From contig NZ_GL878519.1 in NCBI RefSeq assembly GCF_000194985.1, forward strand, positions 147,904 to 211,903: DNA of 64,000 bases, in the 5' to 3' direction. The first letter of the stretch is position 1, and each line of letters begins with the position of its first letter. The position numbers and the translations under genes were made by a program. Shown here piece by piece: positions 1 through 64,000 of the stretch. The notes beneath the pieces were generated by a model that saw only the letters and a program-made list of their open reading frames with translations, ran no database searches and was not told where the DNA came from. The stretch is from Dialister micraerophilus DSM 19965 (lineage in GTDB: Bacteria; Bacillota; Negativicutes; Veillonellales; Dialisteraceae).

Positions 1-87
1 AATAATAGGTAAAACTGCATTTTTTGCGCTTGATACGCGTACGGATCCATGTAAAGGTTTTCCACCTTTAATCAATAATCTTTCCAA
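1..87 (-). CDS. murA: UDP-N-acetylglucosamine 1-carboxyvinyltransferase (MurA), N-terminal fragment
   Basis: Only the first 29 codons are inside the window; the rest lies beyond the left edge. The reading begins at a TTG (87-85) and gives [14 protein letters not shown] followed by [15 protein letters not shown], which matches the conserved MurA start (IxGGxxLxGxVxxSGAKNAxLP). MurA transfers enolpyruvate from PEP to UDP-GlcNAc, the first committed step of peptidoglycan synthesis in the cytoplasm. A Shine-Dalgarno AGGAGTG stands just upstream (about 94-100), which decides the TTG start. A promoter is seen at 154-182. Confidence 0.85.
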
Positions 88-153
88 ACGAATCACTCCT
101 ATATATTTCAAATAATTATTTTATTTAAATTTTACTATTTTAAATCTTAGGTA

Positions 154-182
154 ATCATAGCAAAATTAATATTCAAATTCAA
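154..182 (-). promoter_or_regulatory. Sigma-A-type promoter for murA
   Basis: On the minus strand TTGAAT (182-177) and TATGAT (159-154) are separated by exactly 17 bases, about 65 bases upstream of the murA start. TTGAAT is repeated directly next to it at 171-176. This is a sequence match only. Confidence 0.5.
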
Positions 183-223
183 CAAAATAAATAAAAACAC
201 CAAATATATAAAAATGATTAAAT

Positions 224-715
224 TTATTTTTCAGATTTTTCATCTTTCTCAGAAGATGCAATAACTTGAAGAATGTCATGTCTTGTAATCATACCTACTA
301 ATTTATTCGGAGATTCAACAACAGGTACACTTTTTAAATGCTCATCAATCATTAAAGTAGTAACAGTTTCCAAATTAGTGTCGGGAGCAACACAGTGCAC
401 ATTTGTTGTCATAATTTCAGATGCTTTGGTTGCAAGCAATTTTCTAAATGAACTTGCAAATCTTCCATAGCCCCAATAATAGACTCCTGCCCCTAAAACA
501 TCCATATATTGAGGTACATACGGTCTTACCTTTTTATAAAGTAAATCTCCTTCCGATATAATTCCGAGTAATGTATTTTTTTCCCCTACAACAGGTAATG
601 CACTTACAGGATGTTCTACAAATATTTTCACCAAATCATGAATATTTATATCTGCAGAAACTGAAATAATATCTTTAGACATGAAATCTTTCGCTAAATA
701 TTGTTTTATTCCCAT
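224..715 (-). CDS. Two-CBS-domain protein
   Basis: A 163-residue soluble protein made of two CBS motifs, roughly residues 10-60 and 101-152, joined by a linker rich in Tyr and Gly. Each repeat ends with the usual pattern (LLGIISEGDLL and LVGMITRHDIL). CBS pairs bind adenine nucleotides and act as sensors; no catalytic domain is attached, so the partner is unknown. An upstream in-frame TTG at 727 overlaps the GGAGG ribosome site, so the ATG at 715 is the better start. It follows rlmH on the same strand after a gap of about 70 bases. Confidence 0.85.
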   Translation of the reverse strand: MGIKQYLAKDFMSKDIISVSADINIHDLVKIFVEHPVSALPVVGEKNTLLGIISEGDLLYKKVRPYVPQYMDVLGAGVYYWGYGRFASSFRKLLATKASEIMTTNVHCVAPDTNLETVTTLMIDEHLKSVPVVESPNKLVGMITRHDILQVIASSEKDEKSEK

Positions 716-784
716 AAAATCCTCCAAATTGTAAAAATATATTTTATTTAATTGTACATTATTTTTGACTATTATTATAGTTCT

Positions 785-1261
785 TTATAAATGGTAAGGC
801 TCATTTTTTATAATTTTTATACTTCTGTATATTTGCTCAACTAATATCAATCTTGCCATTTGATGTGTCAACGTCATTTTACTTAAACATAATTTAAATT
901 TAATATTTTTTCTGATAGTCTCTCCATTACCTAAAGGACCTCCTATAAAAAAATGAAATCTACTTTTACCTGAAATCATTTTATTTTCAAACCATGAAGC
1001 CAATTCTTCCGATGACATTTCTTTACCTGATGTATCTAATAATATGCAACAATCTGTATATTTTAGAGATTTTAATAATTTAATACTTTCTTTTTCCATA
1101 ACCTGCTTCTTAATTTCTTCAGATTTTTTAGAAAATTTTTCTTCTTCATGTTCAATAATGTTCATTTTAGCAAACGGTTTTAAACGTTTAAGGTACTCAT
1201 CAATGCCTTCCTTCATCCATTTTTCTTTTATTTTACCTATTGCAGATATTGTAATTACCAT
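785..1261 (-). CDS. rlmH: 23S rRNA (pseudouridine1915-N3)-methyltransferase RlmH
   Basis: A 158-residue SPOUT methyltransferase, the normal length for the family. It has the diagnostic FFIGGPLG loop and the C-terminal LSKMTLTHQMARLILVEQIY block, ending NEPYHL where most members end in EPYHK/R. It methylates pseudouridine 1915 in helix 69 of 23S rRNA on assembled 70S ribosomes using S-adenosylmethionine. Its start overlaps the end of htrA by 7 bases and the GGAG site lies inside htrA, so the two are translationally coupled. Confidence 0.95.
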   Translation of the reverse strand: MVITISAIGKIKEKWMKEGIDEYLKRLKPFAKMNIIEHEEEKFSKKSEEIKKQVMEKESIKLLKSLKYTDCCILLDTSGKEMSSEELASWFENKMISGKSRFHFFIGGPLGNGETIRKNIKFKLCLSKMTLTHQMARLILVEQIYRSIKIIKNEPYHL

Positions 1262-2376
1262 TTCAAATTCTCCGGAGATTCACCCAACTCAACAATTGTT
1301 CTTTTTAAAACACCGTCAGATTCATATGTAACATTAATTTTTTCACCGGGAGAATACTTACTTAAAATTTCTCTTATTTCTATAATTTTATTAACCGGTT
1401 TATCATTTATCTGCATTAAATAATCTCCGATTTCTATACCCGAAGCATTAATCGGTCCATCTCTGTAAACATTTAATACCAACACACCACCGGCGTCACG
1501 ACTCCAATCATATCCATATCTGTTTGCCAAGTCTTCATCAATCAAAGAAGCACCTAAAAAAGAACGTATAACACGACCGTTTTTAATCAATTGTGATGTA
1601 ATATCTTTAACTTGATTAATAGGTATTGCAAATCCAATTCCTTCAATTCCTTGCTTTATTATTTTTGAGCTGTTAATACCTATAACTTTTCCATCGACTG
1701 TTGCTAAAGCACCACCTGAGTTTCCAGGATTTATAGCAGCATCGGTTTGAATCAACTTAAAACGATGTTCCATATTATCCAATGTTCTGTTCAATGCACT
1801 TATTACACCCACAGTTATTGTACCTTTAAACTCCAATCCAAGAGGATTACCTATAGCTATAGCAGTTTCACCTACTTGCAGCTGTTCCGAATCACCAAAT
1901 ACAGCTGTAGGTAAATCATCTTGAGTGTCAATTTTAATAACTGCCAAATCGGTTATTGCATCTTTACCTATAACTTTACCGTTAATTGTTTTACCGTTGG
2001 ATAATAAAACATTTACATCATCACTTCCGGAAACAACATGATTATTAGTTACAATATATCCTTTTTCATCAAAAATAACACCTGAACCTGTACTCTGATT
2101 AATTTCAAATTTGCGATTAAATATATCACGTCCGTAAATTTTAGAAGTAATTCCTACAACTGAAGGCCCTACTTTTTTTACAGCTTCAACTATCGGTGTA
2201 TTTCTTACGGCAGGAAGCTCTATATTTTCATTTTTGTTAAAATCACCTTTAAATTTATTACTATAAGTATTACCGAAATAAAATCCGCTAATCCATGCAA
2301 TAATCAGTACAATTATAAACAATAATAAATATTTTAGTCTTGCTTTTAAAATTTTATTAAGTATTTGATTTTTCAT
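1255..2376 (-). CDS. htrA: HtrA/DegP-family membrane serine protease with PDZ domain
   Basis: A 373-residue protein with one N-terminal membrane anchor (about residues 15-35), a trypsin-like protease domain and a C-terminal PDZ domain (about 275-365). The catalytic triad is visible: His113 in TNNHVV, Asp143 in TDLAVIKI and Ser220 in NPGNSGGAL. The protease faces outside the cytoplasmic membrane and degrades or refolds damaged envelope proteins. Ribosome site GGAGG precedes the ATG. Placement directly before rlmH is common in Bacillota. Confidence 0.93.
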   Translation of the reverse strand: MKNQILNKILKARLKYLLLFIIVLIIAWISGFYFGNTYSNKFKGDFNKNENIELPAVRNTPIVEAVKKVGPSVVGITSKIYGRDIFNRKFEINQSTGSGVIFDEKGYIVTNNHVVSGSDDVNVLLSNGKTINGKVIGKDAITDLAVIKIDTQDDLPTAVFGDSEQLQVGETAIAIGNPLGLEFKGTITVGVISALNRTLDNMEHRFKLIQTDAAINPGNSGGALATVDGKVIGINSSKIIKQGIEGIGFAIPINQVKDITSQLIKNGRVIRSFLGASLIDEDLANRYGYDWSRDAGGVLVLNVYRDGPINASGIEIGDYLMQINDKPVNKIIEIREILSKYSPGEKINVTYESDGVLKRTIVELGESPENLKW

Positions 2377-2448
2377 AATCCCTCCAAATCAAAATATTAA
2401 TTATATATTTATTCTTTTAATATAGCATATTTATTATTATTTAAATAT

Positions 2449-2490
2449 ATGATAAAAGGAACATCTTAATTAAGATGTTCCTTTTATCAT
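2449..2490 (-). terminator. Perfect-palindrome terminator after rny
   Basis: A 42-base perfect palindrome centred at 2469/2470, each arm 21 bases, with the GGAACATCTTAA half-site followed by its mirror. It begins in the stop codon of rny. The arms end in TTTTAT on either strand, so it could stop transcription in both directions. Confidence 0.7.
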
Positions 2491-4064
2491 TATTTTGCAT
2501 ATCCTGTAGCACGAGTTTCTCTTATAGTAACAACTTTTATTTGTCCTGGATATTGTAATTCATTTTCTATTCTTTTTACTATATCGTGAGATAAAATAAT
2601 AGCCTGATCTTCTGTTATTTTTTCAGGTTTAACTATAACTCTGAGTTCACGTCCTGCTTGAATTGCATAACAATTATCAACTCCAGGATATGACTTGGCT
2701 ATATCTTCCAATTTGGTTAAACGTTTAATATAATTTTCCAACGTTTCTCTTCTTGCGCCAGGTCTTGCAGCTGAAATAGCATCCGCTGCCGCAACAAGTA
2801 CAGCTTCAACACAAGTAGCTTCAGTATCACCATGATGAGATGCTATAGCATTAATTACTTTCAGAGGTTCTTTGTATTTTTTTGCAAGAGCTACACCTAA
2901 TTCTACATGTGTACCTTCCTGTTCTCTGTCAATAGATTTTCCGATATCGTGGAATAACCCTCCACGTCTTGCCATTTCCGCATCTGCACCGACTTCATCC
3001 GCTAAAAGACTGGCAAAAAATGCCGTTTCAACCGAGTGTCGTAATACATTTTGTCCATAACTTGTACGGAATTTCAACCTACCGAGCATTTTTATCATTT
3101 CCGGATGAACACCACCGATGTTACATTCCAATACAGCTTCTTCACCGGCTTCTTTAATTTCTTTATCTATATCATTCTTTGTTTTTTCGACAATTTCTTC
3201 AATTCTTGCCGGATGAATACGTCCATCCTTAACCAAACTTTCCAATGCTTGTCTTGCAATTTCTCTACGTATAGGATCGAAACATGACAAAATAACCGCT
3301 TCAGGAGTATCATCAATTATTAAATCTACACCTGTTAATGTTTCAATGGCACGAATATTTCGCCCTTCCCTACCTATAATACGTCCTTTCATTTCTTCAT
3401 TCGGTAATGAAACAACCGATACGGTTGTTTCAGATACCGTATCTGCAGCACTTCTTTGAATAACTGTTGCTAAAATTTCCCTAGCCTTTGTTTCAGCCTT
3501 CTCTTTAATCTCATCTTCAGCATTCTTTATTCGAACTGCTTTTTCATGTTCCAATTCATCATCAACTCTGGATAAAATCATGTCTCTTGCTTCATCTTTA
3601 GATAATAATGAGATTTCTTCCAGCTTTTTCTCTTGTTGTAAATACAAATCATCGACTTTCTCTTTTTGAAGCTTTACCTGTATTTCACGTTTATTAAGAG
3701 AAGTTTCTCTTTGTTCCAAATTTCCACTTCTTAAATCTAAGTTGTTTTCTTTTTGGACCAATCGTTGTTCATAACATTTAAGTTCGTCACGACGTTCACG
3801 ACTTTCAGCTTCCATATCTTCACGAATTTTATGTATTTCTTCTCTTGTTTGAACTAAAGCTTCTTTACGCATTGTTTCCGCATCATGTACTGCAGAAGAC
3901 AACATTTTCTTTGCATCTTCAGATATTTGTTTAGCTTTTTCTTCAGCAGAGCCTATTTTGGCCTCTGCCAAATGTTTTCTCAATATATATCCTATAATTA
4001 CCCCTACAAAAGCAGCAATTACACAACCGATGATAATAATAAGTAATACTTCATCAATATTCAA
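2490..4064 (-). CDS. rny: Ribonuclease Y
   Basis: A membrane-anchored endoribonuclease that starts decay of many mRNAs. From the TTG start at 4064 it has 524 residues: an N-terminal transmembrane helix (about 5-30), a long charged coiled coil (about 40-200), a KH domain with [11 protein letters not shown] at about 227-237, and an HD domain with the metal-binding His-Asp at about 372-373 ([10 protein letters not shown]). An in-frame ATG lies at 4085 without a ribosome site. The AGAGGTG at about 4071-4077 is correctly spaced for the TTG, so I prefer that start. Confidence 0.93.
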
Positions 4065-4217
4065 CCAGTTCACCTCTCTATTCATATAATTTCAATATTC
4101 ATATCATTTACTATACACAAAACACCATCTTTAATTCTAAAATTTTTATATTTTATTGTCAAGATAAATAAATACAATATCCAGCATTAATATGCAAAAC
4201 AGTTTTATTGTATATAA

Positions 4218-4526
4218 CTAATCGTTTTTGGAACTTCCTCCACCAAGCATTGACCACATAAGCAACGCACCGAATGCTATCCACGACAAAGATTGTGACA
4301 TAATATTTAAATCAACTAAAATATTTATAACCGTAAGTCCGAAAATAAAAAGCATATTTGCTCTTATATCACTAAACTTATCTCTTTTTAACAGAATATA
4401 AGAAAAAAGCAATATTAATAAATGAACAATTATAACTCCGGGAATAAAAACACTTGTAGGCAACATTTGCAAAATAAAATTCCCCAAAATCATAACTGCC
4501 ATAATAAATACCCATGTATTAGACAT
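4218..4526 (-). CDS. Small membrane protein of unknown function
   Basis: A 102-residue very hydrophobic protein with three to four predicted membrane helices and a short polar tail (GGGSSKND). I do not recognise a family. It is translationally coupled to the metallo-beta-lactamase-fold gene before it: the AAGGAGA ribosome site sits across the last codons and stop of that gene, one base ahead of the ATG at 4526. A longer reading from 4574 is possible but has no ribosome site of its own. Confidence 0.65.
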   Translation of the reverse strand: MSNTWVFIMAVMILGNFILQMLPTSVFIPGVIIVHLLILLFSYILLKRDKFSDIRANMLFIFGLTVINILVDLNIMSQSLSWIAFGALLMWSMLGGGSSKND

Positions 4527-4527
4527 A

Positions 4528-5232
4528 CTATTCTCCTTTATATAAATCTCCTTCTTTAGAAGGAATCCAAACATTCATATTTTTATATTTCCACTTGAAT
4601 TCATAGGATGGAATCCATTTTTTACCAGACATATGCATAGGTATGACTAAATGCTTCACTTTAATTTGATCTAAAAAATATTTAATTCCCCATTCACTTG
4701 CTATTTCAAGTCTTGAGTCTACGGGAAAGAATGCAAAATCTACTTCTTTTTCATTTTGAGATATATTTTTTATCTCTTCAAAAAAATTTTCTCTTGCTTT
4801 AGTATTATAAAAATTGTTTTCACTTGCCCAATGCCACCAATTAAGATCTCCGGCATGAAATAAACTGCAATTTTTTAATTTTACAAAATATGAACCACCT
4901 ATATCTGTAGATCCGTACATCTTGATTTTAAATAAATCATTTTCAAAACTGTCAAATACACTCATACTTACAATTTTAGATTTATCTACATTAAACAATT
5001 TACATTCTGAATGTAAAAAATATAATTTTGCTCGGTCAAAATACTTTGCAATTTCAAAATTAAAATGATCTGAATGCTTATGACTTACAAAAAAATACAA
5101 ATCTTTACTATTTTCTTTAATCATATTATTCAAAATATTGTTACTATCTTTATGATAATCAAATACCATTATACATTCCGAAGTTTCTACTATAAATCCA
5201 CTATGATACAAATATGTAATAGATATTTTCAT
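4528..5232 (-). CDS. Metallo-beta-lactamase-fold hydrolase
   Basis: A 234-residue protein with the metal motif SHKHSDHF (His51, His53, Asp55, His56), a later HAGD, and a final PMHM. This is the core of the metallo-beta-lactamase superfamily, closest in layout to the UlaG/YtkL-like branch of small soluble hydrolases. The substrate cannot be told. The start at 5232 follows GGAGG at 8 bases; an upstream in-frame ATG at 5268 has no such site. It forms a two-gene unit with the small membrane protein and is divergent from the HD-GYP gene. Confidence 0.8.
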   Translation of the reverse strand: MKISITYLYHSGFIVETSECIMVFDYHKDSNNILNNMIKENSKDLYFFVSHKHSDHFNFEIAKYFDRAKLYFLHSECKLFNVDKSKIVSMSVFDSFENDLFKIKMYGSTDIGGSYFVKLKNCSLFHAGDLNWWHWASENNFYNTKARENFFEEIKNISQNEKEVDFAFFPVDSRLEIASEWGIKYFLDQIKVKHLVIPMHMSGKKWIPSYEFKWKYKNMNVWIPSKEGDLYKGE

Positions 5233-5370
5233 CTTAATATCCTCCATGTCGAATATTATAACATACAATAATTTCGATACATATTTAATAATATAATCTA
5301 AATATCTATTTAAATAAAAATACTATAAAATTTTTCAACTATATAATTTTGATATATCATAAAAAAAACT

Positions 5371-5399
5371 TTGACTATAAATCTGTTTTTATATAAAAT
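5371..5399 (+). promoter_or_regulatory. Promoter for the HD-GYP gene
   Basis: TTGACT at 5371-5376 is followed after 15 to 17 bases by TATAAA/TAAAAT (5392-5399). It lies about 50 bases before the start codon of the plus-strand gene at 5446. Confidence 0.5.
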
Positions 5400-5445
5400 A
5401 AAAACAGATTTTAAATACGTTTATTTATTAACTAAGGATGTTACA

Positions 5446-6072
5446 ATGCATAGTTCGTCATTATTTCAATCTTCCTCAGCTTTTAAAAATATACAGGAAG
5501 CTCTTGATACCGTAACGTCTTATTTTAGTGATTTATTGCGACTGAAATCACCTGATTTATATGCTCATTCAGTGCGTGTTTCAAATTATGCCGGAGCTAC
5601 GGCAATATATATGAGACTACCTGCAAATGAAATCACATTAATAAGATATGCGGCATTTTTACATAAAATTGGATATTTGGCACTACCGAATCAAATATTG
5701 AACAAAGCACCTTATTTAAGCAGAAGAGAACTTTCTCTTTATAAAAAATATCCTGAATTAGGTGCAAACATGCTTGAATCGTGTCCGGGTTGTCAGGATC
5801 TTCTACCTTATATACGTTCTCATCATGAACGATGGGACGGTACCGGTTATCCTAAACATTTAAAAAATGTTAATATTCCGCTCGGTGCACGAATAATAGC
5901 CGTTGCAAGTTATTTTGATTCAAATATTTATAGCTCGGCGGATTTTAAACAAAAAACAAAAGCTGAAGTTTCACAAATGATATTCAGCGGTTCAGGTATT
6001 TTATTTGATCCGGAAGTAATTACAGCTTTTTTAAAAGTTATATTTCATAGTTGTGATATTTCTGTAAAGTAA
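5446..6072 (+). CDS. HD-GYP-domain protein with degenerate metal site
   Basis: A 208-residue stand-alone HD-GYP domain, the fold of cyclic-di-GMP phosphodiesterases. His41 (HSVRVS), His73, the HHERWDGTGYP block (126-136) and IPLGARIIAV are conserved. Several ligands are not: the HD pair reads His73-Lys74 (FLHKIGY), the usual HP of the next helix is Tyr102-Pro103, and the usual Asp near the end (A-D-x-Y/F-D) is Ser155. It is therefore more likely a binding or regulatory protein than an active enzyme. The ATG at 5446 follows AAGGATG; an upstream in-frame TTG at 5371 overlaps the -35 box and is rejected. It is monocistronic, with its own promoter and terminator. Confidence 0.85.
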   Translation: MHSSSLFQSSSAFKNIQEALDTVTSYFSDLLRLKSPDLYAHSVRVSNYAGATAIYMRLPANEITLIRYAAFLHKIGYLALPNQILNKAPYLSRRELSLYKKYPELGANMLESCPGCQDLLPYIRSHHERWDGTGYPKHLKNVNIPLGARIIAVASYFDSNIYSSADFKQKTKAEVSQMIFSGSGILFDPEVITAFLKVIFHSCDISVK

Positions 6073-6115
6073 AACTCCGATAACTTTGCTCAAACCATGT
6101 TATCGGAGTTTTATT
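6071..6115 (+). terminator. Terminator of the HD-GYP gene
   Basis: A 14-base-pair hairpin (AAAACTCCGATAAC at 6071-6084 and its complement at 6099-6112) with a 14-base loop and a T-rich tail. It starts at the stop codon. Confidence 0.8.
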
Positions 6116-6120
6116 TTGCA

Positions 6121-6163
6121 AATAAAATTGGGGTAAAGAAAATATTTTTACTCCAATTTTATT
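6121..6163 (-). terminator. Terminator of the yhaO-yhaN-like operon
   Basis: Inverted repeat of 17 bases (6121-6137 and 6147-6163) with a single mismatch and a 9-base loop. The AT-rich outer stem supplies a U tract on the minus strand. It lies 36 bases downstream of the yhaN-like stop codon. Confidence 0.6.
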
Positions 6164-6198
6164 ATATAAACTTGAAACTATATTTTTAAATAATGTTT

Positions 6199-9183
6199 TT
6201 AATTTATAACACCGGAATTAATATATGTAAACAATCCGGAATTACGCTCCCTTCCTATTTCTTCTGCTATACGCATAGTTTGTTTATGACATGTAAATAA
6301 AAATATTTGCTGTTTTTTGCCGAGTTCCATTAAAAATTTTAAAGTTTCCTTTTGTCGCTCTTCATCAAATCTTACAAATATATCATCAAGAACGATAGGC
6401 AGTGATTCAACTTGTTCTCCAAACGCTAATGCCAAAGCAAGGCGAATAGCCAAATATACTTGATCTCCTGTACCTGATGACCATATTTTTGACTCTTTTA
6501 TTTGATTTTTATAATCAATAATTTTTATAGATTTTCCTTTATCATCCAATAAAATTGAATATTTACCTCTTGTCATAGAGTTTAAAAATAAATTTGCTTG
6601 TTCCATTACTTTAGGTTGCTTACCTGTTTCATATTTTTTTTGTGCAATTTCAAGTATTTTATCTATATAAAAATATGTTATCCATTCTTCCAGCAAATGT
6701 AATATCTTAGATTCTATTTCTTTTTTCTCTTGCAATTTGGTTGTCATTGATTCGTCTTCGGCTAACCTAAATATTTCATTTTCAACAGCACCTGCTTGCA
6801 TTTGCATATTTCCAAGTTTTTCATTGCCTTTTTTAGTTGATTCTTCAAGAAGTTTATACTCTTTCATCCATTTCTCATATTCATCTTTTTCCAAAAAGCC
6901 CCATAATTTATTAAATTCTTCTTCACTGCCTGCATATAAACGTAAATCTTGTCTTACCGCATTCCACTCTTTCATAATCTGATCTTGTTTTTCATATGCA
7001 TTTACTCTTGCAGCAAATTCTTCAGCATTCTCTGCATTTACGAGTTTAAATAAAGATTGCATACTTTCTTGGCATTTATTCCATTTTTCATTTAATTTTT
7101 CAAGTTCATTTTTATAGGATAAATGCTGCTTGTTTCTTTCAAAAACGCTTTGCCATTCTAAATTGCATCTTCTGTTTTCTTCATAAATTTGTAAAATTTC
7201 AGCCGGAATTACTTCACATGATTTTCCTGTTGCTTTAATAATGACAGCAGCTCGTTCTTTAAATTCAGATAATTTTTGTTCAATTTGTTCTATTTTAACA
7301 TCAAGTATTTTACCTTTACCTTGTATTGAATAAATTTTCTGCCATTGTTCTTGTAGTTTTGAAAGATCATCAGCTTTACATTCAGGTAAATTATATTTTA
7401 AAAGCCATGCTTTCCAATCTTTATGAATTTCTTCATCTAATTCTTTCAGTTCCTTGCCTTCTTCAATCCATTTATTATATTCAAGTTCTTGTTTTTTTAT
7501 TGTTTCTTTTTTCCATAAATTTGCTTGTCTTTTTAATTGATTTTTATAAAAATCCGCACGTTTTTCTTGCATCATGTTATGAAATGCAATCATATCTTCT
7601 TCAGACTCAGGTATTTTCCCCGGAAATTCACTTCCCAATATTTTTATTTTTTCTTCTACATCCAATAATTCTTTATTAAATTTATCTTGTTTATTCCTCT
7701 TTGAATGTGATTTTTTTCTGTTAACAATAAATGCTGCGCCTGAACAAATAATACATATTATTGCAATATATATTGAAAATACTCCTATAAATGATGTATA
7801 AAAAGCAGCTAAGCTCAAAATTGCAAACAATAATAATACTGTACCTATCCAAAACCATATTGTAAATTTATGTTCTTTTTCTTCGTTTAATGTTTGTAAA
7901 TCATCTTTAATAATTTTTTTCCGATCAACAAATGTCTCTATTTTATTTGCTTTATTTTCAAAATTTTTCCAATCTTCTTCCGTAATAATTTCCGTATCTA
8001 CAGGTTCCAATGGTTCAATTGTTTCCACTTCGGGTTCACGCTGTTTCCAAAAATGTAATTCATTATCTCTTACAATTACGCTCTGTGAAATTCTTCTGCC
8101 TTCTTCCCAATCTACGTTCGTATTTATTTTTTCCGGATTTAACATTGTGTCCCATAAAGAAAGATCATATCCTAGATGCATAAATTGAATTTTCCATTCA
8201 GATTTTTGATTTTTCAATTCTTCTGCATCATTAATTGTTTGCTGCCATTGTCCAAGATTTATATATAATTTTTCAAGTTTATCTTGAAGATTTACTAATG
8301 GAACTATTTCTTCTTTTTTATATGGTTTATACTCAGATAATTTAACTTTCAAAGCTTCTTGTTGTTCATGTATTACTTTCATATCATTCATCAAACGATT
8401 CCATTGTTCTTTACCATTTGATGGAAATACTTTTACTTTTTCACTTAAATCTATTTGTTTTTTAAGTGCTTTTACTCTTTTATAATATTCCCAAGCACCA
8501 AGTCTTTTTTCAAGTTTTTTACTTTCTTTTTTTTGATATTCCAACTTATTCTTCAGTTCACTTATCTCACCATTTAACAATTCTTGCTTTTTTTGCAAAT
8601 CTGAAAAATCTTTTTCTTGTAAAGATAATTTGTCCAGTTCTTCTTCAGTTTCATGCAGTTTATTTAAAAGAGAATTTATTTTTCTTTTTCCTTGAGGAGA
8701 TGATATAAAAATATTTTCCATTTCTTCTTTAACTATTTTTTTTACATTTGATATTTTATCTCCACCTTGCAACATAAAAAATCTGCTTCTTACGGAATTA
8801 TCACTTAAAAATGTTGCACCTTGCAAATCTTCCAATCCGATTGCAAATATATTTTCATACATTTTTCTGTTTAAACCATGCCACCATAGAAGCGGTAATT
8901 CATCTTCGTTTTTTTTCATTTCCGAATCTAAAAACCACTTTTCTTTTTCTGTTCTATATACTCGATATTTATCACCGTTGTCCCTTATAAAAGACATATT
9001 TCCAGATTTACCTTGCCATTTTCCACGATTGTAACCGAATATCATATCTCTTATAAATCTAAGTAAAGTTGTTTTTCCGCTTTCATTAGCACCCATAATT
9101 ACATTGAGTTCATTAACGGCCGGTTTCCATAAAATATCTTTATATATCCCATATTTTTCTAATTGCAGTTCAGTTATTTTCAT
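6199..9183 (-). CDS. YhaN-like AAA ATPase with central transmembrane hairpin
   Basis: A 994-residue SbcC/Rad50-like ATPase. The N-terminus has Walker A GANESGKT (residues 31-38). The C-terminus has the signature SSGTGDQVYLAIRLALA and Walker B LPIVLDDIFVRFD. Between them are long coiled coils. Two transmembrane helices interrupt the coil near residues 433-487, as in the COG4717/YhaN group, so it should sit at the membrane. The ATG at 9183 follows GGAGGAAG, and the gene overlaps its nuclease partner by 14 bases. Together they resemble an Mre11-Rad50 pair that processes DNA ends. Confidence 0.88.
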   Translation of the reverse strand: MKITELQLEKYGIYKDILWKPAVNELNVIMGANESGKTTLLRFIRDMIFGYNRGKWQGKSGNMSFIRDNGDKYRVYRTEKEKWFLDSEMKKNEDELPLLWWHGLNRKMYENIFAIGLEDLQGATFLSDNSVRSRFFMLQGGDKISNVKKIVKEEMENIFISSPQGKRKINSLLNKLHETEEELDKLSLQEKDFSDLQKKQELLNGEISELKNKLEYQKKESKKLEKRLGAWEYYKRVKALKKQIDLSEKVKVFPSNGKEQWNRLMNDMKVIHEQQEALKVKLSEYKPYKKEEIVPLVNLQDKLEKLYINLGQWQQTINDAEELKNQKSEWKIQFMHLGYDLSLWDTMLNPEKINTNVDWEEGRRISQSVIVRDNELHFWKQREPEVETIEPLEPVDTEIITEEDWKNFENKANKIETFVDRKKIIKDDLQTLNEEKEHKFTIWFWIGTVLLLFAILSLAAFYTSFIGVFSIYIAIICIICSGAAFIVNRKKSHSKRNKQDKFNKELLDVEEKIKILGSEFPGKIPESEEDMIAFHNMMQEKRADFYKNQLKRQANLWKKETIKKQELEYNKWIEEGKELKELDEEIHKDWKAWLLKYNLPECKADDLSKLQEQWQKIYSIQGKGKILDVKIEQIEQKLSEFKERAAVIIKATGKSCEVIPAEILQIYEENRRCNLEWQSVFERNKQHLSYKNELEKLNEKWNKCQESMQSLFKLVNAENAEEFAARVNAYEKQDQIMKEWNAVRQDLRLYAGSEEEFNKLWGFLEKDEYEKWMKEYKLLEESTKKGNEKLGNMQMQAGAVENEIFRLAEDESMTTKLQEKKEIESKILHLLEEWITYFYIDKILEIAQKKYETGKQPKVMEQANLFLNSMTRGKYSILLDDKGKSIKIIDYKNQIKESKIWSSGTGDQVYLAIRLALALAFGEQVESLPIVLDDIFVRFDEERQKETLKFLMELGKKQQIFLFTCHKQTMRIAEEIGRERNSGLFTYINSGVIN

Positions 9184-10444
9184 TTTCTTCCTCCGCAAGC
9201 ATTTCGACACCTGCAATTTCAGCTCGTTCAAAAGCGCGAATTAATAACTTTTCATCTATTTTATATATTGATTTTTTTAACTTTTCAAATTCAGGTGATT
9301 TATTTAACATATCATTTAAAATTTTTATTTTATCTTCTTTATTCGTCATTTTAATTTCATCATAAGCCAATAAATAATTTCCTACTATATCAGGTAAATT
9401 TCTACGTTCTTCCAAATCTATAGATATGTTTGTATAATCATCTATTCTCGCAAAATATGAAAATATATGACGAAAACGTTCTTTATCGTTTAGCATGTGC
9501 AATATATATTCTTGCCCGTCTTTTGATGAAACTGCTTTATGTAATATACCTCTTCCCGTAAAAATTAAACGTATTATGTTTGGTCTACCCGTTTGTTCTC
9601 TAAGTAATAATCTTCTTTTTGTTATTTCATTTAATAAATCTTCAGTTTGATTGAATTCTGATATATCTATTGTTAAATCTACCCATCTTAAAGCATCAGT
9701 TTCAACAAACTTCGGTGTTACAGTGCCAAAAGCTCCTACATCTACTATATAGCACCCTTTTGCGCCTGTTTCCGTTATATCAAGGCCTTGTATATTACCA
9801 GGATATATAATGTAAGGTTTTTCAGAAATTATTTTTCTTTTGTGTATATGTCCTAAAGCCCAATAGTCCATTCCACTTTTTTTTAAATCATTTATTGTAC
9901 AAGGTGCATATACACCTTCAGATTTGCCTACATCTGTATGTAACATTCCGATAGAAAACAAGTTTTTGTTTTTATTTTTAAATTTTAGTGAAAGATTTTC
10001 AGTTATATGTTTTGTTTTAAAACTCATTCCGTATATTGCAGCAACATCTTCTCCATCTTTTTTTAAGATTACAGATTCTACATCATCAGATGAAAATACA
10101 TGTACAGATTCAGGTAAAGGTATATCTGCTCTCCATGCTTCTTTCGGATCGTGATTTCCGTGAACTATAAACGTATGTATACCCACCTGTGCTGCACGAT
10201 ATAATTCTCTTGCAAATGCCATTTGTGCAGCTAAACTATGATTTTCACTATTATAAATATCTCCTGATATAAGAATAGCGTCTACACGTGATTCAATAGC
10301 AACATCTATTATTTTTTCAAAAGATTTGAATGTAGCTTTATTTATGGCAGATGTCCACGGTCCTGACATTTCAGGACATATTCCGGCAAATGGTTCACCT
10401 AGATGTAAATCTGCACAATGAAGAAAAGAAAAATGTTTTCTCAT
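9170..10444 (-). CDS. YhaO/SbcD-like metallophosphoesterase (DNA exonuclease)
   Basis: A 424-residue Mre11-like nuclease. Calcineurin-type metal motifs are in order: Asp12-x-His14 (CADLHLG), Gly61-Asp62 (LISGDIY), Gly-Asn97-His98-Asp99 (VHGNHD), and GHIHKR further on. It matches Bacillus YhaO in size and in being followed immediately by a YhaN-like ATPase. The likely role is ATP-driven trimming of DNA ends. Ribosome site GGAGGAAG precedes the ATG. Confidence 0.9.
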   Translation of the reverse strand: MRKHFSFLHCADLHLGEPFAGICPEMSGPWTSAINKATFKSFEKIIDVAIESRVDAILISGDIYNSENHSLAAQMAFARELYRAAQVGIHTFIVHGNHDPKEAWRADIPLPESVHVFSSDDVESVILKKDGEDVAAIYGMSFKTKHITENLSLKFKNKNKNLFSIGMLHTDVGKSEGVYAPCTINDLKKSGMDYWALGHIHKRKIISEKPYIIYPGNIQGLDITETGAKGCYIVDVGAFGTVTPKFVETDALRWVDLTIDISEFNQTEDLLNEITKRRLLLREQTGRPNIIRLIFTGRGILHKAVSSKDGQEYILHMLNDKERFRHIFSYFARIDDYTNISIDLEERRNLPDIVGNYLLAYDEIKMTNKEDKIKILNDMLNKSPEFEKLKKSIYKIDEKLLIRAFERAEIAGVEMLAEEENENN

Positions 10445-10469
10445 ACTTCCTCCTACGAAATTGTTTATA

Positions 10470-10498
10470 TTTATATATTATCATACACTTCATATCAA
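10470..10498 (-). promoter_or_regulatory. Promoter for the yhaO-like gene
   Basis: On the minus strand TTGATA (10498-10493) and TATAAA (10475-10470) are 17 bases apart, ending about 25 bases before the start codon. Confidence 0.4.
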
Positions 10499-10526
10499 TA
10501 TATTTAATAATTTTTACAAATTTAAA

Positions 10527-10570
10527 ACTGATCCCAAATTTTGAATTTAAAATCCAATTTTGAGATCAGT
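10527..10570 (-). terminator. Terminator of the alaS operon
   Basis: Inverted repeat ACTGATC...GATCAGT (outer arms 10527-10533 and 10564-10570), extended inward with A/T pairs and followed by a T-rich tail on the minus strand. It lies just after the DUF1292 stop codon. Confidence 0.6.
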
Positions 10571-10576
10571 ATACAC

Positions 10577-10846
10577 TTACATAGCATCGTAAATACTTAT
10601 CACCGCATCGTATTCTTCGTCTGTTGGAGGAAGATACTCAATTTCTCCAAATTCATCTTCATCCATTCTTGCAAGAATCATATCAAGTTCTTCATTACCG
10701 TCTTCAGTTTCCGGAATAGCAACTAAAATTGCAAACTTTTTCCCCATGAAAGGTATTACCGTTTCTTGAACATAATCTTTTTCTTCATTGTCAGGTCCTA
10801 CAATTGTAACAATAACAGATTCTTCTTGTATTTTTTTATCCATCAT
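10577..10846 (-). CDS. DUF1292 family protein
   Basis: An 89-residue very acidic protein ([13 protein letters not shown]...[13 protein letters not shown]...[19 protein letters not shown]). Members of DUF1292 regularly follow ruvX in Bacillota, but no function is established. It overlaps the end of ruvX by 11 bases and shares the alaS operon. ATG-ATG tandem starts are present; either could serve. Confidence 0.85.
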
Positions 10847-11273
10847 TTCCCTTTCTCTTGAATTCCAAATGTCTTAAATATCCTTCTAAAATTACTGTAG
10901 CCGCTAATTTATCAATGACTTTTTTTCTCTTTTTTCTACTCATGTCTGCAGATATTAATGTTTTCTGTGCCATAACTGTTGTTAATCGTTCATCCCAAAA
11001 TGCGCATGGTATATTGGGGAATGCACTTTTCAAATCTTTTACAAAATCTTCTGTGAGTTCTGCACGTATACCTTTTGTACCGTTCATATTTAACGGCATT
11101 CCCACTACAATTTCTTTTACATCATAGCTGTCAATTATAGTTTTAAGTCTTTCAAAATCTTTTTCACGCGTACTGTGCCTAATAGTTTCCAAGCCCTGTG
11201 CTGTCCATCCCATCAGGTCACTTATAGCTACACCTATTGTATGCGAACCCACATCTAACGCCATAATACGCAT
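10836..11273 (-). CDS. ruvX: RuvX/YqgF-family Holliday-junction-resolvase-like nuclease
   Basis: A 145-residue RNase H-fold protein starting [16 protein letters not shown], with the first catalytic Asp at residue 7, VGMPLNMNG in the middle and FWDERLTT with a later acidic residue. YqgF proteins process the 5' end of pre-16S rRNA in E. coli and were originally proposed as an alternative Holliday junction resolvase. It is one base from ireB and overlaps the next gene. Confidence 0.92.
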
Positions 11274-11274
11274 T

Positions 11275-11541
11275 TTATAAACCTTTATGTTTTACATAAT
11301 AACGAACCAACTCTTCAACCAGTTCATCTCTTTCTATACCTGAAATAAGTTTACGTGCATCATGTCTGCTTGTTATGTATGTAGGTTCTCCCGATACCAA
11401 GTATCCTACAAGTTGAACTGCAGGATTATGTCCGGCTTCTTTAAGAGCACTATATACCTCTTTTAAAACCATAGTTGCCTTAACATTTTCCCCTTCTTCA
11501 GCACCTTTACTAAAGAGTATTGTTTGATCTGATACTGACAT
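11275..11541 (-). CDS. ireB: IreB family regulatory phosphoprotein
   Basis: An 88-residue protein with the family core (TILFS, [28 protein letters not shown], [18 protein letters not shown]). In Enterococcus faecalis IreB is phosphorylated by the Ser/Thr kinase IreK and affects cephalosporin resistance. Position between alaS and ruvX is conserved in Bacillota. Two ATGs are two codons apart; the one at 11541 is correctly spaced from AGGAGGG, while the one at 11547 touches it. Confidence 0.9.
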
Positions 11542-11554
11542 TTGCATCCCTCCT

Positions 11555-14164
11555 TTACTTAATCATCGATTCAATAATTTTTTCACTTTCTTTAATTGCA
11601 TCTTCAACTTTTGAAATATCTTTACCGCCGGCTTGAGCCACTGTAGGCTTTCCACCACCACCGCCATTACATATTTTTGCTACTTGAGAAACAACTTTAC
11701 CCATGTGAATTCCTGCTTCTACAGCTTCTTTAGATGCCATACCTACAAAATTTACTTTTCCGTTTGATACCGAACTCAAAACAAAGGCACCTTTGGGTAA
11801 TTTATCTTTAATCATATCTGCTATTTTTCTAAGTTCATTAATATTATCAGCATGTGCCGTAGATGCAAAGAATGATATGCCATTCTTATTTTTTATATCA
11901 CTCATCAAACTTGATAATTCACCTTTTGCCTGTTCGTTCTTTAATTTAAGAATATCATGTTCAGCTTTTTTCAAATCTCCATTGAGTTTATCAATTTTAT
12001 TTAAAATTTCTTCTTTTTTGCATTTTAATAAAACAGCTGAATTTTCTATTAATTTACGATCACTTACCATTGCTTTATATGCTGATATTCCGGTAAGTGC
12101 CACGATTCTTCTAAGGCCAGATCCTATACCGCTTTCACTTATAATTCTAAATGATCCTACTTCACCTGTAGTATGCGTGTGACTACCTCCACATAATTCC
12201 AAACTGAAATCTCCAATTCTTACCATACGTACAATTTTACCGTATTTTTCACCGAATAAAGCTAAAGCTCCCGCTTTCCTTGCTTCTTCCAAAGGAACTT
12301 CTTTTGTAGTTAAAGTAAGCGATTCCAAAATTTTCTCATTTACAAGTTTTTCTACATCATTAATTTGTTTTGCAGTAAGAGGTTCATTCCAAGTAAAATC
12401 AAAACGCAAATGGTCCGGTGCCACCAAAGAACCAGCTTGAGTAGCTTGTTTACCTAATACTTGTCTTAATGCAGCATGCAATAAATGTGTACCTGTATGA
12501 TTTTTTGCCAAAGCAGCTCTACGAACTCTGTCTACTTTAACTTCAACAATATCATTTACCGAAATTTTACCTTCCGTAATGGTTCCTATAAGATATACAA
12601 TTCCATCAGGTAATTTTTTTGTGTTGTGAACTTCAAAAACACCGGAAGAATTACGCAGAATACCGATATCTCCCATTTGTCCGCCGCCTTCAGCATGGAA
12701 AGGATTATTTTTCAAAATTACAACTAAATCCTCGCCATCAGTAGCGGATAGTATTTCTTCACCATTTTTACCGAGCATCACAATAGTTGTATCAACATCT
12801 TCATCTTTTACGGTGAGATTCTTAGCATCCAATTTAGTCGTATCAGGTGTAAGTACTTTTGCAGAAATTTTTACTCTTGCATTTCTTGCTCTTTCTTTCT
12901 GCTTATTCATTGATATTATAAAACCTTCTTTATCAATACTCATACCTTCTTCCTTAGCAATTTCATCAGTCAATTCCCAAGGGAATCCATAAGTATCATA
13001 AAGTTTAAATACATATTCTCCTGAAAGCTTATTTATATGTTTTTTCTTACTGTCTTCAATCATTTCTGATAAAAGTTCAGTGCCTGCATTTAATGTCGAC
13101 TGGAAACGTTCTTCTTCTACACTTGCAACTTTCTTTATAAAATCTCTCTTTTCATACAATTCAGGATACTCAGGTTTCATCATATCCACTACTACATCTA
13201 TCATACGTCCCATAAACTGTTTTTCAATTCCTATTAATTTACCGAAACGTATGGCCCTGCGTAATACTCTGCGCAATACATATCCGCGACCTTCATTTGA
13301 AGGAAGTACACCATCGGAAATCATATTTGTTATTGCTCTTGCATGATCAGATATAACTTTTAAAGCAACGTCATCTGATTCTTTAACACCATATACCGCG
13401 CCGGACAATTTTGAAGCCTCTGAAATAATAGGGAAAAACAAATCGGATTCAAAATTGTTTTTCTTTTGTTGCATTACTGCAGCTAATCGCTCCAAACCTG
13501 CACCTGTATCTATATTCTTCTTTGCAAGCGGTAAATATGTTCCGTCTTTTTGTCTATCAAATTGACTGAACACCAAATTCCAAATTTCAAGGAAACGATC
13601 TCCGTCTCCACCCATTTGATTTGCAGGATCTGTTCCGAAAGATTCACCCTGGTCGAAAAATATTTCAGAATCAGGACCGCAAGGGCCTTCTCCTATTTCC
13701 CAAAAATTATCTTCAAGTCTGTAAATATGATTTTCCGCAACTCCCATATTTTTATGCCAATAATTATATGCATCTTGGTCATCCGGGAAAATTGTTACAT
13801 ATAAACGTTCTTTATCCATTTTGAGAACTTCCGTTAAAAATTCCCAAGCCCATTCAATAGCTTCTTTTTTAAAATAATCTCCAAAAGAGAAGTTACCCAA
13901 CATTTCAAAAAACGTATGATGCCTTGCAGTACGTCCTACATTTTCTATATCACCTGTTCTTATACATTTTTGACTTGTTGTTATTCTATGACATGGTGGT
14001 TCAACTTTACCTGTAAAATAAGGTTTCATAGGAGCCATTCCTGCACCTATCAACAGTAAACTAGGATCATCCTTAGGAATCAATGGAAAACTTTTTAAAC
14101 GTAAATGATTCTTTTTTTCTTCAAAAAAAGAAAGATATGCTTCTCGAATGTCGTTACCTTTCAT
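11555..14164 (-). CDS. alaS: Alanyl-tRNA synthetase
   Basis: An 869-residue class II synthetase that attaches alanine to tRNA-Ala. Visible are the catalytic block TTSQKCIRTGDIENVG...HHTFFEMLGNFSFGDYFK, the editing-site HTGTHLLHAAL with ELCGGSHTHTTGE, a coiled coil, and the C-terminal glycine-rich GGGGGKPTVAQAGG. The ATG at 14164 follows AGGGGGA; an in-frame start at 14212 has no ribosome site. It heads the alaS-ireB-ruvX-DUF1292 operon. No T-box was seen in its short leader. Confidence 0.97.
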   Translation of the reverse strand: MKGNDIREAYLSFFEEKKNHLRLKSFPLIPKDDPSLLLIGAGMAPMKPYFTGKVEPPCHRITTSQKCIRTGDIENVGRTARHHTFFEMLGNFSFGDYFKKEAIEWAWEFLTEVLKMDKERLYVTIFPDDQDAYNYWHKNMGVAENHIYRLEDNFWEIGEGPCGPDSEIFFDQGESFGTDPANQMGGDGDRFLEIWNLVFSQFDRQKDGTYLPLAKKNIDTGAGLERLAAVMQQKKNNFESDLFFPIISEASKLSGAVYGVKESDDVALKVISDHARAITNMISDGVLPSNEGRGYVLRRVLRRAIRFGKLIGIEKQFMGRMIDVVVDMMKPEYPELYEKRDFIKKVASVEEERFQSTLNAGTELLSEMIEDSKKKHINKLSGEYVFKLYDTYGFPWELTDEIAKEEGMSIDKEGFIISMNKQKERARNARVKISAKVLTPDTTKLDAKNLTVKDEDVDTTIVMLGKNGEEILSATDGEDLVVILKNNPFHAEGGGQMGDIGILRNSSGVFEVHNTKKLPDGIVYLIGTITEGKISVNDIVEVKVDRVRRAALAKNHTGTHLLHAALRQVLGKQATQAGSLVAPDHLRFDFTWNEPLTAKQINDVEKLVNEKILESLTLTTKEVPLEEARKAGALALFGEKYGKIVRMVRIGDFSLELCGGSHTHTTGEVGSFRIISESGIGSGLRRIVALTGISAYKAMVSDRKLIENSAVLLKCKKEEILNKIDKLNGDLKKAEHDILKLKNEQAKGELSSLMSDIKNKNGISFFASTAHADNINELRKIADMIKDKLPKGAFVLSSVSNGKVNFVGMASKEAVEAGIHMGKVVSQVAKICNGGGGGKPTVAQAGGKDISKVEDAIKESEKIIESMIK

Positions 14165-14200
14165 TATTTTTCCCCCTGTAAGACAGATTATTATCTTATT

Positions 14201-14230
14201 ATTATACTTCATACTTAACGTTTATAACAA
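14201..14230 (-). promoter_or_regulatory. Promoter for alaS
   Basis: TTGTTA (14230-14225) and TATAAT (14206-14201) on the minus strand, 18 bases apart, about 40 bases before the start codon. Confidence 0.5.
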
Positions 14231-14302
14231 GTAAAATCAGCTATATAAATTCACTGAAACTTAATATCAGATTTAACAATTTCATATTTAATTTTTGAAA
14301 AT

Positions 14303-14333
14303 TATAAAAGAAGGTTATTAACCTTCTTTTATA
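14303..14333 (-). terminator. Terminator of the NlpC/P60 gene
   Basis: A 14-base-pair hairpin with a 3-base loop (TATAAAAGAAGGTT and its complement), overlapping the last codons of the hydrolase gene. The stem itself carries A on one side and T on the other, so it works as a bidirectional stop. Confidence 0.75.
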
Positions 14334-15075
14334 AAACTCTGGACGCGCCTATATATCTGTCATGCCAATATCCGTTTTTCATAGTTGCAATAGCTATACC
14401 TTGACTGGTAGTTGCACTTATAAAATCTCCCGAACCGATATAAATTCCTGAATGAGATACACCTTCATCATAAGTATTAAAAAATACCAAGTCTCCCGGT
14501 CTCAAAGAATTTATATTAATTTTATTACCCCTTTCAAATTGTTCATCTGCAGATCTGGGTAAATCAATACCTTGACGATTAAATACATACTGAATAAAGC
14601 CTGAGCAATCAAAACCTTCTGGAGTAATACCTCCAAATCTATATGGAACACCTATATAACGTTTAGCTTCTTCAGTTATATTTTTTACTTTACCTTTTAA
14701 AACGCCTGCTTCTTTCCACCTTACGATGTGATCATCAATCCCGTATATATTTTCAGTATTATGAAAAACATTCTTATTCTTACGCTTATTTTTTTTATTC
14801 GGTATATGCTTTCCTACAAGAGCAAAATATGTTTCTTCTCCTATTATTCCGTCTACTTTTAATTTTTTTCTTTTCTGAAAAATTCTCACAGCGTTTTCAG
14901 TATCTTTTCCATATTTTCCGTCAATTTCAATTTTTATACCTTGTTTAACTAATTTTCTTTGAATTAATTTTACAATTTCACCGCTATTACCAATTTTATA
15001 AGCAGAATTTCCTATATCCCCTGTGCCAAACACAAGTGCTGTAACAAAAACTGCAATAATACATTGTTTTTTCAT
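14329..15075 (-). CDS. Secreted NlpC/P60 peptidoglycan hydrolase with peptidoglycan-binding domain
   Basis: A 248-residue protein with a signal-peptide-like N-terminus (KKQCIIAVFVTALVFG), a PG_binding_1 domain (about 26-90: GNSGEIVKLIQRKL...GIIGEETYFAL), a Lys/Asn-rich linker, and a C-terminal NlpC/P60 cysteine peptidase. The catalytic Cys157 lies in FDCSGF and His208 in VSHSGIY. Such enzymes cut between D-Glu and diaminopimelate in cell-wall stem peptides. It is a single gene, with terminators on both sides. Confidence 0.9.
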   Translation of the reverse strand: MKKQCIIAVFVTALVFGTGDIGNSAYKIGNSGEIVKLIQRKLVKQGIKIEIDGKYGKDTENAVRIFQKRKKLKVDGIIGEETYFALVGKHIPNKKNKRKNKNVFHNTENIYGIDDHIVRWKEAGVLKGKVKNITEEAKRYIGVPYRFGGITPEGFDCSGFIQYVFNRQGIDLPRSADEQFERGNKININSLRPGDLVFFNTYDEGVSHSGIYIGSGDFISATTSQGIAIATMKNGYWHDRYIGASRVL

Positions 15076-15150
15076 TTGTGTTTATCTCCTGAATATCAAT
15101 AATCTTTCTTATAAATAATAGCACATTATTATTTTTTCTTCTATTTTGCA

Positions 15151-15184
15151 ATTAAAAAAATCGCCATCGGGCGACTTTTTTAAT
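15151..15184 (-). terminator. Terminator of the PC4-like gene
   Basis: Hairpin with a TCGCC/GGCGA core and a 4-base loop, flanked by A and T runs, ending at the stop codon of the gene at 15180. Confidence 0.75.
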
Positions 15185-15413
15185 ATTTGTCAAAATCCAA
15201 ATTATTTAAAATTTCTTTTAAATTTAACAATTCTTCCTTTGTTAACGTTATACCTTTTGTCATCTTCTCATGATTTTCATCCCATGATCTAATATCAAAT
15301 TTGGGTTCACGTTCATTCCAACTTGTATAAGTTAACTGCTTTTTCCATCCATTTGAGCCGATTGACAAATCTCCCAACTCTTCTTCTATAGTAATAGTAA
15401 TTTGTGTTGCCAT
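15180..15413 (-). CDS. YdbC-like PC4/p15 single-stranded nucleic-acid-binding protein
   Basis: A 77-residue protein with the compact PC4 signature: KQLTYTSWNEREPKFDIRSWDENHEKMTKGITL followed by an LTKEELLNLKEIL helix. YdbC of Lactococcus is a bacterial PC4-like single-strand DNA-binding protein. Its role here is probably in transcription or DNA handling, which is inference. ATG at 15413 lies behind GAGGTG; an upstream GTG is part of that site. Confidence 0.82.
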   Translation of the reverse strand: MATQITITIEEELGDLSIGSNGWKKQLTYTSWNEREPKFDIRSWDENHEKMTKGITLTKEELLNLKEILNNLDFDKY

Positions 15414-15487
15414 TAATTTCACCTCAACTTCATACGTTTTTATACTAGCATATATTTAATTAAAAAATCAATGTTATTTAACATAAA

Positions 15488-15946
15488 TTAATTATTTCCC
15501 CTAATCTCTTTTTCAATATTTTTTTGAAATTTTTGTTTGTCTTTTGCTGATAAATAATTTAACAAAACAGAAAATTTAACTACCCCTCCATCTATTCGTT
15601 TACCTAAATACAAATCTTTCCAATAAACAGATACACCTGCAATTTCATTATATGAAAGCTTTTCATATTTAGGTAAAATTTTCCAATTTTCATTAGAAGG
15701 CATAATAAATAATACATTTTCACAAAATAATACAATCGGAAGATTTAATATACATATTCTCCATAATGATATTAATACAATAATTAATTCAACATAATAA
15801 TTATGTTGATAATTATTGTATATATAGTTTATACAATAAGCCGAAACAACTGAATAAAACAATGAAGCAACTATCCTTACAGATTTTTTTCTATACATTT
15901 GACGAATCACTATACAGGTTTTAAACACTTCATATAAATTTTCCAT
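15488..15946 (-). CDS. Membrane protein of unknown function downstream of floA
   Basis: A 152-residue protein with two hydrophobic stretches (about 25-45 and 50-75) and a soluble C-terminal part (YNEIAGVSVYWKDLYLGKRIDGGVVKF) that loosely resembles small PH-like membrane domains. I cannot assign a family. It starts 2 bases after the preceding unknown gene, so the two are co-transcribed, likely with nfeD-floA. Confidence 0.65.
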   Translation of the reverse strand: MENLYEVFKTCIVIRQMYRKKSVRIVASLFYSVVSAYCINYIYNNYQHNYYVELIIVLISLWRICILNLPIVLFCENVLFIMPSNENWKILPKYEKLSYNEIAGVSVYWKDLYLGKRIDGGVVKFSVLLNYLSAKDKQKFQKNIEKEIRGNN

Positions 15947-15948
15947 TT

Positions 15949-16368
15949 TTATCTTTCAACTCTTTTTTGTGCAATAAAAGGTCGTTTACTTCTTGGTTCA
16001 TTGAAAATGCTGTCATAAACAATCCATTTCTTCAAATTTATTTTTTTATTCTTATGTGAATTTATTTCATTGTTATTTAAAATTTGCAAATTCACATAAT
16101 TTCTTTTTTCTTCTTTAAATTTATCTTTTTCCACAAAATTATAAATATTTTTTTCTTTTTGTTTTTCTTCTTGTTTTTGTTCTGAAGTTTTATCCCACGA
16201 TTTTTTTATAATGTTCCTTACTTTTTCATAATCATAATTTTTTCCATAATTTTTAATTTCATATGATTCTTTTTCTTTGTTTTCTGAATTTTTATTTTTT
16301 TTAATATATCCATTTACAAAAACAAATGCCAACCATATAAAAATTGCTATAACCATTTCAGTCGACAT
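15949..16368 (-). CDS. Single-pass membrane protein, charged, unknown function
   Basis: A 139-residue protein with one N-terminal transmembrane helix (about 5-20) followed by a long tail very rich in Lys, Glu and Asn and ending basic (RSKRPFIAQKRVER). Low complexity makes homology hard to judge. It begins about 12 bases after the floA stop, with AAGGGTG ahead of the ATG at 16368, and belongs to the same operon. I do not recognise it. Confidence 0.6.
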   Translation of the reverse strand: MSTEMVIAIFIWLAFVFVNGYIKKNKNSENKEKESYEIKNYGKNYDYEKVRNIIKKSWDKTSEQKQEEKQKEKNIYNFVEKDKFKEEKRNYVNLQILNNNEINSHKNKKINLKKWIVYDSIFNEPRSKRPFIAQKRVER

Positions 16369-16379
16369 ACATTTCACCC

Positions 16380-17359
16380 TTATAATAAATCATGAGTTGT
16401 ATCATTTTCAGCAATTGTATTACGCATTTTTGTATCTGCATTAATATTTTTTAAATTATAATAATCCATTACTCCCAAATTACCTTTTCTAAGTGCTTCA
16501 GATAATGCACGAGGAACATCCGCTTGGGATTCTACCACTTTTGCTTGCATTTCTTGTGTATATGCACGCATTTCTTGTTCTTTAGCAACAGCCATTGCAC
16601 GTCTTTCTTCCGCTCTCGCTTGTGCAATTTGCTTGTCGGCTTCCGCTTGATCTGTTTGTAATTGTGCTCCTATATTTCTTCCTACATCCACATCAGCTAT
16701 ATCAATAGAAAGTATTTCAAATGCTGTTCCGGAATCTAACCCTTTCCCTAAAACGGTCCTTGAAATATGATCCGGATTTTCCAACACATCAGTATGCTTT
16801 TCAGATGATCCCACCGTAGTTACTATACCTTCCCCTACACGAGCAATAATTGTAGCTTCACCTGCACCCCCAACCAATCTGTCTATATTTGCACGTACAG
16901 TTACTCTTGCACGCACTTTCAATTCAATACCGTTTTTCGCTACTGCAGATATTGTGGGCGTTTCGATAACTTTTGGATTTACACTCATTTGCACAGCTTC
17001 CAATACATTTCTACCTGCCAAATCAATTGCAGCCGCTTGTTCAAATGATAATAAAATTTGTGCTCTATGAGCGGCAATTAATGCATCAACAACATTATCA
17101 ACATTTCCTCCTGCCAAATAATGTGCTTCCAATTGATTTACATTTAAATTCAATCCGGCTTTTGTCCCTTTTATAAGCGGTAAAACAATCATGCGAGGTT
17201 GTACACGTCTTAATCTCATTCCTACAAGATCAAACAATGAAATTGAAACTCTTGATGATAATGCCGAAATCCACAACCCCAAAGGTATAAAATTTAAAAA
17301 TACAACTATAAAAAATACAAAAAAACAAAACCTATTCCGGGTACTAAAAATATTTCCAT
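16380..17359 (-). CDS. floA: Flotillin-like FloA, frameshifted near the N-terminus
   Basis: FloA is a membrane-anchored scaffold of functional membrane microdomains. The uninterrupted frame (16380-17282, 300 residues) has the SPFH core [14 protein letters not shown], the EAQ-rich coil and a C-terminal tail, but begins at a TTG without a ribosome site and lacks the membrane hairpin. The proper start, ATG at 17359 with AAGGAG, reads [13 protein letters not shown] and then hits a stop. Adding one T in the T7 run (17319-17325) or T6 run (17310-17315) joins the two frames into a 326-residue protein with a normal transmembrane N-terminus running into [13 protein letters not shown]. It is co-transcribed with nfeD. 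Confidence 0.9.
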
Positions 17360-17371
17360 ATCTGCTCTCCT

Positions 17372-18094
17372 TTAAAAATTATCTAATCTTACAACAACTT
17401 GGCTTCCATTAATATTTATTACCGTTATTTTTTTATTGACTTCAATAAAATCACCGTCAGATATAGCATCAAATATAGCTTTATCAATTTTTACTTTTCC
17501 TGTCGGCCTTAAAACAGTAGTAGTTATTCCTTGCTTACCTATATATTTATTCAAATCCAACGATGATGATTTATATCCTTTGGATGAACTTAAAATTACT
17601 TTTTGTGAAAGTTTGTCCCATAAAATACTTTTTGACATTCTCTTTAAAAGAATGTATGCAACAATAATCGAAAATGCAAAGCCGGCAAAGACTATATAAA
17701 ACGCATATAAATTTGCTCCTAAATTTATATATAATCCCATACATATGCACAAAATACCTGCCATTGAAATCGCACCGGTAAAAAAAATTAATAAATCACA
17801 AAATAATAAAATTATTCCCGAAAAAAACAGTAATATATCCCACATGTAAAGTAGTTCGCTTCCATGTATAAAAAACAATATACTTCCCGAAATAATTGCA
17901 ACAATACCGGCACCTGAAAATCCCGCTGTTTTTATCTCAGCAAAAATAGATATAAAAATTACTGAAACAAGTGTTATTTCCATTATAAAATTATTCATAA
18001 AAATATAATCATTACCTGAAAAAGCAAGTATTTTCATGGGGAATAAAATACTCGTTAATAACGCTGTAAGTAAAGATATTTGTATTTTATGCAT
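17372..18094 (-). CDS. NfeD-family membrane protein, short form
   Basis: A 240-residue protein with a hydrophobic N-terminus, four to five membrane helices (about 40-160) and a C-terminal OB-fold domain (about 180-238: [21 protein letters not shown]). It lacks the N-terminal ClpP-like protease domain of long NfeD proteins. NfeD proteins are encoded next to flotillin homologs and work with them in membrane organisation. ATG at 18094 follows TTGGAGGG. floA begins 12 bases after its stop. Confidence 0.88.
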
Positions 18095-18190
18095 TAACCC
18101 TCCAAACATACTTTTTATTACTTTAATTATACTATATTTATAAGTTTCAAACTACAAAGTAATTATAATTAGTACGTTTAATTATATTCT

Positions 18191-18238
18191 AAAAAAATGA
18201 CCCCCGAAAATTACATATTAAATCGAAATTCAGAGGTC
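18191..18238 (-). terminator. Terminator of serS
   Basis: On the minus strand GACCTCTGAA pairs with TTCGGGGGTC using two G-U pairs, with extra A/U pairs inward, followed by seven T residues (18197-18191). The wobble pairs work only in the minus-strand RNA, which fits a serS terminator. Confidence 0.75.
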
Positions 18239-18255
18239 TGATATAATTAGATTAT

Positions 18256-19560
18256 TTATTTAATGTTTGAACTTTTGTAACCCTTTAATGCACTGATTAC
18301 TTTAATATTTTTCATATAAGGACGAAGTTTTTCCGGAACGGTAATTGAACCGTCTTCATTTTGATAATTTTCCATTATTGCAGCAACAGTTCTTCCTACA
18401 GCAAGTCCGGATCCGTTTAACGTATGTACAAACTCCGGCTTGGCTCCTTTACATCTGCGGAAACGAATATTGGCACGTCTGGCTTGGAAATCCAAACAAT
18501 TTGAGCAAGACGATATTTCTCTATATTTATTTTGTGCCGGCATCCAAACTTCAACGTCATAAGTTTTTGATGCTGAAAATCCTATATCCCCGGTACATAA
18601 ACATACTACTCTATATGGTAAATTTAATTCTTGTAAAACTTTTTCAGCTTCATTTGTTAAAGACTCCAATTCATCTTTGCTGTCTTCAGGTTTACAATAT
18701 TTAACCATTTCAACTTTTTGGAATTGATGTTGACGAATTAATCCACGTGTATCTTTTCCGGCAGATCCTGCTTCTTTTCTAAAACACGGTGTAAGTGCAG
18801 TAAAATGCACAGGAAGTATACTTGCATCTAAAATTTCACCTGCAAAATAGTTAGTTAAAGGCACTTCTGCTGTAGGTGTCATATACATTGTTTCCCCTTC
18901 AACTTTATACATATCTTCCGCAAATTTCGGAAGTTGTCCTGTACCTTGCATTGAAGATTCATTAATAATATATGGAGGAATAACTTCTGTAAATGTACCT
19001 TCTACAGTATGAAGATCTAACATGAAATTATAAACTGCTCGTTCTAATTTAGCTATTGCATCTATATAAAAAGTAAATCTTGCTCCTGAAACTTTCCCTG
19101 CACGTTCAAAATCCAGCATCTTAAGTGATTCACCCAATTCATAGTGTGCTTTTATAGGAAAATCAAATTTGCGCGGAACACCCCAACGTCTTATTTCAGG
19201 ATTTTCACTATCATCTTTACCTACCGGTACCGATTCATCTACAATATTAGGAATATGAAGTAATAGGTTATGTAATTCTTTTTCGATTTTATTTAAATCT
19301 ATATCTATTTCAGAAATTTGATTACCTACTTTACGCATTTCTGCAATAGCTGCAGATGCATCTTCACCTTTCTTCTTAGCTATTGCAATATTTTTACTTT
19401 CTATATTTCTTCTACTTTTTAATTTTTCGGTTTCTTGCAATAATTCACGTCTCTTTCGGTCAAGTTCCAAAACTTTATTTAAATCAAAATTATTATTTCG
19501 ATTTATCAAATTTTCCTTTACAAGGTCAAAATTTTCTCTTATAAATTTCAAATCAAGCAT
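18256..19560 (-). CDS. serS: Seryl-tRNA synthetase
   Basis: A 434-residue class II synthetase. The N-terminal long antiparallel coiled coil that grips the tRNA-Ser variable arm spans about residues 25-100. Motif 2 ([23 protein letters not shown]) and motif 3 ([18 protein letters not shown]) are intact. The ATG at 19560 follows AAAGGAG. Expression is controlled by the T-box leader directly upstream, so it should rise when uncharged tRNA-Ser accumulates. Confidence 0.97.
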
Positions 19561-19579
19561 TTTAATCTCCTTTTGCAAA

Positions 19580-19792
19580 CAAAAAAACCTCGCCTCATTG
19601 GGACGAAGTTATCGCGGTGCCACCCATATTCAGAAATTTAATAAATTTCCCTCATTGATTTTATAACGAAATCACTCGTTCGATTCTTCACCGACTGCTC
19701 CTGAGCGGATCTCTTTTTTACGGATACAAATTCTCACCAAACATTTGCTCTCTTGAAACTTTCAAAAAGATATTCTCATTCATCGCTTTCAA
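19580..19792 (-). promoter_or_regulatory. T-box leader of serS, specifier UCC (Ser)
   Basis: The minus strand carries the T-box core GGGTGGCACCGCG (19625-19613) followed by a terminator hairpin (CTTCGTC...GGCGAGG) and a run of T at 19587-19581. Stem I shows the AAGAGAGC...TTTGGTGAGAA apical motif and a k-turn-like base. By pairing TGAG with CTCA beneath the specifier loop, the codon position is TCC (19709-19707) followed by a purine, which is a serine codon. Uncharged tRNA-Ser should stabilise the antiterminator. No computed fold was run. Confidence 0.92.
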
Positions 19793-19796
19793 GGTA

Positions 19797-19825
19797 ATTA
19801 TAGACTATATATCAATTTTTGTAAA
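19797..19825 (-). promoter_or_regulatory. Promoter of the serS T-box transcript
   Basis: TTTACA (19825-19820) and TATAAT (19802-19797) on the minus strand, exactly 17 bases apart, immediately before the T-box stem I. Confidence 0.75.
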
Positions 19826-19828
19826 GAA

Positions 19829-19865
19829 ATAAAGGTAAATGAATAAAATAATTCATTTACCTTTA
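19829..19865 (-). terminator. Terminator of glyA
   Basis: A 16-base-pair hairpin (19829-19844 with 19850-19865, 5-base loop) built on AAAGGTAAATGAAT and its complement, just after the glyA stop. It overlaps the upstream side of the serS promoter region. Confidence 0.7.
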
Positions 19866-19867
19866 TT

Positions 19868-21109
19868 TTATAATTTTTCATACATAGGATATTTCTCACA
19901 CAATTTTTTTACACGTTTTTTACATTCAGATTGTTTTTCTTCCTTTTCAGAATTTTTTAAAGATACAGATATAATATCTGCAATTTCAATAAAATCTTTT
20001 TCATTTAAACCCCTTGTAGTAAGTGCTGCGGAACCTAATCGTATTCCACTTGTAACAAAAGAACTTAAAGTTTCAAAAGGAATTGTATTTTTATTGCAAG
20101 TAATTCCAATTTCATCTAAAATATTTTGTGCTTCTTTACCAGTAATACCAAGCGATGTCAAATCTGCCAAGAGAACATGTGTGTCCGTTCCGCCGGAAAC
20201 TACTCTTATTCCATTTTTTTGTAATGTGTCGGATAAAGCTTTTTCATTTAATTTTACTTTTTTTGCATAAATTTTAAAATCATCTTGCATTGCTTCACCG
20301 AATGCTACCGCCTTAGCTGCTATAACATGCATCAACGGTCCGCCTTGCATCCCCGGAAATACAGCTTTATCTATAAGTTTTGCATATTTTCCCTTACACA
20401 ATATCACTCCACCTCGAGGCCCTCTAAGAGTTTTATGAGTTGTAGTCGTTACAATATCAGCCCATTTCATAGGATTAGGATATTCATCTCCTGCAACCAA
20501 ACCTGCGAAATGTGCCATATCCACCATAAATAAAGCATTTACAGATTTTGCAATATATGAAATTCTTTCAAAATCTATTATTCTTGAATATGCACTTGTT
20601 CCACCTATGATAAGTTTAGGATTTACAGCTTTAGCCGTTTTTTCCAAAGCATCATAATCAATTAATTCGTCATCTTTACGTACTCCATATGGAATAACAT
20701 TAAAATATTTTCCGGAAATATTAACAGGACTACCATGAGTTAAATGTCCACCGTCATTTAAATTCATTCCCATAATCGTATCGCCGGGATTAAGCATAGC
20801 ATAATAAACAGCAAAATTTGCTTGTGACCCTGAATGCGGTTGAACGTTTGCATGTTCTGCATTAAATATTGTTTTTACTCTATTAATTGCAAGTTGTTCT
20901 ACTTTATCTACATATTCACATCCGCCATAATAACGTTTTCCCGGATATCCTTCAGCATATTTATTAGTAAGAATACTTCCTTGTGCCTCCAAAACAGCTT
21001 CACTTACAAAATTTTCAGAAGCAATCATTTCCAATTTATCACGTTGACGTGTTAATTCTTCTTTTATACTGAAAAAAATTTCAGGATCTAATTTTTTTAA
21101 ATTTTCCAT
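19868..21109 (-). CDS. glyA: Serine hydroxymethyltransferase
   Basis: A 413-residue PLP enzyme that converts serine and tetrahydrofolate to glycine and 5,10-methylene-tetrahydrofolate. The PLP lysine is Lys226 in [14 protein letters not shown], and the start region carries the typical [11 protein letters not shown]. It supplies one-carbon units that folD and fhs, about 33 kb away in this window, interconvert. The gene order with ywlG and rpiB matches Bacillus. Ribosome site AAAGGAT. Confidence 0.97.
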
Positions 21110-21197
21110 ATATAAAAGTATCCTTTCTTAATAAATTATAATTTATAGTAAATAATATAGTAACAGTATATCATATCATTAAATTAAAAACTTACTC

Positions 21198-21243
21198 AAA
21201 AATAAAATGACCTCGAAAATTTTACTCGAGATCATTTTATTTT
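21198..21243 (-). terminator. Terminator after ywlG
   Basis: Long hairpin with arms of about 18 bases (AAAATAAAATGACCTCGA, complement with one mismatch at 21226-21243) ending in a T-rich stretch. Confidence 0.75.
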
Positions 21244-21250
21244 AAATCAG

Positions 21251-21796
21251 TTATTGTTTGGTATATCTTGCACGTTCTCCGCCCACAAGCATAGGTCTTG
21301 TTCTTGCACCGCAAACCAATGCTTCACCGATTTTATTATTTTTCAATCTTATCGGAACTGCAACACGTTTTAAATGCATTCCTATCATTGTCAATCCTAT
21401 GTCCAATCCTCCATGAGCTTTAACACTCATAACTGCAACAGGATCTTCAAACATTTCATATGCATTTGTAGAAAATGCTCCACCGGCATGAAGCCACGGA
21501 ACCACTGAAACTTCTTCCAAATTATATTTTTCAGCTGTTTTTCTTTCTACAATTAATGAGCGATTTAAGTGTTCACAACACTGAAAAGCAAGCAATAAAC
21601 CTTTTTCTTCAGCCGCTTTCATCAAAGTTGATACAACTGCAGTGCCTATTTCAAAAGAACTGTCTTTACCGATTCTTCCTCCTCGTATTTCGCTGGATGA
21701 ACCACCTATAACTATCAAATTACCTTTTTTAAAATTTGATACTTGACAAAGTTCTTCAAAAGCAGCTAAACTTTGTTTTTTTAATTCCTCATACAT
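21251..21796 (-). CDS. YwlG family protein (UPF0340)
   Basis: A 181-residue protein of the UPF0340/TIGR01440 family: VIGGSSSEIRGGRIGKDSS, CCEHLNRSLIVE, VPWLHAGGAFSTNAYE, HGGLDIGLTMIGMHLKRVAVP. It is conserved between rpiB and glyA in Bacillota. No biochemical function is established. It overlaps the rpiB stop by 8 bases. Confidence 0.9.
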   Translation of the reverse strand: MYEELKKQSLAAFEELCQVSNFKKGNLIVIGGSSSEIRGGRIGKDSSFEIGTAVVSTLMKAAEEKGLLLAFQCCEHLNRSLIVERKTAEKYNLEEVSVVPWLHAGGAFSTNAYEMFEDPVAVMSVKAHGGLDIGLTMIGMHLKRVAVPIRLKNNKIGEALVCGARTRPMLVGGERARYTKQ

Positions 21797-22241
21797 GATT
21801 ATGGCTCCTTTCTATTTGTCTGATTTTTTCAAGACGCCTTTCATGTCGACCACCTTCAAACTTTGAATTTATAAATGCGTCTAAAATACTTACTGCCAAT
21901 CCGGGACCTATTACTCTTGCTCCTAATGCCAATACATTTGCATCATTATGTGCTCTCGTAAAATGCGCTGAAAATTCATCACTGCACAATGCAGCTCTGA
22001 TTCCATTAATTTTATTTGCTGTAATTGACATTCCTATTCCTGTACCGCAAATCAATACGGCGTAAGTAACTTTTCCTGATAATACAAGTTTACATGCTTT
22101 CTCTGCATAATCAGGATAATCACAAGATTCTTGAGAATCAGTTCCGCAATCAATATAGGGTATTTTTAATTCTTGTAAATGCTTGATTAATTCATTCTTT
22201 AATAAAAATCCCCCATGATCTCCGGCTATGGCAATTTTCAT
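21789..22241 (-). CDS. rpiB: Ribose-5-phosphate isomerase B
   Basis: A 150-residue RpiB, the family length. It starts MKIAIAGDHGGF, has the active-site Cys in LICGTGIGMSITANK, and HNDANVLALGARVIG. It interconverts ribose 5-phosphate and ribulose 5-phosphate in the pentose phosphate pathway. The ATG at 22241 follows GAGGTG; an in-frame GTG at 22253 is part of that site. Confidence 0.94.
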   Translation of the reverse strand: MKIAIAGDHGGFLLKNELIKHLQELKIPYIDCGTDSQESCDYPDYAEKACKLVLSGKVTYAVLICGTGIGMSITANKINGIRAALCSDEFSAHFTRAHNDANVLALGARVIGPGLAVSILDAFINSKFEGGRHERRLEKIRQIERSHNHV

Positions 22242-22301
22242 AAATGCATTCACCTCTTTATATTTTTATAAAAAATTAATGTTTCTGACTATATAATACT
22301 T

Positions 22302-23339
22302 CTATTTCTCTACAAAAACAATATGCTGACCTGAAGCTTTTTTCAATCTGTTCATAATTGCCATACCAATTCCTTTATTATCTGTACCTTCTCCAATGAT
22401 TTGATCAATTTTTTTGGAATTGAAAAACAACAGTCCTTTAAACAAATTTCTTGCCATGCTTTTTTTATCGGAACGTTTACCCCAGCAAAATACTATACTG
22501 TTTTTCGGTAACTTTTCTGCTGTTTCTTTACTTACAAAAAATCCATATATTTTATCATTTTCATTTGAAACTTCAAGTATAGATTCTTCAACTTTATTCT
22601 CATTTCCTACATAAATTTCCAATGGAGCCGACGGTGCATAATGTCTATATTTCATTCCGGGAGCTTTCGGTTTTTCATTACTCTTTTTTAATGCCGTATC
22701 TAAAGAAGTTGGTGCTAATTCCGATAACATTTCTTGAGTAATTGCACCGGGACGATAAATTATTATTTTTCCTTCATTTACCGCAACAATAGTAGATTCC
22801 AAACCTATCTTACTGTCACCGTTATCTATTACCGCATTTATTCTACCGTCTAAATCGTTCAAAACGCTTTTTGCATATGTAGGACTCGGTCTAGTCGATA
22901 TATTTGCACTTGGACCTGCCAACGGAACTTTCGCTGCACGAATTAATGCTCTTGTTGCATTGTTATCTGGACATCTTATAGCTACTGTATCAAGTCCACC
23001 TGATGTTTCATAAGGTATAATATCTTTTTTTTCAAATACTATCGTTAAAGGTCCCGGCCAATATAAATCCATTAATTTATGTTCCAAATCATTTATATTT
23101 TTTACAAAATTTTTCACTTGAGATTTATCTGCAACATGAACAATTAAAGGGTTATCTGATGGACGACCTTTAGCTTTATAAATTTTTTTTGCCGCTTTTG
23201 AACTTAAAGCGTTTCCTCCAAGTCCATACACTGTTTCTGTTGGAAATGCTACAAGTCCGCCTTTTCTTATTATGTATCCTAATTTATTAACCAAATCGGA
23301 ATAATATTTTTTATTTACATTTATTTTTTTTGTTTTCAT
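22302..23339 (-). CDS. Threonylcarbamoyl-AMP synthase, Sua5 type
   Basis: A 345-residue enzyme with an N-terminal YrdC domain (GGLVAFPTETVYGLGGNA, KGRPSDNPLIVHV, GPSANISTRPSPT) and a C-terminal Sua5 domain after a linker (SPGMKYRHYAP-like PGMKYRHYAPSAPLEIY). It makes threonylcarbamoyl-AMP from threonine, bicarbonate and ATP for the t6A37 modification of tRNAs. It lies between prmC and rpiB as in Bacillus (ywlC). The Bacillus genes between these (spoIIR, ywlD, ywlE) are absent here. Confidence 0.93.
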   Translation of the reverse strand: MKTKKINVNKKYYSDLVNKLGYIIRKGGLVAFPTETVYGLGGNALSSKAAKKIYKAKGRPSDNPLIVHVADKSQVKNFVKNINDLEHKLMDLYWPGPLTIVFEKKDIIPYETSGGLDTVAIRCPDNNATRALIRAAKVPLAGPSANISTRPSPTYAKSVLNDLDGRINAVIDNGDSKIGLESTIVAVNEGKIIIYRPGAITQEMLSELAPTSLDTALKKSNEKPKAPGMKYRHYAPSAPLEIYVGNENKVEESILEVSNENDKIYGFFVSKETAEKLPKNSIVFCWGKRSDKKSMARNLFKGLLFFNSKKIDQIIGEGTDNKGIGMAIMNRLKKASGQHIVFVEK

Positions 23340-23461
23340 TAATTTTCTTTCCGCAAAATTTCACTCTTATTTTGCTTTTAATAAATTCACTCTTATATAT
23401 TGTATATTCACTTTATATCTTCACTCAAATATGTGTTTAAGTCAACAATATTTAAACAAAT

Positions 23462-23492
23462 AAAAACAGATTCTTTATAAAAAAAGAATCTG
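23462..23492 (-). terminator. Terminator of prfA-prmC
   Basis: Hairpin CAGATTCTT (23467-23475) with AAGAATCTG (23484-23492) and, on the minus strand, five T residues directly after the stem. Confidence 0.8.
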
Positions 23493-23509
23493 CCGAGGTT
23501 TCATCAATT

Positions 23510-24376
23510 TTATTTTCGTATACAATAAACGGCTCTTTCTATATTTCCATAATCTTTAATTATTTCAAAATCGGTAAAATATCCTGTTGATTCAAACATT
23601 TCTTTTACAATCAAGCTTTGATGAATTCCTACTTCAACAGCTAAAAATCCGCCTGAATTTAAAAATTTTTCTGCATTTTCCGCTATTTTTCTATAAAAAT
23701 TTAACCCGTCTTTACCTCCATCTAAAGCAATCAACGGTTCATTTTTAACTTCTTTTTGTAAAAATTCAATATCATCTGTAGGTATATATGGAGGATTACT
23801 GAATATACCGTCAAATTTTTCACCTTTTTTTAAAGCGTTAAAAAAATCTCCCTTTCTTAATTCTATTCTATTTTCCAATGATAAATTTTTTATATTTTTT
23901 TTGGAGATTTCAATAGCATCATCAGATATATCAATACCTACACCTTTTGCATTTTTACAATATTTTAAAAAGCTGCATATTATTGCTCCGCTTCCGCATC
24001 CTATATCAGCCACAAACAGTTCTATATCATTTTTATGAATTTGTATAACTTTTTCTACCCATGTTTCCGTATCCGGTCTTGGAATTAAAACCTTATCATT
24101 AACAAAAAATTTAAATCCCATAAAATCTTTTTCGCCTATAAGTGTTGCTACTGAAAAACCATTTATTCTATTTTGAATAAGTTTTTTAAATTCTTTCAAT
24201 TCATTTTTATTAACTATTTGTTCAAAATCTGTATATAAATATATTCTTGTCTTTTTTAAAACATATGATAAAAGAAGTTCCGCATCCAATCTTGGGGTTT
24301 CCAATTTATGCTTTTTAAAGTATTCAGTTGTCCAATTTAGTAATTTTTTTATTGTCCAAATTTCTTTTTCAACCAT
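23510..24376 (-). CDS. prmC: Peptide chain release factor N5-glutamine methyltransferase PrmC
   Basis: A 288-residue methyltransferase. The N-terminal helical domain contains TPRLDAELLLSYVL, the SAM site reads VADIGCGSGAIICS, and the catalytic NPPY motif is in FSNPPYIPTDD. It methylates the glutamine of the GGQ motif of release factors. It overlaps the end of its substrate gene prfA by 8 bases. Confidence 0.95.
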   Translation of the reverse strand: MVEKEIWTIKKLLNWTTEYFKKHKLETPRLDAELLLSYVLKKTRIYLYTDFEQIVNKNELKEFKKLIQNRINGFSVATLIGEKDFMGFKFFVNDKVLIPRPDTETWVEKVIQIHKNDIELFVADIGCGSGAIICSFLKYCKNAKGVGIDISDDAIEISKKNIKNLSLENRIELRKGDFFNALKKGEKFDGIFSNPPYIPTDDIEFLQKEVKNEPLIALDGGKDGLNFYRKIAENAEKFLNSGGFLAVEVGIHQSLIVKEMFESTGYFTDFEIIKDYGNIERAVYCIRK

Positions 24377-25448
24377 TACCTTCCCCTTCTTTAATTTTGA
24401 GATTTAAATCTGCCTCTATCAATCGATCTATAATCGGTTCCATATATCCGTTCATAAAACTATCCATTTGATAAACTGAAACGCCTATACGATGATCTGT
24501 AATTCTTCCTTGCGGATAATTGTATGTACGTATACGTTCAGATCTATCTCCTGACCCTACTTGTTCTTTTCTGTTTTGAGCAGTTTCACTTTTAGTTTTA
24601 CGTAAAGCTTCATCATAAAGTCTGGCTTTTAAAATTTGCATCGCTTTTTCTCTATTTTGTCTTTGATCTCTTTCATTTTGACAAGTTACTACAATTCCTG
24701 TAGGTAAATGTGTTATACGAATTGCCGATGAAGTTTTATTTATATGCTGTCCGCCCGCTCCGGATGCTCTATATACATCTACACGTATATCTTCTTTAGA
24801 TATTTCTATATCTACATCTTCAGCTTCCGGAAGTACAGCAACTGTTACTGCTGAAGTATGTACTCTGCCTGAACTTTCCGTTTCAGGTATACGCTGCACT
24901 CTATGTACTCCGCTTTCAAACTTCAAAATAGAATATGCATTATGACCGTCTATAGTACATATAACTTCACGATATCCTCCAAGATCCGTTTCATTCATGT
25001 CTACAATAGAACATTTCCATTTTCTATGTTCTGCAAATTTTAAATACATTTTTAAAAGATCTGCTACAAATAATGCAGCTTCATCTCCACCTGTTCCGGC
25101 ACGAATTTCCAAAATTACATTTCTGCTATCGTTCGGATCTTTAGGAATTAAAAGTAAGTGAAGCTGATGTTCTAATTTTTCTATTTCTTTTTCAGCCTCT
25201 TTTAAATCTTCTTTTGCCAATTCAAAAAGTTCTTCTTGATTTTTATCATTTAAAATTTCAAGTGCGGCATTTTGGGTTTCAACTACTTTTTTATATTGTC
25301 TGTATAAAGTTACAATTTCACCCAATTCTGCATGTTCTTTTGAAAATTTTCTCCATTTTTCTTGATTTTCTATTACAGACGGATCGCTCAACTTATCTTC
25401 CAGTGTTAAATATCTATTTTCAATTCCTTGTAATTTATCTGTTTTCAT
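24369..25448 (-). CDS. prfA: Peptide chain release factor 1
   Basis: A 359-residue RF1 that ends translation at UAA and UAG. The stop-codon reading tripeptide PxT is Pro188-Glu-Thr190, and the GGQ peptidyl-hydrolysis motif is at 232-234 (RASGAGGQHINKTSSA). ATG at 25448 lies behind a GGGGGAAAG site; an earlier in-frame start at 25460 is within it. PrmC follows and should methylate the GGQ Gln. Confidence 0.96.
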   Translation of the reverse strand: MKTDKLQGIENRYLTLEDKLSDPSVIENQEKWRKFSKEHAELGEIVTLYRQYKKVVETQNAALEILNDKNQEELFELAKEDLKEAEKEIEKLEHQLHLLLIPKDPNDSRNVILEIRAGTGGDEAALFVADLLKMYLKFAEHRKWKCSIVDMNETDLGGYREVICTIDGHNAYSILKFESGVHRVQRIPETESSGRVHTSAVTVAVLPEAEDVDIEISKEDIRVDVYRASGAGGQHINKTSSAIRITHLPTGIVVTCQNERDQRQNREKAMQILKARLYDEALRKTKSETAQNRKEQVGSGDRSERIRTYNYPQGRITDHRIGVSVYQMDSFMNGYMEPIIDRLIEADLNLKIKEGEGNG

Positions 25449-25521
25449 ACTTTCCCCCATACAACATAATTCTTTTTTAGTATACCAAAAAAACTGCTAA
25501 ATATACAAAAAGCAGCAAAAT

Positions 25522-25543
25522 AAAAAACAGGGCTCTTACCCTG
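25522..25543 (-). terminator. Terminator of rpmE
   Basis: CAGGG/CCCTG hairpin with a 6-base loop (25528-25543) followed on the minus strand by six T residues. Confidence 0.8.
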
Positions 25544-25547
25544 CTTC

Positions 25548-25799
25548 TTATTCTGCTGTTTTTCCATAACGTTTATTGAACTTTTCAATACGTCCACGAG
25601 CTTTACCGAAACGTTGCTGTCCTGTGTAGAACGGATGAGATTTACTACTGATATCAATATTAATCAGAGGGTATTCATTACCATCTTCCCATTTCACTGT
25701 CTGTGCAGACGTAGCTGTAGAACGAGTCAAAAATGAATAATCAGCACCGGTGTCGCGGAAAACGACTGGATGATAATCCGGATGAATTCCTTTTTTCAC
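25548..25799 (-). CDS. rpmE: Ribosomal protein L31, type B (zinc-independent)
   Basis: An 83-residue type B L31: [71 protein letters not shown]. There are no Cys residues, so it cannot bind zinc as the CxxC type does. It is usually named rpmE2 or ytiA. The GTG at 25799 follows GAGGTG at 6 bases and gives the family's normal start; a longer reading from 25823 adds eight residues ahead of it. Confidence 0.93.
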
Positions 25800-25901
25800 T
25801 TCTTGCACCTCACTTCTTAACATAGATAATTCTTACTGATTATAACAAAATAAATAATTCATTGCAAGACACTACATACATATTATTTACAAATCAAAAT
25901 T

Positions 25902-26225
25902 CTATTTTTTCATAAAATTTTCTATTTCTTTTATAAAACTGTCTTTTGCATGATAACCGATTATTCTTCCCAACTCTTTACCGTTTCTATAAATAACAAA
26001 TGTAGGAAATCCTTGCACTTTAAACGATTGTGCCAATTCTGGAAGTTCTTCACTATTTAATTTAAAAAATTTCATTCTGCCGCTATACATCTCTTCAAGT
26101 TTCTTTAATGTCGGTTCCATAACTTGGCAAGGACGACACCATGCTGCCCAAATGTCCAATACTGTCAATCCTTTTTCTGAAAATACATATGCCTCCAAAG
26201 CTTCTTTTGAATGAATGTCTATCAT
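25902..26225 (-). CDS. Thioredoxin-like protein with WCRPC active site
   Basis: A 107-residue thioredoxin fold. The redox site is Cys30-Arg-Pro-Cys33 (WAAWCRPCQ) in place of WCGPC, and the cis-proline loop GFPTF is present. It probably reduces protein disulfides in the cytoplasm. The Arg change may alter the redox potential. ATG at 26225 follows GAGGGGAG, 13 bases after the rng stop, so it is the last gene of the elongation operon. Confidence 0.88.
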   Translation of the reverse strand: MIDIHSKEALEAYVFSEKGLTVLDIWAAWCRPCQVMEPTLKKLEEMYSGRMKFFKLNSEELPELAQSFKVQGFPTFVIYRNGKELGRIIGYHAKDSFIKEIENFMKK

Positions 26226-26238
26226 AGCTTCTCCCCTC

Positions 26239-27654
26239 TTAATCTTTATTAAGTAAAATGCTATAAACATCTCTATGTAAACTTTTATTTTCTTTTATAA
26301 AAATTTTTTTACCGAATTCTTTTTCCCACAAATCTATGTACTTTCTCAAATAATTTGCAACTTCAACCTGACACTCAATAGTTAAATCAAATGAAGAATT
26401 TCCTGTTTTTCTCATAAATTCCAAATCTTTGTGAATTTTATTTGAAATTCGCTTTAAAGTGAAAACTTTACCTACTCCGCCACAAACAGAACAATCATCA
26501 TAATATTTATATAATAAACTATGTACTGTTCGTTCTCTGGTCATTTCTACAAGTCCTAACGATGTCATTCCGCAAATAACCGTTTTTACAAAATCTTTTT
26601 TTAATTCTTTTTTTAAATATCCTATCAACTGCTCTCTTCGCTTTAAATCTTTCATATCTATGAAATCTATCATAATGATTCCGCCGATTCCACGAAGTCG
26701 AAGTTGTCTTGCTATTTCACAAGCAGCTTCTTTATTTACAAAAAATGCTACATCTTCATGTGACATATTTTTATTAAATGAGCCTGAATTTACATCAATT
26801 ACAGTAAGAGCCTCAGCATAATCAAAAATAATACTTCCTCCCGACTTCAGCTCAATTTTCCTTTTGTATAACTTTTGAATTTCATCTTCAATATTAAATA
26901 CTTCAAATAAAGGTTTTTTCTCATTATAAAAAGTTATAGTTTTTGAATATTCGGGAAAATATTCTGATATTAATTTATTCATACGATTGTATGTAGATTT
27001 ATCATCAATAAGAAGTTTTTTTACATCTTTATCTAAATAATCTCTAATACATCGCATTGATAAATCACTATTCCTATATAGAAGTCCAGTATTTTTTTCT
27101 CTTTTAAATCTTTTTTGCACAACATCAGATTCGTAAATAAGTTTTTTTAGTTCTTTCAGAAAAGATTCTACACTTGTTTCAATTGATTCAGTTCGAATAA
27201 TCGCACCATATCCTTCAGGAAGTATTGTTTTTGTAATATTTCTAAATTTTTCTCTTAAATCTTCATCATGAATTTTTTTTGATACTCCGATATAATTTGT
27301 ACCTTTTATAAGAACTGCATATTTCCCTTTGAAAGAAATTTTTTCAGTTACAAGAGGACCTTTTGTATAAGTACTTTCTTTTTTTATTTGAACTAAAAGA
27401 GTCTCCCCCTCAGTGGGTAATGTACCACGATTTATAATATCATCATAGCGCAAATAAGCATTTTTACCGCCACCGATATCCAAAAACACTCCGTTTATTG
27501 AATTTACTACATTTTTTACTATACCTACGTATATTTCTCCGGCAACTTCTTCTGATGAATTATCTTCAATAATCAAATCATTTAAAATTTCATCTTCTAC
27601 TACGGCAAGCATAGATTCTTCCGAACTTACACTTAGTAATAAATATTTATTCAT
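26239..27654 (-). CDS. rng: Ribonuclease E/G family endoribonuclease
   Basis: A 471-residue RNase G-type protein: S1 RNA-binding domain near the start (EIYVGIVKNVVNSINGVFLDIGGGKNAYL), catalytic DNase I-like part with DVNSGSF and IGGIIMIDFIDM, and the zinc-link CSVCGGVG. It processes rRNA and starts mRNA turnover. Since RNase Y is also encoded in this window, the organism has both major initiating RNases. It follows rodA in the elongation operon. Confidence 0.93.
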   Translation of the reverse strand: MNKYLLLSVSSEESMLAVVEDEILNDLIIEDNSSEEVAGEIYVGIVKNVVNSINGVFLDIGGGKNAYLRYDDIINRGTLPTEGETLLVQIKKESTYTKGPLVTEKISFKGKYAVLIKGTNYIGVSKKIHDEDLREKFRNITKTILPEGYGAIIRTESIETSVESFLKELKKLIYESDVVQKRFKREKNTGLLYRNSDLSMRCIRDYLDKDVKKLLIDDKSTYNRMNKLISEYFPEYSKTITFYNEKKPLFEVFNIEDEIQKLYKRKIELKSGGSIIFDYAEALTVIDVNSGSFNKNMSHEDVAFFVNKEAACEIARQLRLRGIGGIIMIDFIDMKDLKRREQLIGYLKKELKKDFVKTVICGMTSLGLVEMTRERTVHSLLYKYYDDCSVCGGVGKVFTLKRISNKIHKDLEFMRKTGNSSFDLTIECQVEVANYLRKYIDLWEKEFGKKIFIKENKSLHRDVYSILLNKD

Positions 27655-27682
27655 ATACAATCGCTTTCATTTCTAAATAAAA

Positions 27683-28798
27683 TCAATCAAACATCAACTT
27701 TTTACGCCGTAAATATATATTCATCAAAAGTCCCACACAAAGTAAATTCATTACCAATGCGCTTCCTCCATAACTCATAAAAGGAAGAGGAATTCCTGTA
27801 ACCGGCATAATTCCGAGTGTCATTCCTACATTTATGAAAACTTGAAACAACCACATAGAAAATATTCCACACGCAATTAAACTTCCAAATGAGTCACCGG
27901 ATGCTTTAGATATAGAAATTGCTCTATATAGCAAAACAAAATATAAAAACAATATAAGTATTGCTCCGATAAATCCTAATTCTTCCCCTATTACTGAAAA
28001 TATAAAATCTGTATGATTTTCAGGTAAAAAATTTAATTGACTTTGTGTTCCTGCAAATAATCCTTGTCCTATAAATCCTCCGCTTCCTATAGATATTTTT
28101 GATTGAATTACATGATACCCGGATCCGAAAGGATCTACATTAGGATTAAAAAGTACCATAATACGCATTTTTTGATAAGAATGTAACACAAAAAACCATA
28201 TAAACGGCATAACCAACATTAATCCTAACAATGCTCTTTTAACAAGTTTCATTTCAAGACCGCATATAAAAAGCATTCCCATGGTTATAGCGGCAAAAAC
28301 TAAACTTGTACCTAAATCGGGTTGAATAAAAATTAATAAAGTTGGTGCAAACATAAGTGCAACTACAGGTATCAAGCTTTTCCACGTCTTAAATCCTTCA
28401 GGATGTTTTGATAATAATTTTGCCAAAGATATTATCATAAAAAACTTAGCAAATTCTGACGGCTGCAAAGTAATCGGACCTATTTGAATCCAACGCTGTG
28501 CACCTAATGCACTTGTTCCGGCAAATTTAACTATCAGTAAAAAAATTAAATTTATAACATATAGCCAATTTGACCATTTATAAAGAATTTTATAATCAAA
28601 ACGCAAAGTAAAAATAGAAAATATTATTCCTACAATCAAAAATACACCTTGCTTAATGACAAAATCAAATTGCCCGGGCTTATCCGCGATATTGGCATGA
28701 GTTGCACTTCCTATTATCAGTAAGCTTATAAATACAAGTCCAAGTACGGTAAAAATCAATGTACTGTCAACTCTACGTAGATACCGTATTAAATACAT
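27683..28798 (-). CDS. rodA: Peptidoglycan polymerase RodA (SEDS family)
   Basis: A 371-residue protein with about ten membrane helices. Family motifs include ALGAQRWIQIGPITLQPSEFAK, PDLGTSLVF, FLPENHTDFIFSVIGEELGFIG and the final GIPLPFMSYGGSALVMNL. RodA polymerises lipid II into glycan strands and works with the class B PBP encoded two genes upstream. GGAGG precedes the ATG. It begins 3 bases after minD. Confidence 0.95.
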   Translation of the reverse strand: MYLIRYLRRVDSTLIFTVLGLVFISLLIIGSATHANIADKPGQFDFVIKQGVFLIVGIIFSIFTLRFDYKILYKWSNWLYVINLIFLLIVKFAGTSALGAQRWIQIGPITLQPSEFAKFFMIISLAKLLSKHPEGFKTWKSLIPVVALMFAPTLLIFIQPDLGTSLVFAAITMGMLFICGLEMKLVKRALLGLMLVMPFIWFFVLHSYQKMRIMVLFNPNVDPFGSGYHVIQSKISIGSGGFIGQGLFAGTQSQLNFLPENHTDFIFSVIGEELGFIGAILILFLYFVLLYRAISISKASGDSFGSLIACGIFSMWLFQVFINVGMTLGIMPVTGIPLPFMSYGGSALVMNLLCVGLLMNIYLRRKKLMFD

Positions 28799-28801
28799 TA
28801 A

Positions 28802-29668
28802 TTACCACCTCCGTCTTCGCCATTTATAGTTTGTTCCTGCATAAATTTTAGATTTATTATAGATTTTAGGTTCACTTTTTAAAAATATTTCTTTTTTTAA
28901 ATAATTTATATTATCTTTTTCAGCATCATTCAAAATTTTTTCCCATATATCAAAATCTGTAGTTTTCCCATAAACAAGATAATCCGTGATTTTATTTATA
29001 GAATTTGAAAAAGCACCCAAATCAACAAATTCCGATAAATTTCCACTTTGATAAGACTTTTCAGCTTTAATCGAATATGGTATTGCAGCTAAAAACAAAT
29101 CTTGATTTATAGAATTATATAATTCTTTAAACGATATGCCTATTTTATCAATATTTTTCATCCTATTTAATATAAAAAATACAGATGAAGAGGATTTCAA
29201 TTCAAGTAATAACCGTTCTGCCGAACGCTTACTTGTCCACAAGGGTGCCATTACAACAAAAATTTTATGAGAATATTTTTCTGCTCCTTTTAATTCAAAT
29301 CCTATTCCCGCAGGACAATCTAATATTACAACGTCATATAATGCAGAAACATCTTCAATTACAGCATCTACAGAACCTGAAAAAAGCTCATTCCATCCCT
29401 CTTTTACCGTACCCGGTAAAAAATCTAAATTTTCATTTACTTTAAGTATGGCTTCTTGTGCAAAACACTTACCTTGTGCCAAATCCCAAAAATGATATAA
29501 AGATTCACTCTCCAAACCCAACACAATATCCAAACTTCTAAGCCCCATATCTCCGTCTATAAGTAATGTTTTTTTACCTTTTTTTGCAAAACTTATACCT
29601 AATGAAGCAGCCAATAAAGTTTTTCCTACTCCACCTTTACCGGATACAACTGATATAACTTCTGCCAT
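28802..29668 (-). CDS. minD: MinD-family ATPase
   Basis: A 288-residue ParA/MinD ATPase. It has the deviant Walker A SGKGGVGKT at the start, switch I DGDMGLRSLD and Walker B region VVILDCPAGI, so it should be active. MinD binds the membrane as an ATP dimer and positions the division site through MinC. Neither minC nor minE is next to it. The C-terminus lacks the usual short amphipathic helix and instead ends in a basic-aromatic tail (YKWRRRRW). It lies 2 bases after mrdA, in the cell-elongation operon. Confidence 0.88.
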   Translation of the reverse strand: MAEVISVVSGKGGVGKTLLAASLGISFAKKGKKTLLIDGDMGLRSLDIVLGLESESLYHFWDLAQGKCFAQEAILKVNENLDFLPGTVKEGWNELFSGSVDAVIEDVSALYDVVILDCPAGIGFELKGAEKYSHKIFVVMAPLWTSKRSAERLLLELKSSSSVFFILNRMKNIDKIGISFKELYNSINQDLFLAAIPYSIKAEKSYQSGNLSEFVDLGAFSNSINKITDYLVYGKTTDFDIWEKILNDAEKDNINYLKKEIFLKSEPKIYNKSKIYAGTNYKWRRRRW

Positions 29669-29670
29669 TA

Positions 29671-31539
29671 TTAATTCCCTCCGGTATCAATTTTGTAATC
29701 TTTTTTCTTATTCTTTGCATAATCACCAATATGAAAATATGCATCCATCATCTTTTTTACAACTGGAGCGGCAGATTGCGATCCAAATCCGCTATGCTCA
29801 AAAAATGCAACAACAACAATTTCAGGTTTATCAAAAGGTGCATAAGCTATAAACCATCCGTTTTCACCACCGTTAGTTTCTGCAGTACCGGATTTCCCGG
29901 CAATAGGTATCGGATAATTATTAAAAATAAATCCCCCTGTACCTTCTTTAGTCATAACTTTTCGTAAAGCTTCACTTATATAACCTAAATTTGTTTTTGA
30001 TACCGGAATTGAGCCTAAACTTACCGGTGCAAAAATTTTCATCGGTGTTCCATCAAGATTATCAATTCTACTTACAACATACGGTTTATATCTTACTCCA
30101 CCGTTGGCAATGGCAGAATAAACCATTGCCATTTGAATAGGAGTTGTCAATGTGTAACTTTGTCCTATAGATGCATCAAAAGTTTCCCCCAAATACCAAT
30201 CTTGATGAAAAACTTTAAGTTTATATTCCTCACTTGCAACATTGCCTTCCGATTCTCCATCCAAATCAATACCTGTTTTTTTACCGAGACCGAACTCTCC
30301 TGCCATTTTAGATAACCTATCAATACCGGTTCTTCTTCCCATTTCATAAAAATATACATTATCCGATTTAGCCATAGCATCATAAAAATCAATCCATCCG
30401 AAAGCTTCCCCCTCGGCATTTCTTTTATCTATAATCCAATGTTTACCGTTATCATAAATTTTTTCATCCGGCATCATAACCTTAGATTCCAACGCAGTTG
30501 CAGCAGTAATTACTTTGAAAATAGAACCAGGAGCATACATTGATGAAACAGCTCTATCTTGAAGAGGATGATTTTTATTATTAATAATGTCATTCCATTC
30601 AGATGACTTAATACCTCTACTGAACATATTGGGATCATACGTAGGCCAACTTACCATAGCCAATACTGCACCTGTATTAGGATCTACAGCTATAACTGAT
30701 GCACCTGTAGGGGAAACGCCCATTCCGTTCAATTCTTTAACTTGTGCTTCAACTGCATCTTCGGCAGCTTTTTGGAGTTTCGCGTCTATAGTCAATCTTA
30801 TATTTTGTCCGGAAACAACCTCTTCACCTGTTATGTAACGAACAGGATGTCCGGCTGCATCTACTTCTACTTTTTTTACTCCGTTTTTGCCTTCCAAATA
30901 TTGATTATATTTTTGTTCCAAACCTGCTCTTCCTATAATAGCTGAAGATTTATACGGATTACCGTTCTTATCACGATCTTCATTACCGGCCTCACCGACA
31001 TAACCTAATATTTGAGCACCGGCAGACTTAAAAGGATATATTCTTATAGGTGCAATTTCAATTTCTATTCCTGGGAATTCATCTTTTCTTTCTTCAATTT
31101 GTGTGGCAACATCTACACCTACATTATTTACAAGATAGATTGCACCGAAATTGGACTTATAATCTTCAATTCTTTTCTTTAAATCATCGACTGAAACATG
31201 TACTAAGTCAGATATTTTTTTCAATTCTTCATCTTTTATTTGAATACCTTGTCTATCTACGGGTATGGTTATACTGTAAGACGATTTGGAACCTGCCAAA
31301 ACTATACCGTTTCTATCATAAATAACGCCTCTTGCCGCCTGAACCGGTAAATGTCTTATTCTGTTTCCATCCGCTTCACTCTTGTAATAAGATGCATCAA
31401 TAACTTGCATAAAAAATAAACGCAATCCCAATATGCAAATTAAAATCACTGCAGTATAAATTAAATTGGAATAACGTGATTCTTCTCTTTTTTTTAAAAG
31501 ACTTTCCAAAATTAAAGGTACATGTTTACGATTCACCAA
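29671..31539 (-). CDS. mrdA: Penicillin-binding protein 2 (class B transpeptidase, elongasome)
   Basis: A 622-residue protein with an N-terminal membrane anchor (about 23-46), a dimerisation domain (RGVIYDRNGIVLA onward) and a transpeptidase domain. Active-site motifs are GSIFK (Ser near residue 338), SDN in AKSDNVYFYEMGRR and KSGTAE. It cross-links peptidoglycan during side-wall growth with RodA. It overlaps mreD by 7 bases and minD follows. Confidence 0.95.
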   Translation of the reverse strand: MVNRKHVPLILESLLKKREESRYSNLIYTAVILICILGLRLFFMQVIDASYYKSEADGNRIRHLPVQAARGVIYDRNGIVLAGSKSSYSITIPVDRQGIQIKDEELKKISDLVHVSVDDLKKRIEDYKSNFGAIYLVNNVGVDVATQIEERKDEFPGIEIEIAPIRIYPFKSAGAQILGYVGEAGNEDRDKNGNPYKSSAIIGRAGLEQKYNQYLEGKNGVKKVEVDAAGHPVRYITGEEVVSGQNIRLTIDAKLQKAAEDAVEAQVKELNGMGVSPTGASVIAVDPNTGAVLAMVSWPTYDPNMFSRGIKSSEWNDIINNKNHPLQDRAVSSMYAPGSIFKVITAATALESKVMMPDEKIYDNGKHWIIDKRNAEGEAFGWIDFYDAMAKSDNVYFYEMGRRTGIDRLSKMAGEFGLGKKTGIDLDGESEGNVASEEYKLKVFHQDWYLGETFDASIGQSYTLTTPIQMAMVYSAIANGGVRYKPYVVSRIDNLDGTPMKIFAPVSLGSIPVSKTNLGYISEALRKVMTKEGTGGFIFNNYPIPIAGKSGTAETNGGENGWFIAYAPFDKPEIVVVAFFEHSGFGSQSAAPVVKKMMDAYFHIGDYAKNKKKDYKIDTGGN

Positions 31540-32033
31540 CGAATCTCCCTCTCTTGTTTAAATTTCCATAATAATTTATGTAAAAAAAGAGCAATCAATC
31601 CATTACATAAAACAAACGGCACACCCAATACTAAATAATAATCAGTTAAATAATTATATCCGCTTTGCCAAACAATAAAACTTGACATAAAAAAATAAAC
31701 AAAACTTCCTATCAAAACTGAAATAAAAGAAACATACCAATGTTTATTATATTTTTCTTTTATAAATTGCACTATAAACCATGAAATAATTACATATGGA
31801 AATATATGTAGTCCAAAAAAATTACCTATTATCAAATCTTGAATTAATCCAAATACAACAGCAAAAACAAAAATCTCTTTCTTCTCAAGAATTAAAGAAA
31901 AGATAATCAATACCGTCAAAAATATATCCGGCTGCCATTTACCGAATAAAAGTAACGGTAAAAAAGAACCTTGCAAAAAAAACAAAACTACAGAAATACT
32001 GAAAAGTTTCCAATAATTCATATTATTCTCCAA
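31533..32033 (-). CDS. mreD: Rod shape-determining protein MreD
   Basis: A 166-residue very hydrophobic protein with about five membrane helices and the typical start WKLFSISVVLFFLQGSFLPL. It is identified mainly by its position between mreC and mrdA and by size. It overlaps mreC by 11 bases. Confidence 0.88.
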   Translation of the reverse strand: MENNMNYWKLFSISVVLFFLQGSFLPLLLFGKWQPDIFLTVLIIFSLILEKKEIFVFAVVFGLIQDLIIGNFFGLHIFPYVIISWFIVQFIKEKYNKHWYVSFISVLIGSFVYFFMSSFIVWQSGYNYLTDYYLVLGVPFVLCNGLIALFLHKLLWKFKQEREIRW

Positions 32034-32931
32034 CTCTATTCATATTGGGATCCATAGGCGGTTCTTTTAATAATTCTTCTGAATTTTCTTTTTGTAATAC
32101 CGTTCTTGCGATAGGATTCATAATAACGAACACTTCTTCCAAACGTCCAAAATTTACTGCAGGTTTAATTTCTATAGATTGTGTTGAACCGGCCTCGTCT
32201 ACAATTACATTTTCAACAACACCTACCAACGCACCTTTAGGATATACACCGCCATATCCGGAAGCTATAATTTGGTCTCCCTTTACAACATCCGCCTCAC
32301 GCGCCAAGCCTGAAATAATCAAATTACCGGGATTAGTGCTGTTACCTGAAGCTATTGCCTCAACTCGCGAATCAAGCCTTTGAACCAAAACACCGATTTT
32401 ACATCCCGGATCAATCAAAAGTTTGACTCTTGCAGATGTAGGATATACTTCCGTAATATAACCTACAATACCTTCCGGTACAATTACAGGCATATATTTT
32501 TTCAGACCTGCATCTTCTCCATGATCGATTACCAATGTATTTGACCATACACCATAATCTCTCATAATTGTCGTAGCACCCATTAATTTATATTCTTTAC
32601 TGCGTTCTTTAAATCCCAAGAGAGTTTTATAACGCATATTTTCAGCCAAAATTTCTTTATAAACGGATTGTTCAGCCTTTAGACTTCCATTTTCACGTTT
32701 CAACTCTTCAAGTTCATTCCAATTGTCTATTATTTGATCCAATATTGAAATTCCTGTCTTACCAAGAAAAGAAACTCTACTTATACCATGCTCAAACGGA
32801 GCTGTCGTAAATGCTAAAGATTTAGAAATAAACGGGACCGATTCACGATGTCTCCATCCCCATCCGCAAAAGCCTAAAACCAATAAAACGACAATCACAG
32901 AAACTATTTTACGTTTATCAAAAAAGAACAA
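32023..32931 (-). CDS. mreC: Cell shape protein MreC
   Basis: A 302-residue protein with an N-terminal transmembrane helix (about 8-26), a coiled coil (about 65-100), and a beta-rich extracytoplasmic domain with VIVPEGIVGYITEV and SGYGGVYPKGALVGVV. MreC activates the RodA-PBP2 pair. It lies 3 bases after mreB. Confidence 0.94.
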   Translation of the reverse strand: MFFFDKRKIVSVIVVLLVLGFCGWGWRHRESVPFISKSLAFTTAPFEHGISRVSFLGKTGISILDQIIDNWNELEELKRENGSLKAEQSVYKEILAENMRYKTLLGFKERSKEYKLMGATTIMRDYGVWSNTLVIDHGEDAGLKKYMPVIVPEGIVGYITEVYPTSARVKLLIDPGCKIGVLVQRLDSRVEAIASGNSTNPGNLIISGLAREADVVKGDQIIASGYGGVYPKGALVGVVENVIVDEAGSTQSIEIKPAVNFGRLEEVFVIMNPIARTVLQKENSEELLKEPPMDPNMNRVGE

Positions 32932-32934
32932 TTT

Positions 32935-33972
32935 TTATGCTCCTCCATAATATTTTTCGCCGTTTTCAATTATCAATAATTTTTTACTAAACTCAGTTAA
33001 TGCCAAATAACAACCTTTAACTACTGAAATATCCGGATTTTCTGAAACATATACCGGAACTCCCAATTCAGAAGCGAAAAAATCTGCTATATCCGGAAAC
33101 AATGCGGTACCCCCTGATAACAGTATTCCATTTATCATCAAATCTTCTGCCATTTCAGGTGTTATCTCATAAAACATTTTTTTTACTAAATTTACTGCAG
33201 GCTCAAATAAATGATGCATAAGACCGTAAATTTCATTGTAATTCAACTCACAAATAACCTCTACTCCGTCTTTTACACGTCTGCCTCTTACAGTAAGTGA
33301 ATTTTTAACTCCTGTTTCAGCAATAGATTCTCCAATATTCTTTTTTAAAATTTCCGCTTGATTTAAGCTTATATGAATATTATACTCTTCTCTTAAAAAA
33401 GAACGTAAACCTTTATCAATTAATTTCCCGCCGAACTCTATATTATTCGATTGCAACAAACCACCGCTTGCAAAAATTCCGCATTCGGTAACTTCACTTC
33501 CAATAACCACAGAACATATAGTTTCCGGAAGATACAAAATAGAACCGGAACCTATAGCTGCGGCCGCAGAAGATGAAATTAAAAATACTTTTTGAACACC
33601 TGCATGAATAGTAGCGTCTACAAGAGCATGTCTTACCACAGCACTCATATCACAAGGAATAGAAAGCATGACTATAGGTTTACTTGCAGACTTTTTCAAT
33701 GCCTTTGATATGAAGTAATTCATCATTGACTTTACTAAATTATAATCAGTCATAACGCCACATTTTATAGGCCAAATCAATTGTATTTTTTCCGGCTCCT
33801 GGTTATATCTTACAATCGCATTAATTCCGAAAGCTACAACAGACTTATCAATATAATCAATTGCTACCGCAGAAGATTCAGATAAAATAAGTTTGTTTTC
33901 TGAAAATATACGTATTTGAGATGAACCCATATCAATTCCTAATTTTTTTGTTGTTCCATAAAAAGATTTCAT
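32935..33972 (-). CDS. mreB: MreB-like actin homolog with degenerate nucleotide site
   Basis: A 345-residue actin-fold protein, in the mreB position before mreC. The overall fold pattern is MreB-like: GIDMGSS (11-17), WPIKCGVMTDYNLVKSMM, IPCDMSAVVRHALVDA, GGKLIDKGLRSFLREEYN, LSGGTALFPDI. Three nucleotide elements have changed: phosphate-1 DLGTAN reads DMGSSQ, the IEEPMAAAIG segment carrying the catalytic Glu reads LISSSAAAAIG (132-141), and phosphate-2 DIGGGTTE reads VIGSEVTE (156-163). It may still polymerise or scaffold, but ATP hydrolysis looks doubtful. It heads the operon that runs to trx. Confidence 0.88.
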   Translation of the reverse strand: MKSFYGTTKKLGIDMGSSQIRIFSENKLILSESSAVAIDYIDKSVVAFGINAIVRYNQEPEKIQLIWPIKCGVMTDYNLVKSMMNYFISKALKKSASKPIVMLSIPCDMSAVVRHALVDATIHAGVQKVFLISSSAAAAIGSGSILYLPETICSVVIGSEVTECGIFASGGLLQSNNIEFGGKLIDKGLRSFLREEYNIHISLNQAEILKKNIGESIAETGVKNSLTVRGRRVKDGVEVICELNYNEIYGLMHHLFEPAVNLVKKMFYEITPEMAEDLMINGILLSGGTALFPDIADFFASELGVPVYVSENPDISVVKGCYLALTEFSKKLLIIENGEKYYGGA

Positions 33973-34200
33973 TTAAATATCCTTCCTGACATACAACAAT
34001 ATTGTATCATATATATTCATAAACTTGTAAAACAATAGACGTAAAACAGGCTTAAAATGGCATTAATAAACCTTTATATAATAAATTTTATAATCGCTAA
34101 ATTTACAATTTCAAAAATAATTAATATCTTACAAATTTTTAAATCACAAACAATTTTATTATAACTTACTTATTGATAAACATCATAATAAATTGCATTA

Positions 34201-34240
34201 AAAAAGTCGACTGCTAAATTTATTTTTCAGTAGTCGACTT
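34201..34240 (-). terminator. Terminator of yajQ
   Basis: Hairpin AAGTCGACT/AGTCGACTT with further partial pairs, followed on the minus strand by T residues. Confidence 0.75.
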
Positions 34241-34254
34241 AAAATTTATATTTA

Positions 34255-34749
34255 TTATCTATAATTTACAAACTGTAAATCAATATCAAGATCTTGCTCC
34301 TTCAAAAATGAAATACATTCTTGCAAATTATCTTTATCTCTTCCGCTTATTCTTACTTCATCGGAATTTATTTTAGCTTGAACTTTTATTTTTGAACTCT
34401 TTACAAGTTTCACTATTTTTTTTGCTGTTTCAGAGGAAATTCCATTTTTAAGTTCCAAAACTTGCCTTACGGTTCCACCTGCAGCTGCTTCTTTTTTATG
34501 CTCTATAATATTTTTTAAAGATATTCCACGTTTTACCAATTTACCGTTTAAAATTTCACGGACCAACTTCAATTTAAAATCATCATCCCCGATTAAAACA
34601 ATCTCATTTTCTTCGGTTAAACTTATTTTACTTTTACTTCCTTTAAAATCATATCTTGTTGCAATTTCTTTTGAAGCCTGATTAACAGCATTATTAACTT
34701 CTTGTAAATCAGTTCTGCAAACAACATCAAATGAATAATCCTTAGCCAT
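34255..34749 (-). CDS. YajQ family cyclic-di-GMP/nucleotide-binding protein
   Basis: A 164-residue UPF0234/YajQ protein: YSFDVVCRTDLQEVNNAVNQASKEIATRYDFKGS, KKIVKLVKSSKIKVQAKINSDEVRISGRDKDNLQ. Some homologs bind cyclic-di-GMP, others RNA or nucleotides; which applies here is unknown. It is a single gene with its own terminator. The HD-GYP protein at 5446 is the only other possible cyclic-di-GMP-related gene in the window. Confidence 0.92.
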   Translation of the reverse strand: MAKDYSFDVVCRTDLQEVNNAVNQASKEIATRYDFKGSKSKISLTEENEIVLIGDDDFKLKLVREILNGKLVKRGISLKNIIEHKKEAAAGGTVRQVLELKNGISSETAKKIVKLVKSSKIKVQAKINSDEVRISGRDKDNLQECISFLKEQDLDIDLQFVNYR

Positions 34750-34865
34750 ATAAAATCTCCTTAATTAAATTAATTAAATCGCATTTCTTAAATTAAATTT
34801 TACCACATATAATTTAATTTTGCTTAATATGCAAATTATACAAATTTTATTTATATACTTTAGAT

Positions 34866-34896
34866 TATGGAAAAAGAAATATTACTCGAGTATAAT
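34866..34896 (+). promoter_or_regulatory. Possible promoter of fba
   Basis: A TATAAT -10 box at 34891-34896, about 70 bases before the start codon. The -35 side is weak (TTATGG or TGGAAA). Confidence 0.35.
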
Positions 34897-34965
34897 GAAA
34901 GTGATTAATATTATTTCTATCATTCACGTTATATTTTAATTGTGAACAACGAAAGGATGTTTATA

Positions 34966-35898
34966 ATGCCAATAGTAGGAACAAAAGAAATGCTCAAAAA
35001 AGCATATATTGGAAAGTATGCTATAGGAGCATTTAACGTAAATAATATGGAAATTGTACAAGGAATAATGGAAGCTGCACATGAGAAGAAATCTGCAGTA
35101 ATTTTACAAGCATCTGAAGGTGCTAGACAATATGCCGGACAAGATTACATTGTAAGTCTTATAAAAACAGCTTCCGCTCAATATCCTGAAATACCGGTTG
35201 CAATTCATTTGGATCATGGTTCTTGCTTTGAAGTTTGTAAAGAATGCATTGATGGAGGATTTACTTCTGTAATGTATGACGGTTCAAGACATGATTTTGA
35301 AAAAAATATAAAAATTACAAAGCAGGTTGTAGAATACGCACACGCTCATGGTGTTGTTGTTGAAGCTGAATTAGGAAGACTTGCAGGTGTCGAAGATTTG
35401 GTAAGTGTAGATGCGAAAGATGCCATTTTTACAGATCCTGACCAAGCAGTTGAATTCGTAGAAAGAACCGGATGTGATTCACTTGCAATAGCTATAGGAA
35501 CAAGCCACGGTGCATATAAATACAGTGGGGAACCTTATCTTGATTATGAAAGACTTGAAAAAATAGGTAAGTTGTTGCCGGATTATCCGATTGTGCTTCA
35601 TGGTGCTTCTACAGTCATTCAACATTATGTAAAGAAGTGTAATGAATATGGCGGAAAAGTAAACGGTGCAAAAGGTGTTCCTGAAGAAATGCTAAGAAAA
35701 GCTGCTACAATGGCAGTTTGTAAAATAAATATCGACACCGATATACGTTTAGCCATGACTGCAGCAGTTCGCCAAGCACTTATTGAACATCCAGAAAATT
35801 TTGACCCGCGTAAATATTTAAAAGAAGGAAGAAATGCAGTAAAAGAAATGGTTATGCATAAAATCGAAAAAGTTGTCGGTTCTTCAAATTCTATATAA
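34966..35898 (+). CDS. fba: Class II fructose-1,6-bisphosphate aldolase
   Basis: A 310-residue zinc-dependent aldolase of glycolysis and gluconeogenesis. It has YAIGAFNVNN near the start, the zinc-ligand stretch AIHLDHGS, VEAELGRLAG, AIGTSHGAYK, LHGAST and NIDTDIR. It splits fructose 1,6-bisphosphate into glyceraldehyde 3-phosphate and dihydroxyacetone phosphate. The ATG at 34966 follows AAAGGATG; an in-frame start at 34942 does not have a good site. One of only two plus-strand genes in the window. Confidence 0.96.
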   Translation: MPIVGTKEMLKKAYIGKYAIGAFNVNNMEIVQGIMEAAHEKKSAVILQASEGARQYAGQDYIVSLIKTASAQYPEIPVAIHLDHGSCFEVCKECIDGGFTSVMYDGSRHDFEKNIKITKQVVEYAHAHGVVVEAELGRLAGVEDLVSVDAKDAIFTDPDQAVEFVERTGCDSLAIAIGTSHGAYKYSGEPYLDYERLEKIGKLLPDYPIVLHGASTVIQHYVKKCNEYGGKVNGAKGVPEEMLRKAATMAVCKINIDTDIRLAMTAAVRQALIEHPENFDPRKYLKEGRNAVKEMVMHKIEKVVGSSNSI

Positions 35899-35919
35899 AT
35901 TTTTACCTCTTAAACTAAT

Positions 35920-35954
35920 AAAAAGAGTATCAGTTACAAACTGATACTCTTTTT
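35920..35954. terminator. Bidirectional terminator between fba and dapA
   Basis: A stem of about 16 base pairs (AAAAAGAGTATCAGTT with its complement) and a tiny loop, flanked by A on one side and T on the other, between two convergent genes. Confidence 0.85.
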
Positions 35955-35965
35955 ATTTTAAAACA

Positions 35966-36850
35966 CTATATCTTACCATAAAATTTCAACAAATCTTTTA
36001 CGAAATTTTCTTCCTTTTCAGATGCCTCTACCATAGGAAGTCTAAACGTTCCTCCCGGAAGTCCCATCAAATTTATTGCGGTTTTCACAGGAATAGGATT
36101 TGTTATAAAGAAAAGTTCTTTCATCATTCTGTAATATTTTAAATGTATTTTTGCAGCTTCTTTTAAGTTACCTGACTCAGCAGCTTTCACAAGTTCAAGC
36201 ATTTCATCTCCGATTATATGACTTGCTACGCTTATAACTCCTGCACCGCCAATTGAAATAAGAGGTAATGTGAACGAATCATCTCCGCTGTAAATCAAAA
36301 AATTCTCCGGTAAAAGAATTCTCTCTTTGGTTGTTTGTTCCCAATTACCTACAGCATCTTTTATTCCTACTATATTTTCACATACATCCGTAAGTCTCTT
36401 TACAGTTTCAGGTAATATATTCGCACCTGTTCTTCCTGGAACATTATATAAAATTATAGGAAGTTTTGTTGAATCTGCAATCTTTTTAAAATGTCTGTAC
36501 ATACCTTCTTGAGTAGGTTTTACATAAAAAGGAACAATAACAAGCAATGCATCAAGTCCTATATTTTCTATTTTTTTTATAAATCTTATTATGCTTTCAG
36601 TATCAATACCGCCTGCATTACCTATTACATATGCTTTATCTCCCACAGATTCAATTACAGTTTTATATAATTTAATCTTTTCTTCTTCAGAAAGCGTAGC
36701 ACCTTCACCTGTTGTTCCACCTGCTAAAATACCTTCCGAACCGTGATCAACCAAGTATTTGGATAACTCTGCCACTCCTCCATAATTTACATTTCCTTCT
36801 TGATCAAAAGGTGTTATCATAGCCGTTATTACACGTCCGAAATTATTCAT
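35966..36850 (-). CDS. dapA: 4-hydroxy-tetrahydrodipicolinate synthase
   Basis: A 294-residue TIM-barrel enzyme that condenses aspartate semialdehyde and pyruvate. Motifs: GGTTGEGATLSEEEK, the Tyr site YNVPGRTGANI, the Schiff-base Lys in IVGIKDAVGNW and SGDDSFTLPLISIGGAGVISVASH. It is the third diaminopimelate gene after dapB and asd, supplying lysine and the cell-wall diaminopimelate. Confidence 0.96.
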   Translation of the reverse strand: MNNFGRVITAMITPFDQEGNVNYGGVAELSKYLVDHGSEGILAGGTTGEGATLSEEEKIKLYKTVIESVGDKAYVIGNAGGIDTESIIRFIKKIENIGLDALLVIVPFYVKPTQEGMYRHFKKIADSTKLPIILYNVPGRTGANILPETVKRLTDVCENIVGIKDAVGNWEQTTKERILLPENFLIYSGDDSFTLPLISIGGAGVISVASHIIGDEMLELVKAAESGNLKEAAKIHLKYYRMMKELFFITNPIPVKTAINLMGLPGGTFRLPMVEASEKEENFVKDLLKFYGKI

Positions 36851-36868
36851 ATTTTCACACTCCCCGTT

Positions 36869-37904
36869 TTAAATTAAATTGTTTTCAATTATATATTCTG
36901 CTATTTGCAATGCATTCAATGCTGCACCTTTCAACAATTGATCTCCTGAAATCCAAAGATTTATGCCTCTTTCATTATATAAATCTTTACGTATTCTTCC
37001 TACAGATACATCGTAGAAATTTGTTGCTTCAATCGGCATCGGATAAATCATTTCCGATATATCATCTCTCAATTCAACACCTGGAGAGTCATCCATCATT
37101 TCTTTTATTTTTTCTATATCTACTATATCTTGAGTTTCAATATATATTGATTCTGAATGACTTCTAAATACAGGTACTCTAACTGTTGTCGCCGTAATAG
37201 CAATCGAATCGTCATGAAGAATTTTATGAGTTTCATTAACCATTTTCATTTCTTCTTTTGTATACGCATTGTCCATAAATTTATCGATGTGCGGAATCAG
37301 ATTGAATGCAATCGTATAATGCTTTTCAGCAGATGCATACGGTAAAATTTTAGCTTGATATTCTTCGCCTTTAAAATATTCTTTTGTTTCCAATATCAAT
37401 TCTTCGACTGCATCTTTACCTGCACCAGACACAGCTTGATATGTACTCACTATTATTCGTTTTATAGGTGATAATTTATGAATAGGATTTAAAGCCACCA
37501 ACATAATAATCGTAGAGCAATTCGGATTTGCAATAATTCCCTTATGCATTTTAATGTCATCTGCATTTATTTCCGGAATAACTAACGGAACATCAGATTC
37601 CATACGAAATGCACTGGAATTATCAATAACAATTGCACCACGTTTTACCGCTTCAGGTGCCAATGTTTTACTTATAGATCCACCTGCAAAAAAAAGCAAT
37701 ATCTATATTATCAAACGATTCCGGTTTAGCTTCTTCTACAGTAAGAACTTTTCCACAAACAAGCATTTTTGTTCCGGCAGATTTTTCCGAAGCCAATAAT
37801 TTTATTTTATTAAATGGAAAATTTCTGTCTTTTATCAACTTAATGAACTCTTTCCCAACTGCTCCACTTGCACCTAAAACAGCAATATTCGGTTTTTTAT
37901 CCAT
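36869..37904 (-). CDS. asd: Aspartate-semialdehyde dehydrogenase, frameshifted by one base
   Basis: Two frames together make one enzyme. 37668-37904 encodes the NADP-binding start (PNIAVLGASGAVGKEF...FDNIDIAFF) and 36869-37699 the rest (AGGSISKTLAPEAVKRGAIVIDNSSAFR, catalytic Cys in ANPNCSTIIM). They join at an A8 run (37688-37695, T8 on the coding strand). Removing one T gives DIAFFAGGSISK and a 344-residue full-length protein. The enzyme reduces aspartyl phosphate to aspartate semialdehyde for lysine, threonine, methionine and diaminopimelate. The flanking dapB and dapA are intact. Confidence 0.92.
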
Positions 37905-37915
37905 AATTTACCTCT

Positions 37916-38701
37916 TCATAAATATTTTTCCAAGCCATATGTAACTCCATGAACTGAAGCCACTTTCCTGCAAGCAATCATAACTCCCGGCATAAATGAT
38001 GTTCGATTCATAGAATCATGTCTTATCGTTAATACTTCTCCAAATCCACCGAAAATTACTTCTTGATGTGCTACAAATCCCGGAAGTCTTACGCTATGAA
38101 TATGAATTCCTTTATATTTTCCTCCGCGAGCCCCTTCCAAACTTTCAGATGTTTTATCTTCAAGCATATCCAAAGTTCTTACTTGTGCCATTTTTTCAGC
38201 TGTCAATTTTGCTGTACCTGATGGCGCATCCAATTTGTTATTGTGATGTAATTCAATAATTTCAGCATTTGGTAAATATTTTGAAATTTCAGCCGATGCT
38301 TTCATTAAAAGTACCGCACCCAATGAAAAATTCGGAGCAATAAGTGCATTAGCTCCTGTTTTTTCTGAAATTTCCGATAACGCTTTACGCTGCTCTTCAG
38401 TTAATCCTGTAGTACCTATAACTATATGAATTTTTGCATTTAATACTTTTTTTGCATTTTCAAATATTACTTTCGGTGTCGTAAAATCCACTACTACGTC
38501 AGGTTTTGACAAAAATCCTTCTTCCAAAGTGGCAACTATTTTAATACCGTTTGCAGCTATACCTGCAACTTCACCTGCATCTTTTCCTGCTTGCTTGGGA
38601 TCAACAGCAGCAACTAATGATAAATCTTTTTCATTTACCAATGCACGCACTACTTCACTTCCCATGCGCCCACTTGCACCGTTAACTAAAATTCGAATCA
38701 T
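37916..38701 (-). CDS. dapB: 4-hydroxy-tetrahydrodipicolinate reductase
   Basis: A 261-residue enzyme with the nucleotide-binding start VNGASGRMGSEVVRAL, the GTTGL loop (VIGTTGLTEEQR), NFSLGAVLLMK and ELHHNNKLDAPSGTA containing the active-site His and Lys. It reduces the DapA product on the way to diaminopimelate. ATG at 38701 follows AAGAAGGG; an earlier in-frame start at 38719 is weaker. Confidence 0.95.
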   Translation of the reverse strand: MIRILVNGASGRMGSEVVRALVNEKDLSLVAAVDPKQAGKDAGEVAGIAANGIKIVATLEEGFLSKPDVVVDFTTPKVIFENAKKVLNAKIHIVIGTTGLTEEQRKALSEISEKTGANALIAPNFSLGAVLLMKASAEISKYLPNAEIIELHHNNKLDAPSGTAKLTAEKMAQVRTLDMLEDKTSESLEGARGGKYKGIHIHSVRLPGFVAHQEVIFGGFGEVLTIRHDSMNRTSFMPGVMIACRKVASVHGVTYGLEKYL

Positions 38702-38702
38702 A

Positions 38703-40379
38703 CTAAACCCTTCTTTCACTGTTCTTTATTACTTTCTCAATTTCTTTAGCAGAATCCAATGCACTTTTACTTGAATCACTGCCGGAAATCATAAAAGCTA
38801 TGTCTTGTAAATGCTCTTCATGACTCAATTTTTTCAAAACACTTAATGTTCGTCCATTCTCTACAAATTTTTCAATTCTGTAATGTGCATCTGCTATACT
38901 TGCAGTTTGCGGTAAGTGTGTGATGCATAAAACTTGAGTGTTTTTAGATAACATTTTCAATTTACTTGCAACTTCAACAGCAACTTTCCCGCTTATTCCT
39001 GTATCAATTTCATCAAAAATCATAGTATTTTTACCCCATAAGTTTGATGTAATTATTTCAATTGCAAGCGAAATTCTTGATAATTCTCCTCCGGATGCAA
39101 TATCCTTCATCGGCTTCAACGGTTCACCTTCATTTGCTGAAAAATAAAACTCCATAGAGTCTACTCCGATAGCTGTAGGTTCTTGAGAGAGAATCATTCT
39201 AAGTTCCATAGAAGCAGCTTTAATTGACATATCTTTAAGAGAATTTACCAACAAATCGCAAAATTTCTTTCCTTCTTTTTCTCTTAATTTATATAAAATT
39301 TTTGACTTTTCAGATAAAACATCATTCTGTTTTTTTAATAATTCCAACAAACTTTCTTTATCAAAAAACATTTTTTGAATTTCATCTATTTCTTTAAGTG
39401 CTTTTTCATAATAATTAAGTACATCTTCCAGTGAAGGTCCGAATTTACGCATAAGATTTTTAAGTACTTCATCTCTTTGATTTAATTCATCCAATTCATT
39501 TTCGGAAAAATCAAGCAAGCTTAAATGATTTCCTATATTATTTATAATTTCTTCAATCGAAAATTTTATTGATTCCAGCTCTGACGCTGTTGAATCTAAA
39601 TCTTTATCATACTTACTTATACGAGCTATTTCCTTTTCAGCAACTGACAGTTTATCTTGTATGCCGTTTTCTTCAGAAAGGATATTGGATACTGTTTGCA
39701 AACCGTCTTGTATACGTTCATAATTTTGCAAAACAGATAATTTTTGTGCAATTTTACTATCTTCTTCCAAACAAATTCTAGCATCTTCTATTTGTTGCGT
39801 TTCCCACAATAAAACATCCAGCTTACGCTGATATTCCTGTTCTTCTTTATTAAGTTTTTCAATTTTACTTTTTGTGGTTTTCCAATCCGAATAAATCTTG
39901 CTATATTCATTCCATGCAACTTTTATCTCTACACTGAAATTATCTATAATTCTTTTACAAAAATCAGAATTCAATAAATCGGTATTATCAAATTGCTCAT
40001 GAAATCGAAAAAGTTTTTTACCTATTTCTTCAAGTTTTTTTACCGAACAAAAAAATCCATTAACAGTACAAGTACTTTTACCGGATTTGTTCATTTTTCT
40101 TGATATAATAATGTCTTCATTGTCATCATTCACTTCAAATTCCGAAAGAAGGGAAACAATTGACTTATTTATTGAAAAAATTCCTTCAACGCAAAAAAAA
40201 TCTTCTCCACTCCGAATTAAATCTATGCTGCCACGCTTACCCGCTAAAAGTGAAAGTGCATCTACCAAAATAGATTTTCCTGAACCAGTTTCACCTGTAA
40301 ATACAGTAACACCATCACCAAGTTCCATTTCAATATCTTTAATAATTGCAAAATTTGAAATATGAAGACTTCGAAGCAT
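38703..40379 (-). CDS. recN: DNA repair protein RecN
   Basis: A 558-residue SMC-like ATPase. Walker A is GETGSGKSILVDAL near the start, coiled coils fill the middle, and the C-terminus has SGGELSRISLAIEI followed by Walker B MIFDEIDTGISGKVA. RecN gathers broken DNA ends for recombination. It follows argR by 10 bases, a very conserved neighbourhood in Bacillota. Confidence 0.95.
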   Translation of the reverse strand: MLRSLHISNFAIIKDIEMELGDGVTVFTGETGSGKSILVDALSLLAGKRGSIDLIRSGEDFFCVEGIFSINKSIVSLLSEFEVNDDNEDIIISRKMNKSGKSTCTVNGFFCSVKKLEEIGKKLFRFHEQFDNTDLLNSDFCKRIIDNFSVEIKVAWNEYSKIYSDWKTTKSKIEKLNKEEQEYQRKLDVLLWETQQIEDARICLEEDSKIAQKLSVLQNYERIQDGLQTVSNILSEENGIQDKLSVAEKEIARISKYDKDLDSTASELESIKFSIEEIINNIGNHLSLLDFSENELDELNQRDEVLKNLMRKFGPSLEDVLNYYEKALKEIDEIQKMFFDKESLLELLKKQNDVLSEKSKILYKLREKEGKKFCDLLVNSLKDMSIKAASMELRMILSQEPTAIGVDSMEFYFSANEGEPLKPMKDIASGGELSRISLAIEIITSNLWGKNTMIFDEIDTGISGKVAVEVASKLKMLSKNTQVLCITHLPQTASIADAHYRIEKFVENGRTLSVLKKLSHEEHLQDIAFMISGSDSSKSALDSAKEIEKVIKNSERRV

Positions 40380-40389
40380 TTTTTACCTC

Positions 40390-40845
40390 TTAACTTTCCA
40401 ATAATTGTTGAATTCTCTTCATAAAAACTTCAATATCTTCAGGACTTCTCAAAATAACTAAAATTGTATCGTCACCTGCTATAGTTCCCAATACTTCTTT
40501 TTCGTGTCCTTGATCAATTATATATGCGACAGAATTTGCAGAACCAGGTAATGTATGAATTACAACAAAATTCATCGTACTGTCAATTTTAGTAATTGCT
40601 TCTTGAAACAAAATAGATTTATGTGTTTTCGACATAACCGGCTGATTATCTGTAGATAATGCATAACGATATTTTCCATCTTTATAAGGAATTTTAACGA
40701 GCATCAAATCTTTAATATCTCTGGATACCGTTGCTTGTGTTACAGCGATACCCTCTTTTTGTAAAGCTTCTGCGAGTTCTTCCTGTGTTTCAATTACTTG
40801 AGATTGTATTATTTCTTTAATTTTCATACTTCTGTATCGCTTCAT
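40390..40845 (-). CDS. argR: Arginine repressor ArgR
   Basis: A 151-residue repressor with a winged helix N-terminal domain (ETQEELAEALQKEGIAVTQATVSRDI) and a C-terminal arginine-binding domain (LPGSANSVAYIID, GTIAGDDTILVI). It represses arginine synthesis genes when arginine binds. ATG at 40845 follows AAGGAG; a 9-residue extension is possible from 40872. No arginine biosynthesis gene is in this window. Confidence 0.94.
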   Translation of the reverse strand: MKRYRSMKIKEIIQSQVIETQEELAEALQKEGIAVTQATVSRDIKDLMLVKIPYKDGKYRYALSTDNQPVMSKTHKSILFQEAITKIDSTMNFVVIHTLPGSANSVAYIIDQGHEKEVLGTIAGDDTILVILRSPEDIEVFMKRIQQLLES

Positions 40846-40953
40846 ATGATTTACTCCTTCCATATCGCACACACTACTGTATCATATTAAATAACTATAA
40901 CTAAATATATATATAAAAATGGAAAAATATTCAATATAATTGAATGAATTTCA

Positions 40954-41814
40954 TTATAATTTTTCATTAAGCATTTCTAAAAAATTTTGATTTTTAAATC
41001 GTATAAAATTGATATTCTTCTTAATAATAGATATTTCCAATCTGTCTCCATATGATAACGATTCGGACATTTCTCCGTCAATAGATACTTCTATTGATTT
41101 TTGCCTTTCCGGTATTGTTATTGTCACTATATCATCAGGATTCAAAACTATAGGAAATTTTTTAGATACATGCGCACAAACCGGTACTACCAAAAACTGT
41201 TCCGAACAAGGAAACAATATAGGTCCTCCACAAGATAATGAATATCCGGTAGAACCGGTTGCAGTTGAAAAAACCATTCCGTCTGCAGGATATTGTTTTG
41301 CAAAAATTTGATTTACAAACAAATTCATTCTTACCATTGTTCCAATTCTTCCCCTACCTATTACTACATCGTTAAGTGCAGGATGAAGTATTTTTAAATT
41401 ACCATCGGAATAAATTATTTTCGCTTCTAAAAATGCACGCTTCTCTTCTATATAATCACCATCTATTAATTGGTTGATTCTGTTTTTAAAGTCATTTACT
41501 GCTATAGAATTAAGAAATCCCAAATCACCTAAATGTATACCGGCAATTGAAACGGAATAATCCGCCATTTTTTTTGAGGCATTCAAAAAAGAACCGTCTC
41601 CACCTATTGAAAATATATACCTTGAATTTTTTCCTATCCATTCTGTGGACTTGAAATGATTTTCATCAATTTCAATATTATTTTTTTTAAATTCTTCAAA
41701 ACAACTTTTCGGAATATAATATTGAATGTTTTTCAACTTCAAATATTCAATAAATTCATTCCAAAATTTATATAAATTTGATTTACTCATGTTAGGAAAA
41801 ATTCCTACATTCAT
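40954..41814 (-). CDS. nadK: NAD kinase
   Basis: A 286-residue kinase that makes NADP from NAD. The diagnostic GGDGS is in FSIGGDGSFLNA, followed by GIHLGDLGFLN and the NAD-site TATGSTGYSLSCGGP. It overlaps tlyA by 4 bases (ATGA). This is the last gene of the pepQ-to-nadK run. Confidence 0.95.
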   Translation of the reverse strand: MNVGIFPNMSKSNLYKFWNEFIEYLKLKNIQYYIPKSCFEEFKKNNIEIDENHFKSTEWIGKNSRYIFSIGGDGSFLNASKKMADYSVSIAGIHLGDLGFLNSIAVNDFKNRINQLIDGDYIEEKRAFLEAKIIYSDGNLKILHPALNDVVIGRGRIGTMVRMNLFVNQIFAKQYPADGMVFSTATGSTGYSLSCGGPILFPCSEQFLVVPVCAHVSKKFPIVLNPDDIVTITIPERQKSIEVSIDGEMSESLSYGDRLEISIIKKNINFIRFKNQNFLEMLNEKL

Positions 41815-42645
41815 ATGTTCACTTCCAATTCTTTATGCGCTGAAAGTACTACATTTTCAACAGATTTATTATTGATATCGCTACACTGATTTTTCCGCAA
41901 CCAAGCTAAAAATTCAATATTTCCACTTCCACCTTTAATAGGCGAATATGTCAATCCCCATGTATATAAACCGGATTCTTCAAATTTTTCCAATACCTTC
42001 AATATAACATCACGATGAACTTGTGAATCTTTAACAATTCCACCTTTTTGAACTTTCTCTTTTCCCGCTTCAAATTGAGGCTTTATTAAAATAACAAGAT
42101 TTCCGTCATCTTTTAAGATTAAATTTACAGCCGGTATAATCTTCAATACTGAAATAAATGATATATCTGTAGAAATAAAATCGACTTTCTCACCTATACG
42201 CTCAAGTGTAACTTCTTTTATATTTGTCTTTTCCATATTTACTACACGACAATCACTGCGTAATTTCCAATCTAATTGATTTGTTCCTACATCTACAGCA
42301 AAAACTTTTCTTGCTCCTTTTTGAAGTGCACAATCCGTAAATCCTCCCGTAGACGCACCTATATCCATCATTACTGAATTATTTAAATCTATATCAAATG
42401 ATTCCAATGCTTTTTCAAGTTTATATCCACCTCGACCTACATAAGGCATGATTTTCCCTTTTATACGAAGCTCGGAGTCTATATATACTTTTGTTCCGGG
42501 TTTATCCACAGGCATATTGTCAACTAATATTATACCCGCCATAATGTGTCTTTTTGCATTTTCTCTGCTGTTAAAAAATCCCCGTTCTACTAAAAGAACA
42601 TCAAGTCTTTCTTTTTTTACTTTATTTTTACTTTTTTTCAGACAA
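41811..42645 (-). CDS. TlyA-type rRNA methyltransferase/hemolysin family, apparent one-base frameshift
   Basis: The open frame from ATG 42542 has 243 residues and covers the FtsJ-like SAM methyltransferase (PYVGRGGYKLEKAL, DIGASTGGFTDCAL). The N-terminal S4 RNA-binding domain lies upstream in the same frame (VKKERLDVLLVERGFFNSRENAKRHIMAG), but no usual start codon is found there. A TTG at 42645 with an AGAGGA site reads SEKK and then meets a stop. Removing one A of the A7 run at 42632-42638 joins it to the S4 domain for a 277-residue protein. TlyA 2'-O-methylates 16S and/or 23S rRNA. Confidence 0.88.
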
Positions 42646-42658
42646 AATTTTCCTCTTT

Positions 42659-43513
42659 CTATGTTCTTCTGTTAAGTATATATAACACCAATTCCGTCAA
42701 TATATAGCTGTCTACTTGCATAAGTTCCAATGCTTCAATTGCTTTATATGCCGTTTCTTCTGCAGACAATTTCGCTTTTTCAAGTCCTAATAAACTTACA
42801 TATGTGTTTTTATGAGTGTTTTTTATTTCATTGTTATCTTCTTTATAATCAAGTATATCATCGGTAATTTGAAATAAAAGCCCCAAATGTTTTGCAAATT
42901 TTCTTAATTGATCCGCATCGGATATAGACATATGTGTTAACTGAATAGCCATATCTACGGGTGTTTTTATCATACGTCCGGTTTTAAATTTATCCAATAA
43001 TTTCAATTCATCCAATTCTATTGATTTATTTTCAATTTGTATATCGTGTACTTGCCCGGCTACCATACCTTCCGCACCTGCAGCTATAGAAAGAATTTCA
43101 ATTAATTTGCATCTGTCCTCTGCAGAAAATTTTGCTTGTGAAATTAATTGAAATGCAAATGTCAATAATGCATCTCCTGCTTGTAAAGCTACTCCTTCAC
43201 CGTATTTTTTATGATTTGTAAGAATTCCTCTACGATAATCATCATTATCCATGCAAGGCAAGTCATCATGAATCAGAGAATATGTATGCACACATTCAAC
43301 AGATGCAGCTATATCTAAATATTGTAAATAATCAACCTTAAACATTTCTAAAATAAACAAAAATAAACATCCGCGTATACGTTTACCATTAGATAATAAA
43401 CTGTAATTCATGGAATCAAATAATATTTTATGCTCAGGTCTCTGTGTTTTTAACAAACCTGCCAAATGTTTATTGATCAGATTCCTTTTTTCTTTCAAAA
43501 TATTTTCTATCAT
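42659..43513 (-). CDS. ispA: Polyprenyl (farnesyl/geranylgeranyl) diphosphate synthase
   Basis: A 284-residue short-chain prenyl transferase. Both Asp-rich motifs are seen: DDLPCMDNDD and DDILD, with GKRIRG near the start. It condenses isopentenyl diphosphate units for undecaprenyl and quinone precursors. The start overlaps xseB by 44 bases. The dxs gene often found next to it is absent here. Confidence 0.93.
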   Translation of the reverse strand: MIENILKEKRNLINKHLAGLLKTQRPEHKILFDSMNYSLLSNGKRIRGCLFLFILEMFKVDYLQYLDIAASVECVHTYSLIHDDLPCMDNDDYRRGILTNHKKYGEGVALQAGDALLTFAFQLISQAKFSAEDRCKLIEILSIAAGAEGMVAGQVHDIQIENKSIELDELKLLDKFKTGRMIKTPVDMAIQLTHMSISDADQLRKFAKHLGLLFQITDDILDYKEDNNEIKNTHKNTYVSLLGLEKAKLSAEETAYKAIEALELMQVDSYILTELVLYILNRRT

Positions 43514-43733
43514 CGTTTACACTTTCTTCCAAAATATTATCAATTTCTTCAGATATAAGTTTTATCTGACTTTCAGCATCATTTAATATTTCCAAGCATT
43601 TTTTAGCTGCAATTGTTCCGGATTTAAACTCCACCAACATTTCTTCTATTGATAAATTTTTGTTTTCTATATTATTAACTGAATTCTCCAGCTTTTTTAT
43701 TTCATTTTCAAAAGAATTGGATTTTTGTGACAT
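43470..43733 (-). CDS. xseB: Exodeoxyribonuclease VII small subunit
   Basis: An 87-residue helical protein with the family pattern FENEIKKLENSVNNIENKNLSIEEMLVEFKSG...CLEILNDAESQI. It pairs with XseA. It follows xseA by 11 bases with AAGGCGG as ribosome site. Confidence 0.9.
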   Translation of the reverse strand: MSQKSNSFENEIKKLENSVNNIENKNLSIEEMLVEFKSGTIAAKKCLEILNDAESQIKLISEEIDNILEESVNDDRKYFERKKESDQ

Positions 43734-43744
43734 CGAATACCGCC

Positions 43745-44806
43745 TTAAAACTTATTTATATATGATTCTTGCAATTTAATTAAATTTTCAATACACTTTT
43801 TTTGCATTGCTATAATATTTTTTATATACCCTTGTTTCAAATTTCTGCAAAATATTATAATTTCATTCATTTTATCAAAAAGCACTGTTTTATTAATTGA
43901 TTTTCTAAGTTTATACAGATTTATTATAAAATAGGATTTTTTATTTTCCATTTTAAACTTAAATACCTGTTTCAAACAATTTAATTGAAATTCAATTTTA
44001 CTGTACAAAACTTTTTCTTCTTCAACAACAAGTTCAGCAGCTTGCGTAGGTGTAGATGCTCTATAGTCCGCAACCATATCCAATAATACATCGTCTACTT
44101 CATGACCTATCGCAGAAACAACAGGTATTTCAGAATTATAAACTGCATCTAAAAGTATCCGCTCATTAAAAGGCTTAAAATCTTCTTCTGAGCCTCCACC
44201 TCTCGCAATAATCAGTACATCGGGTTTTACATCACTTTTATTCGCCAATTTAATCATTTTTGACATTCCTAATGCGGCTTTTTCTCCTTGCACGGCAGAG
44301 TTATATATGTAGTAAGAAACATTTTTATTTCTTAAACGTCCGGTCTTTATAATATCATGAACAACCGCTCCGGATTTAGAAGTTATAATTCCTACAATAA
44401 AAACATATTCCGGCAAAGCTTTTTTTGAATAAACAGAAAAATAACCTTTTTCTTCAAGTTCTTTAAAAAGTTTTTCTTTTTCAATTTGAATTTGACTTTT
44501 CCCTGAAACGATTACTCTTTCAGCCAAAAGCAAAGGTTTACCGAAATATTTATCATATAATATGTTCCCTGAAATTATTACTTTTTCTCCGGATTTAAGT
44601 TTTCTCTTTACAAAACTTAAATGCATATGATTTATTTTACATGATATTTTATATGACTCATCTATCAATGAAAAATAACAGTTTCCTGAAAAATGCTCAC
44701 GCAAAGAACTTACAGTTCCTTCTACATTAATATTTTTATTAAGATAATTTTTCTTTATAGACTCTGAAATTATTTCCGAGCACTCATTTACAGTATAAAC
44801 TTTCAC
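43745..44806 (-). CDS. xseA: Exodeoxyribonuclease VII large subunit, shortened C-terminus
   Basis: A 353-residue protein with an N-terminal OB fold (INVEGTVSSLREHFSGNCYFSLID) and the catalytic core (GIITSKSGAVVHDI, IIARGGGSEEDFKPFNE, SAIGHEVDDVLLDMVADYRASTPTQAAE). The coiled coil is short, and the C-terminal LxRGYS domain of the usual 400-450-residue protein is missing. Only 11 bases separate the stop from xseB, so there is no hidden remainder downstream. It overlaps the tsaD paralog by 23 bases. Confidence 0.92.
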   Translation of the reverse strand: MKVYTVNECSEIISESIKKNYLNKNINVEGTVSSLREHFSGNCYFSLIDESYKISCKINHMHLSFVKRKLKSGEKVIISGNILYDKYFGKPLLLAERVIVSGKSQIQIEKEKLFKELEEKGYFSVYSKKALPEYVFIVGIITSKSGAVVHDIIKTGRLRNKNVSYYIYNSAVQGEKAALGMSKMIKLANKSDVKPDVLIIARGGGSEEDFKPFNERILLDAVYNSEIPVVSAIGHEVDDVLLDMVADYRASTPTQAAELVVEEEKVLYSKIEFQLNCLKQVFKFKMENKKSYFIINLYKLRKSINKTVLFDKMNEIIIFCRNLKQGYIKNIIAMQKKCIENLIKLQESYINKF

Positions 44807-45740
44807 TTTTATACCTCATATATGCCCCGAAAGCATTTCCAGTTGAATTATCGGTACTATATTTACTTTGCGCAAAATACATTGAAATTCCATATTTTTC
44901 AGCAAATTTCATCAAACGTTCTCTTAGATATATATTCGCCATAACACCGCCTATGGCAATAAAACCTCTTTCTTTGTCAAGATTTGCTCTTGTCAATCCT
45001 TTTATCAATGCATCTGCTATTGTTTTTAATACTCCTTGTGCAATATTTTCTTTAGTAAATTTTTTTGAAAGAATATCTTTTTGTACTTGCGTTTCAGGTC
45101 CCGCAAAACTAAACGCATTTTTTACATCAGCAATAGGAGGATTATATAAATGTTCTCCTTCAGCTGATAAAAGTTCAAGTTCTTTACCACAAGGAAATTG
45201 CAACCCCAATGCAACACCTATACGATCTATATACTGTCCGGCAGTAATATCCAATGAATGCATTACATCGGAAATTATCATTTGATTATCTTCCCAATCC
45301 ACACGAACAACATCGTTTGTTCCCCCGGATAAATGCATAACATAAAGCTTTTTACCCCAAAGATTCGGAAAATCACAAATTGCAGCCATAGTATGATTTT
45401 CCTGATGACTGAATTCATAAACAGGAACGTGTAATGTACTTCCTAAAACATTTGCACAACCTTTCCCTACTAAAAAGGCAGGCATAAATGAATCTGCCCG
45501 CCTCCTGGGAAATGCTGAAACACCTATTCCTTTTATGTCATTTATATAAGTGTTTAAATTTTTAAAAATTTCAGGAATATTACGTACATGTTGATATACC
45601 ATCTCTGATTGAGATAATCCGCGTTTCCCCGGTTTTACAGAAAGAATTTTACGTTTTTCATAAACCTTTCCTGTTTCACCATCATATATTGCTGCAGATG
45701 TTGTATAACAACTGGTATCTATACCTAAAAATTTAGCCAT
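44784..45740 (-). CDS. TsaD/Kae1-family paralog (O-sialoglycoprotein endopeptidase-like)
   Basis: A 318-residue ASKHA-fold protein: FLGIDTSCYTTSAAIYD, the iron-binding-type HxxxH in FSHQENHTMAA, and IGGVMANIYLRERL. It is shorter and more divergent than true TsaD and lies between nusB and xseA, where many Clostridia and Negativicutes carry this paralog. It is not known whether it makes t6A. It overlaps nusB by 8 bases. Confidence 0.85.
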   Translation of the reverse strand: MAKFLGIDTSCYTTSAAIYDGETGKVYEKRKILSVKPGKRGLSQSEMVYQHVRNIPEIFKNLNTYINDIKGIGVSAFPRRRADSFMPAFLVGKGCANVLGSTLHVPVYEFSHQENHTMAAICDFPNLWGKKLYVMHLSGGTNDVVRVDWEDNQMIISDVMHSLDITAGQYIDRIGVALGLQFPCGKELELLSAEGEHLYNPPIADVKNAFSFAGPETQVQKDILSKKFTKENIAQGVLKTIADALIKGLTRANLDKERGFIAIGGVMANIYLRERLMKFAEKYGISMYFAQSKYSTDNSTGNAFGAYMRYKSESLYCK

Positions 45741-46134
45741 TTATATCACCTGATACCGATTCTAAAATACCATTTATAAACTTAAAAGAATTTTTTCCGC
45801 CATATATTTTAGCTATTTCAATTGCTTCGTTAAAAATCACATTTTTTTCTTGCTTTTCATCTTTCAAAAAAAGCATTTCAGCTATAGCAATCCTCAATAT
45901 ATTTTTATCTACTACATTCAACTGATTAATTGACCATTTTTTTATATGTTTTTTTATCAATAAATCAATTTCTTCATTATTTTCTCTAACAGAATTTATT
46001 AAACTTTCAGCAAATTGCTTACCTGAGTCCGATAATTTTTTATAAATTTCAGAATTAATTTTTTCCGTCTGAGGATTTAATTCATTAGCATATAATACTT
46101 CTAATGCATATTCTCTGGAATATCTGCGTTTCAT
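45733..46134 (-). CDS. nusB: Transcription antitermination factor NusB
   Basis: A 133-residue all-helical protein with the usual RRYSREYALEVLYANELN start and IAIAEMLF...NEAIEIAKIYGGKNSFKFINGIL end. It binds boxA RNA with NusE and aids rRNA transcription. ATG at 46134 follows AGGTG. Confidence 0.93.
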   Translation of the reverse strand: MKRRYSREYALEVLYANELNPQTEKINSEIYKKLSDSGKQFAESLINSVRENNEEIDLLIKKHIKKWSINQLNVVDKNILRIAIAEMLFLKDEKQEKNVIFNEAIEIAKIYGGKNSFKFINGILESVSGDING

Positions 46135-46143
46135 ATATTTCAC

Positions 46144-46485
46144 CTATTTGATAATTTCTGTAATCGTTACATTTATGTTCTCAATATTATCGGTATATCC
46201 ATTCAAAATTTCTTTAACTTTTCTTTGAATTTCATTTCCCAATTCCAAAATCATAAATCCCGATTTTATCGATATTGAAATATTAACATCTATAAATCCC
46301 TTTTTGTAGTTAATCAATATACCTTTACACATTCTTTTACCGATAACTTTGGAGATTTCTTGAACTATATTTTGAAATCCTCCTCCGGTAAATTCCACTA
46401 CTCCCGGAATTGTTAATATTTCTTTTTCTAATTTGCTATAAATTTCTTCAATATTACTTTCTTTTAAAATCTTATCATTATCCAT
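46144..46485 (-). CDS. Asp23/Gls24 family envelope stress response protein (second copy)
   Basis: A 113-residue Asp23-like protein: IPGVVEFTGGGFQNIVQ, VNISISIKSGFMILELGNEIQRKVKEIL, NINVTITEII. It is more divergent than the neighbour at 46501. Asp23 proteins sit at the inner face of the membrane in Staphylococcus through AmaP; no AmaP is visible here. Confidence 0.8.
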   Translation of the reverse strand: MDNDKILKESNIEEIYSKLEKEILTIPGVVEFTGGGFQNIVQEISKVIGKRMCKGILINYKKGFIDVNISISIKSGFMILELGNEIQRKVKEILNGYTDNIENINVTITEIIK

Positions 46486-46500
46486 TTTCACTTTTATCGG

Positions 46501-46848
46501 CTAAAAAATAATATCTTCGACGTTTACATGAACAGCTTCTACAGAAATATCTGTAATTTTTAGAATTTGTTCTTTGACTGATTCTTGCAAATGCAATGCA
46601 ACTTCGGGAATACGTTTTCCATGTTTGACAGAAATATATAAGCCTATTACAACTTCATTATTTCTAATAGATACACGTACACCGTCAGCATCTTCAAAAT
46701 TTATTACGGAAGGAATTCTATGAACAAAAGAACTGTCCATTTTATTTACTCCATCTGTTGATAAAGCAACATCGCGAGCAATATCGGCAATAAGTTCATC
46801 AGAAATCCGAATTGAACCGAGTTTATTTTTAAATTCGACAAACTCCAT
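46501..46848 (-). CDS. Asp23/Gls24 family protein (first copy)
   Basis: A 115-residue protein with the classical pattern LGSIRISDELIADIARDVALSTDGV, VSIRNNEVVIGLYISVKHGKRIPEVALHLQESV, VEAVHVNVEDIIF. It lies between efp and a second member of the same family, in a conserved efp-asp23-nusB arrangement. The role is probably envelope stress. Confidence 0.88.
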   Translation of the reverse strand: MEFVEFKNKLGSIRISDELIADIARDVALSTDGVNKMDSSFVHRIPSVINFEDADGVRVSIRNNEVVIGLYISVKHGKRIPEVALHLQESVKEQILKITDISVEAVHVNVEDIIF

Positions 46849-46855
46849 TATTTTC

Positions 46856-47416
46856 TCACTTTACACGTTCAATGTATGTTCCGGTTCTTGTGTCAATACG
46901 TAATAATTCGCCTTCATTGATAAAGAGAGGTACCTTTACATTAACACCGGTTTCCATTTTTGCATTTTTAACTGCGCCTGTTGCAGTATCTCCCCTAATT
47001 CCGGGTTCAGTTTCTACAACTTTCAATTCTACTGAATTCGGAAGTTCAACGCCGATAACTTCTCCGTTAAACAAAAGAACTGTAATTTCCATTTCTTCTT
47101 TTATATAGTTAAGTGCATCACCTAATTGTTCATCTGTAAGCATCATTTGATCGTACGTTTCAATATCCATAAAATAATATGAACCGTCTGCTGCATATAA
47201 GTACTGCATCGGCTTTCTGTCTACTTGTGCAGAAGGCATTTTTTCACCTGCATTAAATGTACGTTCAACAACAGAACCTGTTTTCAAATTTTTCAATTTT
47301 GTACGAACAAATGCCGAACCCTTTCCCGGTTTCACATGTTGAAATTCTACAACTTGCCATACCATACCATCAATTTCAATAGTTACACCATTACGAAAAT
47401 CATTACTGGAAATCAT
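46856..47416 (-). CDS. efp: Elongation factor P
   Basis: A 186-residue EF-P with three beta domains. The tip loop [20 protein letters not shown], the middle [13 protein letters not shown] and the final [23 protein letters not shown] are typical. It relieves ribosome stalling at polyproline. Two ATGs lie side by side; 47416 is 5 bases from GGAGG and preferred over 47419. Confidence 0.96.
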
Positions 47417-47428
47417 CATATCCTCCTG

Positions 47429-48484
47429 TTACAATGTCAAAAATTTTTTAGAATATTTTGTTAAAACAGATATTCCATCTTCAGTTAATACGGTAGTGTC
47501 TTCTATTCTAACTCCACCCAAACCTGATATATATATTCCCGGCTCAACGGTAACAACCGTATTTTTTTGTAATACCGAAGAATCTCTTGGAGATAATACG
47601 GGAGGCTCATGTACCTCTAAGCCTACACCGTGACCGAGTGCATGTGTAAAATATTCTTCCATACCTTCTTTTCTTAAAATTTCACGTGCAATTTCATCTA
47701 CATAAGATGCCTTTAATCCCGGTTTCAATATATTTTCTACTTGTTCAATACAATTAAAAATAATGTTATATATCTTTTTCAATTTTTCCGGAACATTTCC
47801 TATTGCAACGGTACGTGTTATATCCGAATGATAACCCTTATAAATAGCTCCGAAATCAAATGTAATAATTTCACCTTCATTAATAACTTTTTCAGTTGCA
47901 ATTCCATGTGGCATAGCAGATCTTATCCCTGATGCAACTATAGTGTCAAAAGATTTTCCTTCCGAACCTTCTTCCAACATTGCACATTCCAATATAGATC
48001 TTAATTGTGCTTCAGTTTTTCCGGCTTTTATAAATGGAATTGTTTTTTCAAAACCGACATCGGAAATCCTGCAAGCTTCACGCACACATGCAATTTCCTC
48101 TTCGGTTTTAATAATTCTCAATACCTCCGGAGAACAAAAACTGAAAATTACATTTCCCATCAATTCTTTAAACATCATATAAAAACGATAAGTAAAATTA
48201 CGCTCAACACCGATTTTACTTATATGCTCGGATTTTACAATATTTGCAATAACTTTACCGATTTGTCCTTTATGGTTAATAATTTCAAAATTTGTTGTTT
48301 CCGCTTCAGCTTGTTCGGTATAACGACTATCTGTTATCAAATATTTATTTTCTTTTGTTAAAAAAAGATAACTGTCTGAGCCGGTAAATTCACTCAAATA
48401 TCTACAATTTTCATCTTTTTGAATAAATATGGCATCAACATTATTATCATTTAAAAAATCTTTTATCTTTTCTGATTTCAACAT
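47429..48484 (-). CDS. Xaa-Pro aminopeptidase-type M24 peptidase
   Basis: A 351-residue M24B peptidase with an N-terminal creatinase-like domain (YLSEFTGSDSYLFLTKENKYLITDSRY) and a pita-bread catalytic domain. Metal ligands are in FDFGAIYKGYHSDITRT, ALGHGVGLEVHE, VEPGIY and RIEDT. It removes an N-terminal residue ahead of proline. ATG at 48484; an in-frame extension to 48550 looks unlikely. It starts the operon leading to nadK. Confidence 0.92.
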   Translation of the reverse strand: MLKSEKIKDFLNDNNVDAIFIQKDENCRYLSEFTGSDSYLFLTKENKYLITDSRYTEQAEAETTNFEIINHKGQIGKVIANIVKSEHISKIGVERNFTYRFYMMFKELMGNVIFSFCSPEVLRIIKTEEEIACVREACRISDVGFEKTIPFIKAGKTEAQLRSILECAMLEEGSEGKSFDTIVASGIRSAMPHGIATEKVINEGEIITFDFGAIYKGYHSDITRTVAIGNVPEKLKKIYNIIFNCIEQVENILKPGLKASYVDEIAREILRKEGMEEYFTHALGHGVGLEVHEPPVLSPRDSSVLQKNTVVTVEPGIYISGLGGVRIEDTTVLTEDGISVLTKYSKKFLTL

Positions 48485-49484
48485 AAAAATTACCGCTTTC
48501 CCATTACTTTTAAATCCAAACAGTAAGCCATTTACATAACTTTTGCTCATCTGATAAACGCTGATTTTTATAAAATTATAATATCCTCACGATGGACCGA
48601 TTATAAATATTACGCTTATAAAATAAGCTTTTTCTGCCAATTTTTACATTTCAATATTACGATATTTACATGTTTAAGTCAATTTTATAATTTTCAAATA
48701 CTTCAGCAATTTAAAATTGAGTGCTTCACTTTTTTATATATAAATTACTCTTTTATTATTTTCCAGAAGCAATAAGGATAATAATAAAGTCTAACCTTGA
48801 CATATATATTTTTCTAGCTTCTCTGATTTTATTTTCTGATTGTATTTTCTGTTTTTATTCTTTCAGATATTTGTTTCGTATTAATCTACTTTCATTAATA
48901 AGTTCTTTTTTGTTATTTATAAGCTATCCTTTATTTTATATTTTTATGTATTACACAAATGTATCAGTTTTTATATACTCCACTTGTGATTTTAAGGTTT
49001 CATTTTTACTCCTACATATAATATAATCCGTTCCAGATTATGTTCTCAATATATTTTATGTTTATTATATTTCGCTTTTCATCATTCAACAGTATACAAA
49101 ACTTTTATCACTTCAAATCCTTCTCTTATAACCTCTTCAACATCTACACCTAATTAAATATAAAATTATGATGAACAATACATTCAACTACATAAAATTA
49201 CTTGAATCAATTTTTCAAAAATTATAACATCTTTTAATTTTATCAATTTGAAATATTTAAAATTCAAATAAAACATTCCTACCATTATTGCTACTAAAAT
49301 CTAAAACTTAAACCATCACAATTACATTTACACAAATACAATCAAGAATACTAGTCTTTTACTTTATATTTGCCCCATTATTTCTTTATAATTTTTTCCT
49401 ATGTTTAAAAATTTATAAATTCTTTTCTATAATTATCTATAACAATAAAACAGAAAACCTATCCATGAATCATATGATATAACT
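48485..49484. other. About 1 kb without a supported gene, very AT-rich
   Basis: No reading frame here has a ribosome site or recognisable domain. A 101-residue hydrophobic frame at 48721-49026 on plus starts at GTG without a site and is probably chance. On the minus strand near 49085-49153 a short stretch reads GVDVEEVIREGFEVIKVLYTVE before a stop, protein-like but flanked by stops, so a decayed gene end is possible. It ends at the terminator at 49485. Confidence 0.5.
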
Positions 49485-49523
49485 GAAAATCGATTGTATG
49501 TATTGCCATACAATCGATTTTTT
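49485..49523. terminator. Strong hairpin terminator beside queF
   Basis: A 15- to 16-base-pair stem (AAAATCGATTGTATG with its complement) and a 6-base loop. The plus-strand side has six T; the minus-strand side, which would serve queF, has four. Confidence 0.75.
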
Positions 49524-50016
49524 ATCTATTATTTACAATTTCAGGGTACATATCATGATTAATCAATCTGTTTTCCGCTACACCTTCCCACTTTGTACCT
49601 TTTTTTCCATAATTACAATACGGATCTATGGATAATCCGCCGCGTGGTAAAAATTTTCCCCATACTTCAATATATCTTGGTTTCAAAAGTTTTATCAAAT
49701 CTTCCATTATCATGTTTACGCAATCTTCGTGAAAAGCTCCATGATTTCGATAACTGAAAAGATAAAGTTTCAATGATTTACTTTCTACTATAAATTTATC
49801 CGGTACATATGAAATATAGATTGTAGCAAAATCAGGTTGACCTGTTTTCGGACAAAGACTTGTAAATTCCGGACAATTGAATTTAACAAAATAATCTCTA
49901 TCTTCATGAGAATTCGGTACCGCTTCCAAAACTTCCGGTGTTGTTTCAAATACATATTTTGTATTCTTATTTCCCAAATGTGATAAGTCTTCAATTTTAG
50001 TTTTTCTATTATCCAT
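49522..50016 (-). CDS. queF: NADPH-dependent 7-cyano-7-deazaguanine reductase QueF
   Basis: A 164-residue unimodular QueF. The nucleophile Cys lies in [14 protein letters not shown] and the family motif is [24 protein letters not shown]. It reduces preQ0 to preQ1 in queuosine synthesis. No other queuosine gene and no preQ1 riboswitch are visible. It lies about 60 bases after the ECF transporter genes and may be read with them. Confidence 0.95.
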
Positions 50017-50075
50017 TTATCCTCCTAAAATACTTATGTTTATTTTAATTCATAATCATTTTAAAAAATTATGAA

Positions 50076-50759
50076 TTAAATTGTCAATAAACACTGTCCA
50101 TAAACAACTCCACCGGTTACAAGCATAATTATAAACAAAAATATACAATCTTCTTTCTTGAGCGATACATGTGTGGCTTTTACTTTTTTAGTTGTACCGA
50201 AACTTCTTAATTCCAGTGCCAATGCCATTGTTTCACTCTTGTCCAACGCTCTCAAAACAAGCGGTTTTACTACAGACATATATCTCTTCAATCTTTTGAA
50301 TATATTGCCTTCTATAGCAAGTCCTCTGCAAGCTTGAGCTTCAGTTACTGCAGTATTTTCTTCCAAAAAGTCAGGAATAAATCTAAGCCCTGCAGTAAAC
50401 ATAAATGCGTATTCTGTCGGAATTTTAAGTTGAGATACCATTGTGGCTGTAAGATCTTGAAGGCGTACTGTTGTTAAAAGGTATATGAATATCAAAGTCA
50501 TTGCCATCATACGTATTGCAGCTTCCAATCCCTGAGCGTTTGTTCCTCCTCCAAGTATTTCTACAATACCTAAAAATGCAGCAAACAAACAAAGCATGAA
50601 AATACTTTTTATATTTGAAAATAACTCATTTGATACCAATAAAATTAATAACTCAACTCCGCAAAGTGTCAATAGTGCGTGCGGTGTTTTTAAAAATATT
50701 GCAAGTATCGCAACTATTAGCGTCAATATTATTTTAGTTAAAGGAACAAAATGTCTCAT
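50076..50759 (-). CDS. ECF transporter transmembrane component EcfT
   Basis: A 227-residue membrane protein with about five helices, LQDLTATMVSQLKIPTEYAFMFTAGLRFIP and the two coupling-helix Ala-Arg-Gly-like motifs (AQACRGL and ALELRSFG). EcfT links ATPases to the substrate-binding S component. It directly follows the ATPase gene. Confidence 0.9.
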   Translation of the reverse strand: MRHFVPLTKIILTLIVAILAIFLKTPHALLTLCGVELLILLVSNELFSNIKSIFMLCLFAAFLGIVEILGGGTNAQGLEAAIRMMAMTLIFIYLLTTVRLQDLTATMVSQLKIPTEYAFMFTAGLRFIPDFLEENTAVTEAQACRGLAIEGNIFKRLKRYMSVVKPLVLRALDKSETMALALELRSFGTTKKVKATHVSLKKEDCIFLFIIMLVTGGVVYGQCLLTI

Positions 50760-51572
50760 TTATATTACCCCTTTTACTCGTTCAAACTCTTTCATAAAAA
50801 CATTCATATTTTTGCAATACGGTTGTCCTTTCAGTTCTCTTCCAAGTAATACTGAATCAGGATATGCCAATTTCAACTCTTTTAAATGATACTTCCCGCT
50901 GAAAAGTTCATCAGGGTTTCCATCGAATGCAATTTTATTATTTAAAATAGCAATTACACGATCACTATATTGTGCCACTATATCCATATCATGCGTTACA
51001 AGTATTACACCTATTCCCTTGCTTACCAAATCTTTCATCAATTTTACCAAACGCAATTTCTCTACATTATCCTGACCGCTTGTAGGTTCATCCAATATAA
51101 TATACTTTGTTTTCATCGCCAATGCAGATGCTATAGCTACCCTTTGCTGATTTCCACGATTCAAAGTTCGAGGATATTTGTTTCTTAAATCACTTATTTT
51201 GCAAATTTCTAAGGCTTCTTCAAATATTTCTTTCAACTTTTGTCCTTTTATACCTTTCTGAATCGGGCCGAAAGCTACTTCTTCTTCAACTGTAGGCATA
51301 AACATTTGTCTGTCCGGTTGCTGAAATACATATCCTATAAAACTGCTTCTTCCGGATGCTTTCATTTTAGTTATATCTTCATCATCATGAATTATTTTAC
51401 CTTCAACCGGCATTTCCAATCCGGTTAAAAGTCTTGTTATAGTGGTTTTTCCACTTCCGTTTCTTCCTACTATGCAAACAAATTCGCCTTCTTTAAAGGA
51501 AATATTTATTCCTTCGAGTATCATAGGTGATTTTTTATTATATCTAAAAAATATTTTTGACATTTCCAACAT
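50760..51572 (-). CDS. ECF transporter ATP-binding protein
   Basis: A 270-residue ABC ATPase. Walker A is GRNGSGKTT, signature LNRGNQQRVAIA, Walker B IILDEPTSGQDN with intact catalytic Glu, and the H-loop is VTHDMD. The signature LNRGNQ differs from the usual LSGGQ. It likely pairs with the degenerate ATPase domain of the gene before it. Confidence 0.93.
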   Translation of the reverse strand: MLEMSKIFFRYNKKSPMILEGINISFKEGEFVCIVGRNGSGKTTITRLLTGLEMPVEGKIIHDDEDITKMKASGRSSFIGYVFQQPDRQMFMPTVEEEVAFGPIQKGIKGQKLKEIFEEALEICKISDLRNKYPRTLNRGNQQRVAIASALAMKTKYIILDEPTSGQDNVEKLRLVKLMKDLVSKGIGVILVTHDMDIVAQYSDRVIAILNNKIAFDGNPDELFSGKYHLKELKLAYPDSVLLGRELKGQPYCKNMNVFMKEFERVKGVI

Positions 51573-51575
51573 ATT

Positions 51576-53048
51576 TTATCTCCCTTCACCCGCCAACTCA
51601 TTTACACAGAACACCGCATTTTCTATTTTTGTAAAAGGTTTATTTATATTGAATCCTTTTTGCTCCAATTCCAATTGAACCAAGCTCAGCGGTGGAATGG
51701 CTTCTTCATATATACCGTTATTATACATATACTCTATAACTTCTTTTGGAGTTCCGTCTTTTGCAATTTCACCTTTTTCCATCAATACAAATCTTGATGC
51801 ATAGTGCATAACCGATGACAAATCATGTTCGGCTATTATCACTGTAATATTTCTTGTACGGTTAAGTCTTCCTACCATTTCATAAAATACACTTACACCT
51901 TCAGGATCCATTGCAGATGCCGGAGAATCCATAATAAGTACTTCCGGATTTGTAACAAGTACGGTAGCCAATATCAATCTTTGTTTCTGTCCGCCGGAAA
52001 GTGTATTTACAGCGGATTTTTCCATTCCTGATAGTCCGACTTCTTTCAATGTTTCTTTTATTCTGTTTCTGATTTCTTCATAATCATATCCTCTGTTTTC
52101 AAGAGTAAATGCCATTTCTTCTTCTACTGTCATTGTCACGAATTGCGACTGATAATCTTCCAATATTACACCTATATTTTCAGAAAGTTCGGATACACTT
52201 GACTGAGTAATCGCTTTTCCAAGAGTAAAGCACATTCCTTTTAAAGTACCTCCGAAATAATTTGGAGCTGCACCTATCATTGTCATAAGTAATGTACTTT
52301 TACCCGATCCGCTTTCACCTGTAATTACTATAAATTCACCTTTTTGTATTGAAAGATTTATATCTTTTATCGCGTAATGTTCATCGGAAAGATATGAATA
52401 ATATGTATGTTCCAAACTTATAATTCCTTCATTACTCTGTTTAAAAACAAGTCCTTCATGATTTTTCTCAACAATTTCTTTTGATGATTTGGAAATTCTC
52501 ATATCAAAGAAATTTTTTGCAGGTATATATATAAATGGAGTAATGATTGCATTGGCAACACCTACTGAAACTACCATCGGAAGCATCGCATACAATAATA
52601 CATTTACAGGGATTCCCATAACTGAAACTAAAATCGATACAAAGACGCCTCCACTAACTACTGTTGCAAAAAATCCTGCCAATGCCGGTTTCAAATCAAA
52701 TTTCTTTATTTTAAGTTCAGGTAATACATGAACTATAAATGCCGCAACATATCCGCCTGCAAGTTCAGCCGGAAAATCTCCATAAGGAAATGCAGACTTA
52801 CTTGTAAATACTTCCAATAATGCCGCTACCAAGCAAATTCCTGCACATTTTCTATAAGAAGGCTTCAATAATAAAATTGCAGCTACATACGTTGCAATCA
52901 TCCAGCCCGGCGTAATCCCCGCTATTGACGGTGACACTAAGTGAAGTATCGTTCCTATAGCAAGTAACAACGTCGATACTGTCAACCAACGATACTTACC
53001 TCCTCTTGCTTTTATAAAAATCGGTAAATTGTCTTTGGTTATATTCAT
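51576..53048 (-). CDS. Fused S-component-like membrane domain and ABC ATPase, Trp T-box regulated
   Basis: A 490-residue fusion. Residues about 20-185 hold five to six membrane helices resembling a TrpP-like ECF S component (ITPGWMIATYVAAIL, FPYGDFPAELAGGYVAAF). Residues about 205-430 form an ABC ATPase with Walker A GESGSGKS (244-251) and signature LSGGQKQR (350-357). The Walker B reads LIMDSPASAMDP, so the catalytic Glu is Ser375; the H-loop His remains (AEHD). The UGG T-box just upstream strongly suggests tryptophan as substrate. It should work with the ATPase and EcfT encoded next. Confidence 0.88.
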   Translation of the reverse strand: MNITKDNLPIFIKARGGKYRWLTVSTLLLAIGTILHLVSPSIAGITPGWMIATYVAAILLLKPSYRKCAGICLVAALLEVFTSKSAFPYGDFPAELAGGYVAAFIVHVLPELKIKKFDLKPALAGFFATVVSGGVFVSILVSVMGIPVNVLLYAMLPMVVSVGVANAIITPFIYIPAKNFFDMRISKSSKEIVEKNHEGLVFKQSNEGIISLEHTYYSYLSDEHYAIKDINLSIQKGEFIVITGESGSGKSTLLMTMIGAAPNYFGGTLKGMCFTLGKAITQSSVSELSENIGVILEDYQSQFVTMTVEEEMAFTLENRGYDYEEIRNRIKETLKEVGLSGMEKSAVNTLSGGQKQRLILATVLVTNPEVLIMDSPASAMDPEGVSVFYEMVGRLNRTRNITVIIAEHDLSSVMHYASRFVLMEKGEIAKDGTPKEVIEYMYNNGIYEEAIPPLSLVQLELEQKGFNINKPFTKIENAVFCVNELAGEGR

Positions 53049-53076
53049 ATAAATCCCTCCTATTCAAAATTCGCAT

Positions 53077-53352
53077 AAAAAAACCTTTCGTGCCTTGCAC
53101 ATTTGCAAGGGACGAAAGGATAAATTCCGCGGTACCACCCTAATTGGACTAAGCCCACCTCAACGCACGGCATTTTGCGATGCGAGCTTCATTATATCGG
53201 TTGAAGTTCCGTCAGTGCCTACTCTTAACGATTCGGACTGCACCTCACAGGCCCATTCATGTATGAACATCATGTCGTATTCTCACCGGCGCCGACTCTC
53301 TTTATTGATTAATTCATTCACTACTCTCCCTGATCACAGGTAGTATTTAATT
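53077..53352 (-). promoter_or_regulatory. T-box leader, specifier UGG (Trp), before the ECF transporter
   Basis: The minus strand carries GGGTGGTACCGCGG (53140-53127), a perfect terminator stem (CCTTTCGT and CCTTGCA arms, 53119-53084) and seven T (53083-53077). Stem I has AAAGAGAGTCGG...CCGGTGAGAA. Pairing CAGG with CCTG below the specifier loop, plus the loop E pattern AGTA/GAA, places the codon directly after GAA as TGG (53255-53253) followed by G. Rising uncharged tRNA-Trp should switch on the transporter. Confidence 0.9.
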
Positions 53353-53359
53353 AACTCGA

Positions 53360-53388
53360 ATTATAGCATCAAGCTTTTTTGTTGTCAA
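53360..53388 (-). promoter_or_regulatory. Consensus promoter for the Trp T-box transcript, inside mscS
   Basis: TTGACA (53388-53383) and TATAAT (53365-53360) on the minus strand with exactly 17 bases between them, a perfect consensus. The -35 box lies in the last codons of mscS. Confidence 0.85.
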
Positions 53389-54250
53389 CACTTTCATTAT
53401 TTTTTTGATAAATTTCAAGTTTAGGAAAAGGAAGTTCTATTCCGGCCTTATCTAAAGCTTCCAATGCATTTATATATAATTCACTTTGAGCTTCAAAATA
53501 AGCTTTTCTGTCAACTCTGACCCTTACATAAATTCTTACACCGTATTCAGCAAGCCCTTTTACATACACTTCTACAATTTTTTTATCTACAACATATTTA
53601 TCTTTTTGAAAAGTTTTTCTTAACAACTCAATACACTTTACAAGATTAGTATCATATCCTACATCAAAATTAAACTCAATATTTCTCGTATCGAAAAATG
53701 AATAGTTTTTGATTATACTGTTATTTATTTGTAAATTAGGAATAATTATCATTTGTCTTGCTGTTGTTTCTATTTGCGTATACATAACTCTTATGTTTCT
53801 GACATTTCCCTCATAACCGGATACTGATATATAATCACCTACTTGAAACGGTTTGAATATTAAAATAAAAACACCCGATGCAACATTACCGATATTATCT
53901 TTAAGACCCATACCTACACCGATACCGAGTCCTCCTAAAACGGCTGCGAGAGATGTAGTGGAGACGCCTGCTACGCTAAGCGAAATCATTGCAACTACTA
54001 TAATTGCTAAAAAATAAATAATTTCAGTCAAAAAATTTATTGCTGAAGGTTCTATAGTACTTTTCTTCAATATTTTTAATGCAAATTTACGTATCTGTAT
54101 GCAAATAAAAAATCCAATCAAAAAAACTATAACGGCTAAAATTATATTAATACCGTTTATTAATGCCCATTTTTTTACTGAAATAAGCAAATTTTCTGTC
54201 CAATCTACACGCTCAGTTACAACTTTCTGCACTACATTATTCTCAGGCAT
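53369..54250 (-). CDS. Small-conductance mechanosensitive channel (MscS family)
   Basis: A 293-residue protein with three membrane helices (about 35-125), the pore-lining TM3 with Gly/Ala pattern (LAAVLGGLGIGVGMGLKDNIGNVASG) and a cytoplasmic beta domain (FQVGDYISVSGYEGNV). It releases solutes upon osmotic downshock. It follows folD by 3 bases. A strong promoter for the next operon overlaps its 3' end. Confidence 0.93.
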   Translation of the reverse strand: MPENNVVQKVVTERVDWTENLLISVKKWALINGINIILAVIVFLIGFFICIQIRKFALKILKKSTIEPSAINFLTEIIYFLAIIVVAMISLSVAGVSTTSLAAVLGGLGIGVGMGLKDNIGNVASGVFILIFKPFQVGDYISVSGYEGNVRNIRVMYTQIETTARQMIIIPNLQINNSIIKNYSFFDTRNIEFNFDVGYDTNLVKCIELLRKTFQKDKYVVDKKIVEVYVKGLAEYGVRIYVRVRVDRKAYFEAQSELYINALEALDKAGIELPFPKLEIYQKNNESVDNKKA

Positions 54251-54253
54251 ATT

Positions 54254-55105
54254 TTAACCCTTCTTATGTAAAAACTTCTTCTCAACTACACTTACAAGAG
54301 TATCGACCACCACTGTTGTGGTCACCGAACCTACGCCACTAGGTACAGGTGTTATTGCTCTTGCTGTTTTTTCTACTTTTTCGTAGTCTACATCCCCTAC
54401 AGTTTTCCCATTCAACTTATTTATTCCCACATCAATTACAATCGCATCTTTTTTTACCATATCTTCTTTTACGTAATGCGGCTTTCCTATTGCAGAAATT
54501 AAAATATCCGCATTTAACGTCTTATCTTTTAAATTTCTTGTTTTTGAATGACAAACGGTAACTGTGGCATTTTTATTTAAAAGCATTAACGCCAATGTTT
54601 TACCTACTACTGCACTTCTACCTAAAACAACCACATCTTTACCTTCTATGTCAATTTTATATGACTCCAATATTGTCATTACAGCTTTTGGTGTACATGG
54701 ACACAAACAATCTTTATTTTTAACTATACTTCCTATATTTACCGTTGTAAGTCCGTCAATATCTTTTTCAGGTAATATAGTATCAATAATTTTCTCTTCA
54801 GAAATATGCTTAGGCAGCGGCATCATAATTAATATACCGTCTATATTTTTATCTTCATTAAGTTTTTTTATTTCTAAAACAAGTTCATTTTCTAAAATAT
54901 TTTCACTATATTCATGTACTTTTACATCTAAACCATATTTTTTTACTGTTTTAGTTAAAAATGAAGAATACATTTGCGAAGCCGGATTATTTCCTACTAA
55001 AACAATTGATAAACTAGGAAATATTTTATTTTTTTTCAATGAATCTATACGTTTAAATAAATTTTCTTTCAATTCATTTGCAACTTTTTTACCGTCAAGT
55101 ATCAT
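54254..55105 (-). CDS. folD: Methylene-tetrahydrofolate dehydrogenase/cyclohydrolase FolD
   Basis: A 283-residue bifunctional enzyme: YSSFLTKTVKKYGL with the catalytic Lys, GILIMMPLPKHI, and VVVLGRSAVVGKTLALML for NADP. It converts 5,10-methylene-THF to 10-formyl-THF. It lies 9 bases after fhs, which makes the same 10-formyl-THF from formate. Confidence 0.95.
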   Translation of the reverse strand: MILDGKKVANELKENLFKRIDSLKKNKIFPSLSIVLVGNNPASQMYSSFLTKTVKKYGLDVKVHEYSENILENELVLEIKKLNEDKNIDGILIMMPLPKHISEEKIIDTILPEKDIDGLTTVNIGSIVKNKDCLCPCTPKAVMTILESYKIDIEGKDVVVLGRSAVVGKTLALMLLNKNATVTVCHSKTRNLKDKTLNADILISAIGKPHYVKEDMVKKDAIVIDVGINKLNGKTVGDVDYEKVEKTARAITPVPSGVGSVTTTVVVDTLVSVVEKKFLHKKG

Positions 55106-55114
55106 ATTTACCTC

Positions 55115-56782
55115 TTAAAATAAACCTGAGATATTACCGTCTTCATCTATATCAATATTTTCTGCAGCGGGTTTCGAAGGAAGTCCGGGCATTGTCATTA
55201 CATTTCCGGTTAAAACAACAATAAATCCTGCACCTGCCGATATACTTACATTTCTTACATGTATATTGAATCCTTCAGGAGCCCCCAGTTTCTTCGGATC
55301 GTCTGAGAATGATACCGGTGTTTTGGCTATACAAACCGGCAATTTGTCAAGTCCCATTTTTTCTATCAATTCCAATGAATCGAGTGCTTCATCGCTATAC
55401 TCGACATCTTTTGCTCCGTAAATTTTATTTGAAATAATTTTTATTTTTTCTTTTATAGTTAAATTTTCATCATAAAGAAATTCAAAATCAGATTTCTTTT
55501 CAGCCAATTCCAAAACTTTTTTCGCTAATGAAATTCCTCCTCTACCGCCATCTGAAAATACGGTAGATATTTCTATCGGTATATTTAGTGAATTACAAGC
55601 ATTTTTAACAAATTCAATTTCTTCTTCGGTATCCGATGGGAACAGATTTAAAGCTACAACTAAAGGAACTTTATACAATTTAAGATTATTTATATGTTTG
55701 AAGAGATTTGAAAGACCTGTTTTTAATGCATCGACATCCGAATCATTTAATTCATTTACAGATTTACCTCCATGCATTTTTAATGCTCGTATAGTCGCTA
55801 CAACCACAACCGCATTTGGAATAATATTCCCCAGTCTGCACTTTATATCGAAAAATTTTTCTGCACCTAAATCTGCACCGAATCCTGCTTCGGTAATGAC
55901 ATAATCGGATAAATTCAATGCAGTTTTTGTTGCAATCAATGAACTGCATCCATGTGCAATATTTGCAAAAGGCCCTCCATGAACAAAAGTCGGTACATGT
56001 TCCAATGTTTGTACCAAATTAGGTTTTAAAGCATCTTTCATTATCGCAGCCATTGCACCTTGAGCATGCAAATCACCTGCCGTAACAGGTTTATTTTTAG
56101 TCGTATAGGCAACAATAACTTTAGAAAAACGTTCTTTCATGTCATTTATATCTTCAGCCAAACAAAGTATAGCCATTAATTCGGAAGCGACCGTTATATC
56201 GAAGCCTGACGCATGAGGTATACCGTTTTTCTTGCCGCCTAATCCTACGGTGATATTTCTAAGAGCTCGGTCATTCATATCCATAACTCTCTTCCATACA
56301 ATTTTTTCCGGATTTATGTCCAATTCATTACCTTGATGAATATGATTATCTACCATTGCAGCCAAAAGATTATGTGCTGCCGTAATTGCATGTATGTCAC
56401 CCGTAAAATGTAAATTTATATCTTCCATAGGAATTACTTGAGAATATCCGCCGCCTGCTGCTCCCCCTTTTATACCCATACAAGGTCCCATAGAAGGCTC
56501 TCTTATACAAATTAGAGCTTTTTTACCTAAACTAACCAAAGCCTGTCCTAATCCTATAGTTGTTGTTGTTTTACCTTCTCCGGCTTTGGTCGGTGACATT
56601 GCCGTTACAAGTATCAACTTACCGTTTTTACGGTTTTTAATTTTGTTTATAAACTTTAAAGAAATTTTTGCTTTATATTTACCGTACCGCTCTATAAACT
56701 CATTTGAAATTCCCAACGTTTCAGCAATTTCTTCAATGTGTTTAATCTTTGCCTTCCTTGCAATTTCAATATCACTCAACAT
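55115..56782 (-). CDS. fhs: Formate-tetrahydrofolate ligase
   Basis: A 555-residue ligase with the ATP site [37 protein letters not shown] and [16 protein letters not shown]. It makes 10-formyl-THF from formate, THF and ATP. With folD and glyA it closes the one-carbon cycle. Confidence 0.96.
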
Positions 56783-57123
56783 AAAGTTCTCCTTAGATTT
56801 ATATTTTTATAGACATAAGTATTTTAACATATATTTTCAGTATATTTAATTAAATTCACTTTATAATATTTTGAGTTTTATAAAAAAATACCGAACAAAT
56901 GATATGTATACTGTTTTACAGATAACCTGTAAGAGATGTTTATCAAAAAATACATATTTTTATTTAACATATCACGTTTTATTTATTTTTAATTCACGTA
57001 ATACCGTTTCTATTCATATCGTTTTGTATGCGATCGTTTTTTATTTTCTTCATATACAAATTAAAAAGGACGTACCTTTTCACTTGCCTGATACGTCCTT
57101 TTGAGATGTTAAATTATTTTTGT
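56783..57123. other. Intergenic region, 341 bp
   Basis: Apart from a terminator at 57063-57103 I see no feature beyond the fhs leader. Short plus-strand frames lack ribosome sites. Confidence 0.5.
57063..57103 (-). terminator. Terminator of the JAB-domain gene
   Basis: AAAAAGGACGTA (57063-57074) pairs with TACGTCCTTTT (57092-57102) around a 17-base loop. The outer A/T pairs supply a U tract on the minus strand. Confidence 0.65.
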
Positions 57124-57654
57124 TTAAATCCACGTGATTCCGTTTTCATCTACTCTTTTTATTATAGGTTTTTCTTTTATTCCTTTTTCTTTCATTTCCC
57201 TCTTTCTTTCTTCTTCCATGTGTTCGGGTATGCTTGTGTAATTATTTCTATCCACTATTACATAACTATCTTTAATAGGTATACCCATCCTTATTCCATC
57301 TTCTTTAAGTTGTAGGTACAGAATATCATCCATATCGCTTGGTGTGCTGTCTCCGCCAGGGTGATTATGTGCTAAGAAAATTGCATAAGCATTTACCATT
57401 ATTGCTCTTTGGAAAATGTCTCGTGCATGCATGATTCCCTGATTGAGTGTGCCACGTGATAATTCAAATACCCCAATAGGTTTCATGTGACAATCTACAG
57501 CTATCATTACAGATATTTCTTGTGTTGCTTGTGATAGATTGAATATATCTTCCATAAGGTCTACTACTTGTTGCGGTTGGTTTAACGGTTTATCCGGTAT
57601 GTTGTAATTTTCTTCTTTTTTTAAATATACTTGATACTTGGTTAGTGTTTTCAA
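57124..57654 (-). CDS. RadC-like JAB-domain protein
   Basis: A 176-residue protein with the JAMM metal motif: Glu in VFELSRGT, then His-x-His in LAHNHPGGDSTPS and Asp. It lacks the helix-hairpin-helix domain of true RadC. This short form is common in plasmids and integrative elements, where its job is unknown. The C-terminal tail is very charged (EEERKREMKEKGIKEKP). It stands alone between terminators, and by eye its DNA is a little less AT-rich than the neighbours. Confidence 0.87.
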   Translation of the reverse strand: MKTLTKYQVYLKKEENYNIPDKPLNQPQQVVDLMEDIFNLSQATQEISVMIAVDCHMKPIGVFELSRGTLNQGIMHARDIFQRAIMVNAYAIFLAHNHPGGDSTPSDMDDILYLQLKEDGIRMGIPIKDSYVIVDRNNYTSIPEHMEEERKREMKEKGIKEKPIIKRVDENGITWI

Positions 57655-58005
57655 TTTATAATTCTCCTTTTGTTTTATTTTAATTTTAACTTATAAGGAG
57701 CTTTGAATGCAATTTTATTATTTTTATAAGCATTTCTAATTTTATATACATCTATACTTAAATTTTAGATGTATATAATAGATTCTTTTGCTAAATTCTT
57801 TTTTGATATTCAAATGTTTTTATTATAAACGACAATAATATAAAATTGCTCGAATATTCGGAATAAAAAAATTTAAAATATTACAATTGAAATAATGTTA
57901 ACTACCTTATTTCATAAAAAAAAGCAACCGTCATTATGGTTGCTTAAAATAATTAATATTCTATTTAATTGATTTCCCTTACATATGGCAAAAAATCGTT
58001 TTATA
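57655..58005. other. Intergenic region, 351 bp
   Basis: The only structure seen is the terminator at 57914-57945. The rest is AT-rich, with no frame or motif I can support. Confidence 0.5.
57914..57945 (-). terminator. Terminator after the PASTA penicillin-binding protein gene
   Basis: AAGCAACC/GGTTGCTT hairpin with an 8-base loop and, on the minus strand, a run of at least six T. It is about 60 bases after the stop codon. Confidence 0.85.
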
Positions 58006-59970
58006 TCATTCAGAGAAAACAACTCTGACAGCACTTCCTCTTTTTACAGTTGCACCTATCCCCGGTGATTGCGAAATTGCAAATCCTGTACCTTCCGGTT
58101 TAAATCTCAAATCCGCATTTTCCAACCATTCTCCTACATCACGAATTGAAAAACCTGTAAAATCAGGCAATACGATATCCGTTTCATTATCCGATGGAAG
58201 TTTGGGAAGTTTTAAATCATTATGCTCAATAGTAGCTTTATTTTGCTTATTAATTTCATCCGTACTTTGTATTCCGAAATATCTCATAATCTGTCCCATT
58301 ACCTCTTTAAATACAGGAGCCGCTACCAATCCCCCGTAATAACTTCCTTTCGGATTATCAAGTACTATAAGACAAATAGCTCGTGGATCTTCAGTTGGAC
58401 CGAAGCCGCAAAATGAAGCAATGTGTTCATTACCGAGATATCCCCCGTTTACAGTATCCAACTTTTGTGCGGTTCCTGTTTTTCCGCACATATGGTATCC
58501 TGGAATTTTTGCATTTATTCCTCCACCTTCGGAAACTTCTTTTTCCATCATATCTTTTACTTGATCGGCTACATTTTTACTGATAGGTTGACCCACAATT
58601 TCAGTATTTGTTTTACTGTAATCACTTCCGTCAGGATTTTTTATAGATGAAATCAAATGAGGTTTTACCATTTTACCGCCATTTGCTATAGCGCTATAAG
58701 CTTGAACCATTTGCAAAGGTGTAACCGCTATACTTTGACCTATTGCCATTGTTGCAACATCCAAAGGTCTCATTTCTTTAGGATCGAACAAAATTCCGGA
58801 ACCTTCTCCGGGAAGTTCAATTCCTGTAGGTTTTCCAAACCCGAATTTTTTTGCATAATCAGTCAAAATATCTCCACCGGTAAGTAATCCTATGTGTGCA
58901 AATCCTGTATTAAGCGAAAATTTGATTATATCTACCAATTTTACATCCCCATAAGATTCTTCATTCCAATTTTTTATAGCATGCCCTGAAGCCCAAATTG
59001 CACCCGGATCGTGCCATACAGTATCTGCGCTGTATGTACCTGCATCAAGTGCTGCAGATGCAACAATGGACTTAAATGTAGAACCCGGTTCATAAATATC
59101 TACAACCGCTTTGTTTTTAAATTGAGCTTCCGTAGCTTTTGAAAATTCATTTGCATTATATGTAGGACGATTTCCTAAAGCTAAAATCTCACCTGTTTTC
59201 GGATCCATTACTATAATTATTCCACCGTCGGCTTTAGTTGTAGACATAGCCCTATCTAAAGCTCTTTCAGCATAAAATTGAATATTTTGATCTATTGTAA
59301 GATAAACTGACTTTTCTTCTTTCGCTTTATAAGGTGCCATCGACGAATCCAATATCGGATTTCCTCTTGCATCTGTCAAAAGAATTTGCTTATTTATATC
59401 TCCTCTTATTAAAGAGTCTAATGACATCTCAAGACCATCTAAACCCTTATCATCCACACCCACAAATCCAAGTACGTTTGATAAAAGAACTCCGTTGGGA
59501 TAATATCTCTTACTTTCATTTACAAAAGCAAATCCTTTCCATTTTTTTTCTTTTATCAAAGCTTCTACTTTATCGGAATCTTGAGGATCCATAATACGTT
59601 TTAGCCAAACAAAACGAGTTTTACCGGATAAGTCTTTTTTTAAAACATCTTCCTTTATATTTAAAATAGGAGCCAACTCTTTTGCGGCATCCTCCGCAGA
59701 TACATTTATCATTCCCGGATCCGCATACAATGATTTAACCATTACGGAAAATGCCAACTGTTTACCGTTTCTATCATAAATAGTGCCTCTTGGCGAATAC
59801 AATGTTTGTATACCTTCCGTTTGGTTTATTGCCATTTCCGCAAATTTTGCACCTTGTATTCCCTGAACCCACAACAATCTTAATCCCAATAGACAGCCTA
59901 TTCCAACCAAAACTAAAGATATAGAACGACTTCTTTGTCTCATTATATTTCTCGGATTACGTATTTTCAT
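58006..59970 (-). CDS. Class B penicillin-binding protein with PASTA domain (FtsI/SpoVD-like)
   Basis: A 654-residue transpeptidase with an N-terminal anchor (about 17-33), a dimerisation domain (SPRGTIYDRNGKQLAFS), a transpeptidase domain with GSTFK (Ser near residue 296), SLN and KTGTAQ, and one C-terminal PASTA domain (DFTGFSIRDVGEWLENADL). It is likely the septal cross-linking enzyme, the counterpart of the elongation PBP2 at 29671. It overlaps the end of cca by 14 bases; AGGAGGCGA precedes the ATG. Confidence 0.93.
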   Translation of the reverse strand: MKIRNPRNIMRQRSRSISLVLVGIGCLLGLRLLWVQGIQGAKFAEMAINQTEGIQTLYSPRGTIYDRNGKQLAFSVMVKSLYADPGMINVSAEDAAKELAPILNIKEDVLKKDLSGKTRFVWLKRIMDPQDSDKVEALIKEKKWKGFAFVNESKRYYPNGVLLSNVLGFVGVDDKGLDGLEMSLDSLIRGDINKQILLTDARGNPILDSSMAPYKAKEEKSVYLTIDQNIQFYAERALDRAMSTTKADGGIIIVMDPKTGEILALGNRPTYNANEFSKATEAQFKNKAVVDIYEPGSTFKSIVASAALDAGTYSADTVWHDPGAIWASGHAIKNWNEESYGDVKLVDIIKFSLNTGFAHIGLLTGGDILTDYAKKFGFGKPTGIELPGEGSGILFDPKEMRPLDVATMAIGQSIAVTPLQMVQAYSAIANGGKMVKPHLISSIKNPDGSDYSKTNTEIVGQPISKNVADQVKDMMEKEVSEGGGINAKIPGYHMCGKTGTAQKLDTVNGGYLGNEHIASFCGFGPTEDPRAICLIVLDNPKGSYYGGLVAAPVFKEVMGQIMRYFGIQSTDEINKQNKATIEHNDLKLPKLPSDNETDIVLPDFTGFSIRDVGEWLENADLRFKPEGTGFAISQSPGIGATVKRGSAVRVVFSE

Positions 59971-61430
59971 TTCTCTGTCGCCTCCTATATCTTAAAGCAG
60001 CTTTATACAATGCAAGATTACTATTATTTAAAGTACCGTTTTGCACACGTTCAAATAAATTTTTAATACCTTCTCCTACAAATGGTTCTAATGCTTTTAT
60101 TATATCTTTATTTATTTTCAACTCTTTTTTTGAAACCGGAATTTTAAAAATAATATTTTTTATTTCATTATAAAACAGTACATGACCTTCAGTATTTTTT
60201 ATATCTTTTCCACAACCTATAATATCCGCTTTGCAAACATCGAGAAGTTGTAAAAAAGCTTCATTTAAATCTTTTTGATTTTCAAATTGTCCAGACTTAG
60301 CTAATCTTCTTACCCATCTTATCCTATTTGCATTCGAATTATTTGCAAAAAAATGAAATTTCATATGATTCCTTACCAACCATGAAATTCTTTTTATAGA
60401 AAAATCTGCCATTTTCCATCTGGTGAATAAAGCTTCCACCATTTCAGATCCCTTTACATCATGATTGTAATCAGTAATCTTATTTCCGTCCACTGCACGA
60501 ATTCCGGGCATACCTTTACCAATATCATGTAAAAAAAGCGGCCCACCTATTTATAAGTAGCGGTTTAGATGAATCCAATGCCACCAATGAATGTTTCCAC
60601 GCATCAAAACGATGAAATTCTTTCATTTGAGGCAAATCGACCAAGTGAGATAATTCAGGAAGTATGTCTATTTCTTTTGATTTTCCATTTTCTTTAACAC
60701 TGCATCGTGTTTCATTTAATTTTGTTCTTACCATCAAATCAAAACCTTTACTTGCATAGTCGGTAAGTACAAGTTTGTTGATTTCTCTTTTAACTCTTTC
60801 TAAAGATAATCCTGAAACTCTATAAAAAGCATATGGCATTGCACTTATTAAATCATTATCAGGTTCAAAATTTAATTGCCCTAAAAATCTGCATGCACGA
60901 AACAATCTCAACGCATCTTCACAAAAACTTTTTTCGGAATCTCCTACAGTTTTCAATATTTTCCTTTGTAAGTCAGACTGTCCACCGAAATAATCATATA
61001 TATTACCGTTACGATCTGATGCCATAGCATTAATTGTGAAATCTCGTCTTGATAAATCTTCTTTTAAATTTTCAGTAAAAAAAACTTTGTCCGGTAAATG
61101 ACTGTTCTGTCTATATATATCTCGCCTAAACGTAGTTATTTCATATATTTTTTCGTTTATAATTGCAGAAACAGTACCATACTTCATTCCGGCGTTATCA
61201 AAAGTTTTTACATTGAAATTATGTAATATTTCAGCAATTTTGTCAGGTATTGCAGATGTTGTAATATCCCAATCCGAAGGTTTTTTATTTAATAATAAAT
61301 CTCTTACGCAACCTCCGACAAAATACGCTTCATATCCGCTTTTTTCAATTATTTCAAGTAAAAATACCGCGTTTGAATCATACTTTTCTTTTAAATTCAA
61401 GTTGTATATGTTTTTATTTGTGATATTCAT
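59957..61430 (-). CDS. cca: CCA tRNA nucleotidyltransferase, frameshifted by one base
   Basis: Two frames encode one protein. 60525-61430 has the nucleotidyltransferase head (FVGGCVRDLLLNKKPSDWDI, RRDFTINAMA, RLFRACRFLGQLNFE) and begins the HD domain (FHRFDAWKHSLVALD, RWAAF). 59957-60511 continues it (GIRAVDGNKITDYNHDVKGSEMVE). Removing one T from the T7 run (60531-60537) gives RWAAFLHDIGKGMPG, restoring the HD motif and a 490-residue protein. It adds the 3' CCA to tRNAs. The frameshift falls exactly at the HD site. Confidence 0.9.
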
Positions 61431-61530
61431 TTTATCTCTATATCAATCATTTTTAATTTGTATATCTATATAATTTTAAACAATATTCATTCACAATTCA
61501 ATATTGTTTGAAAAATATCAGATTAAACTA

Positions 61531-61565
61531 AAACCGACGTATTATTTATATCAATACGTCGGTTT
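61531..61565 (-). terminator. Terminator of the malic enzyme gene
   Basis: A 13-base-pair stem (AAACCGACGTATT and its complement) with a 9-base loop, after the gene at 61600. Confidence 0.8.
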
Positions 61566-61599
61566 GTAAAATATTTATATTTTGTCAATACAATTCATA

Positions 61600-62802
61600 T
61601 CAGTCCTGATACTTTTCAGGTAATTGATCAACTCTTGCAACTCCTGTTTTTATAGCTGCTTTTGCTACTGCCTTTGCTACTGCATATGGAACACGCTTAT
61701 CAAATACATCTACTACTACATTATCTCTTGTCAGTTCGCTGTCACCCATTAAATTAGCCAATGCATATGCAGCTGCCAACTTCATTTCTTCATTTATTTT
61801 TTTTGCACGAACATCTAAAGCTCCTCTAAACAGTCCGGGGAATACCGATGAGTTATTTACCTGATTATGCATGTCGCTTCTTCCTGTTCCGAAAATAAAC
61901 ACTCCGGCTTTTTTTGCATCTTCTTCCATCATTTCCGGATTCGGATTTGCCATAGCAAATACTATGTTCTTTTCATTCATGCTTTGCACTATTTCTTCAG
62001 TAAATACTCCGGGCGCCGAACATCCGAGCAATACATCCGCACCGCAAACGGCATCCTTTAAAGTCCCTTTATTCTTATGCGGATTTACACGATTTGCAAG
62101 TTCGGTTTGTACTCTGTCAAGTTTGCCGTTATCGTACAAAATACCTTTACTGTTCAAAACAATCATATTTTCATTTTTTACACCTGCACCGAGCAGCAAC
62201 TTTGCAATTGCTGTACCTGCTGCACCTGCACCGTTCATAACTACCTTTACATCTTCAATTTTTTTATTTGCTAATCTCAATGCACCGAGAACAGCTGCCA
62301 ATGCCGCAATTGCAGTTCCATGTTGATCATCATGGAAAATCGGAATATTCATTGTTTCTTTCAATTCATCTTCTATGTCATAACATTTCGGTGAAGATAT
62401 ATCTTCCAAATTAATTCCTGCAAATGATTTTTCAAGTAATTGGACCGTATGAATAAATTCATCTTTATCTTTTGTATCAATCACGATCGGAATAGCATCT
62501 ATATTACCGAAACGTTTATATAATGCACTTTTACCTTCCATAACCGGTATTGCAGCTGCAGCACCTATATCTCCCAATCCTAAAACTCGAGTTCCGTCTG
62601 AAATTACTGCGACTGCGTTACCTCTCCAAGTAAGTTCCAAAGATTTATCCTCATCTTCTTTAATTGCAAGACATGGAGCAGCTACACCCGGTGTATATAC
62701 TATTGCAAGATCATGACGATCTTTTACATCGGTAGTCAATGACGTAGATATAATTTGATGATTTTCTTTTCTGAACTTCATTGCTTCTTCTTTTAAATCC
62801 AT
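61600..62802 (-). CDS. NAD(P)-dependent malic enzyme
   Basis: A 400-residue short bacterial malic enzyme that converts malate to pyruvate and CO2. Motifs: YTPGVAAPC, GLGDIGAAAAIPVMEGK with the catalytic Lys, FHDDQHGTA for metal, GAGAAGTAIAKLL for the nucleotide and ANPNPE. ATG at 62802 follows AAAGGAGAG; a longer frame from 62859 has no good site. It lies 13 bases after speD. Confidence 0.94.
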   Translation of the reverse strand: MDLKEEAMKFRKENHQIISTSLTTDVKDRHDLAIVYTPGVAAPCLAIKEDEDKSLELTWRGNAVAVISDGTRVLGLGDIGAAAAIPVMEGKSALYKRFGNIDAIPIVIDTKDKDEFIHTVQLLEKSFAGINLEDISSPKCYDIEDELKETMNIPIFHDDQHGTAIAALAAVLGALRLANKKIEDVKVVMNGAGAAGTAIAKLLLGAGVKNENMIVLNSKGILYDNGKLDRVQTELANRVNPHKNKGTLKDAVCGADVLLGCSAPGVFTEEIVQSMNEKNIVFAMANPNPEMMEEDAKKAGVFIFGTGRSDMHNQVNNSSVFPGLFRGALDVRAKKINEEMKLAAAYALANLMGDSELTRDNVVVDVFDKRVPYAVAKAVAKAAIKTGVARVDQLPEKYQD

Positions 62803-62815
62803 AATACTCTCCTTT

Positions 62816-63589
62816 TTAATCTTTAACTGCAGGAAGATTTCTTCCATTAAATATTTCATACATTTCTTGTTTTAAAAGTCTACGTATTTTCTTTATTTCC
62901 TTTTGATTTAAATCCTGTACTTTTAAGTCGAAAAGATAATTTTCCAAATCAAAACTCTTAAGTAACATTTTGGTATGAAATATATTATCTTGATAAACAT
63001 TTACATCTATCATATTGTATTTATTTCTTAATTCTACGTCCATATAGTTTTGTATAGAATTAATACTGTGATCTATAAAAATCTTCTTTCCGTTTACATC
63101 TCTTGTAAACCCTCTTACACGATAATCTGCATTTACTATATCCGCTTCAAATGATTTCAATAAAAAATTCAATGCTTTCAACGGTGAAATTTTACCGCAA
63201 GTAGATACGTCTATATCTGCACGAAATGTGCAAATCCCATCTTGCGGATGCATTTCCGGATAAGTGTGCACGGTTATATGACTTTTATCAAGATGCATTA
63301 CAACATCTTGTTTTTCATTTTTTACGGGTTCTTCCGCAATCAACATTGTAACGCTTGCACCTTGAGGATCGTAATCTTGCTGCGCTATATTTAAAATACT
63401 TGCTCCTATAATATCTGAAACGGTTTTAAGTATTTGCGTCAACCTTTCAGCACTATATTCCGCATCAATATAAGCAATATAATTCGCTCTTTCCTCTTCT
63501 GTACGTGCATAACAAATATCGTACATATTAAAACTTAATGTTTTTGTCAGGTTATTAAATCCCAAAAGTTTCAATTTCTTCTTTTTCAT
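62816..63589 (-). CDS. speD: S-adenosylmethionine decarboxylase proenzyme (E. coli type)
   Basis: A 257-residue SpeD of the long E. coli type. It starts [20 protein letters not shown]; the self-cleavage site that makes the pyruvoyl cofactor is Lys-Ser in [13 protein letters not shown], and [24 protein letters not shown] follows. It makes decarboxylated SAM for spermidine; no speE or speA lies nearby. The start at 63589 is chosen by homology. A 15-residue extension from 63634 is possible. Confidence 0.93.
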
Positions 63590-63677
63590 TAGTTTACCAA
63601 CATCTCCATGTAATATATCTTTAAAAACCGACACAACTATTATAGCATAAACTTATTCCTTTAAAAATGTACACTTT

Positions 63678-64000
63678 TTATAGTTTTTTAAGTTTCTCGA
63701 TTAAATTTTTAATAGCTTTACCTCTATGGCTTATTTTATTTTTCTCTTCAAGTGTCAATTGTGCCATAGTACACTTTTTTTCAGGTAAATAAAATAACGG
63801 GTCATAACCGAATCCGTTTTCTCCTTCTTCAAAATCACGAATTATACCTTCACATTTTCCTTGTGCCGTAATAACTTTTCCGTTTGGCCATACCAATGCT
63901 ATAACACACATGTAATATCCGGAACGTTCATTTTCTTTATAAAGTCTTAATTTATCTACCAATTTACTGTTATTGGCTTTATCATCGCCATGAACACCTG
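63678..64000 (-). CDS. rdgB: XTP/dITP diphosphatase (RdgB/HAM1), C-terminal part
   Basis: The frame runs off the right edge, leaving about 107 residues: GVHGDDKANNSKLVDKLRL, then GNGFGYDPLFYLPE-like GENGFGYDPLFYL and NKISHRGKAIKNLIEKL. The enzyme removes pyrophosphate from dITP and XTP so they are not built into DNA. The missing N-terminus lies outside the window. Confidence 0.93.
   Translation of the reverse strand, partial: GVHGDDKANNSKLVDKLRLYKENERSGYYMCVIALVWPNGKVITAQGKCEGIIRDFEEGENGFGYDPLFYLPEKKCTMAQLTLEEKNKISHRGKAIKNLIEKLKKL

Follow-up and report, generated by a model that had tools for sequence, protein, structure and literature searches.

For group I ECF importers it has been suggested that the S-component may not separate far from its module; in group II, one module is shared by competing free S-components, which ATP binding expels (PMC10368641). 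In the group II system of L. delbrueckii, growth that depends on uptake is severely impaired when just one ATPase, whichever of the two, carries a Glu-to-Gln exchange, and two questions are open for ECF importers: how far the S-component leaves the motor, and in which order ATP is bound and hydrolysed at the two sites (PMC10368641). A riboswitch controls the group I genes ykoEDC, and in YkoD the fusion is between the two ATPases (PMC5037267). The RbsA and NupO importers and asymmetric exporters pair a canonical composite ATP site with a degenerate one (PMC11466899).

The cassette described here lies in a window of 64,000 nucleotides from Dialister micraerophilus, a small anaerobic bacterium of the Veillonellales with a genome of 1.28 Mb (99.6% complete). 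It is, in our judgement, highly likely to encode an ECF importer that is dedicated and group I-like, has L-tryptophan as its most likely substrate, stands under the control of a tryptophan T-box, keeps its S-component tethered and hydrolyses ATP at one site; the substrate, the toppling on a tether and the single-site hydrolysis are what we infer. An S-component tied to its ATPase, together with a naturally degenerate ATP site, would make both questions testable on natural proteins. The fused family occurs in common human-associated genera (Dialister, Veillonella, Megasphaera and Allisonella).

Cassette layout and the fused S-component

The three genes of the cassette are all on the reverse strand. 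The first (51576..53048, −) encodes a protein of 490 residues in which a TrpP-like S-component is joined to an ECF ATPase, A1: Pfam TrpP (PF17099) matches residues 20–175 with 39.8 bits against a cut-off of 27.2, and ABC_tran matches residues 228–377. The partner ECF ATPase A2 (50760..51572, −) follows after 3 nt and scores 220.8 bits with TIGR04520, below the equivalog cut-off of 315. EcfT, the transmembrane component (50076..50759, −; PF02361 CbiQ, 69.7 bits), follows A2 with a gap of 0 nt and carries the coupling motifs CRG at 144 and LRS at 184, which replace ARG and ARS. These matches confirm the order given in the original prediction, a fused first gene followed by a second ATPase and EcfT, and its coordinates were correct. 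S, A, A and T are encoded together, which is a trait of group I ECF importers, and the arrangement is kept in relatives. Downstream, a queF (preQ1 synthase) gene lies at 49522–50016 (−) of the window, 59 nt past EcfT, and several loci of the Dialister family likewise have a queF relative near the cassette.

The AlphaFold2 model of the full fused protein (pLDDT 85) divides into three parts. Residues 1–185 (52494..53048, −) form the S-component domain, for which six transmembrane helices are predicted with a mean pLDDT of 87.4 when the domain is folded alone. A linker of approximately residues 186–208 (52425..52493, −) has no regular structure between the helix at 148–185 and the strand at 210–218, with pLDDT below 50 at 186–189 in the full model. 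The C-terminal ATPase domain A1 (residues 209–490; 51579..52424, −) is ECF-type, its predicted fold aligning to EcfA/CbiO structures over residues 207–488 with a Z score of 30.

The fold search with the whole fused model listed only ATPases; a second search used the S domain folded by itself. The top 18 aligned PDB entries were all ECF S-components or S chains (Z 15.6 to 9.6), among them PanT (Z 15.6), ThiT, FolT, RibU, BioY and CbiM of CbiMQO, and the next match was to an unrelated fold at Z 8.3. Foldseek also ranked S-components first, with a weak best E value of 0.036. The sequence of the domain matched no solved structure, either as a single sequence or as a profile, and no S-component family of NCBIfam. 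Helix 1 reads LLLAIGTILHL, so the exact AxxxA motif for T binding is absent; this motif is not strict (PMC5037267).

The membrane domain is therefore related to S-components by its predicted fold and to TrpP by the HMM search, as had been proposed, but it is not a typical TrpP. The match is a remote one, over the curated cut-off and far below typical members: TrpP scores range from about 30 to 61 bits in Negativicutes versus mostly 120–212 bits for typical members in the phylum, which are free proteins of about 170–210 residues, and the Negativicutes TrpPs form a separate branch from these. TrpP was reportedly listed by Rodionov et al. (2009) as a predicted tryptophan S-component.

A TrpP match was present in 60 of 61 Veillonellales genomes, and every match listed above the cut-off lay in a frame of 490–566 residues. 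The sampled fused proteins of Veillonellales form one clade with support of 100/99. The original prediction had set the ATPase-bound S-component against the usual free one; the fusion itself stands, and it is a property of the order (60/61) and not peculiar to this genome. At many other Negativicutes loci TrpP is a free protein whose gene precedes those of two ATPases and EcfT, and a T-box often lies upstream. A second type of fusion, with a shorter junction, occurs in other families of the class Negativicutes: the distance from the Y-x-P-A motif to Walker A is 32–33 residues, compared with 66–68 in the Veillonellales type. The 34 residues by which the junctions differ are a hint of two fusion events rather than one; support for all fused proteins as a single group is 27/2. 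We found no report of an S–ATPase fusion in the limited collection of literature searched.

Variations on the arrangement were also seen. The gene order of the cassette differs in Megasphaera, and in an operon of Megasphaera paucivorans (L111, 5584–10056) two different S-A1 fusions flank a single A2 and a single T. The S-component profile PF12822 matches in frames of 417–447 residues (G387, G433 and G471; family f43), which may be further S-component fusions.

A dedicated role in tryptophan uptake fits what the rest of the genome encodes. Neither IGPS nor TrpB was found in the D. micraerophilus genome, while both queries matched in 14 of 14 control genomes. The TrpP match is the only one in the genome, and the one further EcfT belongs to a separate, general EcfA-A-T module beside a truA-like gene. 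The cassette would assign a likely tryptophan route to a bacterium without tryptophan synthase. A cassette under tryptophan control could instead import a related compound, such as indole, a tryptophan peptide or another aromatic, and the position of the S domain on a divergent, low-scoring TrpP branch means that its substrate is not fixed by homology. We nevertheless think this improbable: without IGPS and TrpB the usual enzyme cannot turn indole into tryptophan, and the T-box of the cassette is predicted to answer to the charging of tRNA-Trp, a demand that tryptophan itself would satisfy most directly.

Unequal ATP sites

In an ABC dimer the Walker motifs at each ATP site come from one subunit and the signature from its partner. 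With the general EcfA of D. micraerophilus as the alignment reference, motifs were compared across 68 distinct A2 and 63 distinct fused A1 sequences; one of the A1 sequences (from L165) is probably a misassigned ABC protein. The D. micraerophilus A2 has the degenerate signature LNRGN (51150..51164, −) where the canonical motif is LSGGQ. Glycine was absent from the third signature position in all 68 A2 sequences, which have Arg (60), Lys (3), Leu (2), Phe (2) or Tyr (1) there, and all 68 keep the Walker-A Lys, the Q-loop Gln, the Walker-B Asp-Glu and the H-loop His. The fused A1 sequences display another pattern: LSGG is kept in all 63 and the Q-loop Gln in none.

In D. micraerophilus A1 itself, LSGGQKQR is intact and the Q-loop Gln is replaced by Glu. 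In addition, Ser375 (51924..51926, −) replaces the catalytic Glu of Walker B (MDSP). The residue at this position is Glu in 60 of the 63 A1 sequences and Gln in two Megasphaera copies, one of them the first S-A1 copy of the M. paucivorans operon, and Ser occurs in D. micraerophilus only. Both ATPases of the general ECF module in the same genome have LSGGQ or LSGGQ-like signatures and DE Walker B motifs. The pattern of two canonical sites, for which each ATPase should have LSGGQ, the Q-loop Gln, the Walker-B Glu and the H-loop His, was not found in the cassette.

Because each site is built from both subunits, all of these losses fall on one site and leave the other fully canonical. As judged from the aligned motifs, the canonical site is composed of the Walker, Q-loop and H-loop residues of A2 with the LSGGQ of A1. 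The predicted degenerate site pairs the Walker residues of A1 with the A2 signature and, in D. micraerophilus, also has no catalytic Glu. ATP is probably hydrolysed at one site only per cycle, and the degenerate site would then function without hydrolysis. The asymmetry of the ATPases is an addition to the original prediction, which had not remarked on it. No degenerate ATP site in an ECF importer was reported in the literature searched, a limited collection.

Some of these features could also be read as decay of the fused subunit in the D. micraerophilus lineage, in which case the motif asymmetry would belong to a failing transporter and not to a working design. Ser375 is unique among the sequences compared, the S domain has Gly in place of the nearly invariant Asn48, and the branch of the D. 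micraerophilus protein (length 0.84) is the longest among the fused proteins. Against this, the cassette has intact frames throughout and an intact T-box and terminator, and the S domain retains 59–71% identity to family relatives versus 49–54% for the neighbouring FolD and 42–49% for MscS, in a species that is divergent throughout. The core of the asymmetry, in the A2 signature and the A1 Q-loop, is moreover family-wide and older than the D. micraerophilus lineage. Decay of this cassette is not the favoured reading, and we give it a low probability compared with that of a working importer with unequal sites.

T-box leader and its specifier

The leader of the cassette (53105..53346, −) matches the full-length T-box model RF00230 with 96.6 bits, above the gathering score of 93, and is followed by an intrinsic terminator (53077..53119, −) made up of a hairpin at 53084–53119 and a U-run at 53077–53083. 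The full T-box claimed originally is thereby borne out. The hairpin has a folding energy of −22.3 kcal/mol (z −5.2), and no shuffled sequence was equally stable. The CGUCCC strand of the antiterminator shares sequence with the 5′ arm of this hairpin, as would be expected of terminator/antiterminator alternatives. The plain sequence of the antiterminator folds with no stability above that of shuffles (z +1.0), an expected result because the structure needs the tRNA, and one that we did not take as evidence.

The specifier UGG (Trp; 53253..53255, −) sits in the 3′ part of the specifier loop, where the sequence reads GAAUGGG. In an RNAalifold consensus of the aligned leaders, GAAUGG falls in the 3′ strand of an internal loop; the stems that flank this loop covary, 17 of 18 pairs showing two-sided changes. 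GAA-UGG-purine was present in all 26 RF00230 leaders near related cassettes, and the specifier motif was found in 27/27 cassette T-boxes checked versus 0/7 other T-boxes of the D. micraerophilus genome. The UGG specifier of the original prediction held after alignment and consensus folding, and no other codon emerged. Conservation of the TrpP match in 60/61 genomes and of GAA-UGG-purine in 26/26 leaders excludes chance.

The antiterminator bulge UGGU (53134..53137, −), placed by the RF00230 alignment, is predicted to pair with the 3′ end of the tRNA. The tRNA-Trp of D. micraerophilus has the anticodon CCA and G73; its T-loop reads TTTGAG, which is why a tRNA pattern search had passed over it. 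The bulge is UGGC in most relatives outside the genus, where it can pair with G73, and UGGU in D. micraerophilus and its relatives within the genus, so that a wobble pair with G73 would be needed.

A one-base slip in the loop GAAUGGG would turn the specifier into AUG (Met) or GGG (Gly) and make the cassette answer to another amino acid, but we consider it very improbable and rejected these frames: GAAUGG is constant in the 22 aligned leaders of homologous cassettes while the next base varies between G and A, the same register, read as an internal control in D. micraerophilus, yields UCC before the seryl-tRNA synthetase gene and UGC before the cysteinyl-tRNA synthetase gene, and G73, which tRNA-Trp has, suits the UGGC bulge found in most relatives, Met tRNAs usually having A73 and Gly tRNAs U73.

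Other T-boxes were encountered alongside that of the cassette. The window contains a second one at 19596–19792 (−; 126.9 bits) with a UCC (Ser) specifier, before the seryl-tRNA synthetase gene at 18256–19578 (−). A further locus (L009, 1285–1711) combines a raiA RNA (185.5 bits) with a T-box of UGC (Cys) specifier 10 nt downstream, forming tandem structured RNAs before a cysteinyl-tRNA synthetase gene at 1753–3198. Within Veillonella, no recognizable T-box was found in the searched upstream stretch of several cassettes, V. parvula included (L118, L149–L151, L153, L159 and L162), and a T-box is present at the cassettes of V. ratti and V. seminalis; the switch has apparently been lost within the genus.

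Proposed transport cycle and comparison with known importers

Under the reading that we prefer, a dedicated tryptophan importer, uncharged tRNA-Trp that has built up would bind the leader at two places, the UGG specifier through its CCA anticodon and the UGGU bulge through its 3′ end. Such pairing would stabilize the antiterminator and allow transcription of the genes for S-A1, A2 and T. The six-helix S domain would capture tryptophan outside, topple on EcfT and release tryptophan inside. As it is joined to A1 by a linker of about 23 residues, it could neither leave the motor nor be swapped for another S-component, and the tether favours a module that is used solely by its own S-component. Any ATP-driven undocking of the S domain would be partial and on a leash. 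The cycle would be powered mainly by the site that holds the catalytic residues of A2.

A further step, which we put forward tentatively and hold to be somewhat less than an even prospect, is that the S-component and one ATPase act as a single unit upon a half-module of A2 and T, hydrolysing ATP at one site and never releasing the S-component. The two S-A1 proteins around one A2 and T in M. paucivorans imply that the exchangeable part may be the whole S-A1 and not S alone.

The closest described systems each share part of this design. With the TrpP family (PF17099; B. subtilis TrpP/YhaG), whose name assigns tryptophan uptake, the membrane domain shares a match over the Pfam cut-off; typical members are free and high-scoring, whereas the D. 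micraerophilus domain belongs to a low-scoring separate branch and is fused to an ATPase. For group I importers such as BioMNY, CbiMNQO and YkoEDC, one operon likewise encodes a dedicated S-component, T and two ATPase domains. Where YkoD joins ATPase to ATPase, the fusion here is of S-component to ATPase, and the two predicted ATP sites are unequal.

The S fold, the ECF-type ATPase fold and the T component are shared with the group II system of L. delbrueckii, EcfAA′T with FolT2, PanT and CbrT. In contrast to that system, the S-component in D. micraerophilus is tethered and one catalytic Glu is naturally absent. Since the Glu-to-Gln exchange is harmful in either L. delbrueckii ATPase, the asymmetry in D. 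micraerophilus departs from the ECF systems studied. A degenerate site is common to the cassette and to RbsA, NupO and the asymmetric exporters, but those are not ECF importers.
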